Assembly (NCBI RefSeq): GCF_900113335.1
Contig: NZ_FOOX01000018.1
Coordinates: 1 to 64,000 of the forward strand
Source: Desulfotruncus arcticus DSM 17038
GTDB lineage: Bacteria; Bacillota; Desulfotomaculia; Desulfotomaculales; Desulfallaceae
Reading direction: 5' to 3'
Length of the DNA stretch: 64,000 bases
Part shown: positions 1 to 64,000 of the stretch, in pieces
Layout of the letters: the number at the start of each line of letters is the position of its first letter
Position numbering within the stretch: the stretch's first letter is position 1
Translations under genes and position numbers: made by a program
The notes under the pieces: model-generated
Databases searched by the model: none
Told to the model about the DNA's origin: nothing
The model's input: the letters and a program-made list of their open reading frames with translations, nothing else

Positions 1-920
1 GTAAATAAATTCATAAATTTGGCGATCAACACACCGCCTGCCGTAGCAAAGGCAAAGGCCACGACGCCCATAATGAACACGCCGATGGTTTTCCAGGTTA
101 AAAACACCTCCGCCGTCATGGTGGAACCAACAGCCACGCCCAGCAGGATGGTAACAATATTCATTAACTCGTTGCGGCTGACGTTGGTCAGCCTTTCCAC
201 CACGCCGCTCTCCATAAACAAATTGCCCAGCATGAACATGGCAATCAAGGGAGCCGACTTGGGAACCAGCAGCATGACAACAATTGAGGCAAGCAGCGGA
301 AAAACAATTTTTTCCGTTTTGCTGACCACCCTCATTTGGGTCATTACCATGGCCCGCTCTTGTTTGGTGGTCAACAGTTTGGCAATGGGCGGGATGATTA
401 TAGGCACCAGCGCCATGTAAGAATAGGCCGCCACCGAAACCGCGCCCATCATGTGCGGGGCCAGGTTGGCCGAAAGAAAAATAGAAGTGGGACCGTCCGC
501 TCCACCAATAATACCGATACAGGCCGCCTCGTTGACAGTGAAACCCAGCAGCAGCGCCCCGAAAAATGCCGAATATACGCCCAACTGGGCCGCCGCCCCC
601 AGCAGCAGTGTCTTGGGATTGCCAATCACCGGGGCGAAATCCGTCATGGCGCCCAACCCAAGGAAAATCAACGGCGGTATTAACTCGGTTTCAATACCAT
701 AGTGATAAAAGATATAAAATAGGCCACCCTCTTCTAAAAGGCCGGTAAGAGGGAAATTGGCCGCAAATATGCCGAACCCGATGGGAATCAAAAGCAGCGG
801 CTCAACCCCCTTGGCAATGGCCAGGTAAAAGAGGACAAAGGCAATCAGCCACATCGCAATGTTGCCCAGGGTTAAACTCATAACCCCAATTCCGCTAAAA
901 ATATCTACCAACTGACCCAA
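1..920 (-). CDS. Na+-translocating decarboxylase beta subunit (OadB/MmdB/GcdB family), 3' part outside window
   Basis: Translating the minus strand from a TTG at 920 gives an uninterrupted, very hydrophobic protein that runs off the left edge (about 306 residues seen). It has many membrane segments and the family hallmark GGADGPTSIF, part of the Na+/carboxylate channel of oxaloacetate, methylmalonyl-CoA and glutaconyl-CoA decarboxylases. The TTG is preferred because GAGGAGGAAAGG lies just upstream; an ATG at 881 is the alternative. In these pumps the beta subunit decarboxylates carboxybiotin and exports Na+. A gamma/delta-like small subunit lies directly upstream and a carboxyltransferase about 3.6 kb upstream. 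No biotin carrier is seen here and it may lie beyond the edge. The substrate cannot be read from this subunit. Confidence 0.9.
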   Translation of the reverse strand, partial: MGQLVDIFSGIGVMSLTLGNIAMWLIAFVLFYLAIAKGVEPLLLIPIGFGIFAANFPLTGLLEEGGLFYIFYHYGIETELIPPLIFLGLGAMTDFAPVIGNPKTLLLGAAAQLGVYSAFFGALLLGFTVNEAACIGIIGGADGPTSIFLSANLAPHMMGAVSVAAYSYMALVPIIIPPIAKLLTTKQERAMVMTQMRVVSKTEKIVFPLLASIVVMLLVPKSAPLIAMFMLGNLFMESGVVERLTNVSRNELMNIVTILLGVAVGSTMTAEVFLTWKTIGVFIMGVVAFAFATAGGVLIAKFMNLF

Positions 921-945
921 TGTCCTTTCCTCCTCTTCTAAAAAG

Positions 946-1089
946 CTACGCCTTTTGCTGCTTTTTTTGAGTCTGGCTGTTGACAATTTTACCGGAAACC
1001 TGAACGGTTACCATAAGCACAGCCAGCACCGCAAAAACAGACAGAATACCCGACAGGGCCACTGATGTGGCCGCTTCCCAATCAACCAT
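946..1089 (-). CDS. small OadG/MmdD-type membrane subunit of Na+-pump decarboxylase
   Basis: A 47-residue protein with one transmembrane helix at about residues 7-32 and a polar lysine/glutamine-rich tail. This fits the OadG (PF04277-like) small subunit, which anchors the carboxyltransferase to the beta subunit. The frame is open further upstream to 1146, but an ATG at 1089 follows GGGGAGGT at proper spacing and begins MVDWEAAT, a normal start for the family. It is shorter than OadG (about 80 residues or more) and lacks the C-terminal Zn-binding tail of oxaloacetate decarboxylase. It lies 25 bases before the beta subunit gene in the same operon. Confidence 0.75.
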   Translation of the reverse strand: MVDWEAATSVALSGILSVFAVLAVLMVTVQVSGKIVNSQTQKKQQKA

Positions 1090-1229
1090 TCTTTTACCTC
1101 CCCGCCACAATATTTTGTAACTATCCAGTCCAATATCGAAAGTCAATTAATCAACCTTCGACCTTGGACTTAAATATATAATCTGGACTTTCGTTGAGGC
1201 GGAAGAACTCTCCCCAAGTTACCGGAAAA

Positions 1230-1784
1230 TCACCCTCCCGCATCAACGGAAATGCTAACCGGTTTGATAGCCTGTTTGTATAACAATGCCCTCCGATAAT
1301 AGGCTTCATTAATATCCATGGTACGCTGTTTTTCTTCCTCGGTAACCGCCCTGATAATTTTAGCCGGCACACCTATGGCCAAAACATTGGCAGGTATTTC
1401 CTTTCCCTCGGGTACCAGGGAACCGGCGCCGATTATTGCCCCCTCCCCTATAACCGCCCTGTTTAATATAATGGCTCCCATGCCGATAAAAGCGCCATCG
1501 TTGATTTTGCAGCCGTGTAATATGGCACTATGACCAATAGTGACATAGTTGCCTACGTCGACATCCAAACTTATTGGTCTTTCTGCGCCGTGTAAAACAC
1601 AACCGTCCTGTATGTTTGTTTGGCGCCCCACTTTAATATTGGACACATCGCCACGTAACACGCAGTTATACCAAATGCTCGCTCCCACATCTATGCTTAC
1701 CCTGCCAATAATGAAAACTCCCGGGGCGATAAACGTTTTACCGGCAATAGAAGGTTTGTGCGGGCCAAAAGAATAACAGATCAT
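1230..1784 (-). CDS. gamma-carbonic-anhydrase-like hexapeptide-repeat protein
   Basis: This 184-residue left-handed beta-helix protein has repeated [IV]G-x4 hexapeptides across residues 12-145. Three histidines sit at the Zn-binding positions of the CaiE/PaaY/YrdA group (VLHGAE, IGHSAILHG). The start ATG follows GAGGTGAATTTCT. Family members hydrate CO2 or act as thioesterase-like or chaperone-like partners in CoA pathways. Here the gene sits between a ferredoxin-dependent oxidoreductase and a decarboxylase, both of which release or use CO2/bicarbonate, so CO2/bicarbonate exchange is a reasonable inference. Transferase activity cannot be excluded from sequence alone. Confidence 0.85.
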   Translation of the reverse strand: MICYSFGPHKPSIAGKTFIAPGVFIIGRVSIDVGASIWYNCVLRGDVSNIKVGRQTNIQDGCVLHGAERPISLDVDVGNYVTIGHSAILHGCKINDGAFIGMGAIILNRAVIGEGAIIGAGSLVPEGKEIPANVLAIGVPAKIIRAVTEEEKQRTMDINEAYYRRALLYKQAIKPVSISVDAGG

Positions 1785-1795
1785 AGAAATTCACC

Positions 1796-2056
1796 TCAGC
1801 GGTTGCGCACTTTTTTAATCCGTTCAATATGGATAGCGCAATCCGGGCATGTTGTTTCGCATATTGCGCAGCCGGTGCATTCTTTTTCACCATGCCCGGT
1901 TTCAACGCTGGGAGTCCCGTATACACCCAGTACCTGTGACCACCCCAGGGTATGCGCAGGACATTTTTCAATGCATAATCCACAACCCTTGCATAATCCG
2001 GGGAATATATAGAATATCGCTTTTTCAGATTCATTTTTGATATAGCCTAAGCCCAT
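1796..2056 (-). CDS. 2[4Fe-4S] ferredoxin, delta subunit of 2-oxoacid:ferredoxin oxidoreductase
   Basis: A small protein of about 86 residues with two CxxCxxCxxxCP motifs, one near residue 22 (CKGCGLCIEKCP) and one near residue 60 (CTGCAICETTCP). This is a bacterial-type double-cubane ferredoxin. The start ATG at 2056 is well spaced from GGAGGAGG; a TTG at 2062 is too close to it. It follows the gamma subunit gene with a 29-base gap and matches the KorD/VorD delta subunit, which passes electrons from the ThDP/[4Fe-4S] core to soluble ferredoxin. Confidence 0.88.
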   Translation of the reverse strand: MGLGYIKNESEKAIFYIFPGLCKGCGLCIEKCPAHTLGWSQVLGVYGTPSVETGHGEKECTGCAICETTCPDCAIHIERIKKVRNR

Positions 2057-2085
2057 TCTCAAAAACCTCCTCCAAGGTTATCATT

Positions 2086-2649
2086 CTAAATGGCTCGCTC
2101 TACAAGTTGCATCCCCCTCTGAAGTGCCTGGAAGTTCAAAGCGCGCAGGTTGGGATCTTGTTCAAATTTGTGTCCCAGTTTTAGTTCCAGGGCATTCTTG
2201 GCATCGTTTTCATTTATCACACCGGTGGCTTTAATAACCGCTCCAAGTATGATGACGTTGAAAACGCGCGGGTGAAGCTCTGTCCTGGAAACTTCTACGG
2301 CCGGTATATTCAGTACTCTTTTGGCTTTTTGAGGCAAATAATTTTCAATGCCGGTTATACCGCTGTCGTAAACGAAGATTGTGTTTTCGTCCACGTACTG
2401 CTGCGTTCTAATTACCGCCCTGTCGCTCAGGGCAATCACTATGTCTCCTTTTTGAAATTTGGGGGCTCTGATCTGCTCATCGGCAATCTGTACAAAGGCG
2501 ATGGAAACCCCTCCCCTTTGCTCCACGCCAAAGTTGGGTATATATAACACTTCCCTGCCGTCTTCATGTGCCGCTTCGGTTATAATCGCAGCGACTGCCT
2601 GAACCCCCTGGCCTCCTTCACCTGCCAGCGCAATTTTAATCAAGCTCAT
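2086..2649 (-). CDS. 2-oxoacid:ferredoxin oxidoreductase, gamma subunit
   Basis: A 187-residue protein starting MSLIKIALAGEGGQGVQ, the classic N-terminus of the gamma domain (POR PF01558: GxGGQGV). This subunit binds the CoA nucleotide portion. It overlaps the beta subunit gene by four bases (ATGA-type junction), showing translational coupling. The family makes acyl-CoA plus CO2 from a 2-oxoacid, CoA and oxidised ferredoxin, or runs in reverse. Nothing in the gamma subunit distinguishes 2-oxoglutarate from branched-chain 2-oxoacids. Confidence 0.92.
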   Translation of the reverse strand: MSLIKIALAGEGGQGVQAVAAIITEAAHEDGREVLYIPNFGVEQRGGVSIAFVQIADEQIRAPKFQKGDIVIALSDRAVIRTQQYVDENTIFVYDSGITGIENYLPQKAKRVLNIPAVEVSRTELHPRVFNVIILGAVIKATGVINENDAKNALELKLGHKFEQDPNLRALNFQALQRGMQLVERAI

Positions 2650-3401
2650 TTTTGTTCCTCCTTTGCCGCAGGTGTTTTAATCTCTCCTACCGTAAAGTAT
2701 CTGGTCATCTCTTCTTCAACGTATTTCCAGGTATCTTGAGCATTCGTGCGCCAGTTGGTCGGGCAAGTGGATAAAACCTCGAGAAAAGAGAAACCGTTGT
2801 TTTCAATCTGGTTCTGCAAAGCCTTTTTCATCATTTGTTTTAACTGGCGCATATTGGCTACGGTTCCACGGGCGGCATACGCTCCTTCCCTCGTTATCGC
2901 GGCTACCATCTCCGGTCCCTGGGTGGGATATCCCGTTTCCTCAACATTTCTCCCGTAAGGACTGGTTTCAGTTTTTTGGTTGGGCAGGGTGGTAGGCGCC
3001 ATTTGCCCGCCGGTCATGCCATAATTGGTGTTGTTTACAAGTATGGCCACAATTTTTTCATTTCTGGTGGCCGCGTTTACTAAATGCTGCGAGCCTATGG
3101 CATAGCCTCCTCCGTCCCCCATGTAGGCAATGCCTATGATATCGGGGTTGGCGCGCTTTAAGCCTGTAATAACCGGTGTGGTACGACCGTGGTGTGTTTG
3201 GACGATATCAACATCGAAAAAGTCCCAGGCCAGCAAAGAACACCCGATATCGCAACCTAATACCACCCTGTCCTGAATGCCTAACTCGTCAATGGCCATA
3301 CCCAGTGCCTTAAGGGCTAAACCGTGACCGCACCCCGGGCAAAATTTATGGGGCTTGCTTTCCTTGCGCCAGCACTTGGGCATTTGAGGCTTAATCGTCA
3401 T
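2646..3401 (-). CDS. 2-oxoacid:ferredoxin oxidoreductase, beta subunit (ThDP-binding)
   Basis: The protein shows the early CPGCGHG cluster motif and the ThDP/Mg2+ motif GDGGG followed by NNTNYGMTGGQ. At about 251 residues it has the usual length of a KorB-type beta subunit. The ORF is open to 3419, but the ATG at 3401 is used here because GGGGGGTG precedes it at fitting distance. This start overlaps the alpha stop codon by 11 bases. It forms the catalytic core with the alpha subunit. Confidence 0.92.
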   Translation of the reverse strand: MTIKPQMPKCWRKESKPHKFCPGCGHGLALKALGMAIDELGIQDRVVLGCDIGCSLLAWDFFDVDIVQTHHGRTTPVITGLKRANPDIIGIAYMGDGGGYAIGSQHLVNAATRNEKIVAILVNNTNYGMTGGQMAPTTLPNQKTETSPYGRNVEETGYPTQGPEMVAAITREGAYAARGTVANMRQLKQMMKKALQNQIENNGFSFLEVLSTCPTNWRTNAQDTWKYVEEEMTRYFTVGEIKTPAAKEEQK

Positions 3402-4506
3402 TAACCGCACCCCCCGCATATATTTGGACCACCCGTTCCACCAGTTCTTCGGATATGACGCCCATACCCGGCTTCAAAAGTGTTTCCACGGGTGTTGTAC
3501 AACCATATATGGCATCCCTGACGGTTCGGGCCAATTGTCCCAGGGCGGATTCAACAACCAGCAGCTTTTGGGCTTGCTTGGCTCTTGCATATAGCTGTTG
3601 GGTAGGAAACGGCCTCAATGTAATGGGCCGGAAATAACCCACTTTATATCCCTGCTCGCGCAGCTGCAGCATGGCTCCATAAGCGGCTCTACTTACAACA
3701 CCGTGTGCCACCAGGATTATCTCCGCATCTTCGATATTCTGCTCGTCATACTCGATAATTTCGGGAGCAATTGTTTCATAATTTTTTGCGGTGGACATAA
3801 TCACTTCGTACAGCTCTTCTTCGGTATTGTAGGTGTTCCTGATATGGGAAGGCGGGCGATCTACACCGGGAGTGCCCGGTTGGCCGAGAATCGGCTCGGT
3901 GGGAACCAATTCAATACCTCTGGCTTTCAGGTCATATATGGTAAGACCTTCCCTCATTTTCGCCTGGTAACCGTCTCCCAGAACGAAAGTGGGAAAACGG
4001 TATTTCCAGGCGGTATTGAAAGCTTTGATGGTATAATCAAACAAGTCCTGGTGCGATGATGTTGAATAAACGATCCGTAAGCCTTCCCCATTACCGCCGT
4101 AACAAGTTAAATTCAGTTCCTGCTGTGAATAAATCACTGTGGCGGTCGACGGGCCGCCCCGCTGTTGGATGATGATCACCATCGGCAAACGCATCATTTC
4201 GGCCATTGAAACAGGTTCCTGCATCAGGGTGTTCCCAGGCCCGGCTGTGGCGGTAAAAGCTCTCCTTCCCGCCAGCACTCCCCCAATGGTGGTAAAGCCG
4301 GCGGAAAGTTCGTCTTCAGTTTGCAGAAACTTTTTACCCGCCCTGGGAGCCAACCTGGTCCAGTAGTGCATGATTTCGTTTTGCGGTGTGATGGGATAAC
4401 CATACATAATGTCGGCTCCGGCTGCTATAGCCGCCCACGCGACCACCTCGTTGCCGGTAACAAATACTTTTTTTTCGCCTTCAATCATATTCTGAGCCAC
4501 ATACAT
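3391..4506 (-). CDS. 2-oxoacid:ferredoxin oxidoreductase, alpha subunit (KorA type)
   Basis: A 371-residue protein with the N-terminal pyrimidine-binding domain (KVFVTGNEVVAWAA, then AGADIMYGYPITPQNE) and a C-terminal transketolase-C-like domain. The split alpha/beta/gamma/delta arrangement and lengths match KorABGD (2-oxoglutarate) or Vor (branched-chain) enzymes rather than fused pyruvate oxidoreductase. SD GGAGG stands just before the ATG. It is co-transcribed with the upstream carboxyltransferase and ligase. In a CoA-ester island it may supply reduced ferredoxin, which the radical dehydratase activases need, or interconvert acyl-CoA plus CO2 with a 2-oxoacid; this role is inferred. Confidence 0.9.
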   Translation of the reverse strand: MYVAQNMIEGEKKVFVTGNEVVAWAAIAAGADIMYGYPITPQNEIMHYWTRLAPRAGKKFLQTEDELSAGFTTIGGVLAGRRAFTATAGPGNTLMQEPVSMAEMMRLPMVIIIQQRGGPSTATVIYSQQELNLTCYGGNGEGLRIVYSTSSHQDLFDYTIKAFNTAWKYRFPTFVLGDGYQAKMREGLTIYDLKARGIELVPTEPILGQPGTPGVDRPPSHIRNTYNTEEELYEVIMSTAKNYETIAPEIIEYDEQNIEDAEIILVAHGVVSRAAYGAMLQLREQGYKVGYFRPITLRPFPTQQLYARAKQAQKLLVVESALGQLARTVRDAIYGCTTPVETLLKPGMGVISEELVERVVQIYAGGAVNDD

Positions 4507-4530
4507 CCCTCCTTGCTCCTCTTTAATTAA

Positions 4531-6057
4531 TTAAAGAGGAATATTACCGTGTTTACGCCAGTGCAAATCCTCAAGTTTATCTTTTAACATGTTAAGGGCG
4601 CTAATTATCCTGGTCCTTGTTTCACCAGGCTCAATAACGTCATCCACGTGCTGCTTGAAACAAGCGTCGTATGGGTTGGCGAATTTATCCTGGTAATCTT
4701 GAATTAACTTTCTTTTTGTTTCGTCCGGGTTTGAGGATGACGATATCGTTTTTTTGAAGATTACATTAACCGCGCCTTCAGGCCCCATCACGGCAATTTC
4801 GGCCGTGGGCCAGCTTAAAACAAGATCCGCTCCCAGGTGCTTGCTGCACATGCCTATATATGCGCCCCCGTAAGCTTTTCTCAAAATAACCGTGATTTTG
4901 GGGACAGTTGCTTCTGAATAAGCGTATAACAATTTTGCGCCGTGCCTGATGATTCCCTTGTATTCTTCCTGGGTCCCCGGTAAATAGCCGGGAACATCAA
5001 CCAGTGTAACCAGCGGGATATTAAACGCATCACAGAGCCTGACGAACCGGGCGGCTTTGTCAGAGCTGTTGGAATCCAAAACTCCGGCCATGAATTCAGG
5101 CTGGTTCGCCAGTATCCCCACGCTTTGTCCGGCAAAATGGGCAAAACCCACCACAATATTTTTCGCATAATCAGCTTTGACTTCATAAAAGTCCCCGTTA
5201 TCTACCAGTGCGTTAATCAGTTGATGAACATTTAATGGCTGCCTGGGATCGTCAGGAACGATATCCGCGATGTCCAGCCCGCTGTTGATCGGATTCCTGA
5301 AGTCCACCTGAAGCGGCTTTTCTCTGTTATTCTGGGGTATATAGGTTAACAATTTTCTTATTTGCCCGATACATTCCTCAGGGCTGTCAACAAGAAAATC
5401 CGCGTTGCCCGAAACCCTGGTATGGATATCCGCGCCCCCCAATTGAGCCATGCTGACGTCTTCCCCCATCACTTCCTTGACAACACCCGGTCCGGTAATA
5501 AACATACAGGCATCTTTGACGATATAAATAAAATCCGTTATGGCGGGGGAATAAACAGCCCCTCCGGCACAAATGCCCATAATAGCGGTAATTTGCGGTA
5601 TAACGCCGGAATACCGGGTATTTCTTAAAAAGATACCCCCATACCCGGCCAACGCATCCGTACCCTCTTGTATTCTTGCCCCTGCTGAATCACATAAGCC
5701 CACAATGGGGGCGCCCGCCTTGGCTGCCAGATCCATGATATGCCAAATTTTTTTGGCGTGGGCCAGGCCGAGCGAGCCGCCCAACACGGAGAAATCCTGG
5801 GCGTAAACAAAAACCGGACGTTCTAGAATATTACCGTACCCGGTAACCACACTATCCCCCAGGGCGCCCTTGTTTTCCATGCCGAAATCGGTACAACGGT
5901 GCTTGACAAACATATTGATTTCAACAAAAGTACCCGGGTCCATTAGTTTATTACACATTTCACGCGCGGTCATTTTTCTGGCCGCAGATGAACTGCCCCG
6001 GTCCGACAAAGCCTGTTCCTTTAAAGATTGGAAATGTTTTAAAACTTTATTTTGCAT
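4531..6057 (-). CDS. acyl-CoA carboxyltransferase (MmdA/PccB family)
   Basis: A 508-residue biotin-dependent carboxyltransferase with N- and C-terminal crotonase-like halves. Typical motifs are seen: VVTGYGNILERPVFVYAQDF, SAGARIQEG, GGGAVYSP-type oxyanion glycines (CAGGAVYS) and the C-terminal GGAYIGMCSKHLGAD. Length and motifs fit methylmalonyl-CoA decarboxylase alpha or the propionyl-CoA carboxylase beta subunit, not the longer glutaconyl-CoA decarboxylase alpha. With OadB- and OadG-like genes downstream in the same run it most simply forms a membrane Na+-pumping malonyl-type CoA decarboxylase. The exact acyl group is unknown; a branched malonyl-CoA is possible because the mutase keeps a carboxylate-binding arginine. 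Confidence 0.9.
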   Translation of the reverse strand: MQNKVLKHFQSLKEQALSDRGSSSAARKMTAREMCNKLMDPGTFVEINMFVKHRCTDFGMENKGALGDSVVTGYGNILERPVFVYAQDFSVLGGSLGLAHAKKIWHIMDLAAKAGAPIVGLCDSAGARIQEGTDALAGYGGIFLRNTRYSGVIPQITAIMGICAGGAVYSPAITDFIYIVKDACMFITGPGVVKEVMGEDVSMAQLGGADIHTRVSGNADFLVDSPEECIGQIRKLLTYIPQNNREKPLQVDFRNPINSGLDIADIVPDDPRQPLNVHQLINALVDNGDFYEVKADYAKNIVVGFAHFAGQSVGILANQPEFMAGVLDSNSSDKAARFVRLCDAFNIPLVTLVDVPGYLPGTQEEYKGIIRHGAKLLYAYSEATVPKITVILRKAYGGAYIGMCSKHLGADLVLSWPTAEIAVMGPEGAVNVIFKKTISSSSNPDETKRKLIQDYQDKFANPYDACFKQHVDDVIEPGETRTRIISALNMLKDKLEDLHWRKHGNIPL

Positions 6058-6074
6058 ATTAATCTCCCTTTGGC

Positions 6075-7646
6075 TTAGATCATTCGCTCCTGCCCTTCCC
6101 AGTAAGGCTTCTTCACCAAGCGCTTCAGAATTTTGCCTGTGGCGGTACGTGGAAAATCATCCCTGAATTCGATGGAACGGGGAGTCTTAAACCCGGCCAG
6201 GTGCTGTTTACAGTAAGACAGCAGTTCCTCTTCCGTGGCTTGGATGCCCTCTTTAATTATTACCAGCGCTTTAACCACTTCCCCCCACTGTTCGTGCGGA
6301 ACACCGATTGCCGTAACCTCTGAAACGGCAGGGTGTTTGATAATCACTTCCTCGATTTCCGCCGGGTAAACATTTTCCCCTCCGCTGATGATCATGTCAT
6401 GCTTTCTGTCAACCAGGTAATAATAACCTTCCGTATCAAAGTAAGCCATATCTCCGGCCGTTGACCATTCGCCGTTAATTGCTTCCCTTGTCTTTTTAGG
6501 ATCCTTGTAATAACCGATAAAGGCCGAGGGGGCCTTGGCCCAGAGTACCCCAACTTCATTGGGTTTGGTGACTACCTGCTGATTCTCGTCGATAAGTTTT
6601 ATTTCAATGCCGGGATTGGGTTTTCCAATGCTCCGGACTTTTCTCATCTGGTCCTTGTGGCGCAGAGTGGTAAGAGCGCCTGTTTCCGTTGATCCGTAAC
6701 CTTCACTGAACCGGGCGTTACTAAAAAACTTTAATGCCGCTTCCTTGGTTTTGGTTAAAAGAGGAGCGGAAGAGGAACCCACCGAAGTCAGCGAATCCAT
6801 GTTATACTTATTTTTAATTTCTCCCGGCAGTTCAAGTATTCTTGTGATCATTGTGGGGACCATGGAAGTTGTGGTCACTTTTTCCCGGTCAATAATCTGC
6901 AGCACATTCTCAGGTTTAAATTTGCCTGACGGGAAAATAACATTGGTCCCGCCAAACCAGTAAGTTATCAATGTGGCCCAGATACTGTTGGAGTGGCAAA
7001 TCGGCATGATGGCCAAAAAGGCTCTCTGGGTCAAGTCAACCCCCTGCCTGTTGGCATTGCGCACCAGGGCGTTTTTTATAACTTCCAGAGTACCCCTGGT
7101 TTGAATCATGGCTCCCTTGGGGAATCCCGTGGTACCCGAAGTGTAACCAAGATAGAATAAATCTTCTTCACTTTGTTCCACGTAGGGTTCATGATCCGGC
7201 ATACCAGTAAGAATGTCCTCGTAATTATGCAAGCCTTCGGTTTCTGCACCGTCGTCACCGACTACGTAACAATTGCCTGCGACATTGGGAGTTCTCCCGG
7301 CGTCAAAGTCTTTTACAAATTCAGGACCGATAAATAACGCTTTAGATTCAGAATTGTTGATGATATAATTACGTTCGTTGGGCACCAACCTGAAATTAAT
7401 CGGTACTGAAACTACTCCGATACGGGCAAAAGCATGGTAAAGCTCAAGGAATTCAATACAGTTGTACAGGATAATGGATACTTTGTCGCCCCGTTTAAAG
7501 CCCCTCTTTAGCAGGCCATGAGCTAAGCGATTGGCTCTGGTGTTTAATTCGGAGTAAGTCAGTCTTTTTTCTTCAAAAACAACAGCGGTCTTATCGGGGT
7601 AGCGCCAGGAATTAATACGTAGCCCGTCCGCTAGGTTCATTGTCAA
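6075..7646 (-). CDS. AMP-forming acyl-CoA synthetase
   Basis: A 523-residue class I adenylate-forming enzyme with P-loop-like YTSGTTGFPKGAM, the AMP motif EGYGSTETGA, the hinge region DRKHDMIISGGENVYP and the catalytic C-terminal lysine in TATGKILKR. It activates a carboxylic acid to its CoA ester with ATP. Specificity is not readable; in this cluster the substrate could be a short branched acid or the acid form of an intermediate. It starts 17 bases after the stop of the degenerate dehydrogenase-like gene and 17 bases before the carboxyltransferase gene, so it belongs to the same transcript. Confidence 0.9.
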   Translation of the reverse strand: MTMNLADGLRINSWRYPDKTAVVFEEKRLTYSELNTRANRLAHGLLKRGFKRGDKVSIILYNCIEFLELYHAFARIGVVSVPINFRLVPNERNYIINNSESKALFIGPEFVKDFDAGRTPNVAGNCYVVGDDGAETEGLHNYEDILTGMPDHEPYVEQSEEDLFYLGYTSGTTGFPKGAMIQTRGTLEVIKNALVRNANRQGVDLTQRAFLAIMPICHSNSIWATLITYWFGGTNVIFPSGKFKPENVLQIIDREKVTTTSMVPTMITRILELPGEIKNKYNMDSLTSVGSSSAPLLTKTKEAALKFFSNARFSEGYGSTETGALTTLRHKDQMRKVRSIGKPNPGIEIKLIDENQQVVTKPNEVGVLWAKAPSAFIGYYKDPKKTREAINGEWSTAGDMAYFDTEGYYYLVDRKHDMIISGGENVYPAEIEEVIIKHPAVSEVTAIGVPHEQWGEVVKALVIIKEGIQATEEELLSYCKQHLAGFKTPRSIEFRDDFPRTATGKILKRLVKKPYWEGQERMI

Positions 7647-7663
7647 TCCCTCCTCAGCACTTC

Positions 7664-8497
7664 TTAATATAAAGAATCAGTGTATTCATAAAAACCGCGC
7701 CCTGTTTTACAGCCCAACCGGTTTAATTGAATATACTTGTAAAATAACCGGCAGGGATAAAACTTGCCGTCACCGGTACTCTTGTATAATTTTTCAAGTA
7801 AGTTCAGGCACTCATCCAATCCGATCAAGTCGGCCAGCGCCAGTGGACCGACAGGCATATTGGGGCCCAGGGTCATTAATGAATCTATCTCTTTTTCGTT
7901 GGCCATCCCCAGCATTAAAAAGTACGCTGCCTCGTTAATCATCGGCATAATCACTTGGTGCAAAATAGGAGTTGAAAAGTCAGAAAATTCAATGATTTTC
8001 TGATCATAAATATCGTTCAACAAGCCCTTTACTTTAAGCATTGTTTCATCAGAAGTGGCCACAGTCTTGATGATTTCTATTACATCACCCTGCGCATCCA
8101 GGTTCAGCCCGGCAACTTTGGCGGGCCTTTTTGTCTCTGCGGCTATCAGCGTTAAGTTGCATGTAAAACTGTTGGTTACAAAAACAGTATCCGCCGGGCA
8201 TAAGTAATCTAAATACTTAAATAATTTTTTCTTGAACTCCAATGTTTCTTTGGTGCAATCAATTACAATATCGGCCTTCTGAAAACCATGGCTATAGCTT
8301 GAACTTTTTTTGCCCGTCTTGTGCAAACCGTGACGATAACCCTTTTTTGCCGGATCGTGATATTGTTCAATTATTTTCTGTATATTGCCGTCGCTTATGT
8401 TTATAGCATTAGTGGTAATATTGCTTTTAGCCGCTTCATTGGCCAAAGTTTGACCAACAATATTGTCATAAAGTATCGCTGCGCATTTTAATAACAA
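7664..8497 (-). CDS. 3-hydroxyacyl-CoA dehydrogenase homologue with degenerate active site
   Basis: The protein (about 277 residues) aligns along the whole length of short-chain 3-hydroxyacyl-CoA dehydrogenase and is clear in the C-terminal half (GPLALADLIGLD, KTGRGFYEY). Key elements are changed. The N-terminal GxGxxG NAD loop reads YDNIVG. The catalytic His of HFFNP is Asn (GLNLDAQ). The Asn of that motif is gone, and the later Asn of VNR is replaced (ILHQ). The glutamate of the His-Glu pair is kept (VIEIIKT). TTG at 8497 is chosen because TGGAGG lies 8 bases upstream. It is intact and in an operon, so it is probably a functional non-dehydrogenase or regulatory subunit rather than decay. 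Confidence 0.75.
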   Translation of the reverse strand: MLLKCAAILYDNIVGQTLANEAAKSNITTNAINISDGNIQKIIEQYHDPAKKGYRHGLHKTGKKSSSYSHGFQKADIVIDCTKETLEFKKKLFKYLDYLCPADTVFVTNSFTCNLTLIAAETKRPAKVAGLNLDAQGDVIEIIKTVATSDETMLKVKGLLNDIYDQKIIEFSDFSTPILHQVIMPMINEAAYFLMLGMANEKEIDSLMTLGPNMPVGPLALADLIGLDECLNLLEKLYKSTGDGKFYPCRLFYKYIQLNRLGCKTGRGFYEYTDSLY

Positions 8498-8553
8498 TTT
8501 CAAAACCTCCAAACACAGCGAATTTCCAATTTACCACCTGTTCCGAGATTCAG

Positions 8554-9735
8554 CTATATATTTTCCACCACCATGGCGGCGCCCATACCGCCGCCGATAC
8601 ATAAAGTCGCCAGACCGTACTTGCTGTGGCGCCGTTTCATTTCATACAAAAGTGTCACCAGTATTCTTGCACCGCTGGCGCCTATCGGGTGACCGATGGC
8701 GATAGCCCCTCCGTTTACATTAGTCTTTTCAGCCGGAAGCTCAAGCTCCCTCATCACTGAAATAGCCTGGCTGGCAAAAGCTTCGTTGGCTTCAATCAGG
8801 TCCATATCGGCAATGGTCAGGCCCGCCCCGGCCAGGGCCTTGCGACTTGCGGGAATAGGTCCCGTGCCCATGATGGCGGGGTCAACACCCGCCACTGCGG
8901 AAGATCTGACTAAAAACATCGGTTTGACATTTAGTTCTTTGGCCTTGTCAGCCGACATTAACACCACTGCCGCGGCACCGTCATTTATGCCCGAGGCATT
9001 ACCCGCCGTTACCGTGCCGCCCTTTTTAAATGCGGGCGGCAACTTGGCCAAAGCTTCCGGCGTAGTGCCGCGGCGTGGAAATTCATCCGTATCGAACTCC
9101 ACCGGTGGGCCCTTTTTCCGGGGAATGGGAACCGGAATTATTTCATCCTTAAACTTCCCGTTATCAATGGCAGCGATAGCCTTTTGTTGGCTGTCCGCGG
9201 CAAAAGCGTCCTGTTCCTCCCTGGTAATGCCAAATTTTTCCGCTATATTCTCAGCGGTTATACCCATGTGGTAATTGCCGAACGCGCACCATAACCCGTC
9301 CTTGATCATTAAGTCTACGAGATTGCCGTCCCCCATTCGATAACCCCAACGGGCATTTTGAACCAGATACGGGGCTGTGCTCATATTCTCGGTGCCACCT
9401 GCCACAACTACTTCGGCCTCATTATTGGCAATCAAACCGGCTGCCTGAGATACTGATTTAAGTCCCGAACCACATACAATATTGATGGTCCAGGCCGGAA
9501 CTTCCCGGGGTACGCCTGCCTTGACGGAAGCCTGCCGGGCCACATTCTGCCCCCAACCGCCCTGCAGCACATTACCCATGATTACTTCGTCGATATGACC
9601 GGTATGGATGCCGGCACGCTTGATCCCTTCGCCTATGACCAGGGCGCCCAGATCAACCGGCGAAATGTTTTGCAGACTTCCCCCGTATTTACCAACCGCT
9701 GTGCGAACGGCGCTTACAATAACAACGTCTTTCAT
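8554..9735 (-). CDS. acetyl-CoA acetyltransferase (thiolase)
   Basis: A 393-residue classical thiolase II with all catalytic elements: nucleophilic Cys in [10 protein letters not shown], the NEAFA motif, [10 protein letters not shown] with the active His, and the C-terminal Cys in LCIGGGMG. It condenses two acetyl-CoA or cleaves acetoacetyl-CoA or a related 3-oxoacyl-CoA. The start ATG at 9735 is preferred over the ATG six bases upstream, which abuts the GGGGGG ribosome site. As the final step of a ketone or butyrate-type route it would give acetyl-CoA. It is the only fully canonical beta-oxidation enzyme in this operon. Confidence 0.95.
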
Positions 9736-9755
9736 CAACATCCCCCCTGGCTTTG

Positions 9756-10076
9756 TTATTGCCAGATAATTCCAATTTCTTTAAATTCATTAACCAACTG
9801 CCAGTCATAACGCCCGCTTTTCAGATCGGCCAGGCTAATGCTCCCATTTTTTACATCTTCTAAGGAAGGAAGGTTAACAATTAGTTCATCCAGTTCGGCC
9901 GCAGTGAAAAAATCCATTTCCTCCCACAGATCTGTGTAAATTAATTCACCCACAGTGAAATGCCAGTTTTTAGAAAGGGCCACCTTCACTCCCGCCGGCC
10001 CCAAACCCTGCTCAAAGGTATCTATGACAGCCTGGATTATATAATTTTTCATCAGATGAACCCGGGTATCAGCCAT
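9756..10076 (-). CDS. conserved-context protein of unknown function, 106 residues
   Basis: An acidic, soluble 106-residue protein with no signal peptide, membrane helix or cysteine cluster. It begins [18 protein letters not shown] and ends with the aromatic stretch [17 protein letters not shown] purine-rich GGGGGGGGGG tract gives the ribosome site. It lies 24 bases after the radical SAM gene and 20 bases before the thiolase, so it is certainly co-transcribed. I do not recognise a family. Size and position suggest a small subunit or partner of one of its neighbours, but the sequence does not prove this. Confidence 0.6.
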
Positions 10077-10100
10077 AATTACCCCCCCCCTTTTGACTTT

Positions 10101-11342
10101 TTACCAACTGCATTCTTCACCAATAATCAAGTCCATGGGATCCACCGCCAAAGGCATTTCGGCGGCGGCCTGGCATAAAACATTGACCAGCCCCGCGTCC
10201 TGCAGAACTCTTAACGATTTTTCCGTCTCTTCCGGGCTGACTAATGAAAGCTTTCTCTGTCTGAATGCCGCCTGGTATTCAATAAGGTTGACCGGCACCC
10301 GGCGGTTGATTGACGCCAGCTTCCGGCCTATTTGATAAAGCTCTTCGTAGGTCATTAACTCTTTATGAAAAGGAATTCCAACCACAGTAAACAATTTTCC
10401 CTCACACTGATGCAAAACATATTTGAGTGTTTGCCACGCATTATCCATGTACAGCCGGGCTGTTGACTGATCGACCAAACCCGTAAGCCGCTGGAAACTG
10501 TCCGGCGAGACTCCTTTTATATCCGGGGAAATATCCGTAATGCCGGCATCAATTAATTCATCGACGTAATCCCTATTTAAAAGGGCTGCGTTGGTGTCGA
10601 GTTGTATGCGCACATTACGGGGCACAGTCACGGATAATTGGCGAATGAATTGTACCAGCCATCTCCGGTTTAGTGTCGCCTCTCCTCCTGAAATACCGAT
10701 GCGGTTGATACCCCTGCCGCTGTTACTGGCGCTTACCTGTTTGATCAGCCGGTCAGGCGAAAAATAACCGCCGGACATACTAAAGGTAATATTCCAGTTA
10801 TGGCACGAGGGGCAGTTCATGTTACACCCATGCATAAAAAATGAACTTTCGCGGATACCATATAACTCTGCCATAGGAGTGACACTTTTATTAAAAACCG
10901 TGACAATCCGCTTGGGAGGGTGCTCAATTATTCTGGACGGGTCAGTGACGATATCCATCCCTTCACGCACCGGGGTTACACAGCTGGGCTTTAATTCATT
11001 ATTAACGAGCACTGAGCATTCACCGCATCCCCCTGTACCGCAGGGAGCATGAATGGCGTCCTGTTCATGCTTCAGATGAGTGTTGATTTTATACCCGCTG
11101 ATTTCCAACGCTTTAAGAATGGTTATCTGTTCCGGCACCTCATACCTAATCCCATCAATGGTAATTTTCACGTCATCCCTGTTGGAATAAACACTTACCA
11201 GTTCACGGGCATTGTTGGGACAACTTATGACACAGGCGCCACAACCCGTACAATTACGGTTCGATGCACAAGTGAAGAACTTACAGAAACCGCAATCCAT
11301 ACAGTTGGCATTGCTCTTGGCAACTCGCAGCATTAATGACAT
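10101..11342 (-). CDS. multi-cluster radical SAM protein: 4Fe-4S + 2Fe-2S domains + radical SAM core
   Basis: Three metal-binding modules occur in order. Residues of about 10-50 carry cysteine sets including CTGCGACVISCP, a ferredoxin-like domain. Next comes a plant-type [2Fe-2S] domain with CGTGGCGEC and a following Cys (about residues 90-130). Then comes a radical SAM core with CNMNCPSC (CxxxCxxC), the GGE-like motif ISGGEATLN and a TIM-barrel region. The ORF opens at a GTG (11366); ATG 11342 or 11333 is more plausible but the ribosome site is weak. No glycyl radical enzyme lies nearby, so a classic activase role is not supported. It follows the ThDP enzyme gene after a 166-base spacer containing a palindromic element. 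Confidence 0.85.
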   Translation of the reverse strand: MSLMLRVAKSNANCMDCGFCKFFTCASNRNCTGCGACVISCPNNARELVSVYSNRDDVKITIDGIRYEVPEQITILKALEISGYKINTHLKHEQDAIHAPCGTGGCGECSVLVNNELKPSCVTPVREGMDIVTDPSRIIEHPPKRIVTVFNKSVTPMAELYGIRESSFFMHGCNMNCPSCHNWNITFSMSGGYFSPDRLIKQVSASNSGRGINRIGISGGEATLNRRWLVQFIRQLSVTVPRNVRIQLDTNAALLNRDYVDELIDAGITDISPDIKGVSPDSFQRLTGLVDQSTARLYMDNAWQTLKYVLHQCEGKLFTVVGIPFHKELMTYEELYQIGRKLASINRRVPVNLIEYQAAFRQRKLSLVSPEETEKSLRVLQDAGLVNVLCQAAAEMPLAVDPMDLIIGEECSW

Positions 11343-11364
11343 TAAAGCCCACTTCTTTCCTAAC

Positions 11365-11448
11365 ACTGCAGCGTAATATTGCTTATTTCGGTATGCCCGC
11401 TACGCCACGGGCCCCATGGCTCCGCTAACCTTTAAGTTACGCTGCAGT
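11365..11448. repeat. 84-bp palindrome-ended element between ThDP-enzyme and radical SAM genes
   Basis: The ends ACTGCAGCGTAA and TTACGCTGCAGT are perfect 12-base inverted repeats separated by 60 bases. A second pair, GCTTATT (11381-11387) and AATAAGC (11448-11454), is also complementary but in crossing order. Inside lies a further stem around GCCATGGGGCCCGTGGC. Just beyond, around 11468-11486, a C-rich/G-rich hairpin (CCCCCGAAAAACGGGGG) is seen. The element could be a MITE-like insertion, since its ends look like terminal repeats, or a structured intercistronic RNA. I see no cobalamin or thiamine riboswitch consensus. Confidence 0.55.
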
Positions 11449-11508
11449 AATAAGCTTTTAATAATGCCCCCCCGAAAAACGGGGGAGCCCATTCTTCGTA
11501 ATCTTTTT

Positions 11509-13539
11509 TTATGGTTTCATCTCATCTTCAGTTAGGGGCTCCCAAGGATCCGCGGTGGCCATCTTCGGCATATCAACGAGCCCTTCGAACTTGCCGGGTT
11601 TACCCCAGATGGCCCGGCGTGCCCGTTTGCCGCGTTGCGGGATATCAACCCAGGGCAGGTGAGCGTACATCAGGCAGTAAACCGGCGATGTGACAGCCTT
11701 GTTAACCAGTTGAATATCCATCATGCAATTAAGCACGGCGGGTTGCCCCTTTTCTGCTGCCTGGAAGCAGCGGTCCAGGGCGGCGGTAAAGTTCTCATGC
11801 CTGTCAACCATCTCACCGTAACAACCTAATTCCCGGGCAATTTTGTCCCATCTCATCGCTGGTTTGCGTTCCTGCCCCATCTGTATGGAACCTTCCCACT
11901 CATTTCCCATGACGTCCTGATCACCAAGAGCATCCCAGTTTGGACCGTACCAGGGATATTTCATACCCGGCATCCAGCCATTGTTTTCAGTTACCAGGTA
12001 GACGATGGGCAGTTTATAACGAGCTGCCGTTTCAACCTCCAACCCGGCATTGCCCATTCCGGAGTCACCCATCAACGCGAGAACGGGGGTTCTGTCCCCT
12101 TGTTCCAGCTGGGCAAAGGCGGCGCCCATGGCCATGGCTACCCCGTGGCCTATACCGGCTTGCTCGGAAGAACTGAGTACCTGGGCGGGCCGTACAGCTT
12201 TAATATACGGCATGACAAAATCGGACATGGTGTAACCGTCAATCATGATCCGCACTTTACTTGCGTACTTTTCTTCCAGGTAATCGGCAATGGCCTGGGA
12301 AATATACCCGTGGTGCATGCAGTTCTCTTGCTTGTACTTGGGATGTTCAAACCCGTAATACATTGCTTTGTCCCGGCGTCGCTTTTCAGCCTCCGATCTG
12401 GCCTGTTGCACTTTCTTAATCCACTCGTCCCTGCCCGGCGGGGGTTGCAGGCTGTTGGCTTTGATATAATCAATCATTTGCCGGGCCACTACCTTCGGGT
12501 TCCCCACTATGGCAGTGCTGGTGGGCACATAGGTCCAAATCTGGTCGGCGGATTCGCTAATCTGTATCGTCTCGGGCCATCCGCCGCCGTAGCCGTCAAA
12601 GAAGCCGACTTTAACCCCGATGGGGACCATGACCTCAATTTCATTCCGGAAAGGAGGCAGACCACGATAGTAGTAATCGTGTTTTTCAGAAACGACGGCC
12701 CGGCCGGTGCGCCGTGTCGTAAAGGGTATTTTGGCCAGTGTAACCAGTTCGGTCAGTTCCTCGGACGCCTCCGCCCAGGTGGCGCCGTCACCGAAAATCA
12801 TAAATGGTTTATCAACTTCGTACAGGCGTTTGACGGCCTTGGCTATATCATCCGGATTTCCGCCGCTGCTGAGCGGTTTGGCCGTGTCTTCCCCTCTCCA
12901 GTCCGGAATCCAGGTGGCATGGTCACCCCAAAGACCCCACCAAACCTTGTTTTTAACATCATCCTGGGTAAACAGGCAGCTGATGCCCAGTTCCATGATT
13001 ACCGGCCCTTTGGGGAAAGACTGGGCGTCCTTGAAAGCCCGGGTCAAAAATTGTTTGATGGTATTGGGATAGGTCACGCGCTGAGCCCACTTGGAGATAC
13101 TGCCCATAAGCTCGGTGGCGTAGCTTTCCTGGATGGTATTGTAAAGCTTATCGTGTTCGATTTCGTGACCACCGCATAAGAAGATGATGGGTGAATTGCT
13201 CAGGTTGGCCTGCTGCACAGCGCTGACGGCGTTACCGACACCGGGACCCACCGTTGCGTAGCATACCGCCGGCTTGCCGCTGACCTGGGCGTAAGCTTCA
13301 CCACAATACACAGCGTTTTGCTCGTGTAAAAAGGTAATAGTTTTAATGCCGATGCGGCTGATTGCGTCTATGAAATGCCAGATGTGTCCCCCGGGTACAC
13401 CGAAGGCGATTTTAACACCGTGTTCTTTTAATGCCTCAGCCACCCACATGCCGGCATATGGATATAATTCTCTTGTTCCCAGTTGATAGTCTAATTTCTT
13501 TTGTGCTTCCTTATCGAATTCAATTCCCAACTTGGTCAC
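11509..13539 (-). CDS. thiamine-diphosphate-dependent enzyme, 2-hydroxyacyl-CoA lyase/acetolactate-synthase family
   Basis: A large ThDP enzyme of about 676 residues with three domains. The N-terminal pyrimidine domain carries the catalytic glutamate in FLHEQNAV followed by the VGPGVGNAVSA stretch. A central domain follows, and then the pyrophosphate domain with GDSGMGNAG and NN about 25 residues later. The C-terminus extends about 80 residues past the usual end, as in CoA-ester-acting members where a tail closes the site. The frame is open to 13623, but a GTG at 13539 has AAGGAGGG upstream and is preferred. Candidate chemistry is C1 transfer between a ketone or aldehyde and formyl-CoA, giving or cleaving a 2-hydroxyacyl-CoA. 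Neighbouring mutase and secondary alcohol dehydrogenase genes support this, but substrate identity is inferred. Confidence 0.85.
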   Translation of the reverse strand: MTKLGIEFDKEAQKKLDYQLGTRELYPYAGMWVAEALKEHGVKIAFGVPGGHIWHFIDAISRIGIKTITFLHEQNAVYCGEAYAQVSGKPAVCYATVGPGVGNAVSAVQQANLSNSPIIFLCGGHEIEHDKLYNTIQESYATELMGSISKWAQRVTYPNTIKQFLTRAFKDAQSFPKGPVIMELGISCLFTQDDVKNKVWWGLWGDHATWIPDWRGEDTAKPLSSGGNPDDIAKAVKRLYEVDKPFMIFGDGATWAEASEELTELVTLAKIPFTTRRTGRAVVSEKHDYYYRGLPPFRNEIEVMVPIGVKVGFFDGYGGGWPETIQISESADQIWTYVPTSTAIVGNPKVVARQMIDYIKANSLQPPPGRDEWIKKVQQARSEAEKRRRDKAMYYGFEHPKYKQENCMHHGYISQAIADYLEEKYASKVRIMIDGYTMSDFVMPYIKAVRPAQVLSSSEQAGIGHGVAMAMGAAFAQLEQGDRTPVLALMGDSGMGNAGLEVETAARYKLPIVYLVTENNGWMPGMKYPWYGPNWDALGDQDVMGNEWEGSIQMGQERKPAMRWDKIARELGCYGEMVDRHENFTAALDRCFQAAEKGQPAVLNCMMDIQLVNKAVTSPVYCLMYAHLPWVDIPQRGKRARRAIWGKPGKFEGLVDMPKMATADPWEPLTEDEMKP

Positions 13540-13766
13540 GCCATTTTCCCTCCTTTTTACTTTTGAAATAATTGATTTGGCTGTGAACTCCGGCTTTGAG
13601 TATCTTACACCGGCTTCATACACTTATTGGTAATGATTGAACAGCCTGGGAGTTCACATATCTTTTTTGTTCCGCCGCTTAACAAATCACCGGGGTTCCT
13701 CCTTTCCTTATTTTTCACGCGGCAGACAATAAAATCACCGTTGTTACAGTTACTTGAGTTTTACAT

Positions 13767-14807
13767 TTACTTGTTCGGATGAACCCAAGGCTGAGCATTG
13801 TAAGGCGGGATATTTTTACCCCAGTCAACCCGGCCTTTGGGAATACGGCCTGTTTTGGTTGTGTAGGGGCGCAGTTCCCTTTCCAGCACGTGTTCCAGTA
13901 TGCGGCCCAGCTCAAGGACCCTGTCGACATCGACGCCCGTGTCAATTCCCATCTCATCAAACATTACCACCAGGTCTTCGGTGGAACCGTTGCCGGTGAT
14001 ATCGCTGGGGGTATATAACCAGCCGGTTCCTATTGCGGGAACCCCGTCCACAACATAAGAAGGTTGGCCTCCCAGTTGACCCAACGAGGCTTCAAACTCC
14101 GTAACACCGGCAAGCAGGGCGGCAAAATAATTCGTCAGCCCCGTGCCCCTGGCATCATGGAAATGGGCCCGGTGCACATCTTCGTTGGGAAATTTTTCCC
14201 TTAACCTGCTGAAAAACTCGTATACCCTGTCCGGCGCCGCCTCACCTGTTGTATCGCAGGGTGTGGCGGACGAGCATCCCATTTCAAGGCCTCTTTCAAT
14301 CAACTCAAAAGTTTTCTCCATCGGTACCGGTCCGGTTATGGGGCATCCAAAAACACAGGCTATGGCCATGTCGAGCTTGATGCCGACGCTTTTACACATC
14401 TTTACCCAGTTGGGAATCTGCTCAAAGAATTTTTCCACCGGCCGGTTAGCATTGCGCATACAATGGGCATCTGTTGTTGAGATGGTGAAGGCCAGAATAT
14501 CGGGACCGAAACCATTCTCTTTGGCAATCACCGCACGTTCTACAGCCTTATCGGTCATGCCGTAACACTTATACTGGACACCGGGTTTACGTTCAATGCG
14601 TTTTAGAACCTCCTCGGCATCCTTGGCTTGCGGTAAATATTTAGGGTGGCTGAAATTAGTGGCCTCTACTACTTTAAAACCCGCTTCGGAACATGCATTG
14701 ATGAAAAAAACTTTGGTTTCTGTCGGCACAAAGCGCCTTTCATGCTGTATTCCGTCCCTGGCCAATAATTCCGTCATATTTACCTTTTTGGGAAATTGCA
14801 GCTTCAT
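13767..14807 (-). CDS. HMG-CoA-lyase-like DRE-TIM protein lacking the catalytic cysteine
   Basis: A 346-residue TIM-barrel protein related to 3-hydroxy-3-methylglutaryl-CoA lyase. The metal site is intact: RDG near residue 18, HFH at 215-217 and the late Asn in TGNGSTED. The catalytic loop, normally GLGGCPYAQGASGN, reads LGGQPSYV and carries an insert of about a dozen residues, so the essential Cys is Gln248. It is first in its operon, behind a sigma-54-type promoter, and is followed by the ThDP enzyme. Cleavage by the known mechanism is unlikely; an aldol/lyase reaction on another 2- or 3-hydroxyacyl-CoA, or a scaffold role, is possible. Start ATG follows GGGGGTATTTTA. Confidence 0.82.
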   Translation of the reverse strand: MKLQFPKKVNMTELLARDGIQHERRFVPTETKVFFINACSEAGFKVVEATNFSHPKYLPQAKDAEEVLKRIERKPGVQYKCYGMTDKAVERAVIAKENGFGPDILAFTISTTDAHCMRNANRPVEKFFEQIPNWVKMCKSVGIKLDMAIACVFGCPITGPVPMEKTFELIERGLEMGCSSATPCDTTGEAAPDRVYEFFSRLREKFPNEDVHRAHFHDARGTGLTNYFAALLAGVTEFEASLGQLGGQPSYVVDGVPAIGTGWLYTPSDITGNGSTEDLVVMFDEMGIDTGVDVDRVLELGRILEHVLERELRPYTTKTGRIPKGRVDWGKNIPPYNAQPWVHPNK

Positions 14808-14871
14808 TAAAATACCCCCTTACCAGAGTTTTAAATAAACAAATAAATTAGGGATATGTTTAAAAAATTTT

Positions 14872-14893
14872 CAGATATGTCAGATATATCTGA
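14872..14893. promoter_or_regulatory. palindrome over the predicted transcription start
   Basis: TCAGATATATCTGA is a perfect 14-base palindrome preceded by another TCAGATAT half. It overlaps the start point predicted from the sigma-54 promoter and could be an operator that blocks initiation, or a 5' hairpin of the transcript. Confidence 0.4.
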
Positions 14894-14894
14894 T

Positions 14895-14910
14895 AGCAAT
14901 AGTGATACCA
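14895..14910 (-). promoter_or_regulatory. candidate sigma-54 (-24/-12) promoter for the lyase/ThDP-enzyme operon
   Basis: On the minus strand TGGTATCACTATTGCT has the invariant GG and GC separated by exactly ten bases, with a good TTGCT -12 box. Predicted transcription would begin near 14884, leaving a leader of about 77 bases before the ATG at 14807. The arrangement matches the nearby AcoR-type activator. Confidence 0.65.
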
Positions 14911-15072
14911 GTTGAAATATCAATCAATTGTACGTATAAAACCATACTAACTCTACCAATAGAAACTAAAACCATTCTTTTATTTTCTGTTAAAGCAAAT
15001 ACCACGATTTACGAGTGGTTTGAACGTACGATTAAAAGCAGCTTATTATTAAGTGTAAAATCTTTGCATACG

Positions 15073-15146
15073 CAATTTTTAACCGTTTAAGCTTGAAGTT
15101 TAACCGTTTAATCCATGTAACGTATCAATAGTGAACAACGTTTCAC
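15073..15146. promoter_or_regulatory. possible upstream activator sites: repeated TTTAACCGTTTAA and a GTGAA/TTCAC dyad
   Basis: Two copies of TTTAACCGTTTAA lie about 26 bases apart near 15076 and 15100. GTGAACAACGTTTCAC at 15131-15146 is a near-perfect dyad. They lie 160-240 bases upstream of the -24/-12 promoter, the usual distance for enhancer sites of sigma-54 activators. The rest of the 424-base gap is AT-rich and holds no gene that I can see. Confidence 0.35.
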
Positions 15147-15182
15147 ATCTGGACTAACAGCTTCTCCCGGCCTTATAAAAAA

Positions 15183-15216
15183 AAGTGATTGGCTGATTTT
15201 TTTAAACCAATCACTT
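15183..15216 (-). terminator. rho-independent terminator of the dehydratase/thiolase operon
   Basis: AAGTGATTGG pairs with CCAATCACTT. On the minus strand the stem is followed by a run of eight T. It lies 16 bases after the DUF2889 gene and separates the two long minus-strand operons. Confidence 0.85.
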
Positions 15217-15231
15217 GGAGTTAATTAAAAA

Positions 15232-15747
15232 TTACCGACCATTCTTCGTTATATGCGTGTTTTTAGCTTCTTGTAAGTATCCTCCAAACATTGGCCGTGA
15301 GTAGGCCGCTTCTTTTTTTTCTTCTATTGATAAGCAATGGGTATAACATGTGTCATGCGTATAACTATCAATAATATGCTCATACTGATTTGGCGGAATT
15401 AAAAAAGCCCCGGTTTGGCTAATAGCCTTTATAGCGTCCTGTGACAACTCCTCCAATATCAAGCACCCTTGTTTTCCACCAATCAGTTGAGCAACGCTTT
15501 TTGCCTGTCCACTTTTTATTACTTTTAAGCCTATCAGGTTTTTTACCAAATCAGATACTTTATGGCAATGATAATAGGGCACCCTCAGCATGCTGGATCG
15601 AGCATCAATTATTACCATATCCCTAAAGTCGACAGTTATTGACAACTCCATTTCATGTATGGTATCCACCAGGCTGGCTTCTATTTGAATAATGAATTTA
15701 TCTATTTCTTTACCGCTAATGAATTTGCTCCTGTTGAAAAGTCTCAA
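15232..15747 (-). CDS. DUF2889 family protein
   Basis: About 171 residues. The C-terminal half has the DUF2889 pattern: a motif like MLRVPYYHC, a conserved GL-x-V stretch and GGKQGCLILEELSQDA, resembling the family's GGxxGCTHLxEL. The longest frame starts at 15798, overlapping the upstream gene. A TTG at 15747 behind GGGGGGAAG is more likely. The function of the family is not known, but members occur beside acyl-CoA and acetoacetate-type genes. It is the last gene of its operon, directly before a terminator. Confidence 0.65.
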   Translation of the reverse strand: MRLFNRSKFISGKEIDKFIIQIEASLVDTIHEMELSITVDFRDMVIIDARSSMLRVPYYHCHKVSDLVKNLIGLKVIKSGQAKSVAQLIGGKQGCLILEELSQDAIKAISQTGAFLIPPNQYEHIIDSYTHDTCYTHCLSIEEKKEAAYSRPMFGGYLQEAKNTHITKNGR

Positions 15748-15763
15748 TATTTCTTCCCCCCCC

Positions 15764-16162
15764 TTATTCAATAATAAATAAAGGAGTGACACCTTCACCC
15801 GCGGTATAATTCATCCCGGTAACTGTTTTATGTGCTACGGTTACTTTTTTGGCAATCAGCTCCATACACGCTTCATCAATATTTACATTGTCGACGTTTC
15901 CCATCAACCACGGGCCTTCTTCAAGTTCCACCAGCACTACAATATAAGGCGCATTTAACCCTTCCGGAGCCACTCTGACCACTGTGTATGTCTTTATTTC
16001 TCCTCTGCCGCTTAGTTCAGCTATTTCAAGTTCAGTGCTTCCGCAATTATCGCAGCATAATTTAGGCGGGGTAGTATAACCGCCGCATGTAAAACACTTG
16101 AGGCCCAACAGTTTATTTTTCTTTAACGCCTCATAATACTGCTTGTGTGTCAACTTATACAT
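15764..16162 (-). CDS. Zn-ribbon/OB-fold acyl-CoA-associated protein (DUF35 type)
   Basis: A 132-residue protein with an N-terminal helix and a rubredoxin-like Zn ribbon (CFTCGG then CCDNCG), followed by an OB fold containing the phrase GRGEIKTYTVV. These are hallmarks of the DUF35 family that partners with SCP-x-type thiolases (for example BbsA with BbsB, and the archaeal thiolase-HMG-CoA synthase bridge). ATG 16162 follows GGAGGTTGCT and is preferred over the upstream ATG. It is immediately downstream of the matching thiolase gene, so the two very probably form one complex that channels an acyl-CoA. Confidence 0.88.
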   Translation of the reverse strand: MYKLTHKQYYEALKKNKLLGLKCFTCGGYTTPPKLCCDNCGSTELEIAELSGRGEIKTYTVVRVAPEGLNAPYIVVLVELEEGPWLMGNVDNVNIDEACMELIAKKVTVAHKTVTGMNYTAGEGVTPLFIIE

Positions 16163-16198
16163 AGCAACCTCCATTCTAATGTGGAATGTATGTCCCCT

Positions 16199-17365
16199 TT
16201 ATCTCCTTAAAATAATGTTCACTATGGTACCGGCATCCCCACCCAAGGTATCCGTCATGCCGGTTTTCGCACCTTCAACCTGCCTTTGCCCACATTCTCC
16301 CCGGAGCTGCTTAACAATTTCATATACCTGCGCGGCACCAGTGGCTCCAATTGGGTGCCCCTTGGCTTTCAGCCCGCCTGACGGATTGATCGGTATTCTC
16401 CCGCCAATTTTGGTTTCACCTGTTTCCAAGGCTTGACTGCCTGTGCCGAATTTGAAAAATCCAAGACATTCACTGGCAACTATTTCAGCTATGGTGAAAC
16501 AATCATGAAGTTCGCAGACATCGATATCTTGGGGTCCCAATCCCGCCATCGCATAAGCCTGCTGCGCCGAGGCAACCCGGGATTTCATGACCGTAAAGTC
16601 TTTTTGTCTGCTTAAAGAGCCAGCTGAACCCTGCCCGGTACCAAGTATATAAACCGGTTTTTTAACCATTTTTTTAGCTTTTTCCTCGGTTGTAAGGATT
16701 AATGCCGCAGCACCGTCTGAAAACGGGCAGCAGTCAAAAAGCTGCAGGGGATCACAAACCATGAGGCTGTTTAAAACAGTGTCTACGGTTATTTCTTTTC
16801 TGAACTGCGCCAATGGATTATTGATGCCGTTTTGATGGTTTTTTACAGCTACCAGAGCCATTCTCTCTTTAAGTGCAGGTAATGGAATACGGTACTTCAC
16901 GGAATACATGTGGGCCATCATGCCAAAAACTGCCGGAAAGGTCAGCCCGCAAAACTCTTCATACCTGCTGTCTGTTGCCATGGCAAAGGTTCTGGTGGCC
17001 AGGGGGGTGCCCATGTGCATTATTTTTTCAACGCCTCCGACAAGAACCGTATCGTAAAACCCCGAGGCTACCCACATAAAAGCGTCTCTGACGGCAACTG
17101 AAGCGGTGGCGCACGCACCTTCAAATCTGGTAGCCGGGGTTCCGTGCGACAAGCCTAATTCACAAGCTATAAATCCAGCTATATTGGCTTGCCCTTCGGC
17201 GAAATCCCCAAGGCAGTTGCCGATAAATAAAGCCTGTATATCCGCAGGCTTGATGTTGGAATCATTAATTGCTTCCCACGCCGCCTCAGAAAACAGTTCC
17301 ACCAGGCTTTTATCCGTAGGACCGAACTTGGTCATTCCCACCCCGGCGACAGCAACCTTTCTCAT
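16199..17365 (-). CDS. SCP-x-type thiolase / acetyl-CoA acetyltransferase
   Basis: A 388-residue non-decarboxylating thiolase of the lipid-transfer-protein/SCP-x group. It has the nucleophile Cys in EGACATAS, HDCF in place of NEAF, and GHPIGATG with the active His. The C-terminal Cys loop is replaced by a glycine-rich TLGGDAG. These features match BbsB and archaeal thiolases that need a DUF35 partner, which is the next gene. It can cleave or condense 3-oxoacyl-CoA, including bulky or branched ones. SD GGGAGTGAG precedes the ATG. Confidence 0.9.
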   Translation of the reverse strand: MRKVAVAGVGMTKFGPTDKSLVELFSEAAWEAINDSNIKPADIQALFIGNCLGDFAEGQANIAGFIACELGLSHGTPATRFEGACATASVAVRDAFMWVASGFYDTVLVGGVEKIMHMGTPLATRTFAMATDSRYEEFCGLTFPAVFGMMAHMYSVKYRIPLPALKERMALVAVKNHQNGINNPLAQFRKEITVDTVLNSLMVCDPLQLFDCCPFSDGAAALILTTEEKAKKMVKKPVYILGTGQGSAGSLSRQKDFTVMKSRVASAQQAYAMAGLGPQDIDVCELHDCFTIAEIVASECLGFFKFGTGSQALETGETKIGGRIPINPSGGLKAKGHPIGATGAAQVYEIVKQLRGECGQRQVEGAKTGMTDTLGGDAGTIVNIILRR

Positions 17366-17429
17366 TTCAACTCACTCCCATAGTTTTTAATGTGTTGAAT
17401 CTGCCAGTTCGTTTATGACTAATGTTTAT

Positions 17430-18212
17430 TTATTTAGTAAAAACCGGCTTGCGCTTTTCCAGGAAAGCTCTTACACCCTCCTGGTGTTCTATTGTCTGCA
17501 TACAAAGTCCCTGGGCATAAGCTTCGTACTCAAGTGCACTTCGCAAATCCAACCACAAGCTCCGGTTCATCAAAACCTTGACCAGGCCGATTTGCCGGGA
17601 AGGCCTGCTTGATATCTCCCTGGCCATTTCCAGGACAGCCGGGTCCAGATTTTCCGGCGGCACAACCCTGTTGATCAAACCCATGGATGCAGCTTCTTCG
17701 GCTGTTATCTTTCTGCCGGTTAACGCTAACTCCTTTGCCCTTGGAAGTCCCAGGATCCTGGGCAGAAAAAAAGTGCCCCCGGCATCAGGAACCAGCCCCA
17801 CGGGTAAAAAAGCCTCTGCAAAAACGGCTTTACTGGAAGCAAATATCAGGTCCGTGGCGAAACAAAGGTTGCATCCACCTCCAACGGCAAACCCGTTTAC
17901 CGCCGAAATAATGATTTTTTCCATCTCAAATATTTTTAATATCAAGCTGTTAATCAGCTGAAGATAAGATTTACCTTCCATAGTGCCCAGCCCCGCGGAT
18001 AAATACTTGATATCGCCGCCGGCCGAATAAGCTTTGCCGGTGCCGGTCAATATAATTACCCGGCAATCTTCTTTTCTCTCCAGGTTGTCCAAGCCCCGGC
18101 ACAAATCTTTAATCATTTCAGAAGTCAATGAATTCATGTTGTCAGCGCGGTTCATAATGACCTTATATACGCCTTCTTCAATATAATTAATAAGAATATT
18201 TGAATAATTCAT
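17430..18212 (-). CDS. crotonase-family enoyl-CoA hydratase/isomerase, PaaG-like
   Basis: A 260-residue crotonase with the oxyanion-hole stretches SAGGDIKYL and VGGGCNL. At the catalytic loop it has VGLVPDAGGT, with Asp in the position used by PaaG-type Delta3,Delta2 isomerases. Phe stands where true hydratases have the first catalytic Glu. An isomerase or hydratase-lyase acting on an unsaturated CoA ester is therefore more likely than a classical 2-enoyl-CoA hydratase. AGGAGG precedes the ATG. It lies between the activase genes and the SCP-x thiolase. Confidence 0.82.
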   Translation of the reverse strand: MNYSNILINYIEEGVYKVIMNRADNMNSLTSEMIKDLCRGLDNLERKEDCRVIILTGTGKAYSAGGDIKYLSAGLGTMEGKSYLQLINSLILKIFEMEKIIISAVNGFAVGGGCNLCFATDLIFASSKAVFAEAFLPVGLVPDAGGTFFLPRILGLPRAKELALTGRKITAEEAASMGLINRVVPPENLDPAVLEMAREISSRPSRQIGLVKVLMNRSLWLDLRSALEYEAYAQGLCMQTIEHQEGVRAFLEKRKPVFTK

Positions 18213-18355
18213 CCGAGGCCAACCTCCTTTGGCGCATGATCTCCTGTAATTTGTTTAAAACCTTCAATAACCTTGGTCATTAAAAGTTCACCCCAATCAA
18301 CTGCTAATGTCCGCCGGTTATGACATGAGGATTAAAAACTGTTTTTGTCACCGGT

Positions 18356-19126
18356 TCAAGTTTTCACCGAAGCCATGATTGCGGCACCAATTGCTCCGCT
18401 GATAAATGGCTCCCGATGGACTAACAGTCGTTTTCCAAGCGCTTTTTCAAGCATGGCCACCAACCCTTTATCTTTGGCACCACCTCCCGTCATGGCACAA
18501 TTTTCTTCAAGTTTTACCTTTTGAACCATGCTATAGATTTTTATGGCCATTGAATGATGCAGCCCGGCGATAATATCCTCCTTTTTAATACCTTCGGCAA
18601 TACGCGAGATGGCCTCTGTCTCGGTAAAGACCGAACAACTGGTGCCGAATCTTACCGGGTTGGTTGACATTATTGAATAATCGCCCATTTGATCGATGCT
18701 TAATCTCAAGACTTTAGCAATGATTAAAAGGGTTCTGCCGCTGCCGGCTGCACAACGGTCATTGATCACACAATCCGCGATTTTACCATGTTCGGTTAGT
18801 TTGATAACCCTCGTTGACTGGTCGCCGACTTCAATTACAATCCTCGCTGACGGGAAAAGGTATTTCATTCCCCTGGCCTGGCAGGCAACCTCGGTGTTAT
18901 AGAGGTTGGGGTAAGTCAGAAATGATGCCCCCAATCCTGTTGTCCCAATAATTCCCAGGCTGTCGTAATGCAAATTTGCCTTTGCCAAGGCCCCATCAAG
19001 CGTGTCGTGCGCAGCTTTATAAAAATTGCCGCCCACAGGTTTGGTGTAATACGCAAGTAAATTGTCACCATGCATGATTACAGCCTTGGCCATTACCGAG
19101 CCTATGTCAACACCTGCCTTGTACAT
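18356..19126 (-). CDS. ATP-dependent activase, second type (BadF/BadG/HgdC family)
   Basis: A 256-residue ASKHA ATPase opening with GVDIGSVMAKAVI. It carries the two cluster cysteines of activator proteins (DRCAAGSGR and TSCSVFTE), which hold a [4Fe-4S] cluster between two subunits. It hydrolyses ATP to push one electron from ferredoxin into a dehydratase or reductase core. Several consensus residues differ from the neighbouring activase: SGRTL for TGRFLE, and GDQST for GGQDCKG. Two unlike activases in tandem resemble the BcrAD/BzdPQ pair of class I benzoyl-CoA reductase more than a one-activator 2-hydroxyacyl-CoA dehydratase. Confidence 0.88.
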   Translation of the reverse strand: MYKAGVDIGSVMAKAVIMHGDNLLAYYTKPVGGNFYKAAHDTLDGALAKANLHYDSLGIIGTTGLGASFLTYPNLYNTEVACQARGMKYLFPSARIVIEVGDQSTRVIKLTEHGKIADCVINDRCAAGSGRTLLIIAKVLRLSIDQMGDYSIMSTNPVRFGTSCSVFTETEAISRIAEGIKKEDIIAGLHHSMAIKIYSMVQKVKLEENCAMTGGGAKDKGLVAMLEKALGKRLLVHREPFISGAIGAAIMASVKT

Positions 19127-19150
19127 GCGGCACCTCTTTTCATCCGCCGT

Positions 19151-19999
19151 TTATTCGTTTTCATTAAAAAAGGTTACTGCTTCCAGTTGCCGGCCTGACT
19201 TGACGCTCCCGATCACACCTTGATCCAGATTTTGAGCCTTTTCCCGCGCTATTATGGCTGCCCCCAGGGCGCCGGTAATTAAAGGTTCACGGGGTATTAA
19301 CACCGGAAAGCCGATCCGGTCTGCCAAGTACTTGCGCAGTCCGGCATTTTTTGCACCCCCGCCGGTCATTACAACGTCTTTTTCGATCACGATTTTACTT
19401 ACCATGGAGAAAACTCTGCCGGCCAGGGCTTTATGTAAGCCGGCCAGTATGTCCGCTACCGGAACTCCTTCTGATAAACGCAATAATATCTCCTGCTCGG
19501 CGAAAATGGTGCATGTTTTACTTATCTCCGCCGGCTCGCCGGACAGCAGCGATATCTCTCCTATGTCCCCCAATTGCAAGCCCAGTGTATCCGAGATAAT
19601 TTCCAAAAATCTACCGGTACCTGCCGCGCATTTATCGTTCATAATAAAATTGCCCGTCTTGCCGTTCTTTACTTTTATACCCTTGCAATCCTGCCCTCCT
19701 ATATCTATTACCGTTCTTACGGTGGGGAAGAGCCAATGCACCCCCCGCATGTGACAGGTTATTTCACTTATCTGGGTATCGGCAAATGGTACGTTTATAC
19801 GGCCATAACCGGTTGCAACGATATAATCCAGCCGCTGAAAATCTTCGGGGATTGGTTCCAGCGCTTTTTTCATTATTTCGTGGGCCAGTCTTCTATGTTC
19901 AGCTCCGGTTGGTTCAATAACAGTATTCAGTATTGTTTCATCTTCCATGATCACAACTTTGGTAATTGTCGACCCAATATCAATTCCGGCTATTAACAC
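19151..19999 (-). CDS. ATP-dependent activase, canonical HgdC/BcrD-like
   Basis: A 282-residue ASKHA ATPase starting at a GTG with GIDIGSTITKVVI. It has the canonical DIGGQDCKGIK loop and the cluster cysteines in DKCAAGTGRFLE and KTCTIFAEQE. It is the better conserved of the two activases and looks fully competent for ATP-driven electron transfer to the dehydratase/reductase subunits encoded just upstream. The next activase starts 24 bases downstream, so both are made from one transcript. Confidence 0.93.
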   Translation of the reverse strand: MLIAGIDIGSTITKVVIMEDETILNTVIEPTGAEHRRLAHEIMKKALEPIPEDFQRLDYIVATGYGRINVPFADTQISEITCHMRGVHWLFPTVRTVIDIGGQDCKGIKVKNGKTGNFIMNDKCAAGTGRFLEIISDTLGLQLGDIGEISLLSGEPAEISKTCTIFAEQEILLRLSEGVPVADILAGLHKALAGRVFSMVSKIVIEKDVVMTGGGAKNAGLRKYLADRIGFPVLIPREPLITGALGAAIIAREKAQNLDQGVIGSVKSGRQLEAVTFFNENE

Positions 20000-20118
20000 C
20001 TGAATCCCCTCTTCGGCAAAATAAAGGATTGGTTACTAATCAGGTAATTAGAATTCAATACTCAAAATTCAGAATACTACAAGACGATAAACCGCTGTCT
20101 CATGCTGCTCCTGTTTTT

Positions 20119-21267
20119 TTACAGACTTTCCGCAAAAGCCTGGAATCTCGTTCTTAAAGGCTCCAAAGCTGTTGTGGCATAATCCTGCTCAATCACCAGT
20201 GTCGGCAGCCCCATGCTTGCAAAATAATCCCTCACTTCGGGAATCTCATAACCGTGGATATCGCAATTACGGATGATGTTCATATATACACCGTTTACAT
20301 TCCAGTCTTGCGCCATTTTCTTAAGGTAGGCAAACCTGTTTTCCAGGTCTTCAGCCCTTGTTTTTCTGGTATCTCTGAATGTGCGGGGACATACAATCTT
20401 TTTCAGGTAACGAATGGCAAGACTCTCGAACGGGTCATCAAGCTCATCGACGTCAATCCAAAAACTCCTTGAACCGATGGCGGTATCATCAATTACTATA
20501 TTTAAATCACAGCTCTCGATCAGGTCTGTGAAAGCTACATGGTCGATTAGAGAGCCCCAGACAAGAATGCGGCCGCTTTTTTTTCGCGGACCGTCCGTTC
20601 TTTGCTTGACTTCCTCGATAACTTCTTCCAGTAACTGATTGCCGTCTTCGGGAGGTAAGCTCATAATGGACACCATAACTTTTAACATTTCCGAACCGGA
20701 TATCAGCGGCGGATCTGATTTGTTTAATCCATAAAGCCGGCGCACCAAGCTTCGCTGTTTGTTGTGGATCTTAATTGCATCCTTAATGTCGGCGATGGTC
20801 GCCTTTTTGGCGGCACTTTTTTCTAAAACTTCTTTCATATAAATGATCTGGGCTTTAAAAAAATCCAGTGCCGCGTCTCGATCCGTATGTGGCACATCCA
20901 GATAGTAAGAGCAGGGATTATTAATATAGGACCTCCATATATAACTGACCCTTTCCGCTCCATCGCACGCGTGGGCCCCGATAAAAGCATCGATGTAGTC
21001 GTATTTACCCTTGATTGCAATATCCATGATACTTCTGTAAAAGTAGCACATTACCGTGGGCAGGTAGGTATCGGCCTCGGTTAAAGGCTCATTCATATCA
21101 CCGATAATTCTGAAAGGCACATAATCCAAGGCGGTCACTAACTCCGAAGGGGGGTAACAGCAAAAATATCCCGCAGTTTTCTTCCCCGCTGCTTTAAAAC
21201 TCCTGGCCACGCTATCCCGGTTCAGGTAGATTTGCTCGGCCCTGGCCAGACCTTTGTTAGTGTTCAT
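20119..21267 (-). CDS. 2-hydroxyacyl-CoA dehydratase/benzoyl-CoA reductase subunit, HgdB/BcrC/BzdN-like
   Basis: A 382-residue D-component family protein. Near the N-terminus GYFCCYPPSELV supplies the first cluster cysteine and the shape typical of BcrC/BzdN. Further cysteines occur in AHACDGAER and IRNCDIHG. Its length equals BzdN/BcrC. The family cleaves C-OH bonds of 2-hydroxyacyl-CoA by ketyl radical chemistry or reduces aromatic rings. No obvious benzoate ring-cleavage genes lie in the window, so a dehydratase acting on a pathway 2-hydroxyacyl-CoA is favoured but not proved. SD GGGGGTATTATAG precedes the ATG. Confidence 0.88.
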   Translation of the reverse strand: MNTNKGLARAEQIYLNRDSVARSFKAAGKKTAGYFCCYPPSELVTALDYVPFRIIGDMNEPLTEADTYLPTVMCYFYRSIMDIAIKGKYDYIDAFIGAHACDGAERVSYIWRSYINNPCSYYLDVPHTDRDAALDFFKAQIIYMKEVLEKSAAKKATIADIKDAIKIHNKQRSLVRRLYGLNKSDPPLISGSEMLKVMVSIMSLPPEDGNQLLEEVIEEVKQRTDGPRKKSGRILVWGSLIDHVAFTDLIESCDLNIVIDDTAIGSRSFWIDVDELDDPFESLAIRYLKKIVCPRTFRDTRKTRAEDLENRFAYLKKMAQDWNVNGVYMNIIRNCDIHGYEIPEVRDYFASMGLPTLVIEQDYATTALEPLRTRFQAFAESL

Positions 21268-21285
21268 CTATAATACCCCCTTAGG

Positions 21286-22638
21286 CTACCATGCAAAGCC
21301 TTCTTTTTTTCTGATCTCCCGGTAGTAATCCATTGTCTCAATAAAAGCATCAATTTTTGTGTGCGCTTCCTCTTCATTAAATACCCTCAGGTCTACAATA
21401 TCCCCCTCAACAACAACTGACGGCACTTTGAATTTTTCCATTAACAAATTGCGCACATGCATCAGTGTATACGTAGCCGGGCGGCAAGACATCAGTGGGT
21501 GACAGAATAAACCGTCGACCCTGTAATCTTGAACCCACTTTAAATATGGCGCGGTAAATAGAGCCGGCTCCGTATTATGAATTCTCGCTTCGGGAACATA
21601 TTCGTGGTATTTATGATAGGAATACCTGGCTATAAGTTCCAGGGGATCTTTTATCCCCTCCTTTTCAGATTCAGGCAGAGGGCCAGGGGCGTGATAATTC
21701 CAGCTTTCAATAACAAAAGCGATGCCATGTTTCCCGGCAAATTCATCAAATATGCCGAGGGTATGCCACGGCGGCAGCTCACTAAAAGCCATCCGGTATT
21801 GCTCATTTGGAATAGCGCCTATTTGATGATCAACTTTATGTTTAACTTCCTGGTAAACCCTTTTATAAAACTCCAGGGCTTCGGGATCATCCGGCAGGTA
21901 TAGATGTGGTATCATGAGGGCCCAAAAGTCGGTATTAACGGCCGGAGAGGGTACTGCTTTCCGCAGGATATCCACTTTATGAGCCAACTCATGCGTTTTA
22001 AAAAGTGTATCCAGCCTCTCGTTAAGATTGTCCCAGTCCATTTTTTTGCCTAACAAGTTTTCCATAAAAGAAACAAACTCTTTTAGTTCCCTGACCATGA
22101 ACCGGATATTCTCTTCTTTATTATTTTTCAAAAAATATTCCGGAACACCCGTTTGAGGGAACTCCAAGGTCCATACAGGTACGTCCATATAACGGCCAAG
22201 GCTCTGGAACCATTTATACCTGGCATCACAAGCAGCCCCACAGGCTAAAAGGAAAACCGGTTTTGGCATGCCCCCGCCGGGAGCATCCTGTGGGATAACA
22301 AAGTTATTCTCTTGTAGCCTGCGGGTATAACCGATACAGTTTCTCGCGTATCCACAAGTGGTGTTGGGAATGCCGTCGCTTTCCGCATAATCAAGGTAAG
22401 GCTCCGCCTGTCTTACTGCCGCGCAAAAGGCACCGTAGTTTTCCGGGTAACAGAGTTCAACGCCCATAGCCTTTGCCAGGGTGCCACCCAGCCACCAATC
22501 AACCATTGACCAGGCCACCGGTTTTCCTTCCTCAGCGGTTGCCCGCGCACTGGCAAGAATCCTTTTGCCGAAATTGCCGGCCTCCCTGGCAGTTTGCAAC
22601 GTTTTGGCTGATGATTTTTTCTTTTTGTCTGCGACCAT
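21286..22638 (-). CDS. 2-hydroxyacyl-CoA dehydratase/benzoyl-CoA reductase subunit, HgdA/BcrB/BzdO-like
   Basis: A 450-residue partner subunit beginning with a lysine-rich segment, then GKPVAWSMVDWW. It has a PENYGAFCAA-type motif, a CGYARNCIGY motif with cluster cysteines, and late cysteines in GLFCHPLMSCR. Size and motifs equal BzdO/BcrB. It is the first gene of the dehydratase operon, behind a sigma-54-type promoter and a perfect AAAGGAGGTG ribosome site. With the 382-residue subunit and two activases it makes a complete four-gene radical dehydratase/reductase system. Confidence 0.88.
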   Translation of the reverse strand: MVADKKKKSSAKTLQTAREAGNFGKRILASARATAEEGKPVAWSMVDWWLGGTLAKAMGVELCYPENYGAFCAAVRQAEPYLDYAESDGIPNTTCGYARNCIGYTRRLQENNFVIPQDAPGGGMPKPVFLLACGAACDARYKWFQSLGRYMDVPVWTLEFPQTGVPEYFLKNNKEENIRFMVRELKEFVSFMENLLGKKMDWDNLNERLDTLFKTHELAHKVDILRKAVPSPAVNTDFWALMIPHLYLPDDPEALEFYKRVYQEVKHKVDHQIGAIPNEQYRMAFSELPPWHTLGIFDEFAGKHGIAFVIESWNYHAPGPLPESEKEGIKDPLELIARYSYHKYHEYVPEARIHNTEPALFTAPYLKWVQDYRVDGLFCHPLMSCRPATYTLMHVRNLLMEKFKVPSVVVEGDIVDLRVFNEEEAHTKIDAFIETMDYYREIRKKEGFAW

Positions 22639-22700
22639 GTTAACACCTCCTTTGAATTTTAACCTTTATTTTTAAAAGATTTTGGATTCTACCTTATCCT

Positions 22701-22717
22701 TGCATGATTCTCACCAA
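22701..22717 (-). promoter_or_regulatory. candidate sigma-54 promoter for the dehydratase operon
   Basis: On the minus strand TTGGTGAGAATCATGCA keeps GG and GC with ten bases between. Transcription would start near 22690 and give a leader of about 50 bases before the first dehydratase gene. The -24 box is less perfect than at the other sites. Confidence 0.5.
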
Positions 22718-22757
22718 ATTCAGCATTTATTTTCACCTCAAAATCATCATCCACAAT

Positions 22758-22785
22758 TTCAAATGGAGCCAAAATAAAGTATAAT
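22758..22785 (+). promoter_or_regulatory. candidate sigma-A promoter for the small plus-strand gene
   Basis: A TATAAT at 22780 is preceded 16 bases upstream by TTCAAA. The small gene with a good ribosome site starts 33 bases further down. Confidence 0.45.
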
Positions 22786-22817
22786 AATGGAAAACCACAA
22801 AAAAAGGAGTGTGTAAA

Positions 22818-23066
22818 ATGAAACATGCGGGTTTTGAAGAGCAGGCCAAAGAAATATTGATTCAGGTATTACCAGGTTGTCTAAATTACCTGGAGCAAAC
22901 CGGCGCCAATAGTCATTCAGACCTATCGATGGACGAGTTGTTAAATATCGCAACCGAAATAGAGGGGACTGAAACCGGCCATGCTTTAACTTTTTCATAT
23001 CAACTCATCAAGGCAGCTCTTGCAACTAATCAGGAGTCAGGAGTCAGAAGTCAGGAGTCAGAATAA
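22818..23066 (+). CDS. small protein of unknown function inserted between two operons
   Basis: An 82-residue acidic, helical protein starting MKHAGFEEQAKEILI, with AAGGAG well spaced before the ATG. It lies on the opposite strand to everything around it, between the dehydratase operon and the mutase/MaoC operon. Its last dozen residues (QESGVRSQESE) are encoded by a tandem GGAGTCA-type heptamer repeat, so the natural C-terminus may have been extended or replaced by repeat expansion. I do not recognise the family. It has no membrane segment and a single Cys. Confidence 0.55.
   Translation: MKHAGFEEQAKEILIQVLPGCLNYLEQTGANSHSDLSMDELLNIATEIEGTETGHALTFSYQLIKAALATNQESGVRSQESE
23032..23064 (+). repeat. 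tandem heptamer repeat (GGAGTCA/GAAGTCA)
   Basis: Four consecutive seven-base units, three GGAGTCA and one GAAGTCA, overlap the end of the small gene. Related degenerate stretches (TTCTGAATTCTGACT, AATTCTGAAT) follow in inverted form up to 23160. A similar AATTCAGAAT stretch occurs near 20070. Confidence 0.75.
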
Positions 23067-23171
23067 AAAACCGCCTGAAAACAAAAGAAATTAGGAATTA
23101 GATTGAAAAAACGGTTTATCATCTCTAATTATTCTGAATTCTGACTGCTAAATTCTGAATACTTCAAATTT

Positions 23172-23207
23172 TTATGCAGGTGTAAGTTCAGACTTATACC
23201 TGCATAA
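23172..23207. terminator. strong hairpin after the mutase/MaoC operon
   Basis: TTATGCAGGTGTAAGT and ACTTATACCTGCATAA form a 16-base stem with one G-T pair and a four-base loop, 26 bases beyond the MaoC stop. The following T-run is short, so it may be a weak terminator or an RNA 3' end protector. Confidence 0.5.
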
Positions 23208-23232
23208 GCACATGCCAAACCTGCGTATGATA

Positions 23233-23643
23233 TTATTCTTTATACATAACCAATGCTTCACCCGCTACGACTTCTTTGCCGTTTTGATTAATACAGGTAG
23301 TTTTTAAACTAATTTGTTTTTTTTCCGGGTATTTTTCCAAAACTTCAACTTCGGCGGTAATAGTATCGCCGATATATACCGGGGCACGGAAATTAAGGGA
23401 TTGGGATAAATAAACCGTCCCCGGCCCTGGTAATCTTGTACCCAACAGCGCTGAGATCAGGCCCGCTGTAAGCATTCCGTGCGCAATCCGGTTTTTAAAC
23501 ATGGTTCCGGCAGCATATACGCTATTAAAATGAACCGGGTTAAAGTCCCCGCTGATGGCCCCATAGAGAGCAATATCTGTCTCAGTTATTGTTTTAGCAA
23601 AAGATTCTTTGGCCCCAACTTGGATTAAATCATATTTACTCAA
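23233..23643 (-). CDS. MaoC-like (R)-specific enoyl-CoA hydratase
   Basis: A 136-residue hot-dog fold protein with the hydratase-2 motif GDFNPVHFN, containing the catalytic Asp and His, as in PhaJ. It starts at TTG 23643 with AGGAGG upstream. It hydrates a 2-enoyl-CoA to an (R)-3-hydroxyacyl-CoA or dehydrates in reverse. It is directly downstream of the small mutase subunit. In the pathway it could act on the unsaturated product of the radical dehydratase or on crotonyl-CoA-type intermediates. Confidence 0.88.
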   Translation of the reverse strand: MSKYDLIQVGAKESFAKTITETDIALYGAISGDFNPVHFNSVYAAGTMFKNRIAHGMLTAGLISALLGTRLPGPGTVYLSQSLNFRAPVYIGDTITAEVEVLEKYPEKKQISLKTTCINQNGKEVVAGEALVMYKE

Positions 23644-23666
23644 ATGAAAGCCTCCTAACAGGTTTT

Positions 23667-24080
23667 TTAATTAGCCATCTTTTTTTGCATAGACTCCAAT
23701 ACACCATTGACAATGGCCTCTCTTGACGCCCCGCTGGGGAACACATTATCGAAACCCATTTCTCGCAACTTGGGTATATCCTTTGGTGGAATTACTCCCC
23801 CCATAAGAAAACCAACGCTTTTATCATACTCCTTCTTTTTGGCCAAGTTCATAAGCAGCTTTCCGATACTCAAATGGGCGCCCGATAACGAGCTTACTCC
23901 GACAGCCTGAACGTCTTCATCTATGGCAATCTTTAGCGCTTCTTCCGGGGTGGCATTGCCCAGGTAAACTACCTCCATGCCGGCATCCCTAAGCATCCCG
24001 CTAACCGTTAATATTCCCCTGTTGTGAGTCTCCGGACCTAAACAGCACATCAGAACTTTAGATATTCTTTTTTGTTGCAT
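23667..24080 (-). CDS. B12-binding small subunit of acyl-CoA mutase (variant ExHxxG)
   Basis: A 137-residue Rossmann-type cobalamin-binding domain, the size of HcmB/IcmB small subunits. The histidine that replaces the lower axial ligand is present (His19) and the end GVSSLSGAHLS is typical. The family motif DxHxxG reads ETHNRG, with Glu17 for Asp, and the lysine usually four residues before that Asp is Cys13. Both residues tune the Co-His bond in methylmalonyl-CoA mutase. It is co-transcribed 69 bases after the large subunit. The substitutions are rare and suggest a separate clade. Confidence 0.9.
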   Translation of the reverse strand: MQQKRISKVLMCCLGPETHNRGILTVSGMLRDAGMEVVYLGNATPEEALKIAIDEDVQAVGVSSLSGAHLSIGKLLMNLAKKKEYDKSVGFLMGGVIPPKDIPKLREMGFDNVFPSGASREAIVNGVLESMQKKMAN

Positions 24081-24149
24081 TTGAATTCCCCCAGTGCTTT
24101 TAATCTTTATATCGTTAATAAGGTGGTAAATATAACTATGCTTATCAAA

Positions 24150-25916
24150 TTAGAAAAAACTGGGTTTTATCCACAGGCCAAAGGCTTCCTTGAACACTTT
24201 CCATTGTTCCCCCACGGTGCAACCAGCCCGGGAACAGTCAAGCGTATAAGGAACAATATTGACTCCTTTTTGGCAAGCATCTTTTAGAGCATTTAAAGCA
24301 CTCTCCACTTTTTGCGGATCTCTGTGGGCTTTATGCTCCTTGAGCCTGTTGATTTGTTTTTGCTCCGCGTCTTCCGGGTACCTGAAAGCCTCAAAATCTT
24401 CTCCGCGGGCGCTTTTTTGCCAGTTATGGGCTACTATTTTTATTTCTCCGCTCTCGATTTTTTTATGTTCATTGTAAAAATATTTATAGATTTTACGCAG
24501 CAGGAACCCATTACTAACCGCGTTAACGTATCCGCCCTGCTCCTCAATGGCAGTGATTTCCTTTAAAATCTCCCTTTCGATTTCATTAGTCAGAAATTCA
24601 ACGTAGAAAGATCCGCCCAGGGGGTCTACGACCGCGGTGATACCCGTTTCGTGTTCCAGGATCTGCTGGTTGCGCAGTGACAGCAAGGATGCCTCTTCGG
24701 ATGGAATGGCGTATGCTTCATCATAAGAGTCAACGTGCAGGGATTGGGCGCCGCCCAGCACCGCGGCTAATGCTTCATAAGAGGATCTGATAATATTATT
24801 CAGCGGTTCTTCCCGCACCAGGCTGATTCCGGAAGTTTGCACGTGGCAGCGCATCCACATTGACCTGGGGTTTTTGGAATTGTATTTATACTTCATGATC
24901 CTGTACCACAGCCGTCTTACAGCACGTAGCCTGCAAACCTCTTCAAAGAAATCCATTGCCGGTGACCAGAAAAATGCCAGCCTTTCGCCTACCCAGTCAA
25001 CATCATGACCCCGCCTGATCATTTCATCCAAGATTTCCATGGCATGGGATAATGCTACCGCCATCTCGGTAACCCCGGAAGTGCCGAATTCCCGCAGGTT
25101 ATAACCATTCAGGGTGATGAAATTCCAACGGGGCACATTCTGCCTGATAAATTCAATATTATCGCATTCAATGCGAAAACAATCCTGTGGGGGAATATAC
25201 TCGGCGGCATTGCGAACTAATTCCTCCAGGGTGACGTCATTTTGTACGCTGCCCCGCAACTGGTCCCAGGGAACACCCCTGCGCTCCGCCAGAACAAGGT
25301 ACATGGGGAATAAAATGGCGGTGTTTGAGGGGTAATGAGTAACTATGGAAGATGTTTCTTTGCCGATATCAATGTCTTTGAACAACAGTTCCCAGTCATC
25401 GACATAATCAATACAGGCCCCGCAAGAACCAACTTGCCCTCTTGACATCGGGTTATCTGAGTCATACATTTGTATTGTTGGCATATCAAAAAGAATATTC
25501 AGTCCCGTGGCGCCATGCTCCAGCAAGAATCTCATTCTGGCGTTGGTATCTTCCGGTGCCCCGAAACCAACCAACTGGCGTTGAGTAAATGTTCTGCCCC
25601 TGTACATATTGGGGTGTATGCCCCTGGTAAAAGGTTCATGCCCGGAAAAACCGAGGTCTTCATTGTAGTCAATGTCACGTATACTAAGCGGCGTATACAG
25701 TAATTCCCTGGATAATTCCGAACCCAGTACGGTGCTGGGAGTCATGTGCCAATTCTCCCGGTCCTCTTTCCGAAGTTTGTTCTCTTGCCAGGCGCTGAAT
25801 TCACTGCTGAGTTTTTCTAAAGCCTCCGGGTTAAAAAGTGGCGTGTGACTTTGACCGGCCATACTTTTTTCCAAAATCTCCGCAGTCTTCCGGTTGTCAG
25901 TGTTTAATTCCAACAT
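24150..25916 (-). CDS. large subunit of a split B12-dependent acyl-CoA mutase, unusual active site
   Basis: A 588-residue methylmalonyl-CoA-mutase-type TIM barrel without its own B12 domain, as in IcmA/HcmA. By alignment with P. shermanii MCM: Tyr89 is Leu115, Ser114 is Asn140, Ala116 is Leu142, Arg207 is kept as Arg235, Tyr243 is kept as Tyr272, and the nearly invariant His244 is Asn273 (NGYNLREFG). Isobutyryl-CoA mutase has Phe/Gln and 2-hydroxyisobutyryl-CoA mutase has Ile/Gln plus Asp at the corresponding sites, so none of these is a match. The retained Arg hints at a carboxylate or other polar group; Leu at Tyr89 makes room for a bulkier substrate. Its chaperone MeaB is encoded at 31.1 kb. 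Confidence 0.93.
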   Translation of the reverse strand: MLELNTDNRKTAEILEKSMAGQSHTPLFNPEALEKLSSEFSAWQENKLRKEDRENWHMTPSTVLGSELSRELLYTPLSIRDIDYNEDLGFSGHEPFTRGIHPNMYRGRTFTQRQLVGFGAPEDTNARMRFLLEHGATGLNILFDMPTIQMYDSDNPMSRGQVGSCGACIDYVDDWELLFKDIDIGKETSSIVTHYPSNTAILFPMYLVLAERRGVPWDQLRGSVQNDVTLEELVRNAAEYIPPQDCFRIECDNIEFIRQNVPRWNFITLNGYNLREFGTSGVTEMAVALSHAMEILDEMIRRGHDVDWVGERLAFFWSPAMDFFEEVCRLRAVRRLWYRIMKYKYNSKNPRSMWMRCHVQTSGISLVREEPLNNIIRSSYEALAAVLGGAQSLHVDSYDEAYAIPSEEASLLSLRNQQILEHETGITAVVDPLGGSFYVEFLTNEIEREILKEITAIEEQGGYVNAVSNGFLLRKIYKYFYNEHKKIESGEIKIVAHNWQKSARGEDFEAFRYPEDAEQKQINRLKEHKAHRDPQKVESALNALKDACQKGVNIVPYTLDCSRAGCTVGEQWKVFKEAFGLWIKPSFF

Positions 25917-25940
25917 ATTTACACTTCCCTTCTATAAGCT

Positions 25941-25956
25941 GCTTGGTTAAAGCCAA
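25941..25956 (-). promoter_or_regulatory. weak sigma-54-like promoter before the mutase
   Basis: On the minus strand TTGGCTTTAACCAAGC has a good TGGC -24 box and GC at the right ten-base spacing, but the -12 box is AAGC and the leader would be only about 14 bases. In the rest of the 404-base gap to 26320 I see AT-rich DNA with a TATAAT at 26118-26123 that could serve the divergent regulator gene. Confidence 0.35.
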
Positions 25957-26320
25957 TAAAAAACATTAAAACATTTATCACTCCTCACTAAATGCTTTTA
26001 ATTGCCGACGCAAAATACCGGTGAAATTAGTTCTTTTGATTGATCAAGGAAATGAATAGATTTAAAAAATATGTAAAACTTTAACTAACCCCCCTTTTTC
26101 TAATGGTTTGGAATAGATATAATATACATGCCGAACCATATTTTCTGAATTTTTTAAAAAAAACATCTTGAATGAATATTCTTTTTTTTAAATGTATTAA
26201 GGCTCGACATTTACTGAGCTAAACAGAGTAATTTTTTTGTTGTTTATATCCCATGTTTATATCCCAAATATTGCAAAAGCTATGCCACACTAATAAAGGA
26301 ATTGAGAAGGAGGTGACAAA

Positions 26321-28264
26321 ATGAAGAATAAGTGGAGGGAGGCTATAAGAAGCGGGGATTTCACCAAGTTTGGAGAAAAACCGGTTGTTTCCAAGTCGTG
26401 GACAAGGAGTGCGGGTTTTGGTATCAATCCATACCAATTAAATAATAAGGACGACCAGTTATCCTCTTATGAGCTGAGAGAGTATAGAGACAAATACAGC
26501 GAGTTGGTTTTCATAGCTAATCCGATTATCAATGACCTGTACTTCAGGTTAAAAGGAACAAACACCGCGATTTTTTTAATTTCCAAGGAAGGTTATATTC
26601 TTAAGGCTTTAGGCGACGACAGTATTATGAGCGTGGCAAGAAAAATTATGCTGGTGGAAGGCGCCAATTGGCATGAAAATAGTAAAGGAACGAACGGCAT
26701 CGGCACAGCCCTGTTGGAACAAGCGCCGGTAGACGTTTTGGGAGAAGAACACTTTTGCGAGCCACTTCATCATTTGGGTTGTTTTGCCGCTCCAATATTC
26801 GATATTAATCAAAGTATAATCGGCCTTCTGGATGTAACAACTTTGTCAAAACATACTCATAAATGTTTATTTGCGTTTGTAAGCGCCGCGTCAAAAGCCA
26901 TTGAGACTCAACTATATGCTTATAACCTGAAAAAAAAGCTGATTCACAACGCAAAACAGTCATTTGCCATCTTAGAGCATTCAGAGTGCGGCATTATCCG
27001 GGTAGACCAGGCGGGGCACATTACCAACGTAAATTCAATGTGCAGTAATTTACTTCATCTGGATAACCATCAACTGGTAGGCTCTAGTATAGAGAATATA
27101 TTACCTTTAAAAACTTCGTTCAAAGACATGCTGAAAAAAGGTTTTGTCTGCGACTCCGAACATTTGGAGATAGAATACAAGCAGGATAAGTATACTTGTG
27201 AATTAAAACAAATATACGGCCCGTTGGGAGAAACACTGGGAGCAGCTTTTTATATTACCCCCCGCAAATCCATCCTGATTGTGAAGGCTAAGAGCGTACA
27301 GCCCCAAATGGCGTCTGATATTACTTTTGATAATATAATCGGCAATTGTCAATCAATAAAATCCACCTTTAAGCTGGCCAGGCGTGCTGCCGCGACCAAG
27401 CTGAATATTTTACTGACCGGTGAAACAGGAACGGGCAAAGAGGTTTTCGCGCGGGCGATGCACAATGAAAGTGTTTATTATAAAGGTCCTTTTATTGCTA
27501 TTAACTGCGGCGCCATTCCTGAGACACTTATAGAAAGCGAGTTATTTGGTTACGAAGACGGGGCGTTTACCGGTGCCAAAAAAGGCGGACGTATGGGAAA
27601 ATTTGAAATAGCTAATAAGGGTACGGTTTTTTTAGATGAAGTGGGAGAAATGCCCTTGCACATGCAGGTCAAGTTGTTGCGTTTTATTCAGGAAAGAGAA
27701 TTTGTCAGAGTGGGAGGCAATAAAACTATTTCCGTAGATATAAGGCTTATTGCGGCAACTAACCGAGACCTGAAAGAAGAAGTGAAGCAAGGGAGGTTCC
27801 GGCAGGATTTGTTTTACAGGTTAAACGGGTTAAATATCCATATACCGCCCCTTGTAGAACGAAAGGAGGATATTATTCCCCTGGCTGAACACTTTCTTGA
27901 AAAGACAGGCTTTCGCTGCATGATATCACCTACCGCCATTAACATGTTGATTAACTATAACTGGCCCGGGAACGTCAGGGAATTGGAAAATGTTATTGAA
28001 CGAGCTGCCAGTTTATGCGATGAGGGAATAATAAAACCCAATAATTTACCGGAAGAGATCAAACAAAAAAAACAGGTAATCATGTCCGATGTATATGGCA
28101 AAACATACAAGTTAAGAGAAATGGAATCCGTGACCATCTATTCAACACTTAAAAAATATAATGGTAATTGCACGATGGCTGCAAAAGAATTGGGTATCAG
28201 CCGGACAACCCTGTACAGAAAACTTAAACAGTACAATATTGATAAAGAAGAGTTTTTAAATTAA
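26321..28264 (+). CDS. AcoR-type sigma-54-dependent activator
   Basis: A 647-residue enhancer-binding protein. It has an N-terminal GAF-type sensor (about 60-195), a PAS domain (about 205-310), an AAA+ domain (about 338-560) with Walker A GETGTGKE, the sigma-54 contact loop GAFTGA and Walker B FLDEVGEM, and a C-terminal Fis-type helix-turn-helix. The layout is that of AcoR/AcxR regulators of acetoin, acetone and short-chain alcohol catabolism. It is divergent from the mutase operon and is followed by a sigma-54-promoted operon. Candidate -24/-12 promoters before the neighbouring operons make it the likely activator of the island. AGGAGG precedes the ATG. Confidence 0.93.
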   Translation: MKNKWREAIRSGDFTKFGEKPVVSKSWTRSAGFGINPYQLNNKDDQLSSYELREYRDKYSELVFIANPIINDLYFRLKGTNTAIFLISKEGYILKALGDDSIMSVARKIMLVEGANWHENSKGTNGIGTALLEQAPVDVLGEEHFCEPLHHLGCFAAPIFDINQSIIGLLDVTTLSKHTHKCLFAFVSAASKAIETQLYAYNLKKKLIHNAKQSFAILEHSECGIIRVDQAGHITNVNSMCSNLLHLDNHQLVGSSIENILPLKTSFKDMLKKGFVCDSEHLEIEYKQDKYTCELKQIYGPLGETLGAAFYITPRKSILIVKAKSVQPQMASDITFDNIIGNCQSIKSTFKLARRAAATKLNILLTGETGTGKEVFARAMHNESVYYKGPFIAINCGAIPETLIESELFGYEDGAFTGAKKGGRMGKFEIANKGTVFLDEVGEMPLHMQVKLLRFIQEREFVRVGGNKTISVDIRLIAATNRDLKEEVKQGRFRQDLFYRLNGLNIHIPPLVERKEDIIPLAEHFLEKTGFRCMISPTAINMLINYNWPGNVRELENVIERAASLCDEGIIKPNNLPEEIKQKKQVIMSDVYGKTYKLREMESVTIYSTLKKYNGNCTMAAKELGISRTTLYRKLKQYNIDKEEFLN

Positions 28265-28278
28265 ACACAGTAACTTTT

Positions 28279-28290
28279 TGTTGCGTAACA
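28279..28290 (+). promoter_or_regulatory. possible enhancer site TGTTGCGTAACA
   Basis: A near-palindrome located about 200 bases upstream of the -24/-12 promoter at 28492, similar to TGTTGC/GCAACA elements upstream of the second sigma-54 operon near 63.4 kb. Binding by the AcoR-type protein is inferred. Confidence 0.4.
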
Positions 28291-28427
28291 CTCCCTGAAA
28301 GGTAACTATGATATGCCAGGCGGTCACATATAAGGTTAAATGGGGTGTAAAGCAGCGCCGGCTCTTTATTCTCCGGGCACCTTGTTAATATATGTCTTTT
28401 TATTTCGAGCATAATTTATAAGTCGAA

Positions 28428-28473
28428 AGCCCAAAGTCATTTTAGGTACTTTTAACTTTGGGCTTTTGATTTT
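28428..28473 (+). terminator. terminator of the sigma-54 activator gene
   Basis: AGCCCAAAGT pairs with ACTTTGGGCT across a 17-base loop and is followed by TTTGATTTT. Confidence 0.75.
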
Positions 28474-28491
28474 CGGCCTTGGATAATAAGC

Positions 28492-28507
28492 TGGCCAGGA
28501 TTATGCA
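28492..28507 (+). promoter_or_regulatory. sigma-54 promoter of the alcohol dehydrogenase/MeaB operon
   Basis: TGGCCAGGATTATGCA carries GG and GC with ten bases between, close to the TGGCAC-N5-TTGCA consensus. Transcription would begin near 28518. It lies just after the activator's terminator. Confidence 0.7.
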
Positions 28508-28542
28508 ATACCCATTTAATAAAAGGAGGTGCATAATACCTA

Positions 28543-28698
28543 ATGGAAATCAAAAAAATTCTTAAGCAGGTTTTGGTGACTCCAAGTACAGGCCGTGCCC
28601 GCTGCTTCGCAAGTATGTTGCCGCGGGCCGGCTTGGCAGAAAAACAGGCCGGGTTTTTTACGAATACGCAGATGCTTTTTTTTAATCTTACAGGTTAA
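28543..28698 (+). ncRNA. operon leader: 51-codon ORF overlapping alternative hairpins
   Basis: Downstream of the sigma-54 promoter an AAGGAGGTG site precedes ATG 28543, which opens a 51-codon frame ([14 protein letters not shown]...) closed 9 bases before the next gene's start region. The same stretch can form GCCCGC/GCGGGC and, overlapping it, a GC-rich stem around CCGGC/GCCGG followed by GTTTTTT, like an antiterminator/terminator pair. The arrangement suggests attenuation coupled to leader translation. Alternatively the ORF is a small protein. I do not recognise a known riboswitch. Confidence 0.45.
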
Positions 28699-28709
28699 AA
28701 GGTGATGAA

Positions 28710-29921
28710 ATGCCAAATTATAAAGAAACATATCTAACCCCTAAAACAGAGTTGATTAAAAGAATTAAAGATTTTCAAAGCATGATGCAAACGGAAGATC
28801 TTGACGGGGCTCTAATCAGTCAAAGCGCCGATATAGTATACTTTTGCGGAACATATCAGGATTTACATTTGTATATACCTGCCGCCGGCAAACCGGTAAT
28901 TATGATACGCAGAAATATAGACAGGTTTAGAACAGACTCGAAACTTGATGATTACCCGGTAATTAAGCTGCGTAAATTTTCAGAGATCATCCGTAATATC
29001 AAAGAGCATGACTTGCCGGTGCCCAAGAGACTTGGTTTGGAGCTTGATGTAATTCCCGCCTCCGTGTACCTGAAGTATAAACAGTTATTTGCCGGAGCCG
29101 ATCTTATTGATTGTTCATCCTTGATACGCAGACAGAGAGCAATAAAATCAGACTATGAAATAGCAAGGACAAAAGAAACCGCCAAAATGATGGACAATAT
29201 TTTCAACGCTTTGCCAAGTATTATCAAACCGGGGAAAAGTGAATTCGAACTGGCGGGGGACATTGAGAAGATCGCCCGGCGTGAAGGTCATCAGGGGTTG
29301 ATCAAAACCCGGGGCTTCAACGCGGAGTTCTATTTTGGTCAGCTGCTCTCGGGTCCCAATTCCGCTATGTCCAGTTATTTTGACGGGCCGATAAACGGCA
29401 TCGGATTATACCCTGAATTTCCATTCGGTCCCGGAGAAAAGATCATTGAACGGGAAGAACCCGTTTTATTCGATTACGTTGGGGCAAAACACGGTTATAT
29501 TGTTGATATCACAAGAACCTTTGCCATCGGCGAGGCACCGGATATGATTGACAATGCGTATAAAGTAGCCGAGGAGATTCAACAAGTAATACTTGCCAAA
29601 GCATTACCCTGTATGCCCGCCGGTCATCTTTACGACTTGGCCTTTGAACAGGCCCAAAAACACGGACTCACAGATTACTTTATGGGCGCGCCCTATCCCG
29701 TTTCATTCGTTGGGCATGGTGTGGGGTTGGAATTAAATGAACTGCCGGTTTTGGCCAAGGGTGTAAACACTCCGTTGGAAGCAGGAATGATTATGGCTAT
29801 CGAACCAAAATTTGTCTTTCCGGGCATCGGGGGTGTGGGGTTGGAAAATACTTTTGTCATGTCCAATACCGGCTTGAAAAAACTATGTTCTTTTCCCGAC
29901 CAGACAATAATCAGGCTTTAA
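28710..29921 (+). CDS. M24-family metallopeptidase-like protein (Xaa-Pro aminopeptidase/creatinase)
   Basis: A 403-residue pita-bread fold protein with an N-terminal creatinase domain (about 1-150) and a C-terminal catalytic domain. The metal ligands are all visible: FDYVGAKHGYIVD (two Asp), VGHGVG (His), AIEPK (Glu) and GLENTF (Glu). It could hydrolyse Xaa-Pro peptides, or a C-N bond in a small molecule as creatinase does. Its place in a sigma-54 operon with alcohol dehydrogenase and MeaB is unusual for a housekeeping peptidase, so a pathway-specific hydrolase is worth considering. AAGGTGATGAA precedes the ATG. Confidence 0.88.
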   Translation: MPNYKETYLTPKTELIKRIKDFQSMMQTEDLDGALISQSADIVYFCGTYQDLHLYIPAAGKPVIMIRRNIDRFRTDSKLDDYPVIKLRKFSEIIRNIKEHDLPVPKRLGLELDVIPASVYLKYKQLFAGADLIDCSSLIRRQRAIKSDYEIARTKETAKMMDNIFNALPSIIKPGKSEFELAGDIEKIARREGHQGLIKTRGFNAEFYFGQLLSGPNSAMSSYFDGPINGIGLYPEFPFGPGEKIIEREEPVLFDYVGAKHGYIVDITRTFAIGEAPDMIDNAYKVAEEIQQVILAKALPCMPAGHLYDLAFEQAQKHGLTDYFMGAPYPVSFVGHGVGLELNELPVLAKGVNTPLEAGMIMAIEPKFVFPGIGGVGLENTFVMSNTGLKKLCSFPDQTIIRL

Positions 29922-30049
29922 CCCCCAAAATGCCGGTAGTCAACTAATTTTTTAACATCATTAATTATTTGCAACTCCGCAATAATTTTCATTAAAGCAG
30001 ATGGCAAATTATTTTCCGAAAATTTAAAAAATAAAGGAGCGTTGAGATA

Positions 30050-31108
30050 ATGAAAGCGTTTGTAATGCACGGTATCGGCAGAGTAGGAATAATGGAGAAA
30101 CCGCTGCCGGCGGACCCCGGACCCAATGATGCGATAATCAAGACTACTGCCGCTCTTGTTTGTACTTCCGACGTACACACAGTACATGGTGCCATAGGTG
30201 AAAAGGTTGACCTTACACTGGGCCACGAAGCATTAGGAATTATACACAAACTGGGCAGTGCTGTTGAGAGTTTAAAAGTAGGAGATCGTGTGGTAGTTAA
30301 CGCAATAACCCCTTGTTATAAATGTGAAAACTGCCAGCGCGGCTTCACTTCACAATGCACCACGATGCTGGGTGGCTGGAAATTCGCTAACATTAAAGAC
30401 GGCTGTTTTGCCGAATATTTTCATGTCAACGATGCCGATGCCAACCTGGTACCTGTTCCAAGTTCTGTTTCCGATGAAGCCGCCCTGTACGCCACAGATA
30501 TGATGTCCACCGGTTTTATGGGGGCGGAACATGCCGGTATTCCTCTTGGTGGTACTGTTGCCATTTTTGGCCAAGGTCCGGTCGGTTTAATGGCTACAGC
30601 CGGATCCCGTTTGTTGGGCGCCGGTTTAATAATAGCGGTAGAAACAGTACCTCACCGGCAGCAACTCTCAAAATATTACGGAGCAGACATAATCTTGGAC
30701 TTCAAAAAAGTAGATGTAGTGGAAGAGATTTTGCGTATTACGAATGGTCAAGGCGTTGATTCCGCTATTGAGGCATTGGGCACTCAAGTTACTTTTGAAA
30801 ACTGCATCAAAGCTACAAGGCCCGGAGGTACAATTTCCAACATAGGTTATCATGGTGAAGGTGACTATCTCAAAATTCCCCGGGTCGATTGGGGAGTAGG
30901 CATGAGTGATAAAACAATACGGACAGGTCTATGCCCCGGCGGCAGAGAGCGCATGAGCAGGCTGCTTCGCCTCATTGAATCCGGACGAATTGATCCAACG
31001 GCATTAACAACACATAAATTTAGATTTGATGAGATAGAAAAAGCATTTGAATTAATGGCAATTAAAGGTGATAACGTTATTAAACCTTTAATACTATTTG
31101 AAGATTAA
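30050..31108 (+). CDS. zinc-dependent secondary alcohol dehydrogenase (isopropanol/acetone type)
   Basis: This 352-residue protein closely resembles the Thermoanaerobacter/Clostridium beijerinckii secondary alcohol dehydrogenases. It shares catalytic Zn ligands Cys38, His59 and Asp150 with Glu60, and the signature EYFHVNDAD. Two differences stand out. Four cysteines at 89, 92, 95 and 103 form a structural Zn site that the T. brockii enzyme lacks. Glu198 replaces the Gly198-Ser-Arg that binds NADPH phosphate, so NAD+ is predicted. It would oxidise isopropanol or 2-butanol to the ketone, or reduce ketones. It sits between the peptidase-like gene and meaB in the same operon. Confidence 0.92.
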   Translation: MKAFVMHGIGRVGIMEKPLPADPGPNDAIIKTTAALVCTSDVHTVHGAIGEKVDLTLGHEALGIIHKLGSAVESLKVGDRVVVNAITPCYKCENCQRGFTSQCTTMLGGWKFANIKDGCFAEYFHVNDADANLVPVPSSVSDEAALYATDMMSTGFMGAEHAGIPLGGTVAIFGQGPVGLMATAGSRLLGAGLIIAVETVPHRQQLSKYYGADIILDFKKVDVVEEILRITNGQGVDSAIEALGTQVTFENCIKATRPGGTISNIGYHGEGDYLKIPRVDWGVGMSDKTIRTGLCPGGRERMSRLLRLIESGRIDPTALTTHKFRFDEIEKAFELMAIKGDNVIKPLILFED

Positions 31109-31130
31109 TTTAAAATGAATCGGAAAGCTC

Positions 31131-32102
31131 ATGGTGTTAAACATGCTTGACATCAAAAAGTTGATTCAGGGCGATAACCGAACGGCGGCCAAATTAATTA
31201 CATTAATTGAAAACAACGGAGATAGTAAACAGGAATTATTAAGCCGAATTTACCCGTATACAGGTAAGGCACATGTTATTGGTATAACCGGTTCTCCCGG
31301 GTCGGGAAAGAGTTCACTGGTTGAAGAACTCATCGAAACGGCCCGCGGAAACAACCTGAAGGTGGGCGTTATTGCAGTTGACCCCACTTCTCCCATATCA
31401 GGCGGCGCTTTTTTGGGTGATAGGGTGCGCATGCAGAAACACTCACTGGATAAAAATGTTTTTATCAGGAGCATGGGTACCAGGGGTTGCCTGGGTGGTT
31501 TGGCCAGGGCTTCTAAAGACGTGATCAAGGTTCTGGATGCCTATGGTTGTAATATCATTATCGTTGAAACGGTTGGTGTCGGTCAAAGCGAGATGGATGT
31601 TGTTTATTATGCCGATACCACCATCGTAGTGCTGACCCCGGGGGCGGGAGATTTTATCCAGGCTATCAAAGCCGGGATCATGGAGATTGCGGACATTTTC
31701 GTAATCAACAAGTCAGATCTTGGCGATACGAAAAAAGTCGCCGGCGACATAGAACAAATGCTCGATCTAAATTCACCATCCAAGTTTAAGTGGCGTCCGC
31801 CCGTGGTAGAAACGAGTACTATAACAAAGGAAGGTATTGACCACCTGTGGTCGTTAATTAACAAGCACCTGGAGTCAATAAAAGAAAGCGGTGAATTTCG
31901 GAATCAAATCAGAAAAAGGCTGCAGCTGGAATTGCTGGAAACTGTGGAAGAAAAACTTAGGGAATACCTTGTTAAGCACATCAATCAAAAGGATGACATG
32001 GACAAAGTTTTGGATGATTTGGCCGACCGAAAAACTGATTTATATGCCGAATCAGATAAAATGATTATCGAAGCACTGAAAAGTTTAACCGGTGAAATAT
32101 AG
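31131..32102 (+). CDS. meaB: MeaB G-protein chaperone of acyl-CoA mutase
   Basis: A 323-residue SIMIBI GTPase with P-loop GSPGSGKSS, switch region VDPTSPISGG, the DxxG-equivalent ETVGVGQSE and NKSD for guanine recognition. MeaB protects B12-dependent mutases from inactivation and gates cofactor loading. It starts at ATG 31131 (an ATG at 31143 is possible) and is the last gene of the sigma-54 operon. Its co-transcription with the alcohol dehydrogenase ties alcohol/ketone metabolism to the mutase encoded divergently at 24-26 kb. Confidence 0.95.
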   Translation: MVLNMLDIKKLIQGDNRTAAKLITLIENNGDSKQELLSRIYPYTGKAHVIGITGSPGSGKSSLVEELIETARGNNLKVGVIAVDPTSPISGGAFLGDRVRMQKHSLDKNVFIRSMGTRGCLGGLARASKDVIKVLDAYGCNIIIVETVGVGQSEMDVVYYADTTIVVLTPGAGDFIQAIKAGIMEIADIFVINKSDLGDTKKVAGDIEQMLDLNSPSKFKWRPPVVETSTITKEGIDHLWSLINKHLESIKESGEFRNQIRKRLQLELLETVEEKLREYLVKHINQKDDMDKVLDDLADRKTDLYAESDKMIIEALKSLTGEI

Positions 32103-32127
32103 CAATTTTACTCCACCTCTAAAACAT

Positions 32128-32168
32128 AAAGAGCCTGCAACCTAAATCTCAAGAGTTGCAGGCTCTTT
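32128..32168. terminator. bidirectional terminator between meaB and the MocR gene
   Basis: AAAGAGCCTGCAAC and GTTGCAGGCTCTTT form a perfect 14-base stem with A/T runs on both sides, between convergent genes. Confidence 0.9.
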
Positions 32169-32206
32169 ATAAAATCTCTCCTTCAATCTAGCCCCCCCAG
32201 CCTTAT

Positions 32207-33733
32207 TTATATAAGCGGCTTGACCGGCTGATTCACTATGATATCACGCTGTTTACCCGTCCTCCTGATCCCCGCCAATGCTCTGGCCAACCGGCGGGCG
32301 CCTTCCTGAAGCGGTTTTTCGGCATGGGTGACAAAGCACAAACGGAACTCTTTTTCCCCCTCGGGCGGGTGCACATAGAAAGCCTCGCCCGGCACGAAAG
32401 ACACTCCCTCACCGGCGGACTGCTGCAGCAAACGGCCGGACAAAACCGGCCGGTTATTCCGGCACCAAATGTAGAACCCTCCCCGGGGTGTTTCAAAAGA
32501 TAACTCTTCGCCGCAATACCGCCGGAGCGCTTTGGCCAGCGCGTCCCGGCGCTTTTTATATTCCCCGCGCACCAGCGCCAGGTGTTCCCGCAGGGCGTCG
32601 CTCTCCAACAACCGGCATAGCAACCACTGGGCCAGGTTATTGCTGTGCAGGTCGATGAACTGTTTTTCGTGAGCCATCCGGTTTAACAGGGCTGGATGGG
32701 CCACCACATAACCGGTGCGCAGCCCGGGAAAAAGAACCTTGGAGTAGGTGCTTAAATATACCACCCCCCCATAATCATCCAGCGCCTTCAGGGATGCGGG
32801 CGGCTTCTCGTCGTAATACAGCTCGCTGTACGGATCATCTTCCAGCACCACCAGCCGGTGCCGGGCAGCCAGCTTTAACAAGTCGCGCCGCTCATTTTCC
32901 GGCATCAACCGCCCCGTAGGGTTATGGTATGTGGGAATCACATACAACAGCTTGGGCCGGTAGCGGACCAGGTAATCCTCCAGCAGGCTGAAGGGAAACT
33001 GCCCTGCAACCGGCAGGCTCAGGATTCTGGCGCCGGAGGCGCTGAACACCTGGTGAGCACCGATAAAAGTAGGAGACTCAACCACCACGTAGTCCCCGGG
33101 CTCCAGCAGGGCCTTGCCGATAAGATACAATCCCTGCTGGGAGCCGGCGGTAATCATTACGTCTTCCCCGGTTGATTCAATACCCCGATCCGCTATCATC
33201 CGGGCCACCAGGTTGCGCAAGGGACCATAGCCCTCGGTAGAGATGTGACCCAGGTCAACCGGGTTAATGCCGTTATTGCTTCCGGCAATACCTTGCCGCA
33301 GGAGTTCAACCGGATACAGCGCGGGGTCGGGCATGCCCGCCGCCAGTGAAATGCTGCCGCCGGAAAAATCAACCTCCAGGATTTCCCTCAGCACAGTGGA
33401 AAGCGGCAGCTGGGGAAAAGGAGTCATTAACTGTATCCAGGGCACAGAGCGCCCCTCCTCTTCCCTCCCGGCGGGCAATTCTTCAACGTAAGTGCCGCTG
33501 CCCACCCTGGTAACCACCAGCCCCTGTTGCTCCAGGCAGCGGTAGGCATTGATGGCGGTGGTTCGGCTGACTCCGAACAATACCGCCAACTCCCGTTCCG
33601 GCGGCAGTTTGGTACCGGCGGGCAAAACCAGGCTTTTAATTTTTTCTCCTATCAAGCCGGCTATTTGCAGGTAAAGCGGCCGGCGGGACGACGCATCCAA
33701 CCGGGCACCGGAAAGCATTTTGGACACATCCAT
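32207..33733 (-). CDS. MocR-type regulator (GntR helix-turn-helix fused to aminotransferase fold)
   Basis: A 508-residue protein with an N-terminal GntR winged helix (about 15-80, KLPPERELAVLFGVSRTTAINAY) joined to a fold-type I aminotransferase domain. The PLP lysine lies in STYSKVLFPGLRTGYV, with the Asp in ED-x-Y. MocR proteins use PLP or an amino compound as effector. It is divergent from azlCD, and a palindromic operator lies between, so it probably controls that branched-chain amino acid exporter. Base composition is visibly richer in G+C than the genes to its left. Confidence 0.92.
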   Translation of the reverse strand: MDVSKMLSGARLDASSRRPLYLQIAGLIGEKIKSLVLPAGTKLPPERELAVLFGVSRTTAINAYRCLEQQGLVVTRVGSGTYVEELPAGREEEGRSVPWIQLMTPFPQLPLSTVLREILEVDFSGGSISLAAGMPDPALYPVELLRQGIAGSNNGINPVDLGHISTEGYGPLRNLVARMIADRGIESTGEDVMITAGSQQGLYLIGKALLEPGDYVVVESPTFIGAHQVFSASGARILSLPVAGQFPFSLLEDYLVRYRPKLLYVIPTYHNPTGRLMPENERRDLLKLAARHRLVVLEDDPYSELYYDEKPPASLKALDDYGGVVYLSTYSKVLFPGLRTGYVVAHPALLNRMAHEKQFIDLHSNNLAQWLLCRLLESDALREHLALVRGEYKKRRDALAKALRRYCGEELSFETPRGGFYIWCRNNRPVLSGRLLQQSAGEGVSFVPGEAFYVHPPEGEKEFRLCFVTHAEKPLQEGARRLARALAGIRRTGKQRDIIVNQPVKPLI

Positions 33734-33752
33734 TTTGCCAAATCCACTCCTT

Positions 33753-33791
33753 AATATCCAATTATAGCTATAATATTATTAATTGGATATT
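33753..33791. promoter_or_regulatory. palindromic operator in the mocR-azlC divergent promoter
   Basis: AATATCCAATTA and TAATTGGATATT are perfect 12-base inverted repeats with 15 bases between, including a TATAAT. It is placed to control both divergent genes and is the probable site of the MocR-type regulator. Confidence 0.6.
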
Positions 33792-33877
33792 TACGATGTT
33801 TTTCCTGCCGGTTAAGATATAGAAAATTTACAGATGCTGATTAGTTACAAATATTTAATGTATCGGGAGGGACGCGC

Positions 33878-34606
33878 ATGAATGTGGCGCGAATACTTTT
33901 TGAACAGCGCGACTCGGCAGCGTCGAAATTACAGTCCGCTATCCGGGACAGCCTGCCGGTCATCGTGGGAGTTGTACCCTTCGGGCTGGCCTGCGGCATC
34001 ATGGGAATTACTGTGGGTCTGACTCCCCTGGAAACAGTACTGATGTCCGCTCTGGTTTTCGCGGGCGCCTCCCAGTTCGTGGCGATGACTATGTTGAGCG
34101 CGGGTCCCGCCGGATGGGGGTTAATAGTGCTGACCACGCTGCTGATCAACCTGCGCCACCTGCTGATGGGGGCTTCGCTGGCACCGCACATGAACCGTCT
34201 GCCCATGCCCATACAGGCCCTGCTGGCTTTTGGCATGGTGGACGAAACCTACGCACTGACCATGGACCGGGTGCGGCAAAAGGGATATGACCCCGGCTAC
34301 CAGTTGGGATGCAACCTATCATTATATCTAGCCTGGGTAGCATCAACCGCAGTTGGCGCCGGCATGGGAGGGCGTATTGACGACCCATTGGCCTGGGGAC
34401 TGGATTTCGCCATGCCTGCAACATTCCTGGTCCTGTTGATGCCCCGCCTGGCGGACAGAACCGGCGTCCTGGTCTGCGCCCTGGCGGCGGTAATTTCCGT
34501 AACCGGCGCCATGTACCTGCCGGGAAAATGGTATATCATTATCGCCTGCCTGGCAGCCAGCGCTGCCGGCGGCCTACTGGAGGACAAGAGCAATGCTGAA
34601 CACTGA
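33878..34606 (+). CDS. azlC: AzlC-family branched-chain amino acid exporter large subunit
   Basis: A 242-residue membrane protein with the AzlC pattern: SLPVIVGVVPFGLACGIMGI-type start region, FAGASQFVA, and INLRHLLMGASLAPH, plus several transmembrane helices. With AzlD it exports branched-chain amino acids. The gene has a GGGAGGG ribosome site and its end overlaps azlD by 14 bases. It is divergent from the MocR regulator. Confidence 0.93.
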   Translation: MNVARILFEQRDSAASKLQSAIRDSLPVIVGVVPFGLACGIMGITVGLTPLETVLMSALVFAGASQFVAMTMLSAGPAGWGLIVLTTLLINLRHLLMGASLAPHMNRLPMPIQALLAFGMVDETYALTMDRVRQKGYDPGYQLGCNLSLYLAWVASTAVGAGMGGRIDDPLAWGLDFAMPATFLVLLMPRLADRTGVLVCALAAVISVTGAMYLPGKWYIIIACLAASAAGGLLEDKSNAEH

Positions 34607-34919
34607 AGTTCTGCTTATAATCGTTGGTATGGCCACGGCCACCTTTTTCACCCGGTTTGCCTGCCTGGCTCTGTTCAGCCGCAGTGGAGTGCCCGGCTGG
34701 CTGGAAAAATGGCTTAAGCACGTGCCTGCCGCCATCCTGACGGCCCTGATCGCTCCCGCCCTGTTACTGCCGCAGGGAAGCCTGGATATCAGTACAGACA
34801 ACCATTATCTGCTGGCGGGATGCGTGGCGGCGGTAACCGCCTATAAAAGCCGCAGCGTTATCGCCACCATAACTTTAGGCCTGGCAGTTATGTTCGCCTT
34901 GCGCTGGTTCAATACGTAA
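34593..34919 (+). CDS. azlD: AzlD-family small subunit
   Basis: A 108-residue protein with three or four membrane helices and the AzlD features ATFFTRFACLALF and LKHVPAAILTALIAP. It starts inside the end of azlC (GAGGACAAGAGCA before ATG), a coupled gene pair forming one transporter. Confidence 0.93.
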   Translation: MLNTEVLLIIVGMATATFFTRFACLALFSRSGVPGWLEKWLKHVPAAILTALIAPALLLPQGSLDISTDNHYLLAGCVAAVTAYKSRSVIATITLGLAVMFALRWFNT

Positions 34920-34924
34920 CAAAG

Positions 34925-34968
34925 GACAAGGGGGCGGGGTTATTGATCAATAACCCCGCCCCCTTGTC
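34925..34968. terminator. 44-bp perfect palindrome, terminator of azlCD
   Basis: A perfect 22-base inverted repeat, GC-rich outside and AT-rich at the centre (TTATTGATCAATAA), begins five bases after the azlD stop. Confidence 0.75.
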
Positions 34969-34975
34969 ACACAGG

Positions 34976-35340
34976 CCGTTCTATATTAATCAACTGGTCA
35001 ACGGCAACGAAACCCATTTTTCGATAAATGGAAATTGCCTTGCTGTTATTAACCTGGACAAATACTTGAACCGTTTTTCCGTATAAGTGGTCATGGTCGG
35101 CTCTACAGTGGGAAACTTTTTGGTGAATGCCCCCAGCAGTCGTGGCAGCACATAATCCCCGATGGTCATACTTGCTCCAACCACCATTTTGCACCTTTGC
35201 GTAACAAGGACGCGCTGGTAACCAGGGAGTTTTATATTATTTATAACCACACCCGCTTTCAGTCCCCGGCCTGCGAGGAGTTTATCCGTTTCATTATGTC
35301 CGAAAAAGTACAAACCTGCCTGCGCTCCCGCGTCTGATCA
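34976..35340. pseudogene. rearranged mosaic of GNAT and LysR gene fragments
   Basis: Three fragments adjoin. On the minus strand 34980-35085 encodes a GNAT C-terminus (NNSKAISIYRKMGF). Also on the minus strand, 35085-35190 matches the start of the effector domain of the LysR gene at 36.7 kb (GASMTIGDYVLPRLLGAF). On the plus strand 35195-35338 matches that gene's last 48 codons almost exactly, through FIRFIMSEKV to the stop. So two pieces of one LysR gene face opposite ways next to a foreign fragment. No full protein can be made; this is a relic of duplication with inversion. Confidence 0.75.
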
Positions 35341-35427
35341 AAAACAGCCGGTTTACAATTAGCCGGCTGCTTTGGTGAAGTATAGAATAAGTGTTTATCT
35401 TATTCTTTTTTCATTGCTGTTTACTGC

Positions 35428-35733
35428 CTAAAGTAAAAACTTATAGTCTCTTTTCCCGCTAATAATTCGCCGGATTTCAACCGTCTCGTTGTTCAGCAGA
35501 ACATAAAACACCAAATAAATATCAACTATCAAAATACGATATCCTTGCCTGGTTAGTCTTCTATTTTTCGGTATTGCACCGATCAGTGGGAAGTCCTCAA
35601 GCTGTAAAATGCTCTGTTCGATTTTTTCAGCCAGTTTAAGTGCGGCAGCAGGATTATCGTTTGCGATATAATCGACAATTTCGGCCAGATCCTGCTCAGC
35701 CGCTTCGGTGATACTAATTAGATAATTTGACAT
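35428..35733 (-). CDS. ParE/RelE-family toxin
   Basis: A 101-residue basic protein with the ParE/RelE plasmid-stabilisation fold. It starts YLISITEAAEQDLAEIVDYIANDNPAAA, has a central PLIGAIPKNRRL and ends with the strand VEIRRIISGKRDY. It overlaps the antitoxin gene by 20 bases. ParE types inhibit gyrase and RelE types cleave mRNA; the sequence does not decide which. It probably serves locus maintenance in this rearranged region. Confidence 0.88.
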   Translation of the reverse strand: MSNYLISITEAAEQDLAEIVDYIANDNPAAALKLAEKIEQSILQLEDFPLIGAIPKNRRLTRQGYRILIVDIYLVFYVLLNNETVEIRRIISGKRDYKFLL

Positions 35734-35989
35734 GGATACGGTTCCTTAAGTCTGCCATAACATCGCGGAACGGGCGGCGCTTTCCATCGCGGCTTTGTTC
35801 TTCTGCCTCGTCCAGCTTGTCATAAAGGTCTAATAAGGCTTGCTGTTCCTCAAAAAGTTGCTGGCTCATGATTACTAAATGACCGTTGCCGTTCTTGGTA
35901 ATAAAAACCGGTTTTTGCTCTTTGATGCAAATTTCCTCAATCTCAGGGGTTTTATTCCGCAAATCTGAAACAGGACGAATTACTGGCAT
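35714..35989 (-). CDS. Phd/YefM-family antitoxin
   Basis: A 91-residue acidic protein with the Phd/YefM N-terminal DNA-binding fold (RPVSDLRNKTPEI, then PVFITKNGNGHLVIMS) and a disordered C-terminus that would wrap the toxin. ATG 35989 is chosen because GAGGTGAGCG lies before it; an in-frame GTG lies nine bases upstream. It precedes and overlaps the toxin gene, as usual for autoregulated pairs. Confidence 0.9.
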   Translation of the reverse strand: MPVIRPVSDLRNKTPEIEEICIKEQKPVFITKNGNGHLVIMSQQLFEEQQALLDLYDKLDEAEEQSRDGKRRPFRDVMADLRNRIHVKLSN

Positions 35990-36355
35990 ATCGCTCACCT
36001 CACGAAAGTTTATATCATTATTATATCACAATTTTGATAAAAGCAATCATATTTATATCTTGTTTAAATGGGGAAACCCGAAACCATGACCCATTACCCG
36101 GTAAGGTTAATTGCTCTCCGCAACCGCCTATGCTGAAAATAACCAACAAATAAAAACAGCTAAATATACTATATCCGGTATAATTTTCGCTACGGAAAAT
36201 GGCTCCGTAAGATTTTCCCTTCAATTTTTAGCGCAAACTTTGCAACGTTTTTTTATTCCTGCCAAAGGATTGGATAAAACAGTGTTTGATGTCACGTCTT
36301 TATCCGAACTGGTGACACTGGCCAATTATGATAAACCAACGAATAATAATGTGGT

Positions 36356-36601
36356 TCAATCAATCATTTTAGCACTAGCATAGATTAATTCTTCCTCCTG
36401 TGATGTAATCATTTTATCAATAATATAAGCAATTAAAATTATTCCGGGTATATTAATTATAAATCTGGCAAGCATGAACTTCCAACCCATCGAAGAAGCT
36501 TCAAATAATAACATTGGTATCTTTGTAGTAGACCAGGCCCCGATAAAAATTAGGGGCCTCTTGTTGTCCCTCCCGTAACTGCCGGGTTCACCCCACATCA
36601 T
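36356..36601 (-). pseudogene. C-terminal fragment of a permease
   Basis: Eighty-one codons with two hydrophobic segments and the stretch IGAWSTTKIPMLLFEASSMGW, which looks like the C-terminal end of a YraQ/DUF318-type permease. The N-terminal three quarters are missing. The adjoining 36002-36355 holds only short, unconvincing frames, consistent with decayed DNA. Confidence 0.5.
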
Positions 36602-36660
36602 TACCGGCTGTTATCATAGCCATAATAATTTACAATTTCCCTTCATGTTCCCATTATAGT

Positions 36661-36688
36661 AAGATCATATAAAAGATCATGGTCTTAT
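36661..36688. promoter_or_regulatory. possible LysR operator
   Basis: Two direct copies of AAGATCAT twelve bases apart, the second continuing into GGTCTT, lie 50-80 bases before the LysR gene. Confidence 0.3.
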
Positions 36689-36738
36689 CCCAGGTAATCC
36701 AACCGGTTATTCAAATAAAAAATATGGAGATGTAAGCC

Positions 36739-37647
36739 ATGCTGGAGTATCAACTGCTGATATTTGTCACCGTGGCGGAAAAGAAAAACTTTTCCAGGGC
36801 AGGAGAAGAGCTCAACCTGACTCAGCCGGCCATCAGCCAGCACATCCACTGCATGGAAGAACACTACCGGGCGAAACTTTTTGATAGGTCAAATAGAAAA
36901 GTCGAGCTCACCCAGGCCGGACAAATTGTGTACTCCTACGCCAAACAGATCCTGGCCCTGCACCAGAAAGCGGAACGGGACGTAACTGATCTGGTCGAAC
37001 TGGTTACCGGCAAAATAGTGTTTGGAGCAAGTATGACCATCGGGGACTATGTGCTGCCCCGCCTGCTGGGGGCATTCACCAAAAAGTTTCCCGCTGTTGA
37101 ACTGACCATGACCATCGGTAACACGGCCCTAATTTACGAGCATACACTGAACGGCAGCATTGATATTGGACTGGTGGAAGGGCCGGTGGAACACGATCAC
37201 CTGCAGGTTGAGCCTTTCCTTGAGGACGAGATGGTACTCATTGTACCGGCCAACCATGCGCTGGCTGAAAAGAATCTGGTGGTGCCGGAGGATCTGCGCA
37301 ACCAAACGTTTATATTACGGGAGGAAGGGTCAGGAACGCGGCTGGCGGCGGAAAACGCCCTCCGTACCATGGGCCTGATACCCGAACGGATCATCCAGCT
37401 GGGCAGCACCCAGGCCATTAAACAGGCTGTTGAAGCCGGCTTGGGCATATCGTTTATGTCGTGCTGGGCGATTCACAAGGAGGTGACCCTATCGACCCTA
37501 AAACCCTTGCGTAACAAGGACGCGCTCGTAACCAGGGAGTTTTACATTATTCGTAACCACACCCGCTTTCAGTCCCGGGCCTGCGAGGAATTTATCCGTT
37601 TCATTATGTCCGAAAAAGTACAAACCTGCCTGCGATCCCGCGTTTGA
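36739..37647 (+). CDS. LysR-family transcriptional regulator
   Basis: A 302-residue full-length regulator: winged helix at 1-65 (FSRAGEELNLTQPAISQHI) and an effector domain from about 90 (GASMTIGDYVLPRLLGAF). It resembles the CysL/YeiE group linked to sulfur or sulfite metabolism. Downstream lie C_GCAxxG_C_C and dsrC genes in the same direction, so control of sulfur functions is plausible. Two fragments of a near-identical copy lie scrambled at 35.1-35.3 kb. GGAGATG precedes the ATG. Confidence 0.92.
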   Translation: MLEYQLLIFVTVAEKKNFSRAGEELNLTQPAISQHIHCMEEHYRAKLFDRSNRKVELTQAGQIVYSYAKQILALHQKAERDVTDLVELVTGKIVFGASMTIGDYVLPRLLGAFTKKFPAVELTMTIGNTALIYEHTLNGSIDIGLVEGPVEHDHLQVEPFLEDEMVLIVPANHALAEKNLVVPEDLRNQTFILREEGSGTRLAAENALRTMGLIPERIIQLGSTQAIKQAVEAGLGISFMSCWAIHKEVTLSTLKPLRNKDALVTREFYIIRNHTRFQSRACEEFIRFIMSEKVQTCLRSRV

Positions 37648-37723
37648 CCGGGAACAACCACCAGACCGGGGAGCAGGTAAAACGCCGTAAAACAAGGAAA
37701 CGTGTTTATAGGAGGCATCCTAA

Positions 37724-38158
37724 ATGAATGATTCCAATAAAGCAATTATGATGGTGAAGAATGGTTTACAGTGCAGTCAAGCTGTTCTTGCTAACTTAGG
37801 TGAACAGCTTGATGTTGAACGCAAACAGGCCCTTAGATTAGCTAGCGGGTTTGGTGGAGGAATAGCTTTACAAGGTGATATTTGCGGAGCTGTGAGTGGG
37901 GCGATTATGGCAATTGGATTAAAACATGGTTATGATGAGGGCCCTAACGTTAATGCTCGCGACAAAGTATATTTTCTTGCACAAGAATTAATCCAAAGAA
38001 TTAAAGCGAAACATGGTTGTTATACATGTAGAGGCCTTACGGGAATGGAAATGAGGAGACCAGAAAGTTTAAAGCTTTTTCATGAGCAAGGCATACCGGA
38101 GAAAATTTGTTTCAGTGTAATAAGAGATTCCGTAGAGATAACGGAAGAAATATGGTAA
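37724..38158 (+). CDS. C_GCAxxG_C_C family redox protein
   Basis: A 144-residue protein with the family's cysteine pattern: CSQAV early, DICGAVSGAIMAIG in the middle, then HGCYTCRGL and a late Cys. Family members are small, probably metal- or cluster-binding redox proteins common in anaerobes. AGGAGG precedes the ATG. The neighbour downstream is dsrC, which suggests a part in thiol/sulfur handling; no activity can be read directly. Confidence 0.85.
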   Translation: MNDSNKAIMMVKNGLQCSQAVLANLGEQLDVERKQALRLASGFGGGIALQGDICGAVSGAIMAIGLKHGYDEGPNVNARDKVYFLAQELIQRIKAKHGCYTCRGLTGMEMRRPESLKLFHEQGIPEKICFSVIRDSVEITEEIW

Positions 38159-38209
38159 ATATAGGCAGGAACTGCCATGAACGCCATTAATAGAAGGAGG
38201 TTTTTTGAT

Positions 38210-38527
38210 ATGTCTATGATTGAAGTTAACGGAAACACGGTTGAGTTGGACGAAGACGGTTTTATTGTGGATCCCAATCTTTGGAACGAAGATATAGCCA
38301 GGGCTTTTGCGACCAATGAAGGGATCAACGAACTTACCGATGCGCACTGGAAAGTGATTCAGTACCTGCGCAACTACTATAAGCAGTTCCAGGTTGCTCC
38401 CATGGTCCGCAAGATGTGCAAAGAGACCGGCAACACCCTAAAGACGATGTACCAACTGTTTCCATCCGGCCCCGCCAAGGGTGCCTGTAAGCTGGCCGGC
38501 TTGCCGAAACCAACCGGCTGCGTTTAA
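38210..38527 (+). CDS. dsrC: DsrC/TusE-family sulfur carrier protein
   Basis: A 105-residue protein with the DsrC core and the flexible C-terminal arm GACKLAGLPKPTGCV. Both redox cysteines are present, eleven residues apart, so it is a true DsrC that can form the trisulfide with sulfite reductase. It starts at ATG 38210 behind AAGGAGG (an upstream in-frame ATG has no such site). It is separate from any dsrAB genes in this window. A terminator follows. Its presence supports a sulfate- or sulfite-reducing host. Confidence 0.95.
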   Translation: MSMIEVNGNTVELDEDGFIVDPNLWNEDIARAFATNEGINELTDAHWKVIQYLRNYYKQFQVAPMVRKMCKETGNTLKTMYQLFPSGPAKGACKLAGLPKPTGCV

Positions 38528-38553
38528 AAGGCCCGGGGGAATCCCAACCAGTT

Positions 38554-38584
38554 GGGGACATTACTCCACAGGAAGCATGTCCCC
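38554..38584 (+). terminator. terminator after dsrC
   Basis: GGGGACAT and ATGTCCCC form a stem followed by TTTCCTCTTT, 27 bases past the dsrC stop. Confidence 0.7.
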
Positions 38585-38736
38585 TTTCCTCTTTAGCCCT
38601 GGTGTCCCAGCTTGTTCCGGGGATTTGCCGGCAGACCGACACAATAATCCAAATATCCCAAATTAGCAAATAGATATCTATTTTATTTTTACACTTCTAT
38701 CAAAATATCGATATAAAAATCAAAGCTTTCACATGT

Positions 38737-40431
38737 TCAAACCTCACGCGCATCCGTTGCGGCCACTTCATTCAGTACTTCTATTATTCCATCATATATC
38801 GCTTGCGCTGCCCTGGCCCTGAATTCTTCTGTCATTAGCTTCTCCCGGTCCGATTCATTGGTAATGTAGGATACCGCGACTGAAACTGCCGGCATGTTCA
38901 CCTGCTCCAATATCTTTAGTTTGACATTACTTATTCCCTGGTCTCTGGTGCCAAGTTGCTCTACCAGATTTGATTGGATGATTTGCGCCGCTTTTTCTCC
39001 GGTAATCCCATAACCGGGTTCAGTGCCGGAGTTGTAATATAAGGTTCTGGTTCCATTTGCTGAACTATCAGGATGCATTTCATTATGAACACTGACTAAC
39101 AACGCCGCATTATAGCTATTTGCCAATTCTATACGTTTCTCCAGTTCTATCGTACTGTCATCCTGACGGGTCATTACGGCTTTTATGCCTGACTCATTTA
39201 GCATATCAGACAGAAGAAGCGATATCTCCAGATTAATATTTTTTTCTTTAACCTCTGTTGATTCAGGATCAGAAGTGTCAAAAGGATATGTACCTCCCAA
39301 ATCATCTCCGCCATGACCGGGATCAATGATTACCACCATATCTTTTATCTTCTCATTAACCATGCTGTTCCCAACGCCTTTAGGAGTATTGCCATTTGCC
39401 ATGGTAAAAGTTAGAGCCCCGATAATGATAAAGCAAAGGACAGCAAGGGCTGACAGTCTGTAGGAGCCTTTCTTGAACATTTTTATCATTGTGATTCTCC
39501 TCTCCATCTGCTCATTGGTTTTACTAAAACTGATCATGTTTAATGGTGTAGAGCGATTCGAGAATATACCGGCCAGTTTAATAAGTGTATTTCCGTAAGG
39601 GATTATTGCGGACTCACCCAGTGTTTCCATTACATAAGCATCTGTGGCAATTTCCCTGTCATATCTCATCTCCCTAATTGCCAGCCATACGAGAGGATTA
39701 AACCAGTGCAGCATGACGGCTATTGCTGCGCATAAATTACAGATGCTGTCTTTTCTCTTATAATGAGCCAGTTCATGCAATAGTACGTGTTCCAAATGAT
39801 GACGATGTATTTGGTTGCAGATATCCCTGGGCAAATAGATGCCTGGAGTAAATATGCCGGCTATACAAGGACTACGAAAATATGAATCCATATATAGTGG
39901 AATATCTTTTTTAATTCCTAATCTTACACAACACTGTTGCATTAGTTCATTAATCTGAGAATCGCAAACTCTTTCGAATTCTCTGCTCCGGCGTTTGAGT
40001 CTTATGATCATAATAGCGGCGACCAAAGCTGTGGCCGTAACCCCGGTAAGCCAAACTATACTGAGAAATCCCGGGTTCCAAAGGGGGTAATCTTCAGTTT
40101 TTTCTTTATCGTAGTACTCTTCATCTTCTTGGAACCCATTTTTATTCAGAGTTTCTGTTCCGGAGTAACCATCTGCCGGACTACTCATATATTCTTGAAA
40201 ATAATTGAATACTGTGGGTGTTTTGGGAAAAATATCGCCTATACTATATGGGCTTTCAATTTGAAATGGCATCACAAGTCTGATTAAAACTATAAGCCAG
40301 ATTATGTGATAGACCCTGCCTGACAAGCGATTGGGCAAACCCTTTTTGACAATCAATAACAGCACAATTATGATGCCGGCAATTAATGAAGAATACAAAA
40401 CACGTGCAAATATAATACTAAGCGCCTCCAT
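38737..40431 (-). CDS. BlaR1-like M56 membrane peptidase fused to an N-acetylmuramoyl-L-alanine amidase domain
   Basis: About 564 residues. The N-terminal half is an M56 peptidase with membrane helices and the zinc motif HELAH, followed by the LVWLAIREMRYDREIATDA stretch typical of BlaR1/MecR1. After another helix near residue 325 comes a complete Amidase_3 domain: IDPGHGG, a Glu in NINLEIS and SVHNEMHPD, the zinc and catalytic residues. BlaR1 normally has a beta-lactam sensor here, so replacement by a peptidoglycan amidase is notable. ATG 40431 follows GGGGGGAT. It forms an operon with the BlaI repressor. Confidence 0.85.
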   Translation of the reverse strand: MEALSIIFARVLYSSLIAGIIIVLLLIVKKGLPNRLSGRVYHIIWLIVLIRLVMPFQIESPYSIGDIFPKTPTVFNYFQEYMSSPADGYSGTETLNKNGFQEDEEYYDKEKTEDYPLWNPGFLSIVWLTGVTATALVAAIMIIRLKRRSREFERVCDSQINELMQQCCVRLGIKKDIPLYMDSYFRSPCIAGIFTPGIYLPRDICNQIHRHHLEHVLLHELAHYKRKDSICNLCAAIAVMLHWFNPLVWLAIREMRYDREIATDAYVMETLGESAIIPYGNTLIKLAGIFSNRSTPLNMISFSKTNEQMERRITMIKMFKKGSYRLSALAVLCFIIIGALTFTMANGNTPKGVGNSMVNEKIKDMVVIIDPGHGGDDLGGTYPFDTSDPESTEVKEKNINLEISLLLSDMLNESGIKAVMTRQDDSTIELEKRIELANSYNAALLVSVHNEMHPDSSANGTRTLYYNSGTEPGYGITGEKAAQIIQSNLVEQLGTRDQGISNVKLKILEQVNMPAVSVAVSYITNESDREKLMTEEFRARAAQAIYDGIIEVLNEVAATDAREV

Positions 40432-40478
40432 TACTGGATATCCCCCCCAGATTCTTGAACTTGCCCGAAGCACTAAGA

Positions 40479-40853
40479 CTATTTACGTTTTTTGTTTTCT
40501 AATATGTTTTGCAGTTTAGTGATTTCTTTCTCGGACAAAGTCTTTTCCTCAAGAAAGTTGACAAAAAACATTGCTGCCGCGCCATCGTATACCCTTTCAA
40601 TAAAACTTTTGCTTTTAGCCAGCACGCATTCCTTCTCAGATACGCTTGGATAATATACATAGCTGCGGCCGCTTTTTTCATGTCCTATCGCGCCTTTTTT
40701 AAGCAACCGGTTGATAAATGTTTTTATAGTTTGGGGCGACCAGTCTTTTCTTTCAGCCAGAGAGGCGATTATTTCTTCAGCTGTTATTGGATTTCTCTTC
40801 CATATCACTTTCATGATTTCCCATTCTGAGTCAGATATTTGGGGAATACCCAA
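40479..40853 (-). CDS. BlaI/MecI-family repressor
   Basis: A 124-residue penicillinase-repressor-type winged helix protein (PQISDSEWEIMKVIWKRNP at the start, then WSPQTIKTFINRLLKKGAI). The C-terminal dimerisation helix carries LEEKTLSEKE. It starts at TTG behind GGAGGG. M56 proteases inactivate such repressors by cleavage, so with the next gene it forms a cell-wall-stress sensing pair. A palindromic operator lies just upstream. Confidence 0.92.
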   Translation of the reverse strand: MGIPQISDSEWEIMKVIWKRNPITAEEIIASLAERKDWSPQTIKTFINRLLKKGAIGHEKSGRSYVYYPSVSEKECVLAKSKSFIERVYDGAAAMFFVNFLEEKTLSEKEITKLQNILENKKRK

Positions 40854-40876
40854 GACGCTTCCCTCCTTTGTATATT

Positions 40877-40918
40877 GATTACACTCGTAAACCCTTGATA
40901 TAGTTTACAAGTGTAATC
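40877..40918. promoter_or_regulatory. BlaI-type operator
   Basis: GATTACACTCGTAAAC and GTTTACAAGTGTAATC are near-perfect inverted 16-base arms 10 bases apart, each itself a TTACAnnTGTAA-like BlaI box. Located 24 bases upstream of the repressor start, it fits autoregulation. Confidence 0.75.
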
Positions 40919-40995
40919 ACAAAAAGTCAAGCTTATTTATAATTATTGATGACCTTTATATATAAAAGTAATAGCTGTACCTGACCGAACTTTAT

Positions 40996-41108
40996 AAGTG
41001 AAAGGGTCAACTGAAAGGAAATTTTATGGGCCGGGAACGGCCATAAAATTTTGTATTTATTGCCCAACAGTTGCCGCAAGATAGTAATTCCTTTCAGAAT
41101 TTTCACTT
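40996..41108. repeat. nested inverted-repeat element
   Basis: Three nested pairs share one centre: AAGTGAAA with TTTCACTT outside, CTGAAAGGAA with TTCCTTTCAG next, and AAATTTTATGG with CCATAAAATTT plus CCG/CGG inside. A 113-base stem-loop element of this sort resembles a MITE relic. The rest of the 517-base gap to 41370 holds the operator above and the dispersed repeat below, no gene. Confidence 0.55.
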
Positions 41109-41143
41109 GTCCCTGACCGTTGTACTATAAAGCATTTATAGAA

Positions 41144-41224
41144 CCATGCTGTTTGAATTAGGGGAACATTGCCGGAATTTTAACGTCTAGATTTTAACGT
41201 TTATTTGATAAAATATTTTTACAC
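41144..41224 (+). repeat. dispersed direct repeat, copy A
   Basis: CCATGCTGTTTGAA, then CCGGAATTTTAACGTCTA and GATAAAATAT-like DNA recur in the same order and direction at 46265-46333, with an 18-base difference in the middle. The two copies bracket the copper-amine-oxidase-domain, serpin and helical-repeat genes. Confidence 0.6.
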
Positions 41225-41370
41225 CGGAACGATATTAAAACATGTCGGGACAACCCATTGAAGGAAAAACAGTCGCTTATTGCACTCTGCGGAAAACTGG
41301 TCCGCATTCTATTTAAACTGGGCAGAAAATAAAAGAAAACCTCAATTTTTTGAGGGAGAGGGGTAACCAA

Positions 41371-42741
41371 ATGAAGAAAGCATGGATAACCGTGGTACTT
41401 GCAATATTGATAATTCTTATCATGTCATATCCGGCTACGGCAAAAGAGAGCGATATCCAAGTAAAGGTAAATTCATTTTCGGAGTGGGGCGAAGTTGTCC
41501 AAAACACTCTAGAGTTCGGGAACAAAGAAAAACCAAGGATAGAGCTGGAAAAGTATTCATACCGCTAAGAAAAATATCCGAATACTTTGGATATACCGTA
41601 ATATTTAACGAAGAAACAAAAAAAGTTGATTTAGTTGACAGTAATGGGAAAAAAGTTAAATTAACCTTATATAGTAAAAAAGGAATAGTCAACAACAAAA
41701 CGGTAGAGATGGAAGTGCCCGCTAAAATGATTAACCAGGTAATCTTTGTTCCCCTGCGATTTATTAGTGAGAATTTTGATCAGACGGTAAAGTGGGATCC
41801 TTCAACCCGCACTGTATTTATAGACCATTTCATTATCTCTACACCGGATTATCTATTTAATCAAAAAACATTGGAATTTAGTAAGCGGGATGAATCGGGT
41901 AAAGGAAAGCATTTGGTGTTAGAAAAGATTCCCATGAGTGTTGATTGGGTCAGTATGCACGTAACCAGTTCAAATCAAAGTGGATGATGTTGCTATTGCA
42001 TCCGATGTGATGCCCGAAACTATGAACAATCGCACGATGGTGCCTTTGCGTTTTATCAGCGAAAATCTGGGCGCCAAGGTCGATTGGTCGAATTCCGAAG
42101 GTACACTCTCTAAAAGCGATATGCGGGTTTTGTTAAAATTAAACAACGCCACAGCGGTGAAAAACGGCAAAACGGTGCTGCTTGATGTAAAACCATATCT
42201 TAAGCATAACCGCGTGATGGTTCCCCTGCGCTTTATTGCCGAAACATTTGGCTGTGATGTTAATTATGAAAATTTCACCATAAACATTGCTGCTGAGCCA
42301 TTGGTGATTAACGGCGTAAAAGTACAAGCATTGCAGCATGAATACCACATGACCATGGGCGGTATAGTGCAGCAAATCAAGGGAAATGCGTATAACAAAG
42401 ACATTTATGATATGTTTTTAGCCAACAAAGGCAGCAGGACAGAAACTCCTGCCAATTACTCCTGGCAGGGTGATATTGACACCCCTGGATCCTATTATAA
42501 AATTGGAAAATATGATTTTTTGAATCCAAATGGTAACAGCATACAACGTTTTGATATTTATGGTTTGATTAATTCGCATCCAGCCGAAACTTTGGCCGAG
42601 TTCCCCGCGGTTCTGCTTTACGACGCTACCGGGAACCAATGGTATTTGTTTAGCGATAGCGCAATACAATCCATCAATCAGCTAGTTGATACGGCCGCTA
42701 AGAACGGTTTCCTAACGGTTATCAGTAATACGGTTGTGTGA
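41371..42741 (+). pseudogene. copper-amine-oxidase N-terminal domain protein broken by two frameshifts
   Basis: Frame 1 from ATG 41371 gives a signal peptide (KKAWITVVLAILIILIMS) and stops at 41568. The homology continues in frame 3 (VFIPLRKISEYFG ... FVPLRFISENF) to 41987, then in frame 1 again from about 41980 (NNRTMVPLRFISENLGAKV ... VMVPLRFIAETFG) to 42741. The repeated PLRFIxExxG motifs mark the exported Cu_amine_oxidN1 domain common in Firmicutes. At least two base losses or gains separate the frames; a sequencing error at either is possible. Confidence 0.8.
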
Positions 42742-42826
42742 AATTGCCTAAAAAATCCTATGTCAAAATATACTAAGCTTTTCTGCATTCGGCAACCGTA
42801 GATTTTAACAATACCACCACAAATGG

Positions 42827-44122
42827 TTATGTGTTACCCATTTCCTCCAGCGGGTTTTCGACCTTTCCCGCAAACAGGATCAGTCCGGTCCGGTCATCGC
42901 TGATGACAAAGATGAAGGGCTTGTTTAAATAAAACTCGGGAGGAACGTTATCCCTGGGCATGCCCGATCCCGCCAACAATACCGATGTGAGGGCGGCGGC
43001 CTCGGTGCCCTCCTCGTCGACGTTGATAAAGCACTCCTGGGATATATCACTAATATATAAATTAAAACGATCCGACCGGTCCGCAATCGCTGTAAAATCC
43101 GCGTTTTTATAATCAAAAGCGGATTCCAGGCCCATGGTTTTCAGGTAATCGGCCAGCTTGTTTTTCTGCTTGAAATTAAATTTGGGAAATTTGATTTTTA
43201 CTTTCATATTCTCTAAATTATTATCTGCTTTTCGAATTTCAGCATAATTTAAATTGCTAAAATAATTGCCGGAATCCCCCTTGGGGAGAATGACCAGCAT
43301 ACTGCAACCGTAATAGTCGAACTTGCCGGCCTGAATTTGATCATCCTCATAATACTGCATCCTCTTTTCAGCGTTCATCATCTCCACTTTGGCTATATCG
43401 CCATTGTTTAAATGGAAATCTTCCTTTTGTGTTTTGGATTGATCAAAGGGGTTCTGCCACTTTCCATTAAAATACAGAGAATTAAATACCACCATCACCG
43501 GCGGGGGATTGAATTCAATAATATGATTTTGGATTCTGCCGTAGGTTTTATCTTCAATCCACCGGTTCATGGCGTTAATGGTGCTGTTGTCTTTAAAGTT
43601 GACATTATATGCTTCCGTACCGTAATAGGTATTGGAAGTGTTCAAAAAATCGTCTTTTACCCGAAGATTTTCCTGTATCCACAGGGAATTGGCCAGTTCC
43701 ACAACAGTGGTTTGATTTCCATTTTCCCTATACCCCGTATTGATCAGGTGGTTAATGGTATGGCAGTATTTTTCATTCAATTCCGCAGGGGAAAGCTGCT
43801 CGGGGTTGATCAGGGCATTGATTTCATAACGGGTTTTGCCGGCCGCTCCATTGTTAAGGACGGCCAATACGGCAGCGAAACTCACGGGGGAGAAAATAGT
43901 GTTTTTGCCCTCGTTTGCCGCGGATATTTTTTGCAGGAGTTGGATTCCTGCCGTATTGCATGCCGTATAAAGCTTATCTTCATGGGATACGCTTTGTTTT
44001 TCAATTTTTTTAAGCTCCGCCTGCTTTTCAAATTGTACGGCGGTTGCCGCTTTACTGCATCCGGTAATAAAAAATAGTATTACCAACGCTATTCCCGTGA
44101 ATTTTACATGAAATGGAATCAC
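42827..44122 (-). CDS. lipoprotein serpin (serine protease inhibitor)
   Basis: A 431-residue serpin. A lipoprotein signal ends in ITGC with Cys22, so the protein is anchored outside the membrane. The serpin fold is clear (FSPVSFAAVLAVLNNGA, NSLYFNGKW and the C-terminal FYLNKPFIFVI). The hinge of the reactive loop is the inhibitory type: EEGTEAAALTSV. Counting seventeen residues from the hinge Glu puts P1 at Ser in LLAGSGM, which would suit elastase- or subtilisin-like proteases. The start is a GTG. It lies 26 bases after the helical-repeat protein gene, in one operon. Confidence 0.93.
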   Translation of the reverse strand: MIPFHVKFTGIALVILFFITGCSKAATAVQFEKQAELKKIEKQSVSHEDKLYTACNTAGIQLLQKISAANEGKNTIFSPVSFAAVLAVLNNGAAGKTRYEINALINPEQLSPAELNEKYCHTINHLINTGYRENGNQTTVVELANSLWIQENLRVKDDFLNTSNTYYGTEAYNVNFKDNSTINAMNRWIEDKTYGRIQNHIIEFNPPPVMVVFNSLYFNGKWQNPFDQSKTQKEDFHLNNGDIAKVEMMNAEKRMQYYEDDQIQAGKFDYYGCSMLVILPKGDSGNYFSNLNYAEIRKADNNLENMKVKIKFPKFNFKQKNKLADYLKTMGLESAFDYKNADFTAIADRSDRFNLYISDISQECFINVDEEGTEAAALTSVLLAGSGMPRDNVPPEFYLNKPFIFVISDDRTGLILFAGKVENPLEEMGNT

Positions 44123-44148
44123 TTTTAAATCAATCCTTTACACTTAAT

Positions 44149-46173
44149 TCAATGCCTGTACTCAGGACTGTAATATGGCGAGCTCATTTTCTCCAGCAGA
44201 GCCTCCGCCTTTGGCACGACATCGCCCTGGGGATAGTCACTGAATATCCGCTCCAGATAATCCCGCCGGCCGCTGAAGTCGGCCAGGGCCAACAGGGCAT
44301 CATCAGCCATGGTGCTGGATGGAAACTCCCGCACAAACTGTTCGAAGGTGCTGATAATATCTTCCTTTAATTCCTCCCGGTCAAAGGCAACAAAAGCATC
44401 CTCGCCCCAGTTGTAAATGCCCAGCTGGCTCAAACCCAGGGAAAACAATGCTTTGGCTTTTAATTCGGAGGCTGCTGCGGGATTTTCGTAAACCTCTTCA
44501 AATAAACGCGCGCTGTGACAGTAATTGATCATTTCCTGGGCAAACCCGGCCATTTCCGCCGGGCCTTTGTTGTCGTCACTGTAATAAGAGTCCAAAATGT
44601 AACCCAGCCAGTTGAAATACTGGCGGTTGCCGGCCCAAAGGTGATTGTAATAAATGTTTTGGTCGTGGAATATGGCGGCGGCCAGATTGTACAGGTCCGC
44701 GGGATCCTGTGACTTCTCCCGGGCTTCCTGCAAATCCGCCAATTTTTCGGCCTGCTCCAGCTGTTTTTCAACCGCTCCGGTAAAATCGTATTCAGCCCCC
44801 CTAATGGTTCCGGTGGATATAAAAGGGGGCAGACTTGGGGAGACGGCGCCGGATTGCAAATCAGCCCGGAAGTCTGCCAGCATGAAAGCCGCCTTCCGGT
44901 ATTCTTCACTTCTCAGGGTTTTAACCGCCAGGGTGTACCGGGACATTTGCTGAATCACCGGTTCCGGTTCTCCGGCGGATAGTTCTGCCAGTTGGCTGCC
45001 CGTCATGCGCACATCCAGTATGTAAGTGATGCGCCCGGTCACGTGATAGCATATGTCACCGTCGGGGAGACTCAGAGCCCTATGCAGGGTTTGAAGAGCA
45101 TCCTGCCAGCGTCCCTTTATTTCGTAGCAGCGGGCCAGCCGGTAGGCCGCATCGTCCGCAGCGGGATGTCCGGAGAACTCTTCTAAGAAGCTCTCCCAAC
45201 CGGGAATTTCCCTGTCCGGATCATACTGCTGATCGCCATGCTCATAACCGGGTATCCAGGCATAGGGATTCTCCTCCTCGGCGGCCCTTGTTATGGCAAA
45301 GTAAGATTCGCCCCGCACTTTTTCGTAGGCCACCATACCCCGGGCTAAATAGCTGGCGGGATAATTTTGGTAAATTTCTTGCAGTAATTGCCAATCGATA
45401 CCGAAAGCAGGAATCCTGCCTTCCCAGGCCACGCCGTTTGCCTCCACTTCCCGCACCAAACGGGACAAAGCATCTTTATTCCCGGCATGATAAAGCACGC
45501 CAAGGACTGCCTGTCTCACCGCTCCGTCATCATCATTCCGGGACAGGTCCTCCAGCCAACTGATCAGTTCATCCCTTTCGGCACCCGTTAATCGTGACAA
45601 TGCTGAATTAGCTTCCAGAATAATCAGCTGCACCTTTTCCGCGGATGTGGCTGCTTTGGCGTACAGTTCCGCCATTTTAACCGCATTCATGGTTACAACC
45701 GCATCGTCATTATCCTGAAACTCCACCAATTCCACCCGCTCTCCGGTCACTTTATACTTCCAATAACTTACCGGCTGCACAGCGTTGACCGTCACATCCC
45801 ATTTTTTAGTCAACGTCACCTCATATTGTTCCGCACCCTTCGGCACCCCTTTCGTTTCCAGAATACATCTTACATTTCCCAGCTTGCCACCGGTTTTTAC
45901 CCACACTTCCCTGGTTCCGTTCTCACTAGGAAAATCCTTGCGCATAGAGGTAACAAGATCAATGGCTTGCTGGAGCTTGGCTCCGTTCCCCATCTGTTCC
46001 GATATCTCCGTTGATTCGCCGGCCCAAACGGCCGGGGGCTGCAATTGGAAAGCCATATGACCACCGGCGCCCTTTATTCCGTTTAATATCATTACTAATG
46101 GAATAGTTAAGCAAACAACGGTCAATATCTTCAAAGCGGTATTGTGTTTTCCAAACTTCACGATGTTATTCAC
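44149..46173 (-). CDS. secreted helical-repeat (TPR/HEAT-like) protein
   Basis: A 674-residue protein with an N-terminal signal/anchor (ILTVVCLTIPLVMILNGI). A domain of mixed strands up to about residue 170 follows, then long helical repeats with TPR-like units such as AAYRLARCYEIKGRWQDALQTL and AKALFSLGLSQLGIYNW. There is no catalytic motif. GTG 46173 is the first start; the ribosome site is slightly too close, so a GTG four codons later is possible. It is co-transcribed with the serpin and may be its extracytoplasmic partner or target scaffold. Confidence 0.7.
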   Translation of the reverse strand: MNNIVKFGKHNTALKILTVVCLTIPLVMILNGIKGAGGHMAFQLQPPAVWAGESTEISEQMGNGAKLQQAIDLVTSMRKDFPSENGTREVWVKTGGKLGNVRCILETKGVPKGAEQYEVTLTKKWDVTVNAVQPVSYWKYKVTGERVELVEFQDNDDAVVTMNAVKMAELYAKAATSAEKVQLIILEANSALSRLTGAERDELISWLEDLSRNDDDGAVRQAVLGVLYHAGNKDALSRLVREVEANGVAWEGRIPAFGIDWQLLQEIYQNYPASYLARGMVAYEKVRGESYFAITRAAEEENPYAWIPGYEHGDQQYDPDREIPGWESFLEEFSGHPAADDAAYRLARCYEIKGRWQDALQTLHRALSLPDGDICYHVTGRITYILDVRMTGSQLAELSAGEPEPVIQQMSRYTLAVKTLRSEEYRKAAFMLADFRADLQSGAVSPSLPPFISTGTIRGAEYDFTGAVEKQLEQAEKLADLQEAREKSQDPADLYNLAAAIFHDQNIYYNHLWAGNRQYFNWLGYILDSYYSDDNKGPAEMAGFAQEMINYCHSARLFEEVYENPAAASELKAKALFSLGLSQLGIYNWGEDAFVAFDREELKEDIISTFEQFVREFPSSTMADDALLALADFSGRRDYLERIFSDYPQGDVVPKAEALLEKMSSPYYSPEYRH

Positions 46174-46264
46174 TCCTTTTCCAAAGAAAAAGCATCCATT
46201 AAACCATATATGTAAACTATAGACGCATTTTATATTTGTTTTGTTTCCTTTTTTTTAAAAAAAC

Positions 46265-46333
46265 CCATGCTGTTTGAAGTATGGAAACATAACCGGAATT
46301 CTAACGTCTATGCGATAGAATATCATTTTTACC
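46265..46333 (+). repeat. dispersed direct repeat, copy B
   Basis: Second copy of the CCATGCTGTTTGAA / CCGGAATTCTAACGTCTA element. Here it abuts the point where the Uma2 homology stops, so its insertion or a recombination through it may have truncated that gene. Confidence 0.6.
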
Positions 46334-46630
46334 CGTTGACGGTGATAGTATTTCAACCACTAAATCCGGAGCACCTTGAACATTCATTTCCGTAATAATA
46401 TTCAAACGTTCTGTTGAAACAAATAATATATCCGGCTGAGGCTTTTCTGTTTTTGATAAAAGAACATCTGTCGGGGCAATTAATACCTTGCCTAAATTAT
46501 TATCATAAATAAATTCTGCAACTTTCCTGTAAATCTTACCAACTAACTCTTGGTGCAATGTTCTCGGTGCTGGAACAAAATTAATTTCCCCCCGATCAGC
46601 TCGTACTGGTTGTTTACGGATTATAAACGG
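46334..46630 (-). pseudogene. Uma2-family gene remnant
   Basis: The frame encodes FVPAPRTLHQELVGKIYRKV and PQPDILFVSTERLNI, very like the intact Uma2 gene at 49.1-49.6 kb. Homology stops after EILSPST, losing the last third. Upstream, the expected RYELIGG region (seen as NQYELIGGKL) lies in another frame across a run of six G, so a frameshift is also present. Not functional as it stands. Confidence 0.75.
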
Positions 46631-46879
46631 TAATCTGGCTGTTTCGAAAGAAAGGACAGGCTGGTAGACTATTCGGGATTGGCTGAACGAACAGAAGGCT
46701 TCAATGATATTGTTCCCGGACTGGTTAACGCGGCTTACCGCACTTTTTCTTATCGTTGTGATTATTACCGGGTTGCAACGGCTGTTGGAAGCCAAAAGAC
46801 TTTTAACTTAGAACGGAAAAAGCAACCCAGATTTATCAAGCCAAAAAACAAAAATGGCCCAAGGCATAAGCCTTGAACC

Positions 46880-47038
46880 ATAATGCTTCGGATTTTCGAG
46901 AGCCTATTTCCTCAACCTTTGCCTTTTCCTCCGGGGACAGCATATTGTCCCTGCCATTAAGTCATAGAGCTTGACGTACTTAATGAGTATACCGCATAGA
47001 ATTACTGTACCCGCGCCAAGCAGATCAGCTAAGATCAT
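46880..47038 (-). pseudogene. small DUF3784-like membrane protein remnant
   Basis: From ATG 47038 the minus strand reads ILADLLGAGTVILCGILIKYVKLYDLMAG, a membrane helix plus the motif seen in DUF3784 proteins. The expected continuation (DNMLSPEEKAKVEE) is in the next frame. One missing G in the GGG after GCA explains the shift. The stretch between this and the GNAT gene holds nothing else. Confidence 0.5.
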
Positions 47039-47066
47039 CTTAAATCATCTCCAAAACTGAAAAGTT

Positions 47067-47606
47067 TTAACTCTCTGTACGCCCCTGGGAGTCTTTATTT
47101 ATATTTACCAACACCTCATCAATTTCAGTTACAGCGGTTACTAATATAGGTTTAAACCCCAAATTGCTCCATACAATTTCAGAGCCAATATTTCCTTTTA
47201 TATAATCAAGGATCACTGACTTTACACCACTTTCTACAAAAAAATCCATTATATTTGAGACTATTTGATTGCATATACCTTTTCTTCTATAGGCTTCATC
47301 TACCCAGATATCATCCAATCTACCTGATTTATCCGGAATGAAAATATCCTGAAAGCATATCCTGCCCAACCCCATTCCAACAACCTCGTCCGTTTCTTTA
47401 CAAACAGCTACTACTAACCTCGCATTCTTGTCATAAATGTGCTTTCTATAGTTATTCGTCAATTCTGAGATTAATTTATCACTCATTTTCCATAAACGAT
47501 CGTTGCATTCTTCTATATATTCCTGCAACCTTAAACGCATCTGGGCAATTTTATTAATATCATCCTCGATGGCTAAACGTATAAAAAATGAATTATTATT
47601 TTCCAT
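47067..47606 (-). CDS. GNAT-family N-acetyltransferase
   Basis: A 179-residue acetyltransferase with the acetyl-CoA loop in DEAYRRKGICNQIV (the R/Q-x-x-G-x pattern), preceded by the beta strand SGRLDDIWVDE and followed by NLGFKPI. The acceptor is unknown. GGAGGG precedes the ATG. It stands alone between decayed genes. Confidence 0.88.
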   Translation of the reverse strand: MENNNSFFIRLAIEDDINKIAQMRLRLQEYIEECNDRLWKMSDKLISELTNNYRKHIYDKNARLVVAVCKETDEVVGMGLGRICFQDIFIPDKSGRLDDIWVDEAYRRKGICNQIVSNIMDFFVESGVKSVILDYIKGNIGSEIVWSNLGFKPILVTAVTEIDEVLVNINKDSQGRTES

Positions 47607-47662
47607 ATGTTTCCCTCCCCCCCCCTGAAACAGCAGGTTGTACCCGTCATTAGGTTAAAAAG

Positions 47663-47694
47663 CTTGTTATTTTCAATTCTTGTTATTTTCAATT
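47663..47694 (+). repeat. tandem 16-bp duplication
   Basis: CTTGTTATTTTCAATT occurs twice end to end. It lies in the 327-base gap 47607-47933, which otherwise shows no gene or clear signal apart from a C10 run at 47629. Confidence 0.8.
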
Positions 47695-47933
47695 AAAGCT
47701 TGGTAACTAATTAATACTTATATTCACGCGGGAATCCGCCGCTCTATATATCCCGGCTGGTCTGTAAAGAGAAAGCACCTACTGCAATCATCTACCCAAA
47801 GATTACCTTTTAAAATAAATACTGTCAAGCATTCTCCGCCCCCGACTAACGGGAACTATGGCCGGAAACATGTAGTAGTTATTATCAGGCCTGCTCACAA
47901 TGCCAGCAAAGCCCCGATGAGCACCAGAGGAGG

Positions 47934-48263
47934 TTAGGAAGTATCGTTTTTTCCTTTATTGGTTGTGTTGTCGCTTTTATCTATTGTTGCATGAAATTCT
48001 AGCGGCGGGATGTCTGTTAAGTTTTTCCCACAATTGGAACATTTCCAGTAACCATTTTTTGCGGCACTATACGACCGCTTATTACATTCTGGACAAATTT
48101 TGACATACATCATAACAGATCCTAAACCAAGGCAGTGTTCTCCGACTTGCCTAGCTATTTTTAAAATCTTCTTTTCTAAACCCTTTTTTAAATTGGGATT
48201 TTCCTCTTTTTCGTAAAGATCTTTTACCAACCAGAATTCTTTTGTTAATTTCTCTACATCCAT
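47934..48263 (-). CDS. zinc-ribbon protein of unknown function
   Basis: About 109 residues: a lysine/glutamate-rich helical N-terminus, then a treble-clef zinc ribbon with CPEC and, sixteen residues on, CSNC. The frame is open to 48293; ATG 48263 (MDVEKLTKEF) follows GAGGGG and seems the better start. It is divergent from the XRE regulator gene, about 160 bases away, which may control it. No further function can be read. Confidence 0.6.
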   Translation of the reverse strand: MDVEKLTKEFWLVKDLYEKEENPNLKKGLEKKILKIARQVGEHCLGLGSVMMYVKICPECNKRSYSAAKNGYWKCSNCGKNLTDIPPLEFHATIDKSDNTTNKGKNDTS

Positions 48264-48421
48264 TGGCCGTCGCCCCTCATTACTTTTTAACATTTTAGGG
48301 GAATTTTTGATATAGTTACAGTTTGCATCTTTTTAACGCTAATAGCAATATTTAATAATGCTTATGGCATGTTAATTTGACCTCTTTTAACCTTTATAGT
48401 TACTGTAAGGGGATGAGGCCA

Positions 48422-48751
48422 ATGAACTACCGGTTATTAGGCGAAAAGATAAAAAAGGAACGCTTAAACAGGGGACTAACTCAAGAAGAACTAGCAGAAA
48501 AAGCCAATTTGTCAGTTTCATTTATGGGGCAAATTGAACGGGGTGAAAGGAAATTAAGCGTTGACACTCTAGCAAAAATAGGCAATTCATTGGGTATTAG
48601 TTTTGATTACCTTTTACAAAATGGTCAAAGATTAAGGCATGATGCTGCTATAGATGAATTGGTTTATACACTAAAAGGAAGAACACAAAAAGAAATTAGA
48701 ATGATAATTGATGTTGCTAGAACAATTTTTAAGCACTGTCAAAAGACCTAA
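48422..48751 (+). CDS. XRE-family helix-turn-helix regulator
   Basis: A 109-residue protein with a classic Cro/CI helix-turn-helix at residues 5-60 (LGEKIKKERLNRGLTQEELAEKANLS). A helical tail similar to the SinR/phage-type dimerisation region follows. ATG 48422 has GGGGATGAGG upstream; a longer frame begins at 48377 without a site. Probably a local regulator of an accessory gene set. Confidence 0.9.
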   Translation: MNYRLLGEKIKKERLNRGLTQEELAEKANLSVSFMGQIERGERKLSVDTLAKIGNSLGISFDYLLQNGQRLRHDAAIDELVYTLKGRTQKEIRMIIDVARTIFKHCQKT

Positions 48752-48934
48752 AGTTATTTATAAAAAGGTAGTAATAGTTAAAGTTAGTTAGTAAATTGTT
48801 AAAATAAAACGAATAACCCGGCACGTCTTGATCAGCTAAAATTATGGGTGACTCGATTTTAGACATGCAACCATTATGCCCAAACGCGCTCTTGGATTCG
48901 TATGCCGGTATTCGCCTTTTCCGTTACAATAAAA

Positions 48935-48976
48935 CAAATACCTTGCGGTAAGCAGCATTATACCGCAAGGTATTTG
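48935..48976. terminator. 16-bp perfect hairpin terminator
   Basis: CAAATACCTTGCGGTA and TACCGCAAGGTATTTG with a ten-base loop. It lies between the XRE gene (+) and the Uma2 gene (-), usable from both sides. The rest of the 330-base gap 48752-49081 has no gene that I can support. Confidence 0.8.
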
Positions 48977-49081
48977 TTTATACATTTCCACTTATTTCCT
49001 CACTTGTGCATAGTACCCTATGGTCAATATCTATACACCTGGTTTCAGCACAGGTGCAAGCAAATGGATGATACCCACTAT

Positions 49082-49645
49082 TTAACCTTTATAAGAGGTT
49101 AGTCCTGCAAAAATATCTTTTAAATTAATTTCTAAGCCAGTTAGAAATGGGGAATGCAATGTTGCTTTATTGTTATATGTGCCGTCAATTTGCCAGTATT
49201 TTTCACCGGGGGTTAGTATTTCAGCAGTTTCTATTTCGGGATCGACAAGCCAATATTCTTTAACTCCGTGAGTATAATACATTTTGCTTTTCTCCACGCG
49301 GTCACGGCTAGCTGTTGACGGCGAAAGTATTTCAATAACTAAATCGGGTGCGCCGGCAATGTGCTGTTCTTTTATTATATTAAGGCGTTCTTTTGAGATA
49401 AAGAATATATCCGGTTGGGGTTTTTCTTTTTCGCTTAATAAAACATCGGTGGGTGCTAATAATACCTCGCCCATATTATTACCGTCAACAAAATCTCCTA
49501 AATATTTTATTAATCTTCGGATTATACGTTGATGAATAGTTTTAGGCGCCGGAACCAAAATTAACTCGCCCCCAATCAGCTCATACCGGTTGTCGTCATC
49601 TATTTTTAGATAATCGTCATAGGTATATAGCCGTTCTGTCTGCAT
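49082..49645 (-). CDS. Uma2-family (PD-(D/E)XK-fold) protein
   Basis: A 187-residue DUF820/Uma2 protein: YTYDDYLKIDDDNRYELIGGEL, then QPDIFFISKERL, DLVIEILSPST and KMYYTHGVKEYWLVDPE, including the acidic and lysine residues of the nuclease-like core. The family is widespread and expanded in Firmicutes and cyanobacteria; its biological role is uncertain. ATG 49645 has GGGGG upstream and opens the normal domain. A broken near relative lies at 46.3 kb. Confidence 0.9.
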   Translation of the reverse strand: MQTERLYTYDDYLKIDDDNRYELIGGELILVPAPKTIHQRIIRRLIKYLGDFVDGNNMGEVLLAPTDVLLSEKEKPQPDIFFISKERLNIIKEQHIAGAPDLVIEILSPSTASRDRVEKSKMYYTHGVKEYWLVDPEIETAEILTPGEKYWQIDGTYNNKATLHSPFLTGLEINLKDIFAGLTSYKG

Positions 49646-49905
49646 GATTCCAAACCCCCTTTCCGTTAGCATAACTATAACAAGTATTTTTATATTTAGG
49701 AATAACCCCGGCAATCTTCCGAGGGTTTTTATACTTTGCCCGGCGGATATGCACGGTCATGTTAACTGTGAAAAACTGTGCACCAATAGCCAGATTTCCT
49801 CGTGGGCAAGCAAAAGTTGCTCTTGCAAATACAGGGACTTTGTTGATATGATAATAGTATACGACGTATGAACATAAACGCAGTACATAATGAGAGGTGA
49901 ATAGG

Positions 49906-50520
49906 GTGACGATAGAGCCAAAGCCCAAGGACCGCCGGGAAAGAAGAAAGGAGCAGACCAGGGATACCATCATCAGCACCGCCTTGGAACTGTTTAGGAA
50001 ACAGGGGATTGAGTTTACCTCAATGGAGCAAATCGCCGAGGAGTCGGATATAGCCAAGGCGACCCTGTATAAATACTTCCCCAATAAAGAGGCTATCGCC
50101 GCCGCATATATGCAGGAAGCCGTCCGGGAAAAAATAGCGGAGATAGACTGGCTGATCACTGAGAATGCTGATACCAGATCGCGAATGCTGGCCATGTTGA
50201 CGAAGCTTTCTGAATGGAATAAAGAAAACAGAGATATTGTTAAGCTTCATGCTTCCGCCCGCTTCCAGGATTTGTTGTCAGGCCGTATTGAGAATAACCG
50301 CCTGAGCGGCATTGAGTATGTTCTAACCAGGATTTTCAAGGTGGGCCAGGATACCGGGGAGTTGCGGCAGGACCTGTCAGCGCAGAAGTTGGCCCTCTAT
50401 TACAAAGTAATGTATCTAGTGCCGTTTAGTGGCTGGTTGTTTGACCAGGGATCGTCAGACCTGGAGTTGAGCCTGGCCGAATCAGTTGACCTTTTTCTTG
50501 GCGGGGCGCAGCAGCATTAG
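49906..50520 (+). CDS. TetR-family transcriptional regulator
   Basis: About 204 residues with an N-terminal TetR helix-turn-helix (RDTIISTALELFRKQGIEFTSMEQIAEESDIAKATLYKYFPNK is recognisable in parts) and an all-helical ligand domain. The start is taken as GTG 49906 behind GAGAGGTG; an in-frame GTG lies nine bases earlier. It sits 54 bases before the PEP-utilizing enzyme gene on the same strand, so it likely controls that gene in response to a small hydrophobic ligand. Confidence 0.9.
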   Translation: MTIEPKPKDRRERRKEQTRDTIISTALELFRKQGIEFTSMEQIAEESDIAKATLYKYFPNKEAIAAAYMQEAVREKIAEIDWLITENADTRSRMLAMLTKLSEWNKENRDIVKLHASARFQDLLSGRIENNRLSGIEYVLTRIFKVGQDTGELRQDLSAQKLALYYKVMYLVPFSGWLFDQGSSDLELSLAESVDLFLGGAQQH

Positions 50521-50573
50521 CCGAAAGCGCTTTATTGTAAATATTTGCCATTTGTGACGGGGGTGGATTGGTT

Positions 50574-53246
50574 ATGAGTTTAAAAATACGGTTTTTTTTG
50601 AATTGGGCGGAAGCCTACCAGGCCGGTGCGGCAAAGGCCGGTGGGAAGGGCTGGAACCTGGGGCGTTTAGTCAGGTACGGTTTTCCTGTGCCCGCCGGGG
50701 GAGTCATTTCTACTGAAGCATATAAGCTTTTTATGGAAGAAAACAGCCTCATGCCCGCCCGGAGAAAGCTGTCGGAGAGTATTACCGCGGCCAATATCGG
50801 TGAGAAGGTCGCCGGGCAGTCCCTGGCCGGGTTTAGGGATAGAATAATGTCGGGCATGCTTCCGCCGGGGGTGGAAAAAGAAGTTGCTTCCTGGCTGAAG
50901 AGCTCGGGTAATCCGGGCCGGCCGGTGGCAGTACGGTCTTCGGCGTCCTTGGAGGACTCCGGCGCGGCCTCCTTTGCCGGCGTCCATGAGTCATTTCTGA
51001 ACGTCACCGGTGTCGAAAATATAGCCGTGGCGATAAAGGGCTGCTACGCTTCCCTGTGGACGCCCCGGGCGGTATCCTACAGGAGAAAATTCAACATACC
51101 AGATGAGGAACTGCTCCCCGCGGTGGTGATTATGGATATGGTGAAGGCCAAAGCCGCTGGAATCGGTTTTACCTGTGACCCCAAAACCGGAAGGCGGGAT
51201 GTTTTAGTCATCAACACCAATTACGGCCTGGGTGAGTCGGTGGTGGGCGGCATGGTGGAACCGGATGAATACCATTTGGGTACTGATACCTTTATGCCGC
51301 AAATAATTGAAAAACTGATCGGCAAAAAAGAAGGAAAAACCGTTCCGAAAGAGGGGGGCGGTACGTTTTTCCTGGGTCAAGACAGCAGTAAAGATTATAA
51401 CGGAGGGCAAGTCCTTGCTGATGAAGATATCGTTAAACTTGCCCTGCTGATCCAAAGGGTCTTCGAGGCCCTGGGGGAAGGAGAACAGCACCAGGATGTG
51501 GAGTGGGTATATGACGGCAGGGACTTTTTCCTGGCGCAGTCCAGGCCGGTGACTTCCCTGCCCCGGTACGCCTACCCCGAGCTAAAGAGGCAGCCGGACT
51601 ACTGGTCTAGCGCGAACACAAAGGACGCCCTCCCCATGGTTTTATCCACTCTGACCCGGAAGGTTGTGGATAGCCTCTTCGGAGGCATGGTCTCGGCACC
51701 TTTCCGTGCGGTGGGTTATCCTATCCTGCCCGGACTGAAATACATGAGGGTTTACCAGGGCCGGGTTTATATGAATATGTCATTAGTTCAATGGGAATAT
51801 TTCGATGCCCTGGGGTTCACGCCGGCGGAATCTAACGAGGCCGCGGGAGGGCACACCCCGGAAATACAAATACCACCCGGTAAAAAGGAAGACAAAAGGG
51901 CCGTCCGTCGAAGAAACTGGCGCAAGGTTAAGCTGATGCTTGCCATATCCAGGTTCCAAAGAAAGGCAAAGCAAGGATTTGCAGTAACCCGAGGGCAGGC
52001 AGTTACGTGGTTTAATTGCGACCTTCCAGTTATGAGTGATGGAGATCTACTGGCGGCGCTGAAGAAAAGCAGCCGGTTGGCTGTGGCTTATACAAGTATC
52101 CCGGGCATGATGAATATCTCTACAGGCTTCCCGGCAAAAATGCTGACGGACACCCTGGAAAAAAGTTTCCCCGGCAAGGGGGGTGCCCTGGCCAGCGACA
52201 TCCTGACGGGACAGGGGACTATTACTACCGCGGAACACGGCTACCGTTTGATGGAACTGTCCGAAGCAGCCCGCAAAGAGCCGGCCACCCGGGAGTTTTT
52301 TACTTCGGTAAATTACGAGCCCCGTTTATGGGAGGAAAAGTTGCCGGATAGTTCTGTTTTTAAACAGGCCTTCCAGGCTTACCTGGATGAGTACGGACAC
52401 CGGGCGGTATACGAGGGAGACCTGGCCAACCCCAGGTGGAGGGAGGACCCAACCTATCTCCTGGAAATAGTCCGTTCTATGCTGCATACGGCGGACAGTG
52501 CCAAAATGAAGGCTGTCCAGCATGAAAAAGGAGAAAGGGCCTGGCGGGAAATCCGCAGCGGCGTCTCCCTGTTTAGGCGAATGCTGGTCCGCTACTGGGC
52601 GGGCAAGACCGTACGGGGCATGGAAATGAGGGAAGAAGCCAGGTCCGGGCTGGTCAGGATGCTCGTACCCATGCGCGTTATAGCCCTGGATGTGGGCCGC
52701 CGGTTGGCTGAGCGGGGAGTGTTGGAGAGGAAGGAAGATGTGTTTCACTGTTCCTTTCCCGACCTGGCCGCCATCCTGGCCGGCCATTGGGAAGGCCGTG
52801 GGCTTGCTATGTTGGTGGAAGACCGCAAGAAAAGAAAACAATATCTGGAAAGCCTGGTCGCGCCTGACGTAGTCGCTGACGAAACTCCCCGGCGTCCCAA
52901 CGCTGCCCGGGTTACTCCCGCCACAGGGGGGAACTCATTGTCCGGCATTGGTATCTCCACCGGGAGAGTAACCGGTACAGCCCGATTAATCAGCCACCCC
53001 GATGAAGGAGGCAGGCTGAATCCTGGTGAGGTACTTGTGGCCCCATCCACTGACCCGGGCTGGACACCGTTGTTTCTAAAGGCTGCCGCTCTGATAATGG
53101 AGACCGGTGGTTCCCTCTCCCACGGTGCTATTGTGGCCCGTGAATTCGGTATCCCGGCGGTAATAAACGTTCCGGGGGTAATGAAGGTTATAAAGGACAG
53201 CCAAACGGTTACCGTGGACGGGGAAGAAGGGAAGGTATATCTTTAA
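50574..53246 (+). CDS. PEP-utilizing phosphotransferase, rifampin-phosphotransferase-like architecture
   Basis: A protein of about 890 residues: an N-terminal ATP-grasp PPDK_N domain (about 10-320; GGKGWNLGRL, VRSSASLEDSG), a long central domain without PEP/pyruvate TIM-barrel motifs, and a C-terminal phosphohistidine swivel (GGSLSHGAIVAREFGIP, His near 850). A final swivel with no TIM barrel is the order in rifampin phosphotransferase (about 870 residues), unlike PEP synthase, where the barrel is last. It may phosphorylate an antibiotic or another hydroxyl compound. ATG 50574 follows GGGGGTGG. It is downstream of the TetR gene. Confidence 0.85.
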   Translation: MSLKIRFFLNWAEAYQAGAAKAGGKGWNLGRLVRYGFPVPAGGVISTEAYKLFMEENSLMPARRKLSESITAANIGEKVAGQSLAGFRDRIMSGMLPPGVEKEVASWLKSSGNPGRPVAVRSSASLEDSGAASFAGVHESFLNVTGVENIAVAIKGCYASLWTPRAVSYRRKFNIPDEELLPAVVIMDMVKAKAAGIGFTCDPKTGRRDVLVINTNYGLGESVVGGMVEPDEYHLGTDTFMPQIIEKLIGKKEGKTVPKEGGGTFFLGQDSSKDYNGGQVLADEDIVKLALLIQRVFEALGEGEQHQDVEWVYDGRDFFLAQSRPVTSLPRYAYPELKRQPDYWSSANTKDALPMVLSTLTRKVVDSLFGGMVSAPFRAVGYPILPGLKYMRVYQGRVYMNMSLVQWEYFDALGFTPAESNEAAGGHTPEIQIPPGKKEDKRAVRRRNWRKVKLMLAISRFQRKAKQGFAVTRGQAVTWFNCDLPVMSDGDLLAALKKSSRLAVAYTSIPGMMNISTGFPAKMLTDTLEKSFPGKGGALASDILTGQGTITTAEHGYRLMELSEAARKEPATREFFTSVNYEPRLWEEKLPDSSVFKQAFQAYLDEYGHRAVYEGDLANPRWREDPTYLLEIVRSMLHTADSAKMKAVQHEKGERAWREIRSGVSLFRRMLVRYWAGKTVRGMEMREEARSGLVRMLVPMRVIALDVGRRLAERGVLERKEDVFHCSFPDLAAILAGHWEGRGLAMLVEDRKKRKQYLESLVAPDVVADETPRRPNAARVTPATGGNSLSGIGISTGRVTGTARLISHPDEGGRLNPGEVLVAPSTDPGWTPLFLKAAALIMETGGSLSHGAIVAREFGIPAVINVPGVMKVIKDSQTVTVDGEEGKVYL

Positions 53247-53679
53247 AACTAATAAGCTTCGCAAACTCTCCTTGGTCCCTTGAATACTCTCTCAAATCCT
53301 GATCAAAATATATTTTTTCCAGGGAACTTCTTGTGAACTCATAATTATAGCTGCTGTTCCCCATTTTAATGTTATACCGGATGGTATCCAAATTTTCTAT
53401 CAGGCTAAATAAAACAGCAGAATTACGCAAAATTGTTTTATATATAAAATCCATATCCGACTCATGAAATTGAGTTAAATCATAATCAGCGGATAAGCCA
53501 TATGGCTCTTTTTCAGTATCCAGTGATATTTTGTTCTTGTATTCTCCAAAGGGCAGCTCGTTCAAAAGGTTGGAAACATTGCTGGCATCTCCGATGTAAG
53601 GCGACTTGTATTGTAACAAATCGATATCCCAGCCGACAATAATGCCATCTTTTGTGTTGATACTCTTACCATTTGTCAA
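53209..53679 (-). pseudogene. DUF4825-like fragment
   Basis: The 156-codon frame encodes YKSPYIGDASNVSNLLNELPFGEY and TEKEPYGLSADYD, resembling the DUF4825 domain that usually sits behind a membrane or M56 region. Here the upstream part is missing and no signal peptide is present, so it looks 5'-truncated. The end overlaps the PEP-enzyme gene tail by 38 bases in convergent orientation. It could still be a short intact gene; the start is uncertain. Confidence 0.5.
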
Positions 53680-53697
53680 GAAAGGTTTATATAGAAT

Positions 53698-53730
53698 AGG
53701 CCTCCCGGCCAGGGGGAACCGGAGGCCTTA
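53698..53730. terminator. GC-rich hairpin between Uma2-fusion gene and DUF4825 fragment
   Basis: AGGCCTCCCGG pairs with CCGGAGGCCT with one bulge. The T-run on either side is poor, so termination is uncertain. Confidence 0.4.
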
Positions 53731-53790
53731 TATTTTAAGTTTGCCGGCGAGGGACGACTGCCGGTGTCTATCATATGCCTTTTCGAACGC

Positions 53791-54528
53791 TTATTTAAAG
53801 ATTCTGCCAAGCTCCGCGGATAGTCCTTCAAAAATGTAGGATTGCGCGATTTCGGATTTTCTATAGGTAATACTGCTGCTGATGTTGTTGTCTGCAAAAA
53901 GATAAACGGTAACTTCCCTGTTTATCGGGTTTGCAATCCAGTACTCCCTGACGCCGCATGACATGTAAAGGTCGAGTTTTTTGATCAAATCTTTGCGCCG
54001 CGTACCCTCTGATAAAATCTCCACCACTAGTGCCGGGACGCCCTGATAATAGTCATTTTCATCCAGCTTTTCCTCAAGGTCGCAGATAACCATGATATCA
54101 GGCTGGACAACATTTATATTCTCCGGGTTTCTTTTGAGTGTAATATCATAAGGGGCAACCAGGGGGGTACATTCTTTACCCTGAAACCAGTTGTAAAACA
54201 CACCAAAAAGCTCGGTCAAAGCTATCTGGTGCGCTGTTTTAGGTGAGGCCAGCAGGTATATTTCACCATCTATGTATTCGTATCTTTCCTCGGTATCTTT
54301 GGTCAGCTCCAGAAATTCCTCATAGGATGCCTTTCTGCCGTCACAACCGTATACTTTCGCCTTTTCCATTACCGTACCGGGCACCGCGCCGCAGTCCGAA
54401 ACCGCATCTCTAATGGCTGACAGTTTGGCTATTTCCATACCGTTTCTGGTAATTATGATATCCTCCTGCGCCGCAAGCATCAGGTATTTCCCAAAGTTGT
54501 TCTGCAGTTCCGTTGAGTTGACTTTCAT
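53791..54528 (-). CDS. Phd/YefM-type domain fused to Uma2-family domain
   Basis: A 245-residue protein. The first 45 residues (MKVNSTELQNNFGKYLM ... DIIITRNGMEIAKL) are a Phd/YefM antitoxin DNA-binding domain. From about residue 68 a complete Uma2 domain follows (YEEFLELTKDTEERYEYIDGE in part, QPDIMVICDLEEKL, LVVEILSEGTRRKD, CGVREYWIANP). ATG 54528 with GGAGGG upstream is chosen over the long open frame to 54684. The fusion suggests an autoregulated, possibly toxin-like or defensive function of Uma2 proteins; this is inference. Confidence 0.82.
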   Translation of the reverse strand: MKVNSTELQNNFGKYLMLAAQEDIIITRNGMEIAKLSAIRDAVSDCGAVPGTVMEKAKVYGCDGRKASYEEFLELTKDTEERYEYIDGEIYLLASPKTAHQIALTELFGVFYNWFQGKECTPLVAPYDITLKRNPENINVVQPDIMVICDLEEKLDENDYYQGVPALVVEILSEGTRRKDLIKKLDLYMSCGVREYWIANPINREVTVYLFADNNISSSITYRKSEIAQSYIFEGLSAELGRIFK

Positions 54529-54802
54529 GGACAACCCTCCAATAATAGCTATATTAGCTAAATTAGCCACTGTAATTATATGCCAAAAAAGTGACTGTGT
54601 CAAGGAAAAACAATAACCAGGCCACAAGCGTAACAGAGTTCGCCGCCCCCCGGCCCGTTTGGCCCGGCTACAACTACATAACACAACCTTACGTTTGCCG
54701 TAAAATTTCTAGCACCTTCTTACAGTAATAATATTGACAGAAACATATGTTATAACATAAAATCAATCTATAAAATATAACGTTATATAAGGAGGGGTCA
54801 AT

Positions 54803-55012
54803 ATGAAAAACGAACAACATTACGACAAGATCAGCGTGGAAAAAGAAAAGAAGGGATTTCGCATCCACAGATTGGTTTTTGCTTGTGTTATCCCCTTGCT
54901 AGCGCTAATTAACCTGACGTTTTCGCCTGAATTTATCTGGTTTATCTTTCCCTTAATCGGTTGGGGAATGGGTCTGGCAATACACTATATCAATATACGG
55001 AGCCTGGTTTAA
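54803..55012 (+). CDS. small 2TM-domain membrane protein
   Basis: A 69-residue protein with two membrane helices (LVFACVIPLLALINLTF and FIWFIFPLIGWGMGLAIHY) and basic, hydrophilic ends, typical of the 2TM domain family found alone or on sensor proteins. AAGGAGGGG precedes the ATG. It is followed 33 bases later by the PaaX-family gene. Function unknown. Confidence 0.75.
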   Translation: MKNEQHYDKISVEKEKKGFRIHRLVFACVIPLLALINLTFSPEFIWFIFPLIGWGMGLAIHYINIRSLV

Positions 55013-55045
55013 AACGATACTAAATATAGGTGGAGTGCTGACTTA

Positions 55046-55885
55046 ATGAAAATTATTTTACGTAAAAAAGATAGTGTTACCAGTATTGTCTTATTCATCT
55101 TTAACATCTATGGAGAATATGCAAGCCAATACTCCATTCAACTAAATAATTTAATTGATTTCATGCAGCAGTTTGGCAAGAATGAAACATCAACCCGCAT
55201 GGGTTTGTCCAGAATGGTTAAGGCGGGGATATTAATCAATAAAAAAATTGAGGGTGAGGTTGTCTATCAACTTACTGAATATGGATTTGAAAATATCCAC
55301 AACTGGAATCACGGTATTGCAATGTTTTTTAACCGCTATGAAAAGAGACATCAAGTATGGAATAAGAAATGGTCTGCGATTACTCTGTTGGACTTTAACA
55401 AGTCAGACAAAGAAAGGCAAACAGTTATTGATGATTTAACTGAAATAGGTTTGCGGGAGATAATCAGAAACACCTGGGTTTGCCCATACCAAATGTCAGA
55501 TGAGGTTGACAGTATTGCCGCCAGGGAAAATGTTAAGTATCTCAGTATTAACGACGGTGATATCAGTTTAAACTTTCCTGCAAATGAATTTATAAATGAT
55601 GTCTTTCAAGTTGCATGGATCAGGAAAAGATATCGCGAGTTTCTGGACCTGATGCGGGATATAGAAATGGAATTTGACGAGATAAAAGAAAACGCGGGGT
55701 ATTGTTTGGCACTATTATTCAAACTGGGTTGGAATTTTTACGATATTGCTATTTCCGATCCGGCTTTGCCCAAAGAGTTGCTCAATGATTGGGAGGGCGA
55801 CCGGGTAGTTCAGGAATTTCAACAGCTGCGGACGCGCCTGTATGAAAAAGTAAAGAACTATTGGGACAGGAAAATCAGTTTGTGA
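55046..55885 (+). CDS. PaaX-family transcriptional regulator
   Basis: A 279-residue protein with an N-terminal winged helix (NETSTRMGLSRMVKAGIL, then YQLTEYG), a central Cas2-like alpha/beta domain (WSAITLLDF) and a helical C-terminal domain with WIRKRYREFLDLM. PaaX represses phenylacetate genes via phenylacetyl-CoA. No paa oxygenase genes are present here, so the effector is probably another CoA ester. It starts 25 bases before the metallo-beta-lactamase-fold gene's start region and probably shares its transcript. Confidence 0.88.
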   Translation: MKIILRKKDSVTSIVLFIFNIYGEYASQYSIQLNNLIDFMQQFGKNETSTRMGLSRMVKAGILINKKIEGEVVYQLTEYGFENIHNWNHGIAMFFNRYEKRHQVWNKKWSAITLLDFNKSDKERQTVIDDLTEIGLREIIRNTWVCPYQMSDEVDSIAARENVKYLSINDGDISLNFPANEFINDVFQVAWIRKRYREFLDLMRDIEMEFDEIKENAGYCLALLFKLGWNFYDIAISDPALPKELLNDWEGDRVVQEFQQLRTRLYEKVKNYWDRKISL

Positions 55886-55910
55886 TGATTCGTTAAGGGA
55901 GAGGGTTAAG

Positions 55911-56885
55911 ATGATTAGTCTATTATCATATACTGCTGCCATACTTTTTTTATGTCTGATATCAGCCTTAACTATTCCTGTAATTAAATTTATGAAAAAC
56001 AAAAAGATTGAAAAAACAGTTTGGGAGCACAACAAGCCGGAAAAAATTACAAATTTGGGTGCTGTTAACGAACTAAAGGTTCTGCCCTTAATAGATTTCT
56101 ACACCAGTAATGAGGATTTAATTGGAGAACCAGGCGTAGCATATCTGATTAGTGCGGACGATAAAAAGATCCTTTTTGATGTAGGCTTTAATGCTAAAAA
56201 TGAACACCCGTCACCACTTTTGAAAAACATGAACAAGCTGGGGGTTGAAGTATCTGATATTGATTGCGTTGTAATATCTCATAATCATATTGACCATATA
56301 GGAGGGATTGAAGCTAAGAAAAAAAATACTTTTTCTCTTTCCGGTCAAGAAATTGATTTAAAGGTTAAAGCTTTTGCACCTGAGAAAATGTCCCATGCTA
56401 CTGCGGAAATAGAGGTTATTAAAAAACCCCAAAAACTATTTGAGGGTATTGCATCCATCGGTACGATAGATACGGCAATTTGTTTTATGGGGCTTACCGC
56501 AGAGCAGGCGTTAGCCGTAAATGTAAAAGGCAAAGGAATTGTATTAATTGTGGGATGCGGCCATCAAAGAATAGAAAGAATTATAAAAAGAACCAGGGAT
56601 TTGTTTGAACTGCCTATCTACGGAATAATAGGAGGACTGCATTATCCTGTTGAAACATCCAGGATGAAGTGTAACATGCAAAAAATTATTGGGACTGGAA
56701 AATTGCCATGGCAGAGAATAAGTAAGACTGAAGTTAAAGAAGCAATTGTTGAGTTGGACCAAACCAATCCAAGCATTATTGGAATATCAGCTCACGACAG
56801 TTGTGACTGGGCATTAAATGCATTCAAAGATTATTTTAAGGATAGATATGTAGACGTGATGGTTGGCAAGGAGATAGTAATTTAG
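55911..56885 (+). CDS. membrane-anchored metallo-beta-lactamase-fold hydrolase
   Basis: A 324-residue protein with one N-terminal membrane helix (LLSYTAAILFLCLISALTI) and an MBL fold carrying SHNHIDHIGG (the HxHxDH dinuclear metal motif), a later His in GCGHQ, and a distal His-containing segment (GGLHYP, SAHDSCDW). It resembles the MBL group named for dihydropterin/ribofuranosylaminobenzene synthesis, which includes many uncharacterised hydrolases. It follows the PaaX gene with 25 bases between. Substrate unknown. Confidence 0.85.
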   Translation: MISLLSYTAAILFLCLISALTIPVIKFMKNKKIEKTVWEHNKPEKITNLGAVNELKVLPLIDFYTSNEDLIGEPGVAYLISADDKKILFDVGFNAKNEHPSPLLKNMNKLGVEVSDIDCVVISHNHIDHIGGIEAKKKNTFSLSGQEIDLKVKAFAPEKMSHATAEIEVIKKPQKLFEGIASIGTIDTAICFMGLTAEQALAVNVKGKGIVLIVGCGHQRIERIIKRTRDLFELPIYGIIGGLHYPVETSRMKCNMQKIIGTGKLPWQRISKTEVKEAIVELDQTNPSIIGISAHDSCDWALNAFKDYFKDRYVDVMVGKEIVI

Positions 56886-56910
56886 GCCTTTTAGCCGATA
56901 AGATGTGACA

Positions 56911-56950
56911 AAACCCGCAAGCCTTGGCACACAGGGAATTGCGGGTTTTT
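56911..56950. terminator. bidirectional terminator
   Basis: AAACCCGCAA and TTGCGGGTTTTT form a stem between convergent genes, with T/A runs on both sides. Confidence 0.88.
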
Positions 56951-56964
56951 ATCATACTATAATT

Positions 56965-58209
56965 TTACTCGCTTTCCTCAATCAGCGCCCTGGCTGCGGT
57001 CAGTGCCAGCACCTCGTTGGAACCATCCTCGATAAGTGACGCCCGGGCGTCTCTCAGCAGTTTTTCAATATAATATTCTTTGCTCACCCCATAGCCGCCA
57101 AACAACTGTACCGCTTCGTTGGCAATTTCAAAAGCTGCATTGGTGCAGTATACTTTGGATAAGATGGAGTAACGGGTTACCGGTGGGAAATTGGTGAAAT
57201 TGTAATTCATTACCGCCCGGGATATAGCCCGGGCCGTCTCAACCTTCTGGAACATGTCAAAAAGCTTTTTTTGCACCAGTTGATGTTCGCAAAGAAGCTT
57301 ACCGCCCTGCACCCTAACCTTGGAGTAATCCAGCGCCTCTTCAAAGGCGGCTCTGGCTACGCCGGTAAACATGGCTCCCATAGTGGCGTTGGCAATAGCC
57401 AGCGTGGCGTCCAGCATAGCCTCGTAAGTATCGGGCTGGGTCAGCATAAAATGCTTGGGCAATCGCACATGATCAAAGTAAATCTCTCCCTGAGGCAATT
57501 CCCGCTGACCCATTTTGTCCAGGCATTTGCCCTTGGAAACTCCGGGTAAATCCAAAGGCACCACGGCCACACCGCCGCCGGCCAGCCCCATGGATTTTTC
57601 AATATTTAAAAAGAGCAGGGCATGGGTAGCCTGTGGACCGTTGGAAACCCAGGATGATTTTTGCCCGTTCAACACCCAAACATCCCCGTCCAATCGAGCC
57701 GAAACCTGGCCGGTTATTTTGGGATCCTTAAACCAGGGCAGGCCGATAGTAAGCTGGTCGGAGCCATGGTTGGGTTCGGTAATGGCCCAGCAGCCGATGA
57801 AGCTGTTGTCAACCTTCTCCACAAATGGTTTAACAACCTCCTCAATCACCTTATCCCCGTCGTCCGGAGCCATTGATGCAAAAAAGGCCGGAAAACAATC
57901 AACCCCTATAGATACGGCAAACCCCGAGCTCCCCCAGCCTATTTCTTCCCAAAATATATGAGCTTCAAGGGGGGAGAGTCCCAACCCGCCGTAGTTGTCC
58001 GGAATATACACCGTATGGTAGCCTAACTCCTTCATCTGGCGCATACAGTCCCAGTACACCGAATCCTTTTTCAGCACATCCTCCGGGTTGGCTAACTTAT
58101 CCAGTTCCATGGCTGCCGGGCGCAGCACCTCCCTGGCAAATTTATTTACTGATTTTTTTAAATCCAGCTGCTCATCAGTCAATTCCATATTTAAATCCAA
58201 ATATTCCAT
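56965..58209 (-). CDS. acyl-CoA dehydrogenase family flavoprotein
   Basis: About 414 residues with the complete fold: CWAITEPNHGSD (FAD/substrate loop), QKSSWVSNGPQA, GGYGVSKEYYIEKLLRDA at the C-terminal end. The catalytic base of medium-chain enzymes (the Glu of YEGT) aligns with Asp in IEDGSNE. This is known in some divergent members, and means substrate range or activity cannot be assumed. ATG 58209 (MEYLDLN) is better spaced from AAGGTGG than the ATG six bases upstream. It is the last gene of the operon. Confidence 0.9.
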   Translation of the reverse strand: MEYLDLNMELTDEQLDLKKSVNKFAREVLRPAAMELDKLANPEDVLKKDSVYWDCMRQMKELGYHTVYIPDNYGGLGLSPLEAHIFWEEIGWGSSGFAVSIGVDCFPAFFASMAPDDGDKVIEEVVKPFVEKVDNSFIGCWAITEPNHGSDQLTIGLPWFKDPKITGQVSARLDGDVWVLNGQKSSWVSNGPQATHALLFLNIEKSMGLAGGGVAVVPLDLPGVSKGKCLDKMGQRELPQGEIYFDHVRLPKHFMLTQPDTYEAMLDATLAIANATMGAMFTGVARAAFEEALDYSKVRVQGGKLLCEHQLVQKKLFDMFQKVETARAISRAVMNYNFTNFPPVTRYSILSKVYCTNAAFEIANEAVQLFGGYGVSKEYYIEKLLRDARASLIEDGSNEVLALTAARALIEESE

Positions 58210-58221
58210 GTTCATTCCACC

Positions 58222-59820
58222 TTATCCATTTAATTTGAAAACATTAACGGCCCGGGGACTGAATTCGGCTTTGAGAAGCCGTTCCAGATTCTTTTCCGAA
58301 GCTGTTTTGGGGATCTCCGCCACCACCTGTATATAGGAAGGAACAGCATTACGCTCCAGACCGGCCAGGCAGGCAGTAAATATAGACCGGGGGGCAACTG
58401 TTTTACCCGGGAAGGATACCACCGCGGCAACAATATCGCTTTCCCCTGGCGCCCCGGATGCAGCGGGTATGCCGTAAACACAAACATCGCTGACATCAGG
58501 ATGCTGGGAGATTATTTTTTCCACGTGGCCCGGCTGAATAAAATCACCCTGTCTCCTTAAACCACCGCCGGCGCGAAAATCAAAGTAAAACCAGCCTTCC
58601 TCGTCCCGGTGGCACATATCCCCTGTCCTTAGCCAGCCGCCCCGGGTTTTTTCCGCCGAGGCTTTTTGGTTGTCGTAATACTCCACGTCGGTGCTGCCGC
58701 GTACCATGCGGCAGATTAACTCGCCGATCTCCCCCGGCCCGCATTCAGTATCGTCATCCCGGACCACTTTCATTTCCATCACGCCGTCCAGGGGTTTGCC
58801 AAAGGAACCAACGGGGCCCATTCCCGGTGGATTATGGGCAAAACCACCTTCCACAGCACCATACCATTCGTGAATTTTGACGTTAAACCGCTTTTCAAAA
58901 TCATGCCAGATAGCCGGGGGCGTGCCGGCGCTGATCACCAGGCGTACGGGATTGTCGCCGTCGTTTTCCCCGGGCGGTTCGCTATAAATGCCCATCATCA
59001 TGCCGCCCAGTAGGGAAAAGGTAGTGCAGCTGTATTGGCGGCAGATGTCCCAGATCCTGCTCTTCGTGAATTTGTGGCTAAAAACCGCCGGTATACCCAG
59101 AGCCAGGGAAGGGATAAGGTCCACGGCCTGGGCATTGCCGTGGGTGAGGGAAAGCCCGGTGTACAGCACGTCGGTTGGTTGGTAGCGCCAAATGTTTTTG
59201 GCAAATAGAGCGTACATGCCCAGGCGGTCCTCCTTAACCATCACTCCCTTGGGGTTGCCGGTGGTCCCAGAGGTGTAGATAATCTCCAATGGGGTATTGG
59301 CATCGTTTTTCCGTTTGTCCGGAGGGCTGGTTTGCGGTCCTGCCAGTATTTCAGTCAAGCTTGGGAACCGGTCGCCGACCGCAACTCCGAATAACTCTTT
59401 ATAACTTACGCCCAGCACCGGACAAGCATTTTGATCCAATTCCAGGCAGTCTATTTCATGCAACAAGTCGGCCGTCACAAACACGCCGCGGGCATTTGAG
59501 TTTTCCAACTGATACTGGAGGTTGTCACCCCGGGAGCGGGGGTCTATGGGCACCATTACCGCACCGGTCGCGGAGGCGGCCCATAGCGCGTATACAAATT
59601 CCGGGTGGTTGCGCATAAACACCGCAAATTTATCACCCTGACCGATGCTGTGCTCCCGCAGCACCCGGGCAATTTTGCAACCGTTGACAAAAATGTCTTT
59701 AAAGGTTAAAACCTCTGCCGGGTATTCGCCATATTCAAAGGTCAATATTTTAAAGTCAGGTTTTTTTCCCGCCGCTGCCTCCACTTGATAGGAAAGCAAA
59801 TTCATATTTACCGTAGTCAC
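58222..59820 (-). CDS. AMP-forming acyl-CoA ligase, CaiC-like
   Basis: About 532 residues: P-loop-like IIYTSGTTGNPKGVM, EWYGAVEGG, GWLRTGDMCHRDEEGWFYF and the C-terminal lysine in PKTASEKNLERLL. The hinge reads RRQGDFIQPG, close to carnitine/crotonobetaine-CoA ligase-like enzymes. GTG 59820 is chosen, seven bases after AGGAGG; the TTG at 59826 touches the ribosome site. It activates the carboxylic acid that feeds this second operon; identity unknown. Confidence 0.9.
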   Translation of the reverse strand: MTTVNMNLLSYQVEAAAGKKPDFKILTFEYGEYPAEVLTFKDIFVNGCKIARVLREHSIGQGDKFAVFMRNHPEFVYALWAASATGAVMVPIDPRSRGDNLQYQLENSNARGVFVTADLLHEIDCLELDQNACPVLGVSYKELFGVAVGDRFPSLTEILAGPQTSPPDKRKNDANTPLEIIYTSGTTGNPKGVMVKEDRLGMYALFAKNIWRYQPTDVLYTGLSLTHGNAQAVDLIPSLALGIPAVFSHKFTKSRIWDICRQYSCTTFSLLGGMMMGIYSEPPGENDGDNPVRLVISAGTPPAIWHDFEKRFNVKIHEWYGAVEGGFAHNPPGMGPVGSFGKPLDGVMEMKVVRDDDTECGPGEIGELICRMVRGSTDVEYYDNQKASAEKTRGGWLRTGDMCHRDEEGWFYFDFRAGGGLRRQGDFIQPGHVEKIISQHPDVSDVCVYGIPAASGAPGESDIVAAVVSFPGKTVAPRSIFTACLAGLERNAVPSYIQVVAEIPKTASEKNLERLLKAEFSPRAVNVFKLNG

Positions 59821-59831
59821 TGCCAAACCTC

Positions 59832-60221
59832 CTATCCGGGTAGGTTGTACTTGTCACTAACTGCCGGGTACATTTCATGCAAGGGTTTGAGCAGCGGTAG
59901 CATTTTCATTACTTTAGCCATAGACCCCTTGGAAACAATGAGCTTTTTAGCCAGGGCCGCGGGTAACGACAGTTCCTTTAGCCAGAATTTGTGGGCGGTG
60001 TCCCCGGCCAGGCTCATTTCCACATCAGCTTTTAAATTTTGGTCGCCGGTGAGCACGCCACCCGGCGTAACCCAGAGCGTTCCCGCCGGGTCGGATAAGT
60101 TATACTTAATGTTTAGCCCCGCATCCCTGAACTTTTTACCGTTTTCGGGATGTTCCAGCAGCTGGCTCCACAGGCCGCCCAGTATTTCATACATTTGTTT
60201 GGTATCTTTGTAAACTGCCAT
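59832..60221 (-). CDS. SCP2-domain sterol/acyl-CoA carrier protein
   Basis: A 129-residue SCP2 fold protein (NIKYNLSDPAGTLWVTPGG in the core, DVEMSLAGDTAHKFWLKEL, then SKGSMAKVMKMLPLLKPL). SCP2 domains bind acyl-CoA or lipids. In animal SCP-x the thiolase and SCP2 are fused; here they are adjacent separate genes (31 bases apart), so they probably work together. GGAGGG precedes the ATG. Confidence 0.88.
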   Translation of the reverse strand: MAVYKDTKQMYEILGGLWSQLLEHPENGKKFRDAGLNIKYNLSDPAGTLWVTPGGVLTGDQNLKADVEMSLAGDTAHKFWLKELSLPAALAKKLIVSKGSMAKVMKMLPLLKPLHEMYPAVSDKYNLPG

Positions 60222-60251
60222 TTAAATTTCCCTCCCTGTTTAATATGGAAA

Positions 60252-61487
60252 CTAACTAATTGATTCAAAGATATGAATGGTCATGGCCGCTTCCTCGTAC
60301 CCGATATTGCCCCCGCCGTTTTCGGTCATACCAATCCTGGCCCCCGTCACCTGGCGTTGGCCGGCCTCGCCCCTTAACTGAGCAATCACCTCATGAACCT
60401 GGGCCAGCCCCGAGGCCCCGATGGGGTGCCCCCGGGATTCCAGTCCCCCGGAGGTGTTGACCGGCAATTTACCGCCCAGCCTGGTGGCGCCGCTTTCCGA
60501 AAAAATACCCCCTTCCCCCGGCTGGCAAAACCCCATAGCCTCCAACTGGTGCAATTCTCCAAAAGCAGTGGCATCGTGCAGTTCGGCCAGGTCAATGTCC
60601 TGTGGTCCCAGCCCGGCTATTTGGTAAGCCTGTTTGGACAGGCGCTCCCCGATATCCTCACCGTCAATGAGTCTATCCCGCCCGGAACCCAGCACCGAAG
60701 CCAGGGTTTTAACCGGACGGGCTCCCGTCAGCTTTTTTAGAAAATCACCGGAACAGAGAATAGCGGCAGCGGCACCGTCTCCCACCGGCGAACACATAGC
60801 CCTGGTTAAGGGATAGGAAACTGGTGGGTCCGCCAGTACATCTTCCACGGTCATATCCCGCTGGATTTGCGCCAGGGGGTTCAAACTGCCGTGAAAATGG
60901 TTTTTGGAGGCAATCACTGCCAGCTGTTTCTGGGTACTTCCATACTTGGCCATATGCCAGCGGGCCACGGCGGCATAGATATCCATGAAGATGCTGCGGC
61001 CCCGGCCGGGTTCATCCCGGGCGACCTGCGGGCTGTACAGTTCATTTAACTGCATCAGGGTATTGATTTGTTCGGAGGATTTTTCCACATCGATACACGA
61101 GGCGTAGGATTGCAGGGATAGGGCTTTGTTCTCATGGGATATCTTTTCCACGCCCAGGGCCAGGACCGCATCGTAAGCTCCCGCCGCGATGCCTAGATAA
61201 GCCAGGTGAAAAGCGGTTGAGGCTCCGGCGCAGGCGTTTTCCGTATTCACGATGGGTATGCCCTGAATTCCCAGCGGCCTTAAAGCAACCTGGCCCCGGA
61301 TAGAGTGCTGATTGCTGAACATGCCCCAGAAGGTGTTGGACACGTATGCAGCCTGCAGCAGCTGACCGTCAATGCCGGCATCCCGCAGTACGAGCTGCAC
61401 CACTTCCGCGGCCATCCCTTTGACGGTGGCGGTAAGGTACTTCCCAAAACGGTTCATCCCCACCCCAATTACATAAACATCCCGCAT
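60252..61487 (-). CDS. SCP-x-type thiolase
   Basis: About 411 residues with the nucleophile in ENACAGAS, LHDATAFGE replacing the NEAF motif, [11 protein letters not shown] with the active His, and a C-terminal glycine-rich TENGGGNIG instead of the Cys loop. It belongs with the lipid-transfer-protein/SCP-x group, as does the thiolase at 16.2 kb. The open frame begins at 61550, but ATG 61487 (MRDVYVIGVG) has GGAGAACGG upstream and opens the domain properly. Partner SCP2 gene follows. Confidence 0.9.
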   Translation of the reverse strand: MRDVYVIGVGMNRFGKYLTATVKGMAAEVVQLVLRDAGIDGQLLQAAYVSNTFWGMFSNQHSIRGQVALRPLGIQGIPIVNTENACAGASTAFHLAYLGIAAGAYDAVLALGVEKISHENKALSLQSYASCIDVEKSSEQINTLMQLNELYSPQVARDEPGRGRSIFMDIYAAVARWHMAKYGSTQKQLAVIASKNHFHGSLNPLAQIQRDMTVEDVLADPPVSYPLTRAMCSPVGDGAAAAILCSGDFLKKLTGARPVKTLASVLGSGRDRLIDGEDIGERLSKQAYQIAGLGPQDIDLAELHDATAFGELHQLEAMGFCQPGEGGIFSESGATRLGGKLPVNTSGGLESRGHPIGASGLAQVHEVIAQLRGEAGQRQVTGARIGMTENGGGNIGYEEAAMTIHIFESIS

Positions 61488-61506
61488 AACCGTTCTCCTT
61501 TCGCCA

Positions 61507-62337
61507 TCATTTCTGGTACTTTGCCGCGATCTCCGGCCCATACTTATCAACGATATCCGCCATTTCCATGATTACCTCATACATGCGCTCCTCTGATTCC
61601 GGCTGAGGGCCCCAGCTGATAAAATGGGTTTCCTCCCACCAACGGTCGGTGGATTTAAACGCCGGCTTGCCGCTGCCCGCAAAGCCCAGAAAATTAATGG
61701 GCAAAGTGTTAAACATGGTTTTGATGTGATCTTCATAGGTAAACTTTTTGTTCATTACCTCCCGGCTGTACCAGACCAGTTCCTTGCAGGGACCCACCGA
61801 TATACCCAGGATGGAGCTGGCCTCGGGCAAATAGCCCAAGGTCTTGGCCGCGCTGCCGGTGGAACCCTGGACCCGGTTGTCCACATTGTGCTGCCAGGCG
61901 GAAGCGGCAGCCCAGTCGCAGGCGATGCCCACGTCAAGTATTTTCCAATTGCAAGACGGTCCGCCGCCCACCAGACCCTGTCCCAGGTTTTCCTTGGCAA
62001 AAGCATTGAATTCCTTGCAGGTGAGAAAACCGCAGGCACCGCAGTTCCATGCCATTTCCGACACGGTGGCATCGGCACCAATCAACACCAGCACCGGTGG
62101 GTAACCGGCCTCATAGGTTTCCTTAAGGGTCATGTAGTCCCAGGCTACGAACTGGGAAATTTTAGCCATCACGCCCAACATTTCAATTATAGGTACCAGA
62201 TCGTCTCCGGTAACAATTTCCGTCTGAAGTTTTAACCGGCCGGTAGTCAGGGGCGCCTTATAGGCGGCCTGGATCATACTTTTGGCCACTTCCAAAAGAT
62301 GCTCCTGAGCGACTGCTTTTCCGTCGTACCTCGGCAT
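61507..62337 (-). CDS. DUF2148 ferredoxin-domain protein, second copy
   Basis: About 276 residues. A cysteine cluster sits mid-protein (NCGACGFLTCKEF) with another Cys in PSCNWK, consistent with iron-sulfur binding. The C-terminal part has the GISVGPCKELVWYSREV and GSGKPAF stretches. ATG 62337 follows AGGAGGAAGAATAAC, which overlaps the end of the upstream gene, so the pair is coupled. DUF2148 proteins are of unknown role, often next to redox or acyl-CoA genes in anaerobes. An electron-carrying or reductase role is inferred. Confidence 0.78.
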   Translation of the reverse strand: MPRYDGKAVAQEHLLEVAKSMIQAAYKAPLTTGRLKLQTEIVTGDDLVPIIEMLGVMAKISQFVAWDYMTLKETYEAGYPPVLVLIGADATVSEMAWNCGACGFLTCKEFNAFAKENLGQGLVGGGPSCNWKILDVGIACDWAAASAWQHNVDNRVQGSTGSAAKTLGYLPEASSILGISVGPCKELVWYSREVMNKKFTYEDHIKTMFNTLPINFLGFAGSGKPAFKSTDRWWEETHFISWGPQPESEERMYEVIMEMADIVDKYGPEIAAKYQK

Positions 62338-62338
62338 G

Positions 62339-63118
62339 TTATTCTTCCTCCTTTCGCCTGGGAATCCACTTCCGGTAATCAAAGGTAGTGACTGTGCGGG
62401 GAGTGATATATTGTTTGCGGGTGTTTTCCAGTATTTTTGTCATATTAATTAAATGGTAGTCGGGATTAATATCCACATAGGGGTTTTTGGCCAGGGCGGC
62501 CAGGGGTATACCCACCACCAGGCCGGAGTTTTTACAGTAACCCATTTTTAGCCCGGCGAGGCCCACGCTGGTAAATGGCCGGGAATCTACGAAAAGCCTG
62601 GCCGCCAGCCACAGAGCGGAGCCAACCGCATAGCCCAGGTCATTTACCCTGGCTGTGCACAAGGGCCCCCTGATTAAAGCTTCAGAACGCCGGTCAGTGG
62701 TATCCACCATGCCGCACTTGGTCTTTTTGCGCTCATAAAAATAACTGCAGTCGGGTTTACCCCCGCACATGCCGCAGCCCGCGTCCAGGGGGTTATCCTC
62801 CGCCATGCGGGATCCGAGGAAGATAACTGCGTCGCTCTCCCGGACCATCACCGCCTCGTATTTGAACATCTCTTCCCACACCTTGTTGGTGTAAGCAAGT
62901 TCTTCCATTTTCCGGGCGATTTGCTCCTGCTCGTCCTGCCCATAAACCAGTTCCGCCTCAACATGAGACACCCCACCGGCAAACGGGGCGGTCAGGGCGG
63001 CGTTAATCATCAGCCGGGCCGCTAAAATACTCCCTTCACGCCTCCTCAAATCCTGAGGGGAATAGGGGGGGTACTCATAAATATACTCGCGGCCGCTAAA
63101 ATCGATGTGTTGGCGCAA
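62339..63118 (-). CDS. DUF2148 ferredoxin-domain protein, first copy
   Basis: A 259-residue protein with CGMCGGKPDC and another Cys in TKCGM, then the family stretch MGYCKNSGLVVGIPLAALAKNPYVD. The N-terminus has the helical AARLMINAALTAPF seen in DUF2148. It starts at TTG behind GGAGTGTGGAGG, and is the first gene of the sigma-54 operon. It probably pairs with the next gene product as a heterodimer; function unknown. Confidence 0.8.
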   Translation of the reverse strand: MRQHIDFSGREYIYEYPPYSPQDLRRREGSILAARLMINAALTAPFAGGVSHVEAELVYGQDEQEQIARKMEELAYTNKVWEEMFKYEAVMVRESDAVIFLGSRMAEDNPLDAGCGMCGGKPDCSYFYERKKTKCGMVDTTDRRSEALIRGPLCTARVNDLGYAVGSALWLAARLFVDSRPFTSVGLAGLKMGYCKNSGLVVGIPLAALAKNPYVDINPDYHLINMTKILENTRKQYITPRTVTTFDYRKWIPRRKEEE

Positions 63119-63236
63119 TCCTCCACACTCCTTTCAAATTTTGCAGCAAAATGCAGAGCTGATCCAGAAGACCATTGTCCAAACCAGGCCCGGATCAAGT
63201 GAAAATAATTAAATATTTTGAACTCTAATAATATTT

Positions 63237-63253
63237 AAGCAACTAACATGCCA
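63237..63253 (-). promoter_or_regulatory. sigma-54 promoter of the second acyl-CoA operon
   Basis: On the minus strand TGGCATGTTAGTTGCTT matches the -24/-12 consensus well: TGGCATG, GG-GC spacing of ten, TTGCTT. Transcription would begin near 63227. A sigma-54 activator gene lies just upstream. Confidence 0.8.
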
Positions 63254-63368
63254 AAAATGTTATTAAGCGGTTAAAATATCAAGGTGGCTTATTACGGTGT
63301 TAAAACCCCCGCAATAGCCGACTGCCCGAGATAACAGAGGGACAAATCCCTATACCCGGCCTCGCACA

Positions 63369-63411
63369 TGTTGCATACTGTTGCGAACCGCTGCGCCACA
63401 TTGCTGCAACA
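63369..63411. promoter_or_regulatory. possible enhancer sites (TGTTGC/GCAACA)
   Basis: TGTTGC occurs at 63369 and 63379 and its complement GCAACA at 63406, 115-160 bases upstream of the -24/-12 promoter. The spacing and inverted order suit an activator dimer. The remainder of 63119-63447 shows no gene. Confidence 0.5.
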
Positions 63412-63447
63412 CTTTGATAAAAAAACGTGCTCTTTTATCAAGTATTG

Positions 63448-63503
63448 GAAAAAGGGAACAGGCTGCTTTTTCAAAAACGAAAAAGCAGCCTGTTCCCTTT
63501 TTC
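63448..63503 (-). terminator. 25-bp perfect hairpin after the second activator gene
   Basis: Perfect 25-base arms beginning GAAAAAGGGAACAGG, six-base loop, with T/A tracts built into the stem ends. It lies 28 bases after the activator stop codon. Confidence 0.85.
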
Positions 63504-63530
63504 ATCCCATTGCTAGCCGGGCGCTTTAAC

Positions 63531-64000
63531 CTAAGGTTTAATGCCGTATTTTTTCATCCTTCTGTACACGGTGGTCCGGTTAACGCCTAATTTTTCCGCT
63601 ACCCGGGTAATGTTTCCGCCTGATTCCTTGATGGCTCGGACCAGTTCCTCGCCCCGGGGATTTAATTCATTACGCACCACGTTTTTGCCGGGCATTAACC
63701 GGTAAAACAGCTCGCTACCCGTCACCCCATCGTCTGCAAGGGCGACCAAACGCTCCACCGTATTTTTCAGTTCCCGAGCATTGCCCGGCCAATGATATTG
63801 CATAAAGGCTTGAATTAATTGTTTATCCAGCCTATATGCATTCCCATATTTGTTTTGTGCTTCAGTCCTAAAATGCTCCGCCAGCAGAGGAATGTCCCCC
63901 CGGCGCTCGCGCAAAGCGGGTATTTTAATATCTATGCCGGCCAGCCTGTAGTACAGGTCCTCACGAAAGTCCCCTTTGCTAATCAAAGATTCCAAATCCC
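63531..64000 (-). CDS. sigma-54-dependent activator, C-terminal part (start outside window)
   Basis: About 156 residues are visible: the end of the AAA+ domain (GDFREDLYYRLAGIDIKIPALRERRGDI, then YHWPGNARELKN) and a Fis-type helix-turn-helix (GGNITRVAEKLGVNRTTVYRRMKKYGI). The frame stays open to the right edge. It is upstream of and co-directional with the operon at 57-63 kb, which has a matching -24/-12 promoter, so it is its probable activator. Confidence 0.92.
   Translation of the reverse strand, partial: DLESLISKGDFREDLYYRLAGIDIKIPALRERRGDIPLLAEHFRTEAQNKYGNAYRLDKQLIQAFMQYHWPGNARELKNTVERLVALADDGVTGSELFYRLMPGKNVVRNELNPRGEELVRAIKESGGNITRVAEKLGVNRTTVYRRMKKYGIKP

Follow-up and report, generated by a model that had tools for sequence, protein, structure and literature searches.

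Among characterised enzymes, the closest counterparts of the protein considered here are the 3-hydroxybutyryl-CoA dehydrogenases (HBDs) and other 3-hydroxyacyl-CoA dehydrogenases (HADHs; PF02737 plus PF00725), represented by the structures 4kug of C. butyricum and 6aa8 of C. acetobutylicum. In human HAD, the proton of the substrate passes to His158, which a Glu keeps in position, while an Asn sandwiches the nicotinamide (PMC10988713). In FadB2, the catalytic Ser was found to be essential (PMC6333283). The FadA-FadB complexes, in which an HADH-fold protein is coupled to a thiolase, provide a precedent for a physical partnership between these two families (PMC6333283). In the acetone pathway proposed for D. 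arcticum, the step yielding acetoacetyl-CoA has been assigned to the product of gene 04014 (Ga0056061_04014) as the 3-hydroxybutyryl-CoA dehydrogenase, a protein whose abundance, by proteomics, was high during growth on acetone, butanone and isopropanol as compared with butyrate (PMC8084838). Meanwhile, in D. cetonica, 3-hydroxybutyryl-CoA dehydrogenase activity was reported on butyrate as well as on acetone (PMC7888143). The clusters of D. cetonica and D. biacutus, both members of the Desulfobacterota, were compared through the papers alone. A literature search returned no paper containing both "pseudoenzyme" and "3-hydroxyacyl-CoA dehydrogenase".

The window analysed here, a stretch of 64,000 nucleotides of Desulfotruncus arcticus DSM 17038 (D. 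arcticum in the published work), holds the published acetone-degradation cluster, including the genes for the TDP enzyme, the HMGL-like protein, the 2-hydroxyisobutyryl-CoA mutase subunits and the thiolase. The product of 04014 is best explained as a retained and expressed pseudo-dehydrogenase which has neither NAD binding nor a dehydrogenase centre and most likely acts as a non-catalytic subunit (probability roughly 0.55). The initial annotation, made from the sequence of the window, was right in recognising a degenerate HADH in a conserved gene slot, but it missed both the identity of the acetone cluster and the remnant of a second HADH gene described below.

The genes surrounding 04014 were assigned by domain searches and by comparison with the orthologous clusters of Desulfoscipio geothermicus and Peptococcaceae BRH_c4b. 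Directly upstream of 04014, across a gap of 56 nt, lies the gene for an acetyl-CoA acetyltransferase (thiolase; 04015, positions 8554-9741, minus strand; Pfam Thiolase_N/C and NCBIfam), whereas the genes for an acyl-CoA synthetase (04013, 6075-7646, minus strand; 84% and 79% identity in the two orthologous clusters) and a carboxyltransferase (04012, 4531-6057, minus strand; 80% and 77%) are located downstream. Further upstream are the genes for the TDP-dependent enzyme proposed for acetone activation (04018, 11509-13623, minus strand; Pfam TPP_enzyme domains), the HMG-CoA-lyase-like protein (04019, 13767-14807, minus strand) and the small, B12-binding, and large subunits of 2-hydroxyisobutyryl-CoA mutase (04030, 23667-24080, and 04031, 24150-25916, both on the minus strand). 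The identities to D. geothermicus calculated here for the TDP enzyme (88.757%), the HMGL-like protein (89.017%), the small and large mutase subunits (73.881% and 84.354%) and the HADH-like protein itself (57.778%) equal, to two decimals, the published values of 88.76, 89.02, 73.88, 84.35 and 57.78% (PMC8084838). Hence, the open reading frame under study is Ga0056061_04014. In D. geothermicus, a second, partial copy of the TDP enzyme gene, corresponding to its C-terminal half (G015:C40:200249-201148; ∼290 aa, 78% identity), is found between the genes for an SCP-x thiolase and an enoyl-CoA hydratase.

The initial annotation had grouped the HADH homologue with the lyase-like protein and the mutase as three active-site-altered proteins in one island, a framing that did not hold up. 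The best solved match of the large mutase subunit is 4r3u (1.2e-119), as the pathway needs. In the HMGL-like protein, the HxH pair is kept, and the motif comparison showed that the catalytic Cys loop (LGGCP) is replaced by LGQLGGQP plus an insertion. Since the sequence LGQLGGQP recurs unchanged in each of the five ketone clusters that were compared (the other four being L048, L052, L055 and L068), it is a trait of the family rather than a sign of decay. The HMGL-like protein therefore seems to represent a specialised family that has been conserved, perhaps with a role in ketone activation.

The longest uninterrupted frame of the HADH-like gene spans positions 7664-8512 of the minus strand and starts with TTG (282 aa). 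However, a second TTG at 8497 falls, in the alignment, where the D. geothermicus orthologue starts and is preceded, at a distance of 8 nt, by the Shine-Dalgarno-like GGAGG at 8506-8510 of the minus strand (TTTGGAGGTTTTGAAATTG), which makes 7664-8497 (277 aa) the better gene model and agrees with the intact frame originally proposed. The product exceeds the Pfam cut-offs (∼22 bits) for both 3HCDH_N (60.1 bits) and 3HCDH (78.2 bits), and its best NCBIfam HBD model reaches 180 bits, the cut-off being 408. A profile search of the PDB placed the Clostridium 3-hydroxybutyryl-CoA dehydrogenases nearest among solved proteins (4kug at 1.7e-61). The AlphaFold model, built from a shallow alignment of four sequences (mean pLDDT 70.9), combines a Rossmann with a helical domain, and HADHs are its top Foldseek matches (probability 1.00, TM about 0.56), with an uncertain orientation of the two domains. 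By descent and by its two-domain fold, 04014 belongs to the HADH superfamily, and it has the same domains, length and element order as HBD/HADH enzymes.

Unlike these enzymes, 04014 is devoid of the NAD loop and of the catalytic Ser, Asn and His. The comparison was made with 35 other aligned HADHs, 32 of which formed the conservation set, and follows the numbering of Clostridium HBD. The GxGxxG motif is replaced by YDNIVG in D. arcticum, YDGTIG in D. geothermicus and FDGNIG in BRH_c4b; hence the first Gly has given way to Tyr or Phe in all three orthologues, whereas the second is changed (to Asn) in D. arcticum only. In Rossmann folds, an aromatic residue in place of the first loop Gly should block the dinucleotide. 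Ser117 is replaced by Phe and Asn188 by His in all three proteins, while the catalytic His138 has become Asn only in D. arcticum, the two other orthologues keeping the His-Glu pair. Glu150 of this pair is retained in 04014, and Asn141 is replaced by Ala. Neither the first Gly of GxGxxG nor the catalytic His is lost in any of the 35 other HADHs. The losses named in the initial annotation, namely those of GxGxxG, of the catalytic His and of two further Asn, are all correct, although the list overlooked the Ser117 substitution, the three-residue shortening of the HFFNPxPVMK loop (common to the three orthologues) and, in D. arcticum only, the exchange of the acidic residue behind beta-2, an Asp, for Asn. 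In addition, about 7-9 residues of the N-domain hairpin are absent from all three proteins (∼9 relative to HBD/HADH in 04014). Of the features expected of a functional HADH (EC 1.1.1.35 / 1.1.1.157), 04014 has the domains but not the dinucleotide loop with the beta-2 acid, the His-Glu pair or Ser117 and Asn188. None of these losses is mentioned in the main text of the paper that takes 04014 as a working dehydrogenase (PMC8084838). The family-invariant residues are kept unevenly in 04014, with 28 of 39 in the C-terminal domain versus 21 of 54 in the NAD domain (p=0.003); in the D. geothermicus orthologue, the corresponding difference did not reach significance (p=0.2). A differently altered dehydrogenase is encoded near a TDP enzyme in the second ketone cluster of BRH_c4b (L057, 10362-11216); in this protein, Thr stands in place of the catalytic Ser, Ser in place of the catalytic Asn and Tyr in place of the HFFNP Asn, and both the NAD loop and the His are preserved.

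An initial scan of contigs with the 04014 protein alone gave no relatives, and a class-wide search then revealed two orthologues, in D. geothermicus (58%) and BRH_c4b (47%), both in the identical operon slot. The gene order, that is, TDP enzyme, radical-SAM protein, small protein, thiolase, HADH-like protein, acyl-CoA synthetase, carboxyltransferase and 2-oxoacid oxidoreductase, is the same in all three genomes, with the thiolase invariably adjoining the HADH-like gene; the conserved operon position noted earlier is thus confirmed, within one clade. Across the class, the HADH-like gene occurs in three of the five genomes with the acetone TDP enzyme and in none of the 108 without it, and it is absent from the ketone clusters of CEB3, SKS3, FK5 and G067, which possess the TDP enzyme and thiolase. 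Because of this distribution, the gene is a cluster-specific and lineage-specific accessory. When 398 genomes of the phylum were searched with a profile, the degenerate clade gained no additional member, its scores of 527-550 bits being clearly set apart from the next, at 246 bits. BRH_c4b also harbours four copies of the TDP enzyme on separate contigs (G029; loci L061, L064, L066 and L067), which suggests several ketone clusters in this genome. In the phylogenetic tree, the three orthologues fall into a single, fully supported clade (100/100), whose stem measures 2.8 changes per site and joins the HBD branch beside the HBDs of Desulfotomaculia and other Bacillota; since the branches are long, the exact point of attachment is unsure.

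A long stem followed by constraint may also be read as the acquisition of a new, cofactor-independent catalysis on a CoA ester, e.g. hydrolysis, hydration or epimerisation, by means of newly conserved residues. Indeed, the former active site contains or adjoins a set of clade-specific residues (His185, Phe116, Asp16, Cys268, and the pair Asp139 and Gly142 within the shortened loop), together with the retained Glu146. However, the abundant D. arcticum copy is without the His kept by the others, which leaves no recognisable catalytic dyad common to all three, and there is no known activity for comparison. A novel enzyme of this type is therefore considered unlikely, and a non-catalytic pseudo-dehydrogenase is preferred.

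The constraint itself is apparent from the codons. Between the three orthologues, identity is 0.37-0.41 at third positions and 0.70-0.79 at second positions, and the dS values of flanking genes, where computable, are mostly >2. With synonymous sites thus saturated, the proteins are nevertheless 46-57% identical, with full-length frames in all three genomes and 108 positions invariant, which points to purifying constraint and not to neutral decay. The dN of the HADH-like gene is 0.32-0.44 and its dN/dS, a check proposed in the initial annotation, is roughly 0.15-0.2 or less, a value given as an upper bound because saturation left the dS from pairwise counting mostly undefined. This is about three times the ratio of the thiolase or the TDP enzyme and close to those of the radical-SAM and 106-aa neighbours. 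In spite of its lost catalytic residues, the HADH-like gene is under purifying selection.

The same data bear on the view that 04014 is a functionless relic, translated inside a strongly induced operon and decaying, faster in D. arcticum than elsewhere. Frequent truncation and purely relaxed selection, the marks of simple pseudogenisation, are not seen in the two orthologues, yet evolution has been faster in D. arcticum, whose copy carries 48 unique changes versus 17 in D. geothermicus (chi-square 14.8), a modest excess over the neighbouring genes (Fisher p=0.029). Other ketone clusters manage without an HADH-like gene, and the canonical HADH of the same cluster has been lost. Against decay stand the three open frames and the invariant positions that outlasted synonymous saturation, and useless genes seldom persist that long in bacteria. 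The relic explanation is thus rather improbable, if least so for the D. arcticum copy, and a retained, non-catalytic role remains the preferred one.

The cluster of D. geothermicus contains, in addition to the orthologue of 04014, an intact canonical HADH gene (G015:C40:214489-215340) between those of a sigma-54 regulator and an Xaa-Pro peptidase. It is a separate paralogue from the same superfamily, with all motifs intact, and an SDR is encoded elsewhere in that cluster. At the syntenic position of the D. arcticum assembly, a remnant of this gene was identified (28543-28685, plus strand), consisting of a ribosome-binding site, a start, about 7 codons (MEIKKIL), a large internal deletion with a frame change and 33 C-terminal codons. 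The C-terminal part matches HADHs in tblastn searches with E values of 6e-14 to 1e-12 (82-88% over 32-34 aa), and the remnant is 84% identical to the D. geothermicus gene over 81 nt (blastn). Consequently, 04014 is the only intact HADH-like gene remaining in the D. arcticum cluster: in this organism, it is the degenerate paralogue that has been retained and is expressed, and the competent HADH that has decayed.

Two candidates for a substitute were considered. The SDR of the D. geothermicus cluster finds only 35% matches throughout the D. arcticum genome. The zinc secondary-alcohol dehydrogenase 04035 (30050-31108, plus strand), published as "threonine dehydrogenase", is an unlikely 3-hydroxybutyryl-CoA dehydrogenase, since it is closest to isopropanol dehydrogenases (phmmer 1.7e-112 to the NADP-dependent enzyme 7f3p); D. 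arcticum grows on isopropanol, and D. geothermicum, without 04035, does not (PMC8084838). Outside the cluster, the D. arcticum genome carries at least two HBD-type genes, one with every motif (L002) and one differing only at the Gly of PGF (L001). As 04014 is degenerate, the cluster HADH is deleted and a close SDR is missing, the oxidation of 3-hydroxybutyryl-CoA in D. arcticum would have to be performed by a canonical HADH encoded elsewhere in the genome. The activity pattern of D. cetonica is consistent with a general beta-oxidation HADH serving the acetone pathway. The published assignment of 04014 as a working NAD-dependent 3-hydroxybutyryl-CoA dehydrogenase, although favoured by its strong induction on ketones and HADH annotation (PMC8084838) and by the lack of another intact HADH-like gene in the cluster, is the least likely explanation and a very improbable one, with Tyr at the first loop Gly, Asn, Phe and His in place of the catalytic His, Ser and Asn (the first being the proton acceptor in human HAD and the second essential in FadB2; PMC10988713, PMC6333283), and canonical HADHs present elsewhere in the genome.

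The origin of a non-catalytic subunit may be envisaged as follows. An HBD paralogue would have arisen a single time, in an ancestor shared by a few ketone clusters of the Desulfotomaculia type, and would subsequently have lost NAD binding. The better conserved C-terminal helical domain could still pair the subunits, while the remodelled N-terminal domain might serve either to hold a CoA ester, be it acetoacetyl-CoA or 3-hydroxybutyryl-CoA, or to dock the thiolase encoded upstream. By analogy with thiolase-HADH complexes, acetoacetyl-CoA may in this way be delivered to thiolysis. One must bear in mind, however, that FadB is a working enzyme with a hydratase fused to it; a complex of 04014 with the thiolase is proposed from the precedent of FadA-FadB and from gene adjacency. 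The case for a non-catalytic subunit is weakened by the small number of orthologues (three), two of which keep the His-Glu pair, and by the list of induced D. geothermicus proteins, which names 101176-101178 and 101180 and not the orthologue, 101179 by position (PMC8084838). A more specific proposal, in which 04014 is a dedicated HADH-fold subunit that chaperones or channels acetoacetyl-CoA to the thiolase and has outlived the genuine dehydrogenase of the D. arcticum cluster, must be regarded as tentative.

These findings call into question one of the steps published for acetone degradation by sulfate reducers, as the dehydrogenase named for D. arcticum should be incapable of the reaction and the canonical gene of the cluster is deleted. 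They also provide a natural series leading from a dehydrogenase to a pseudoenzyme, which starts with a paralogue that is active, passes through two orthologues that are half degenerate and ends with one protein that is fully degenerate and highly expressed.
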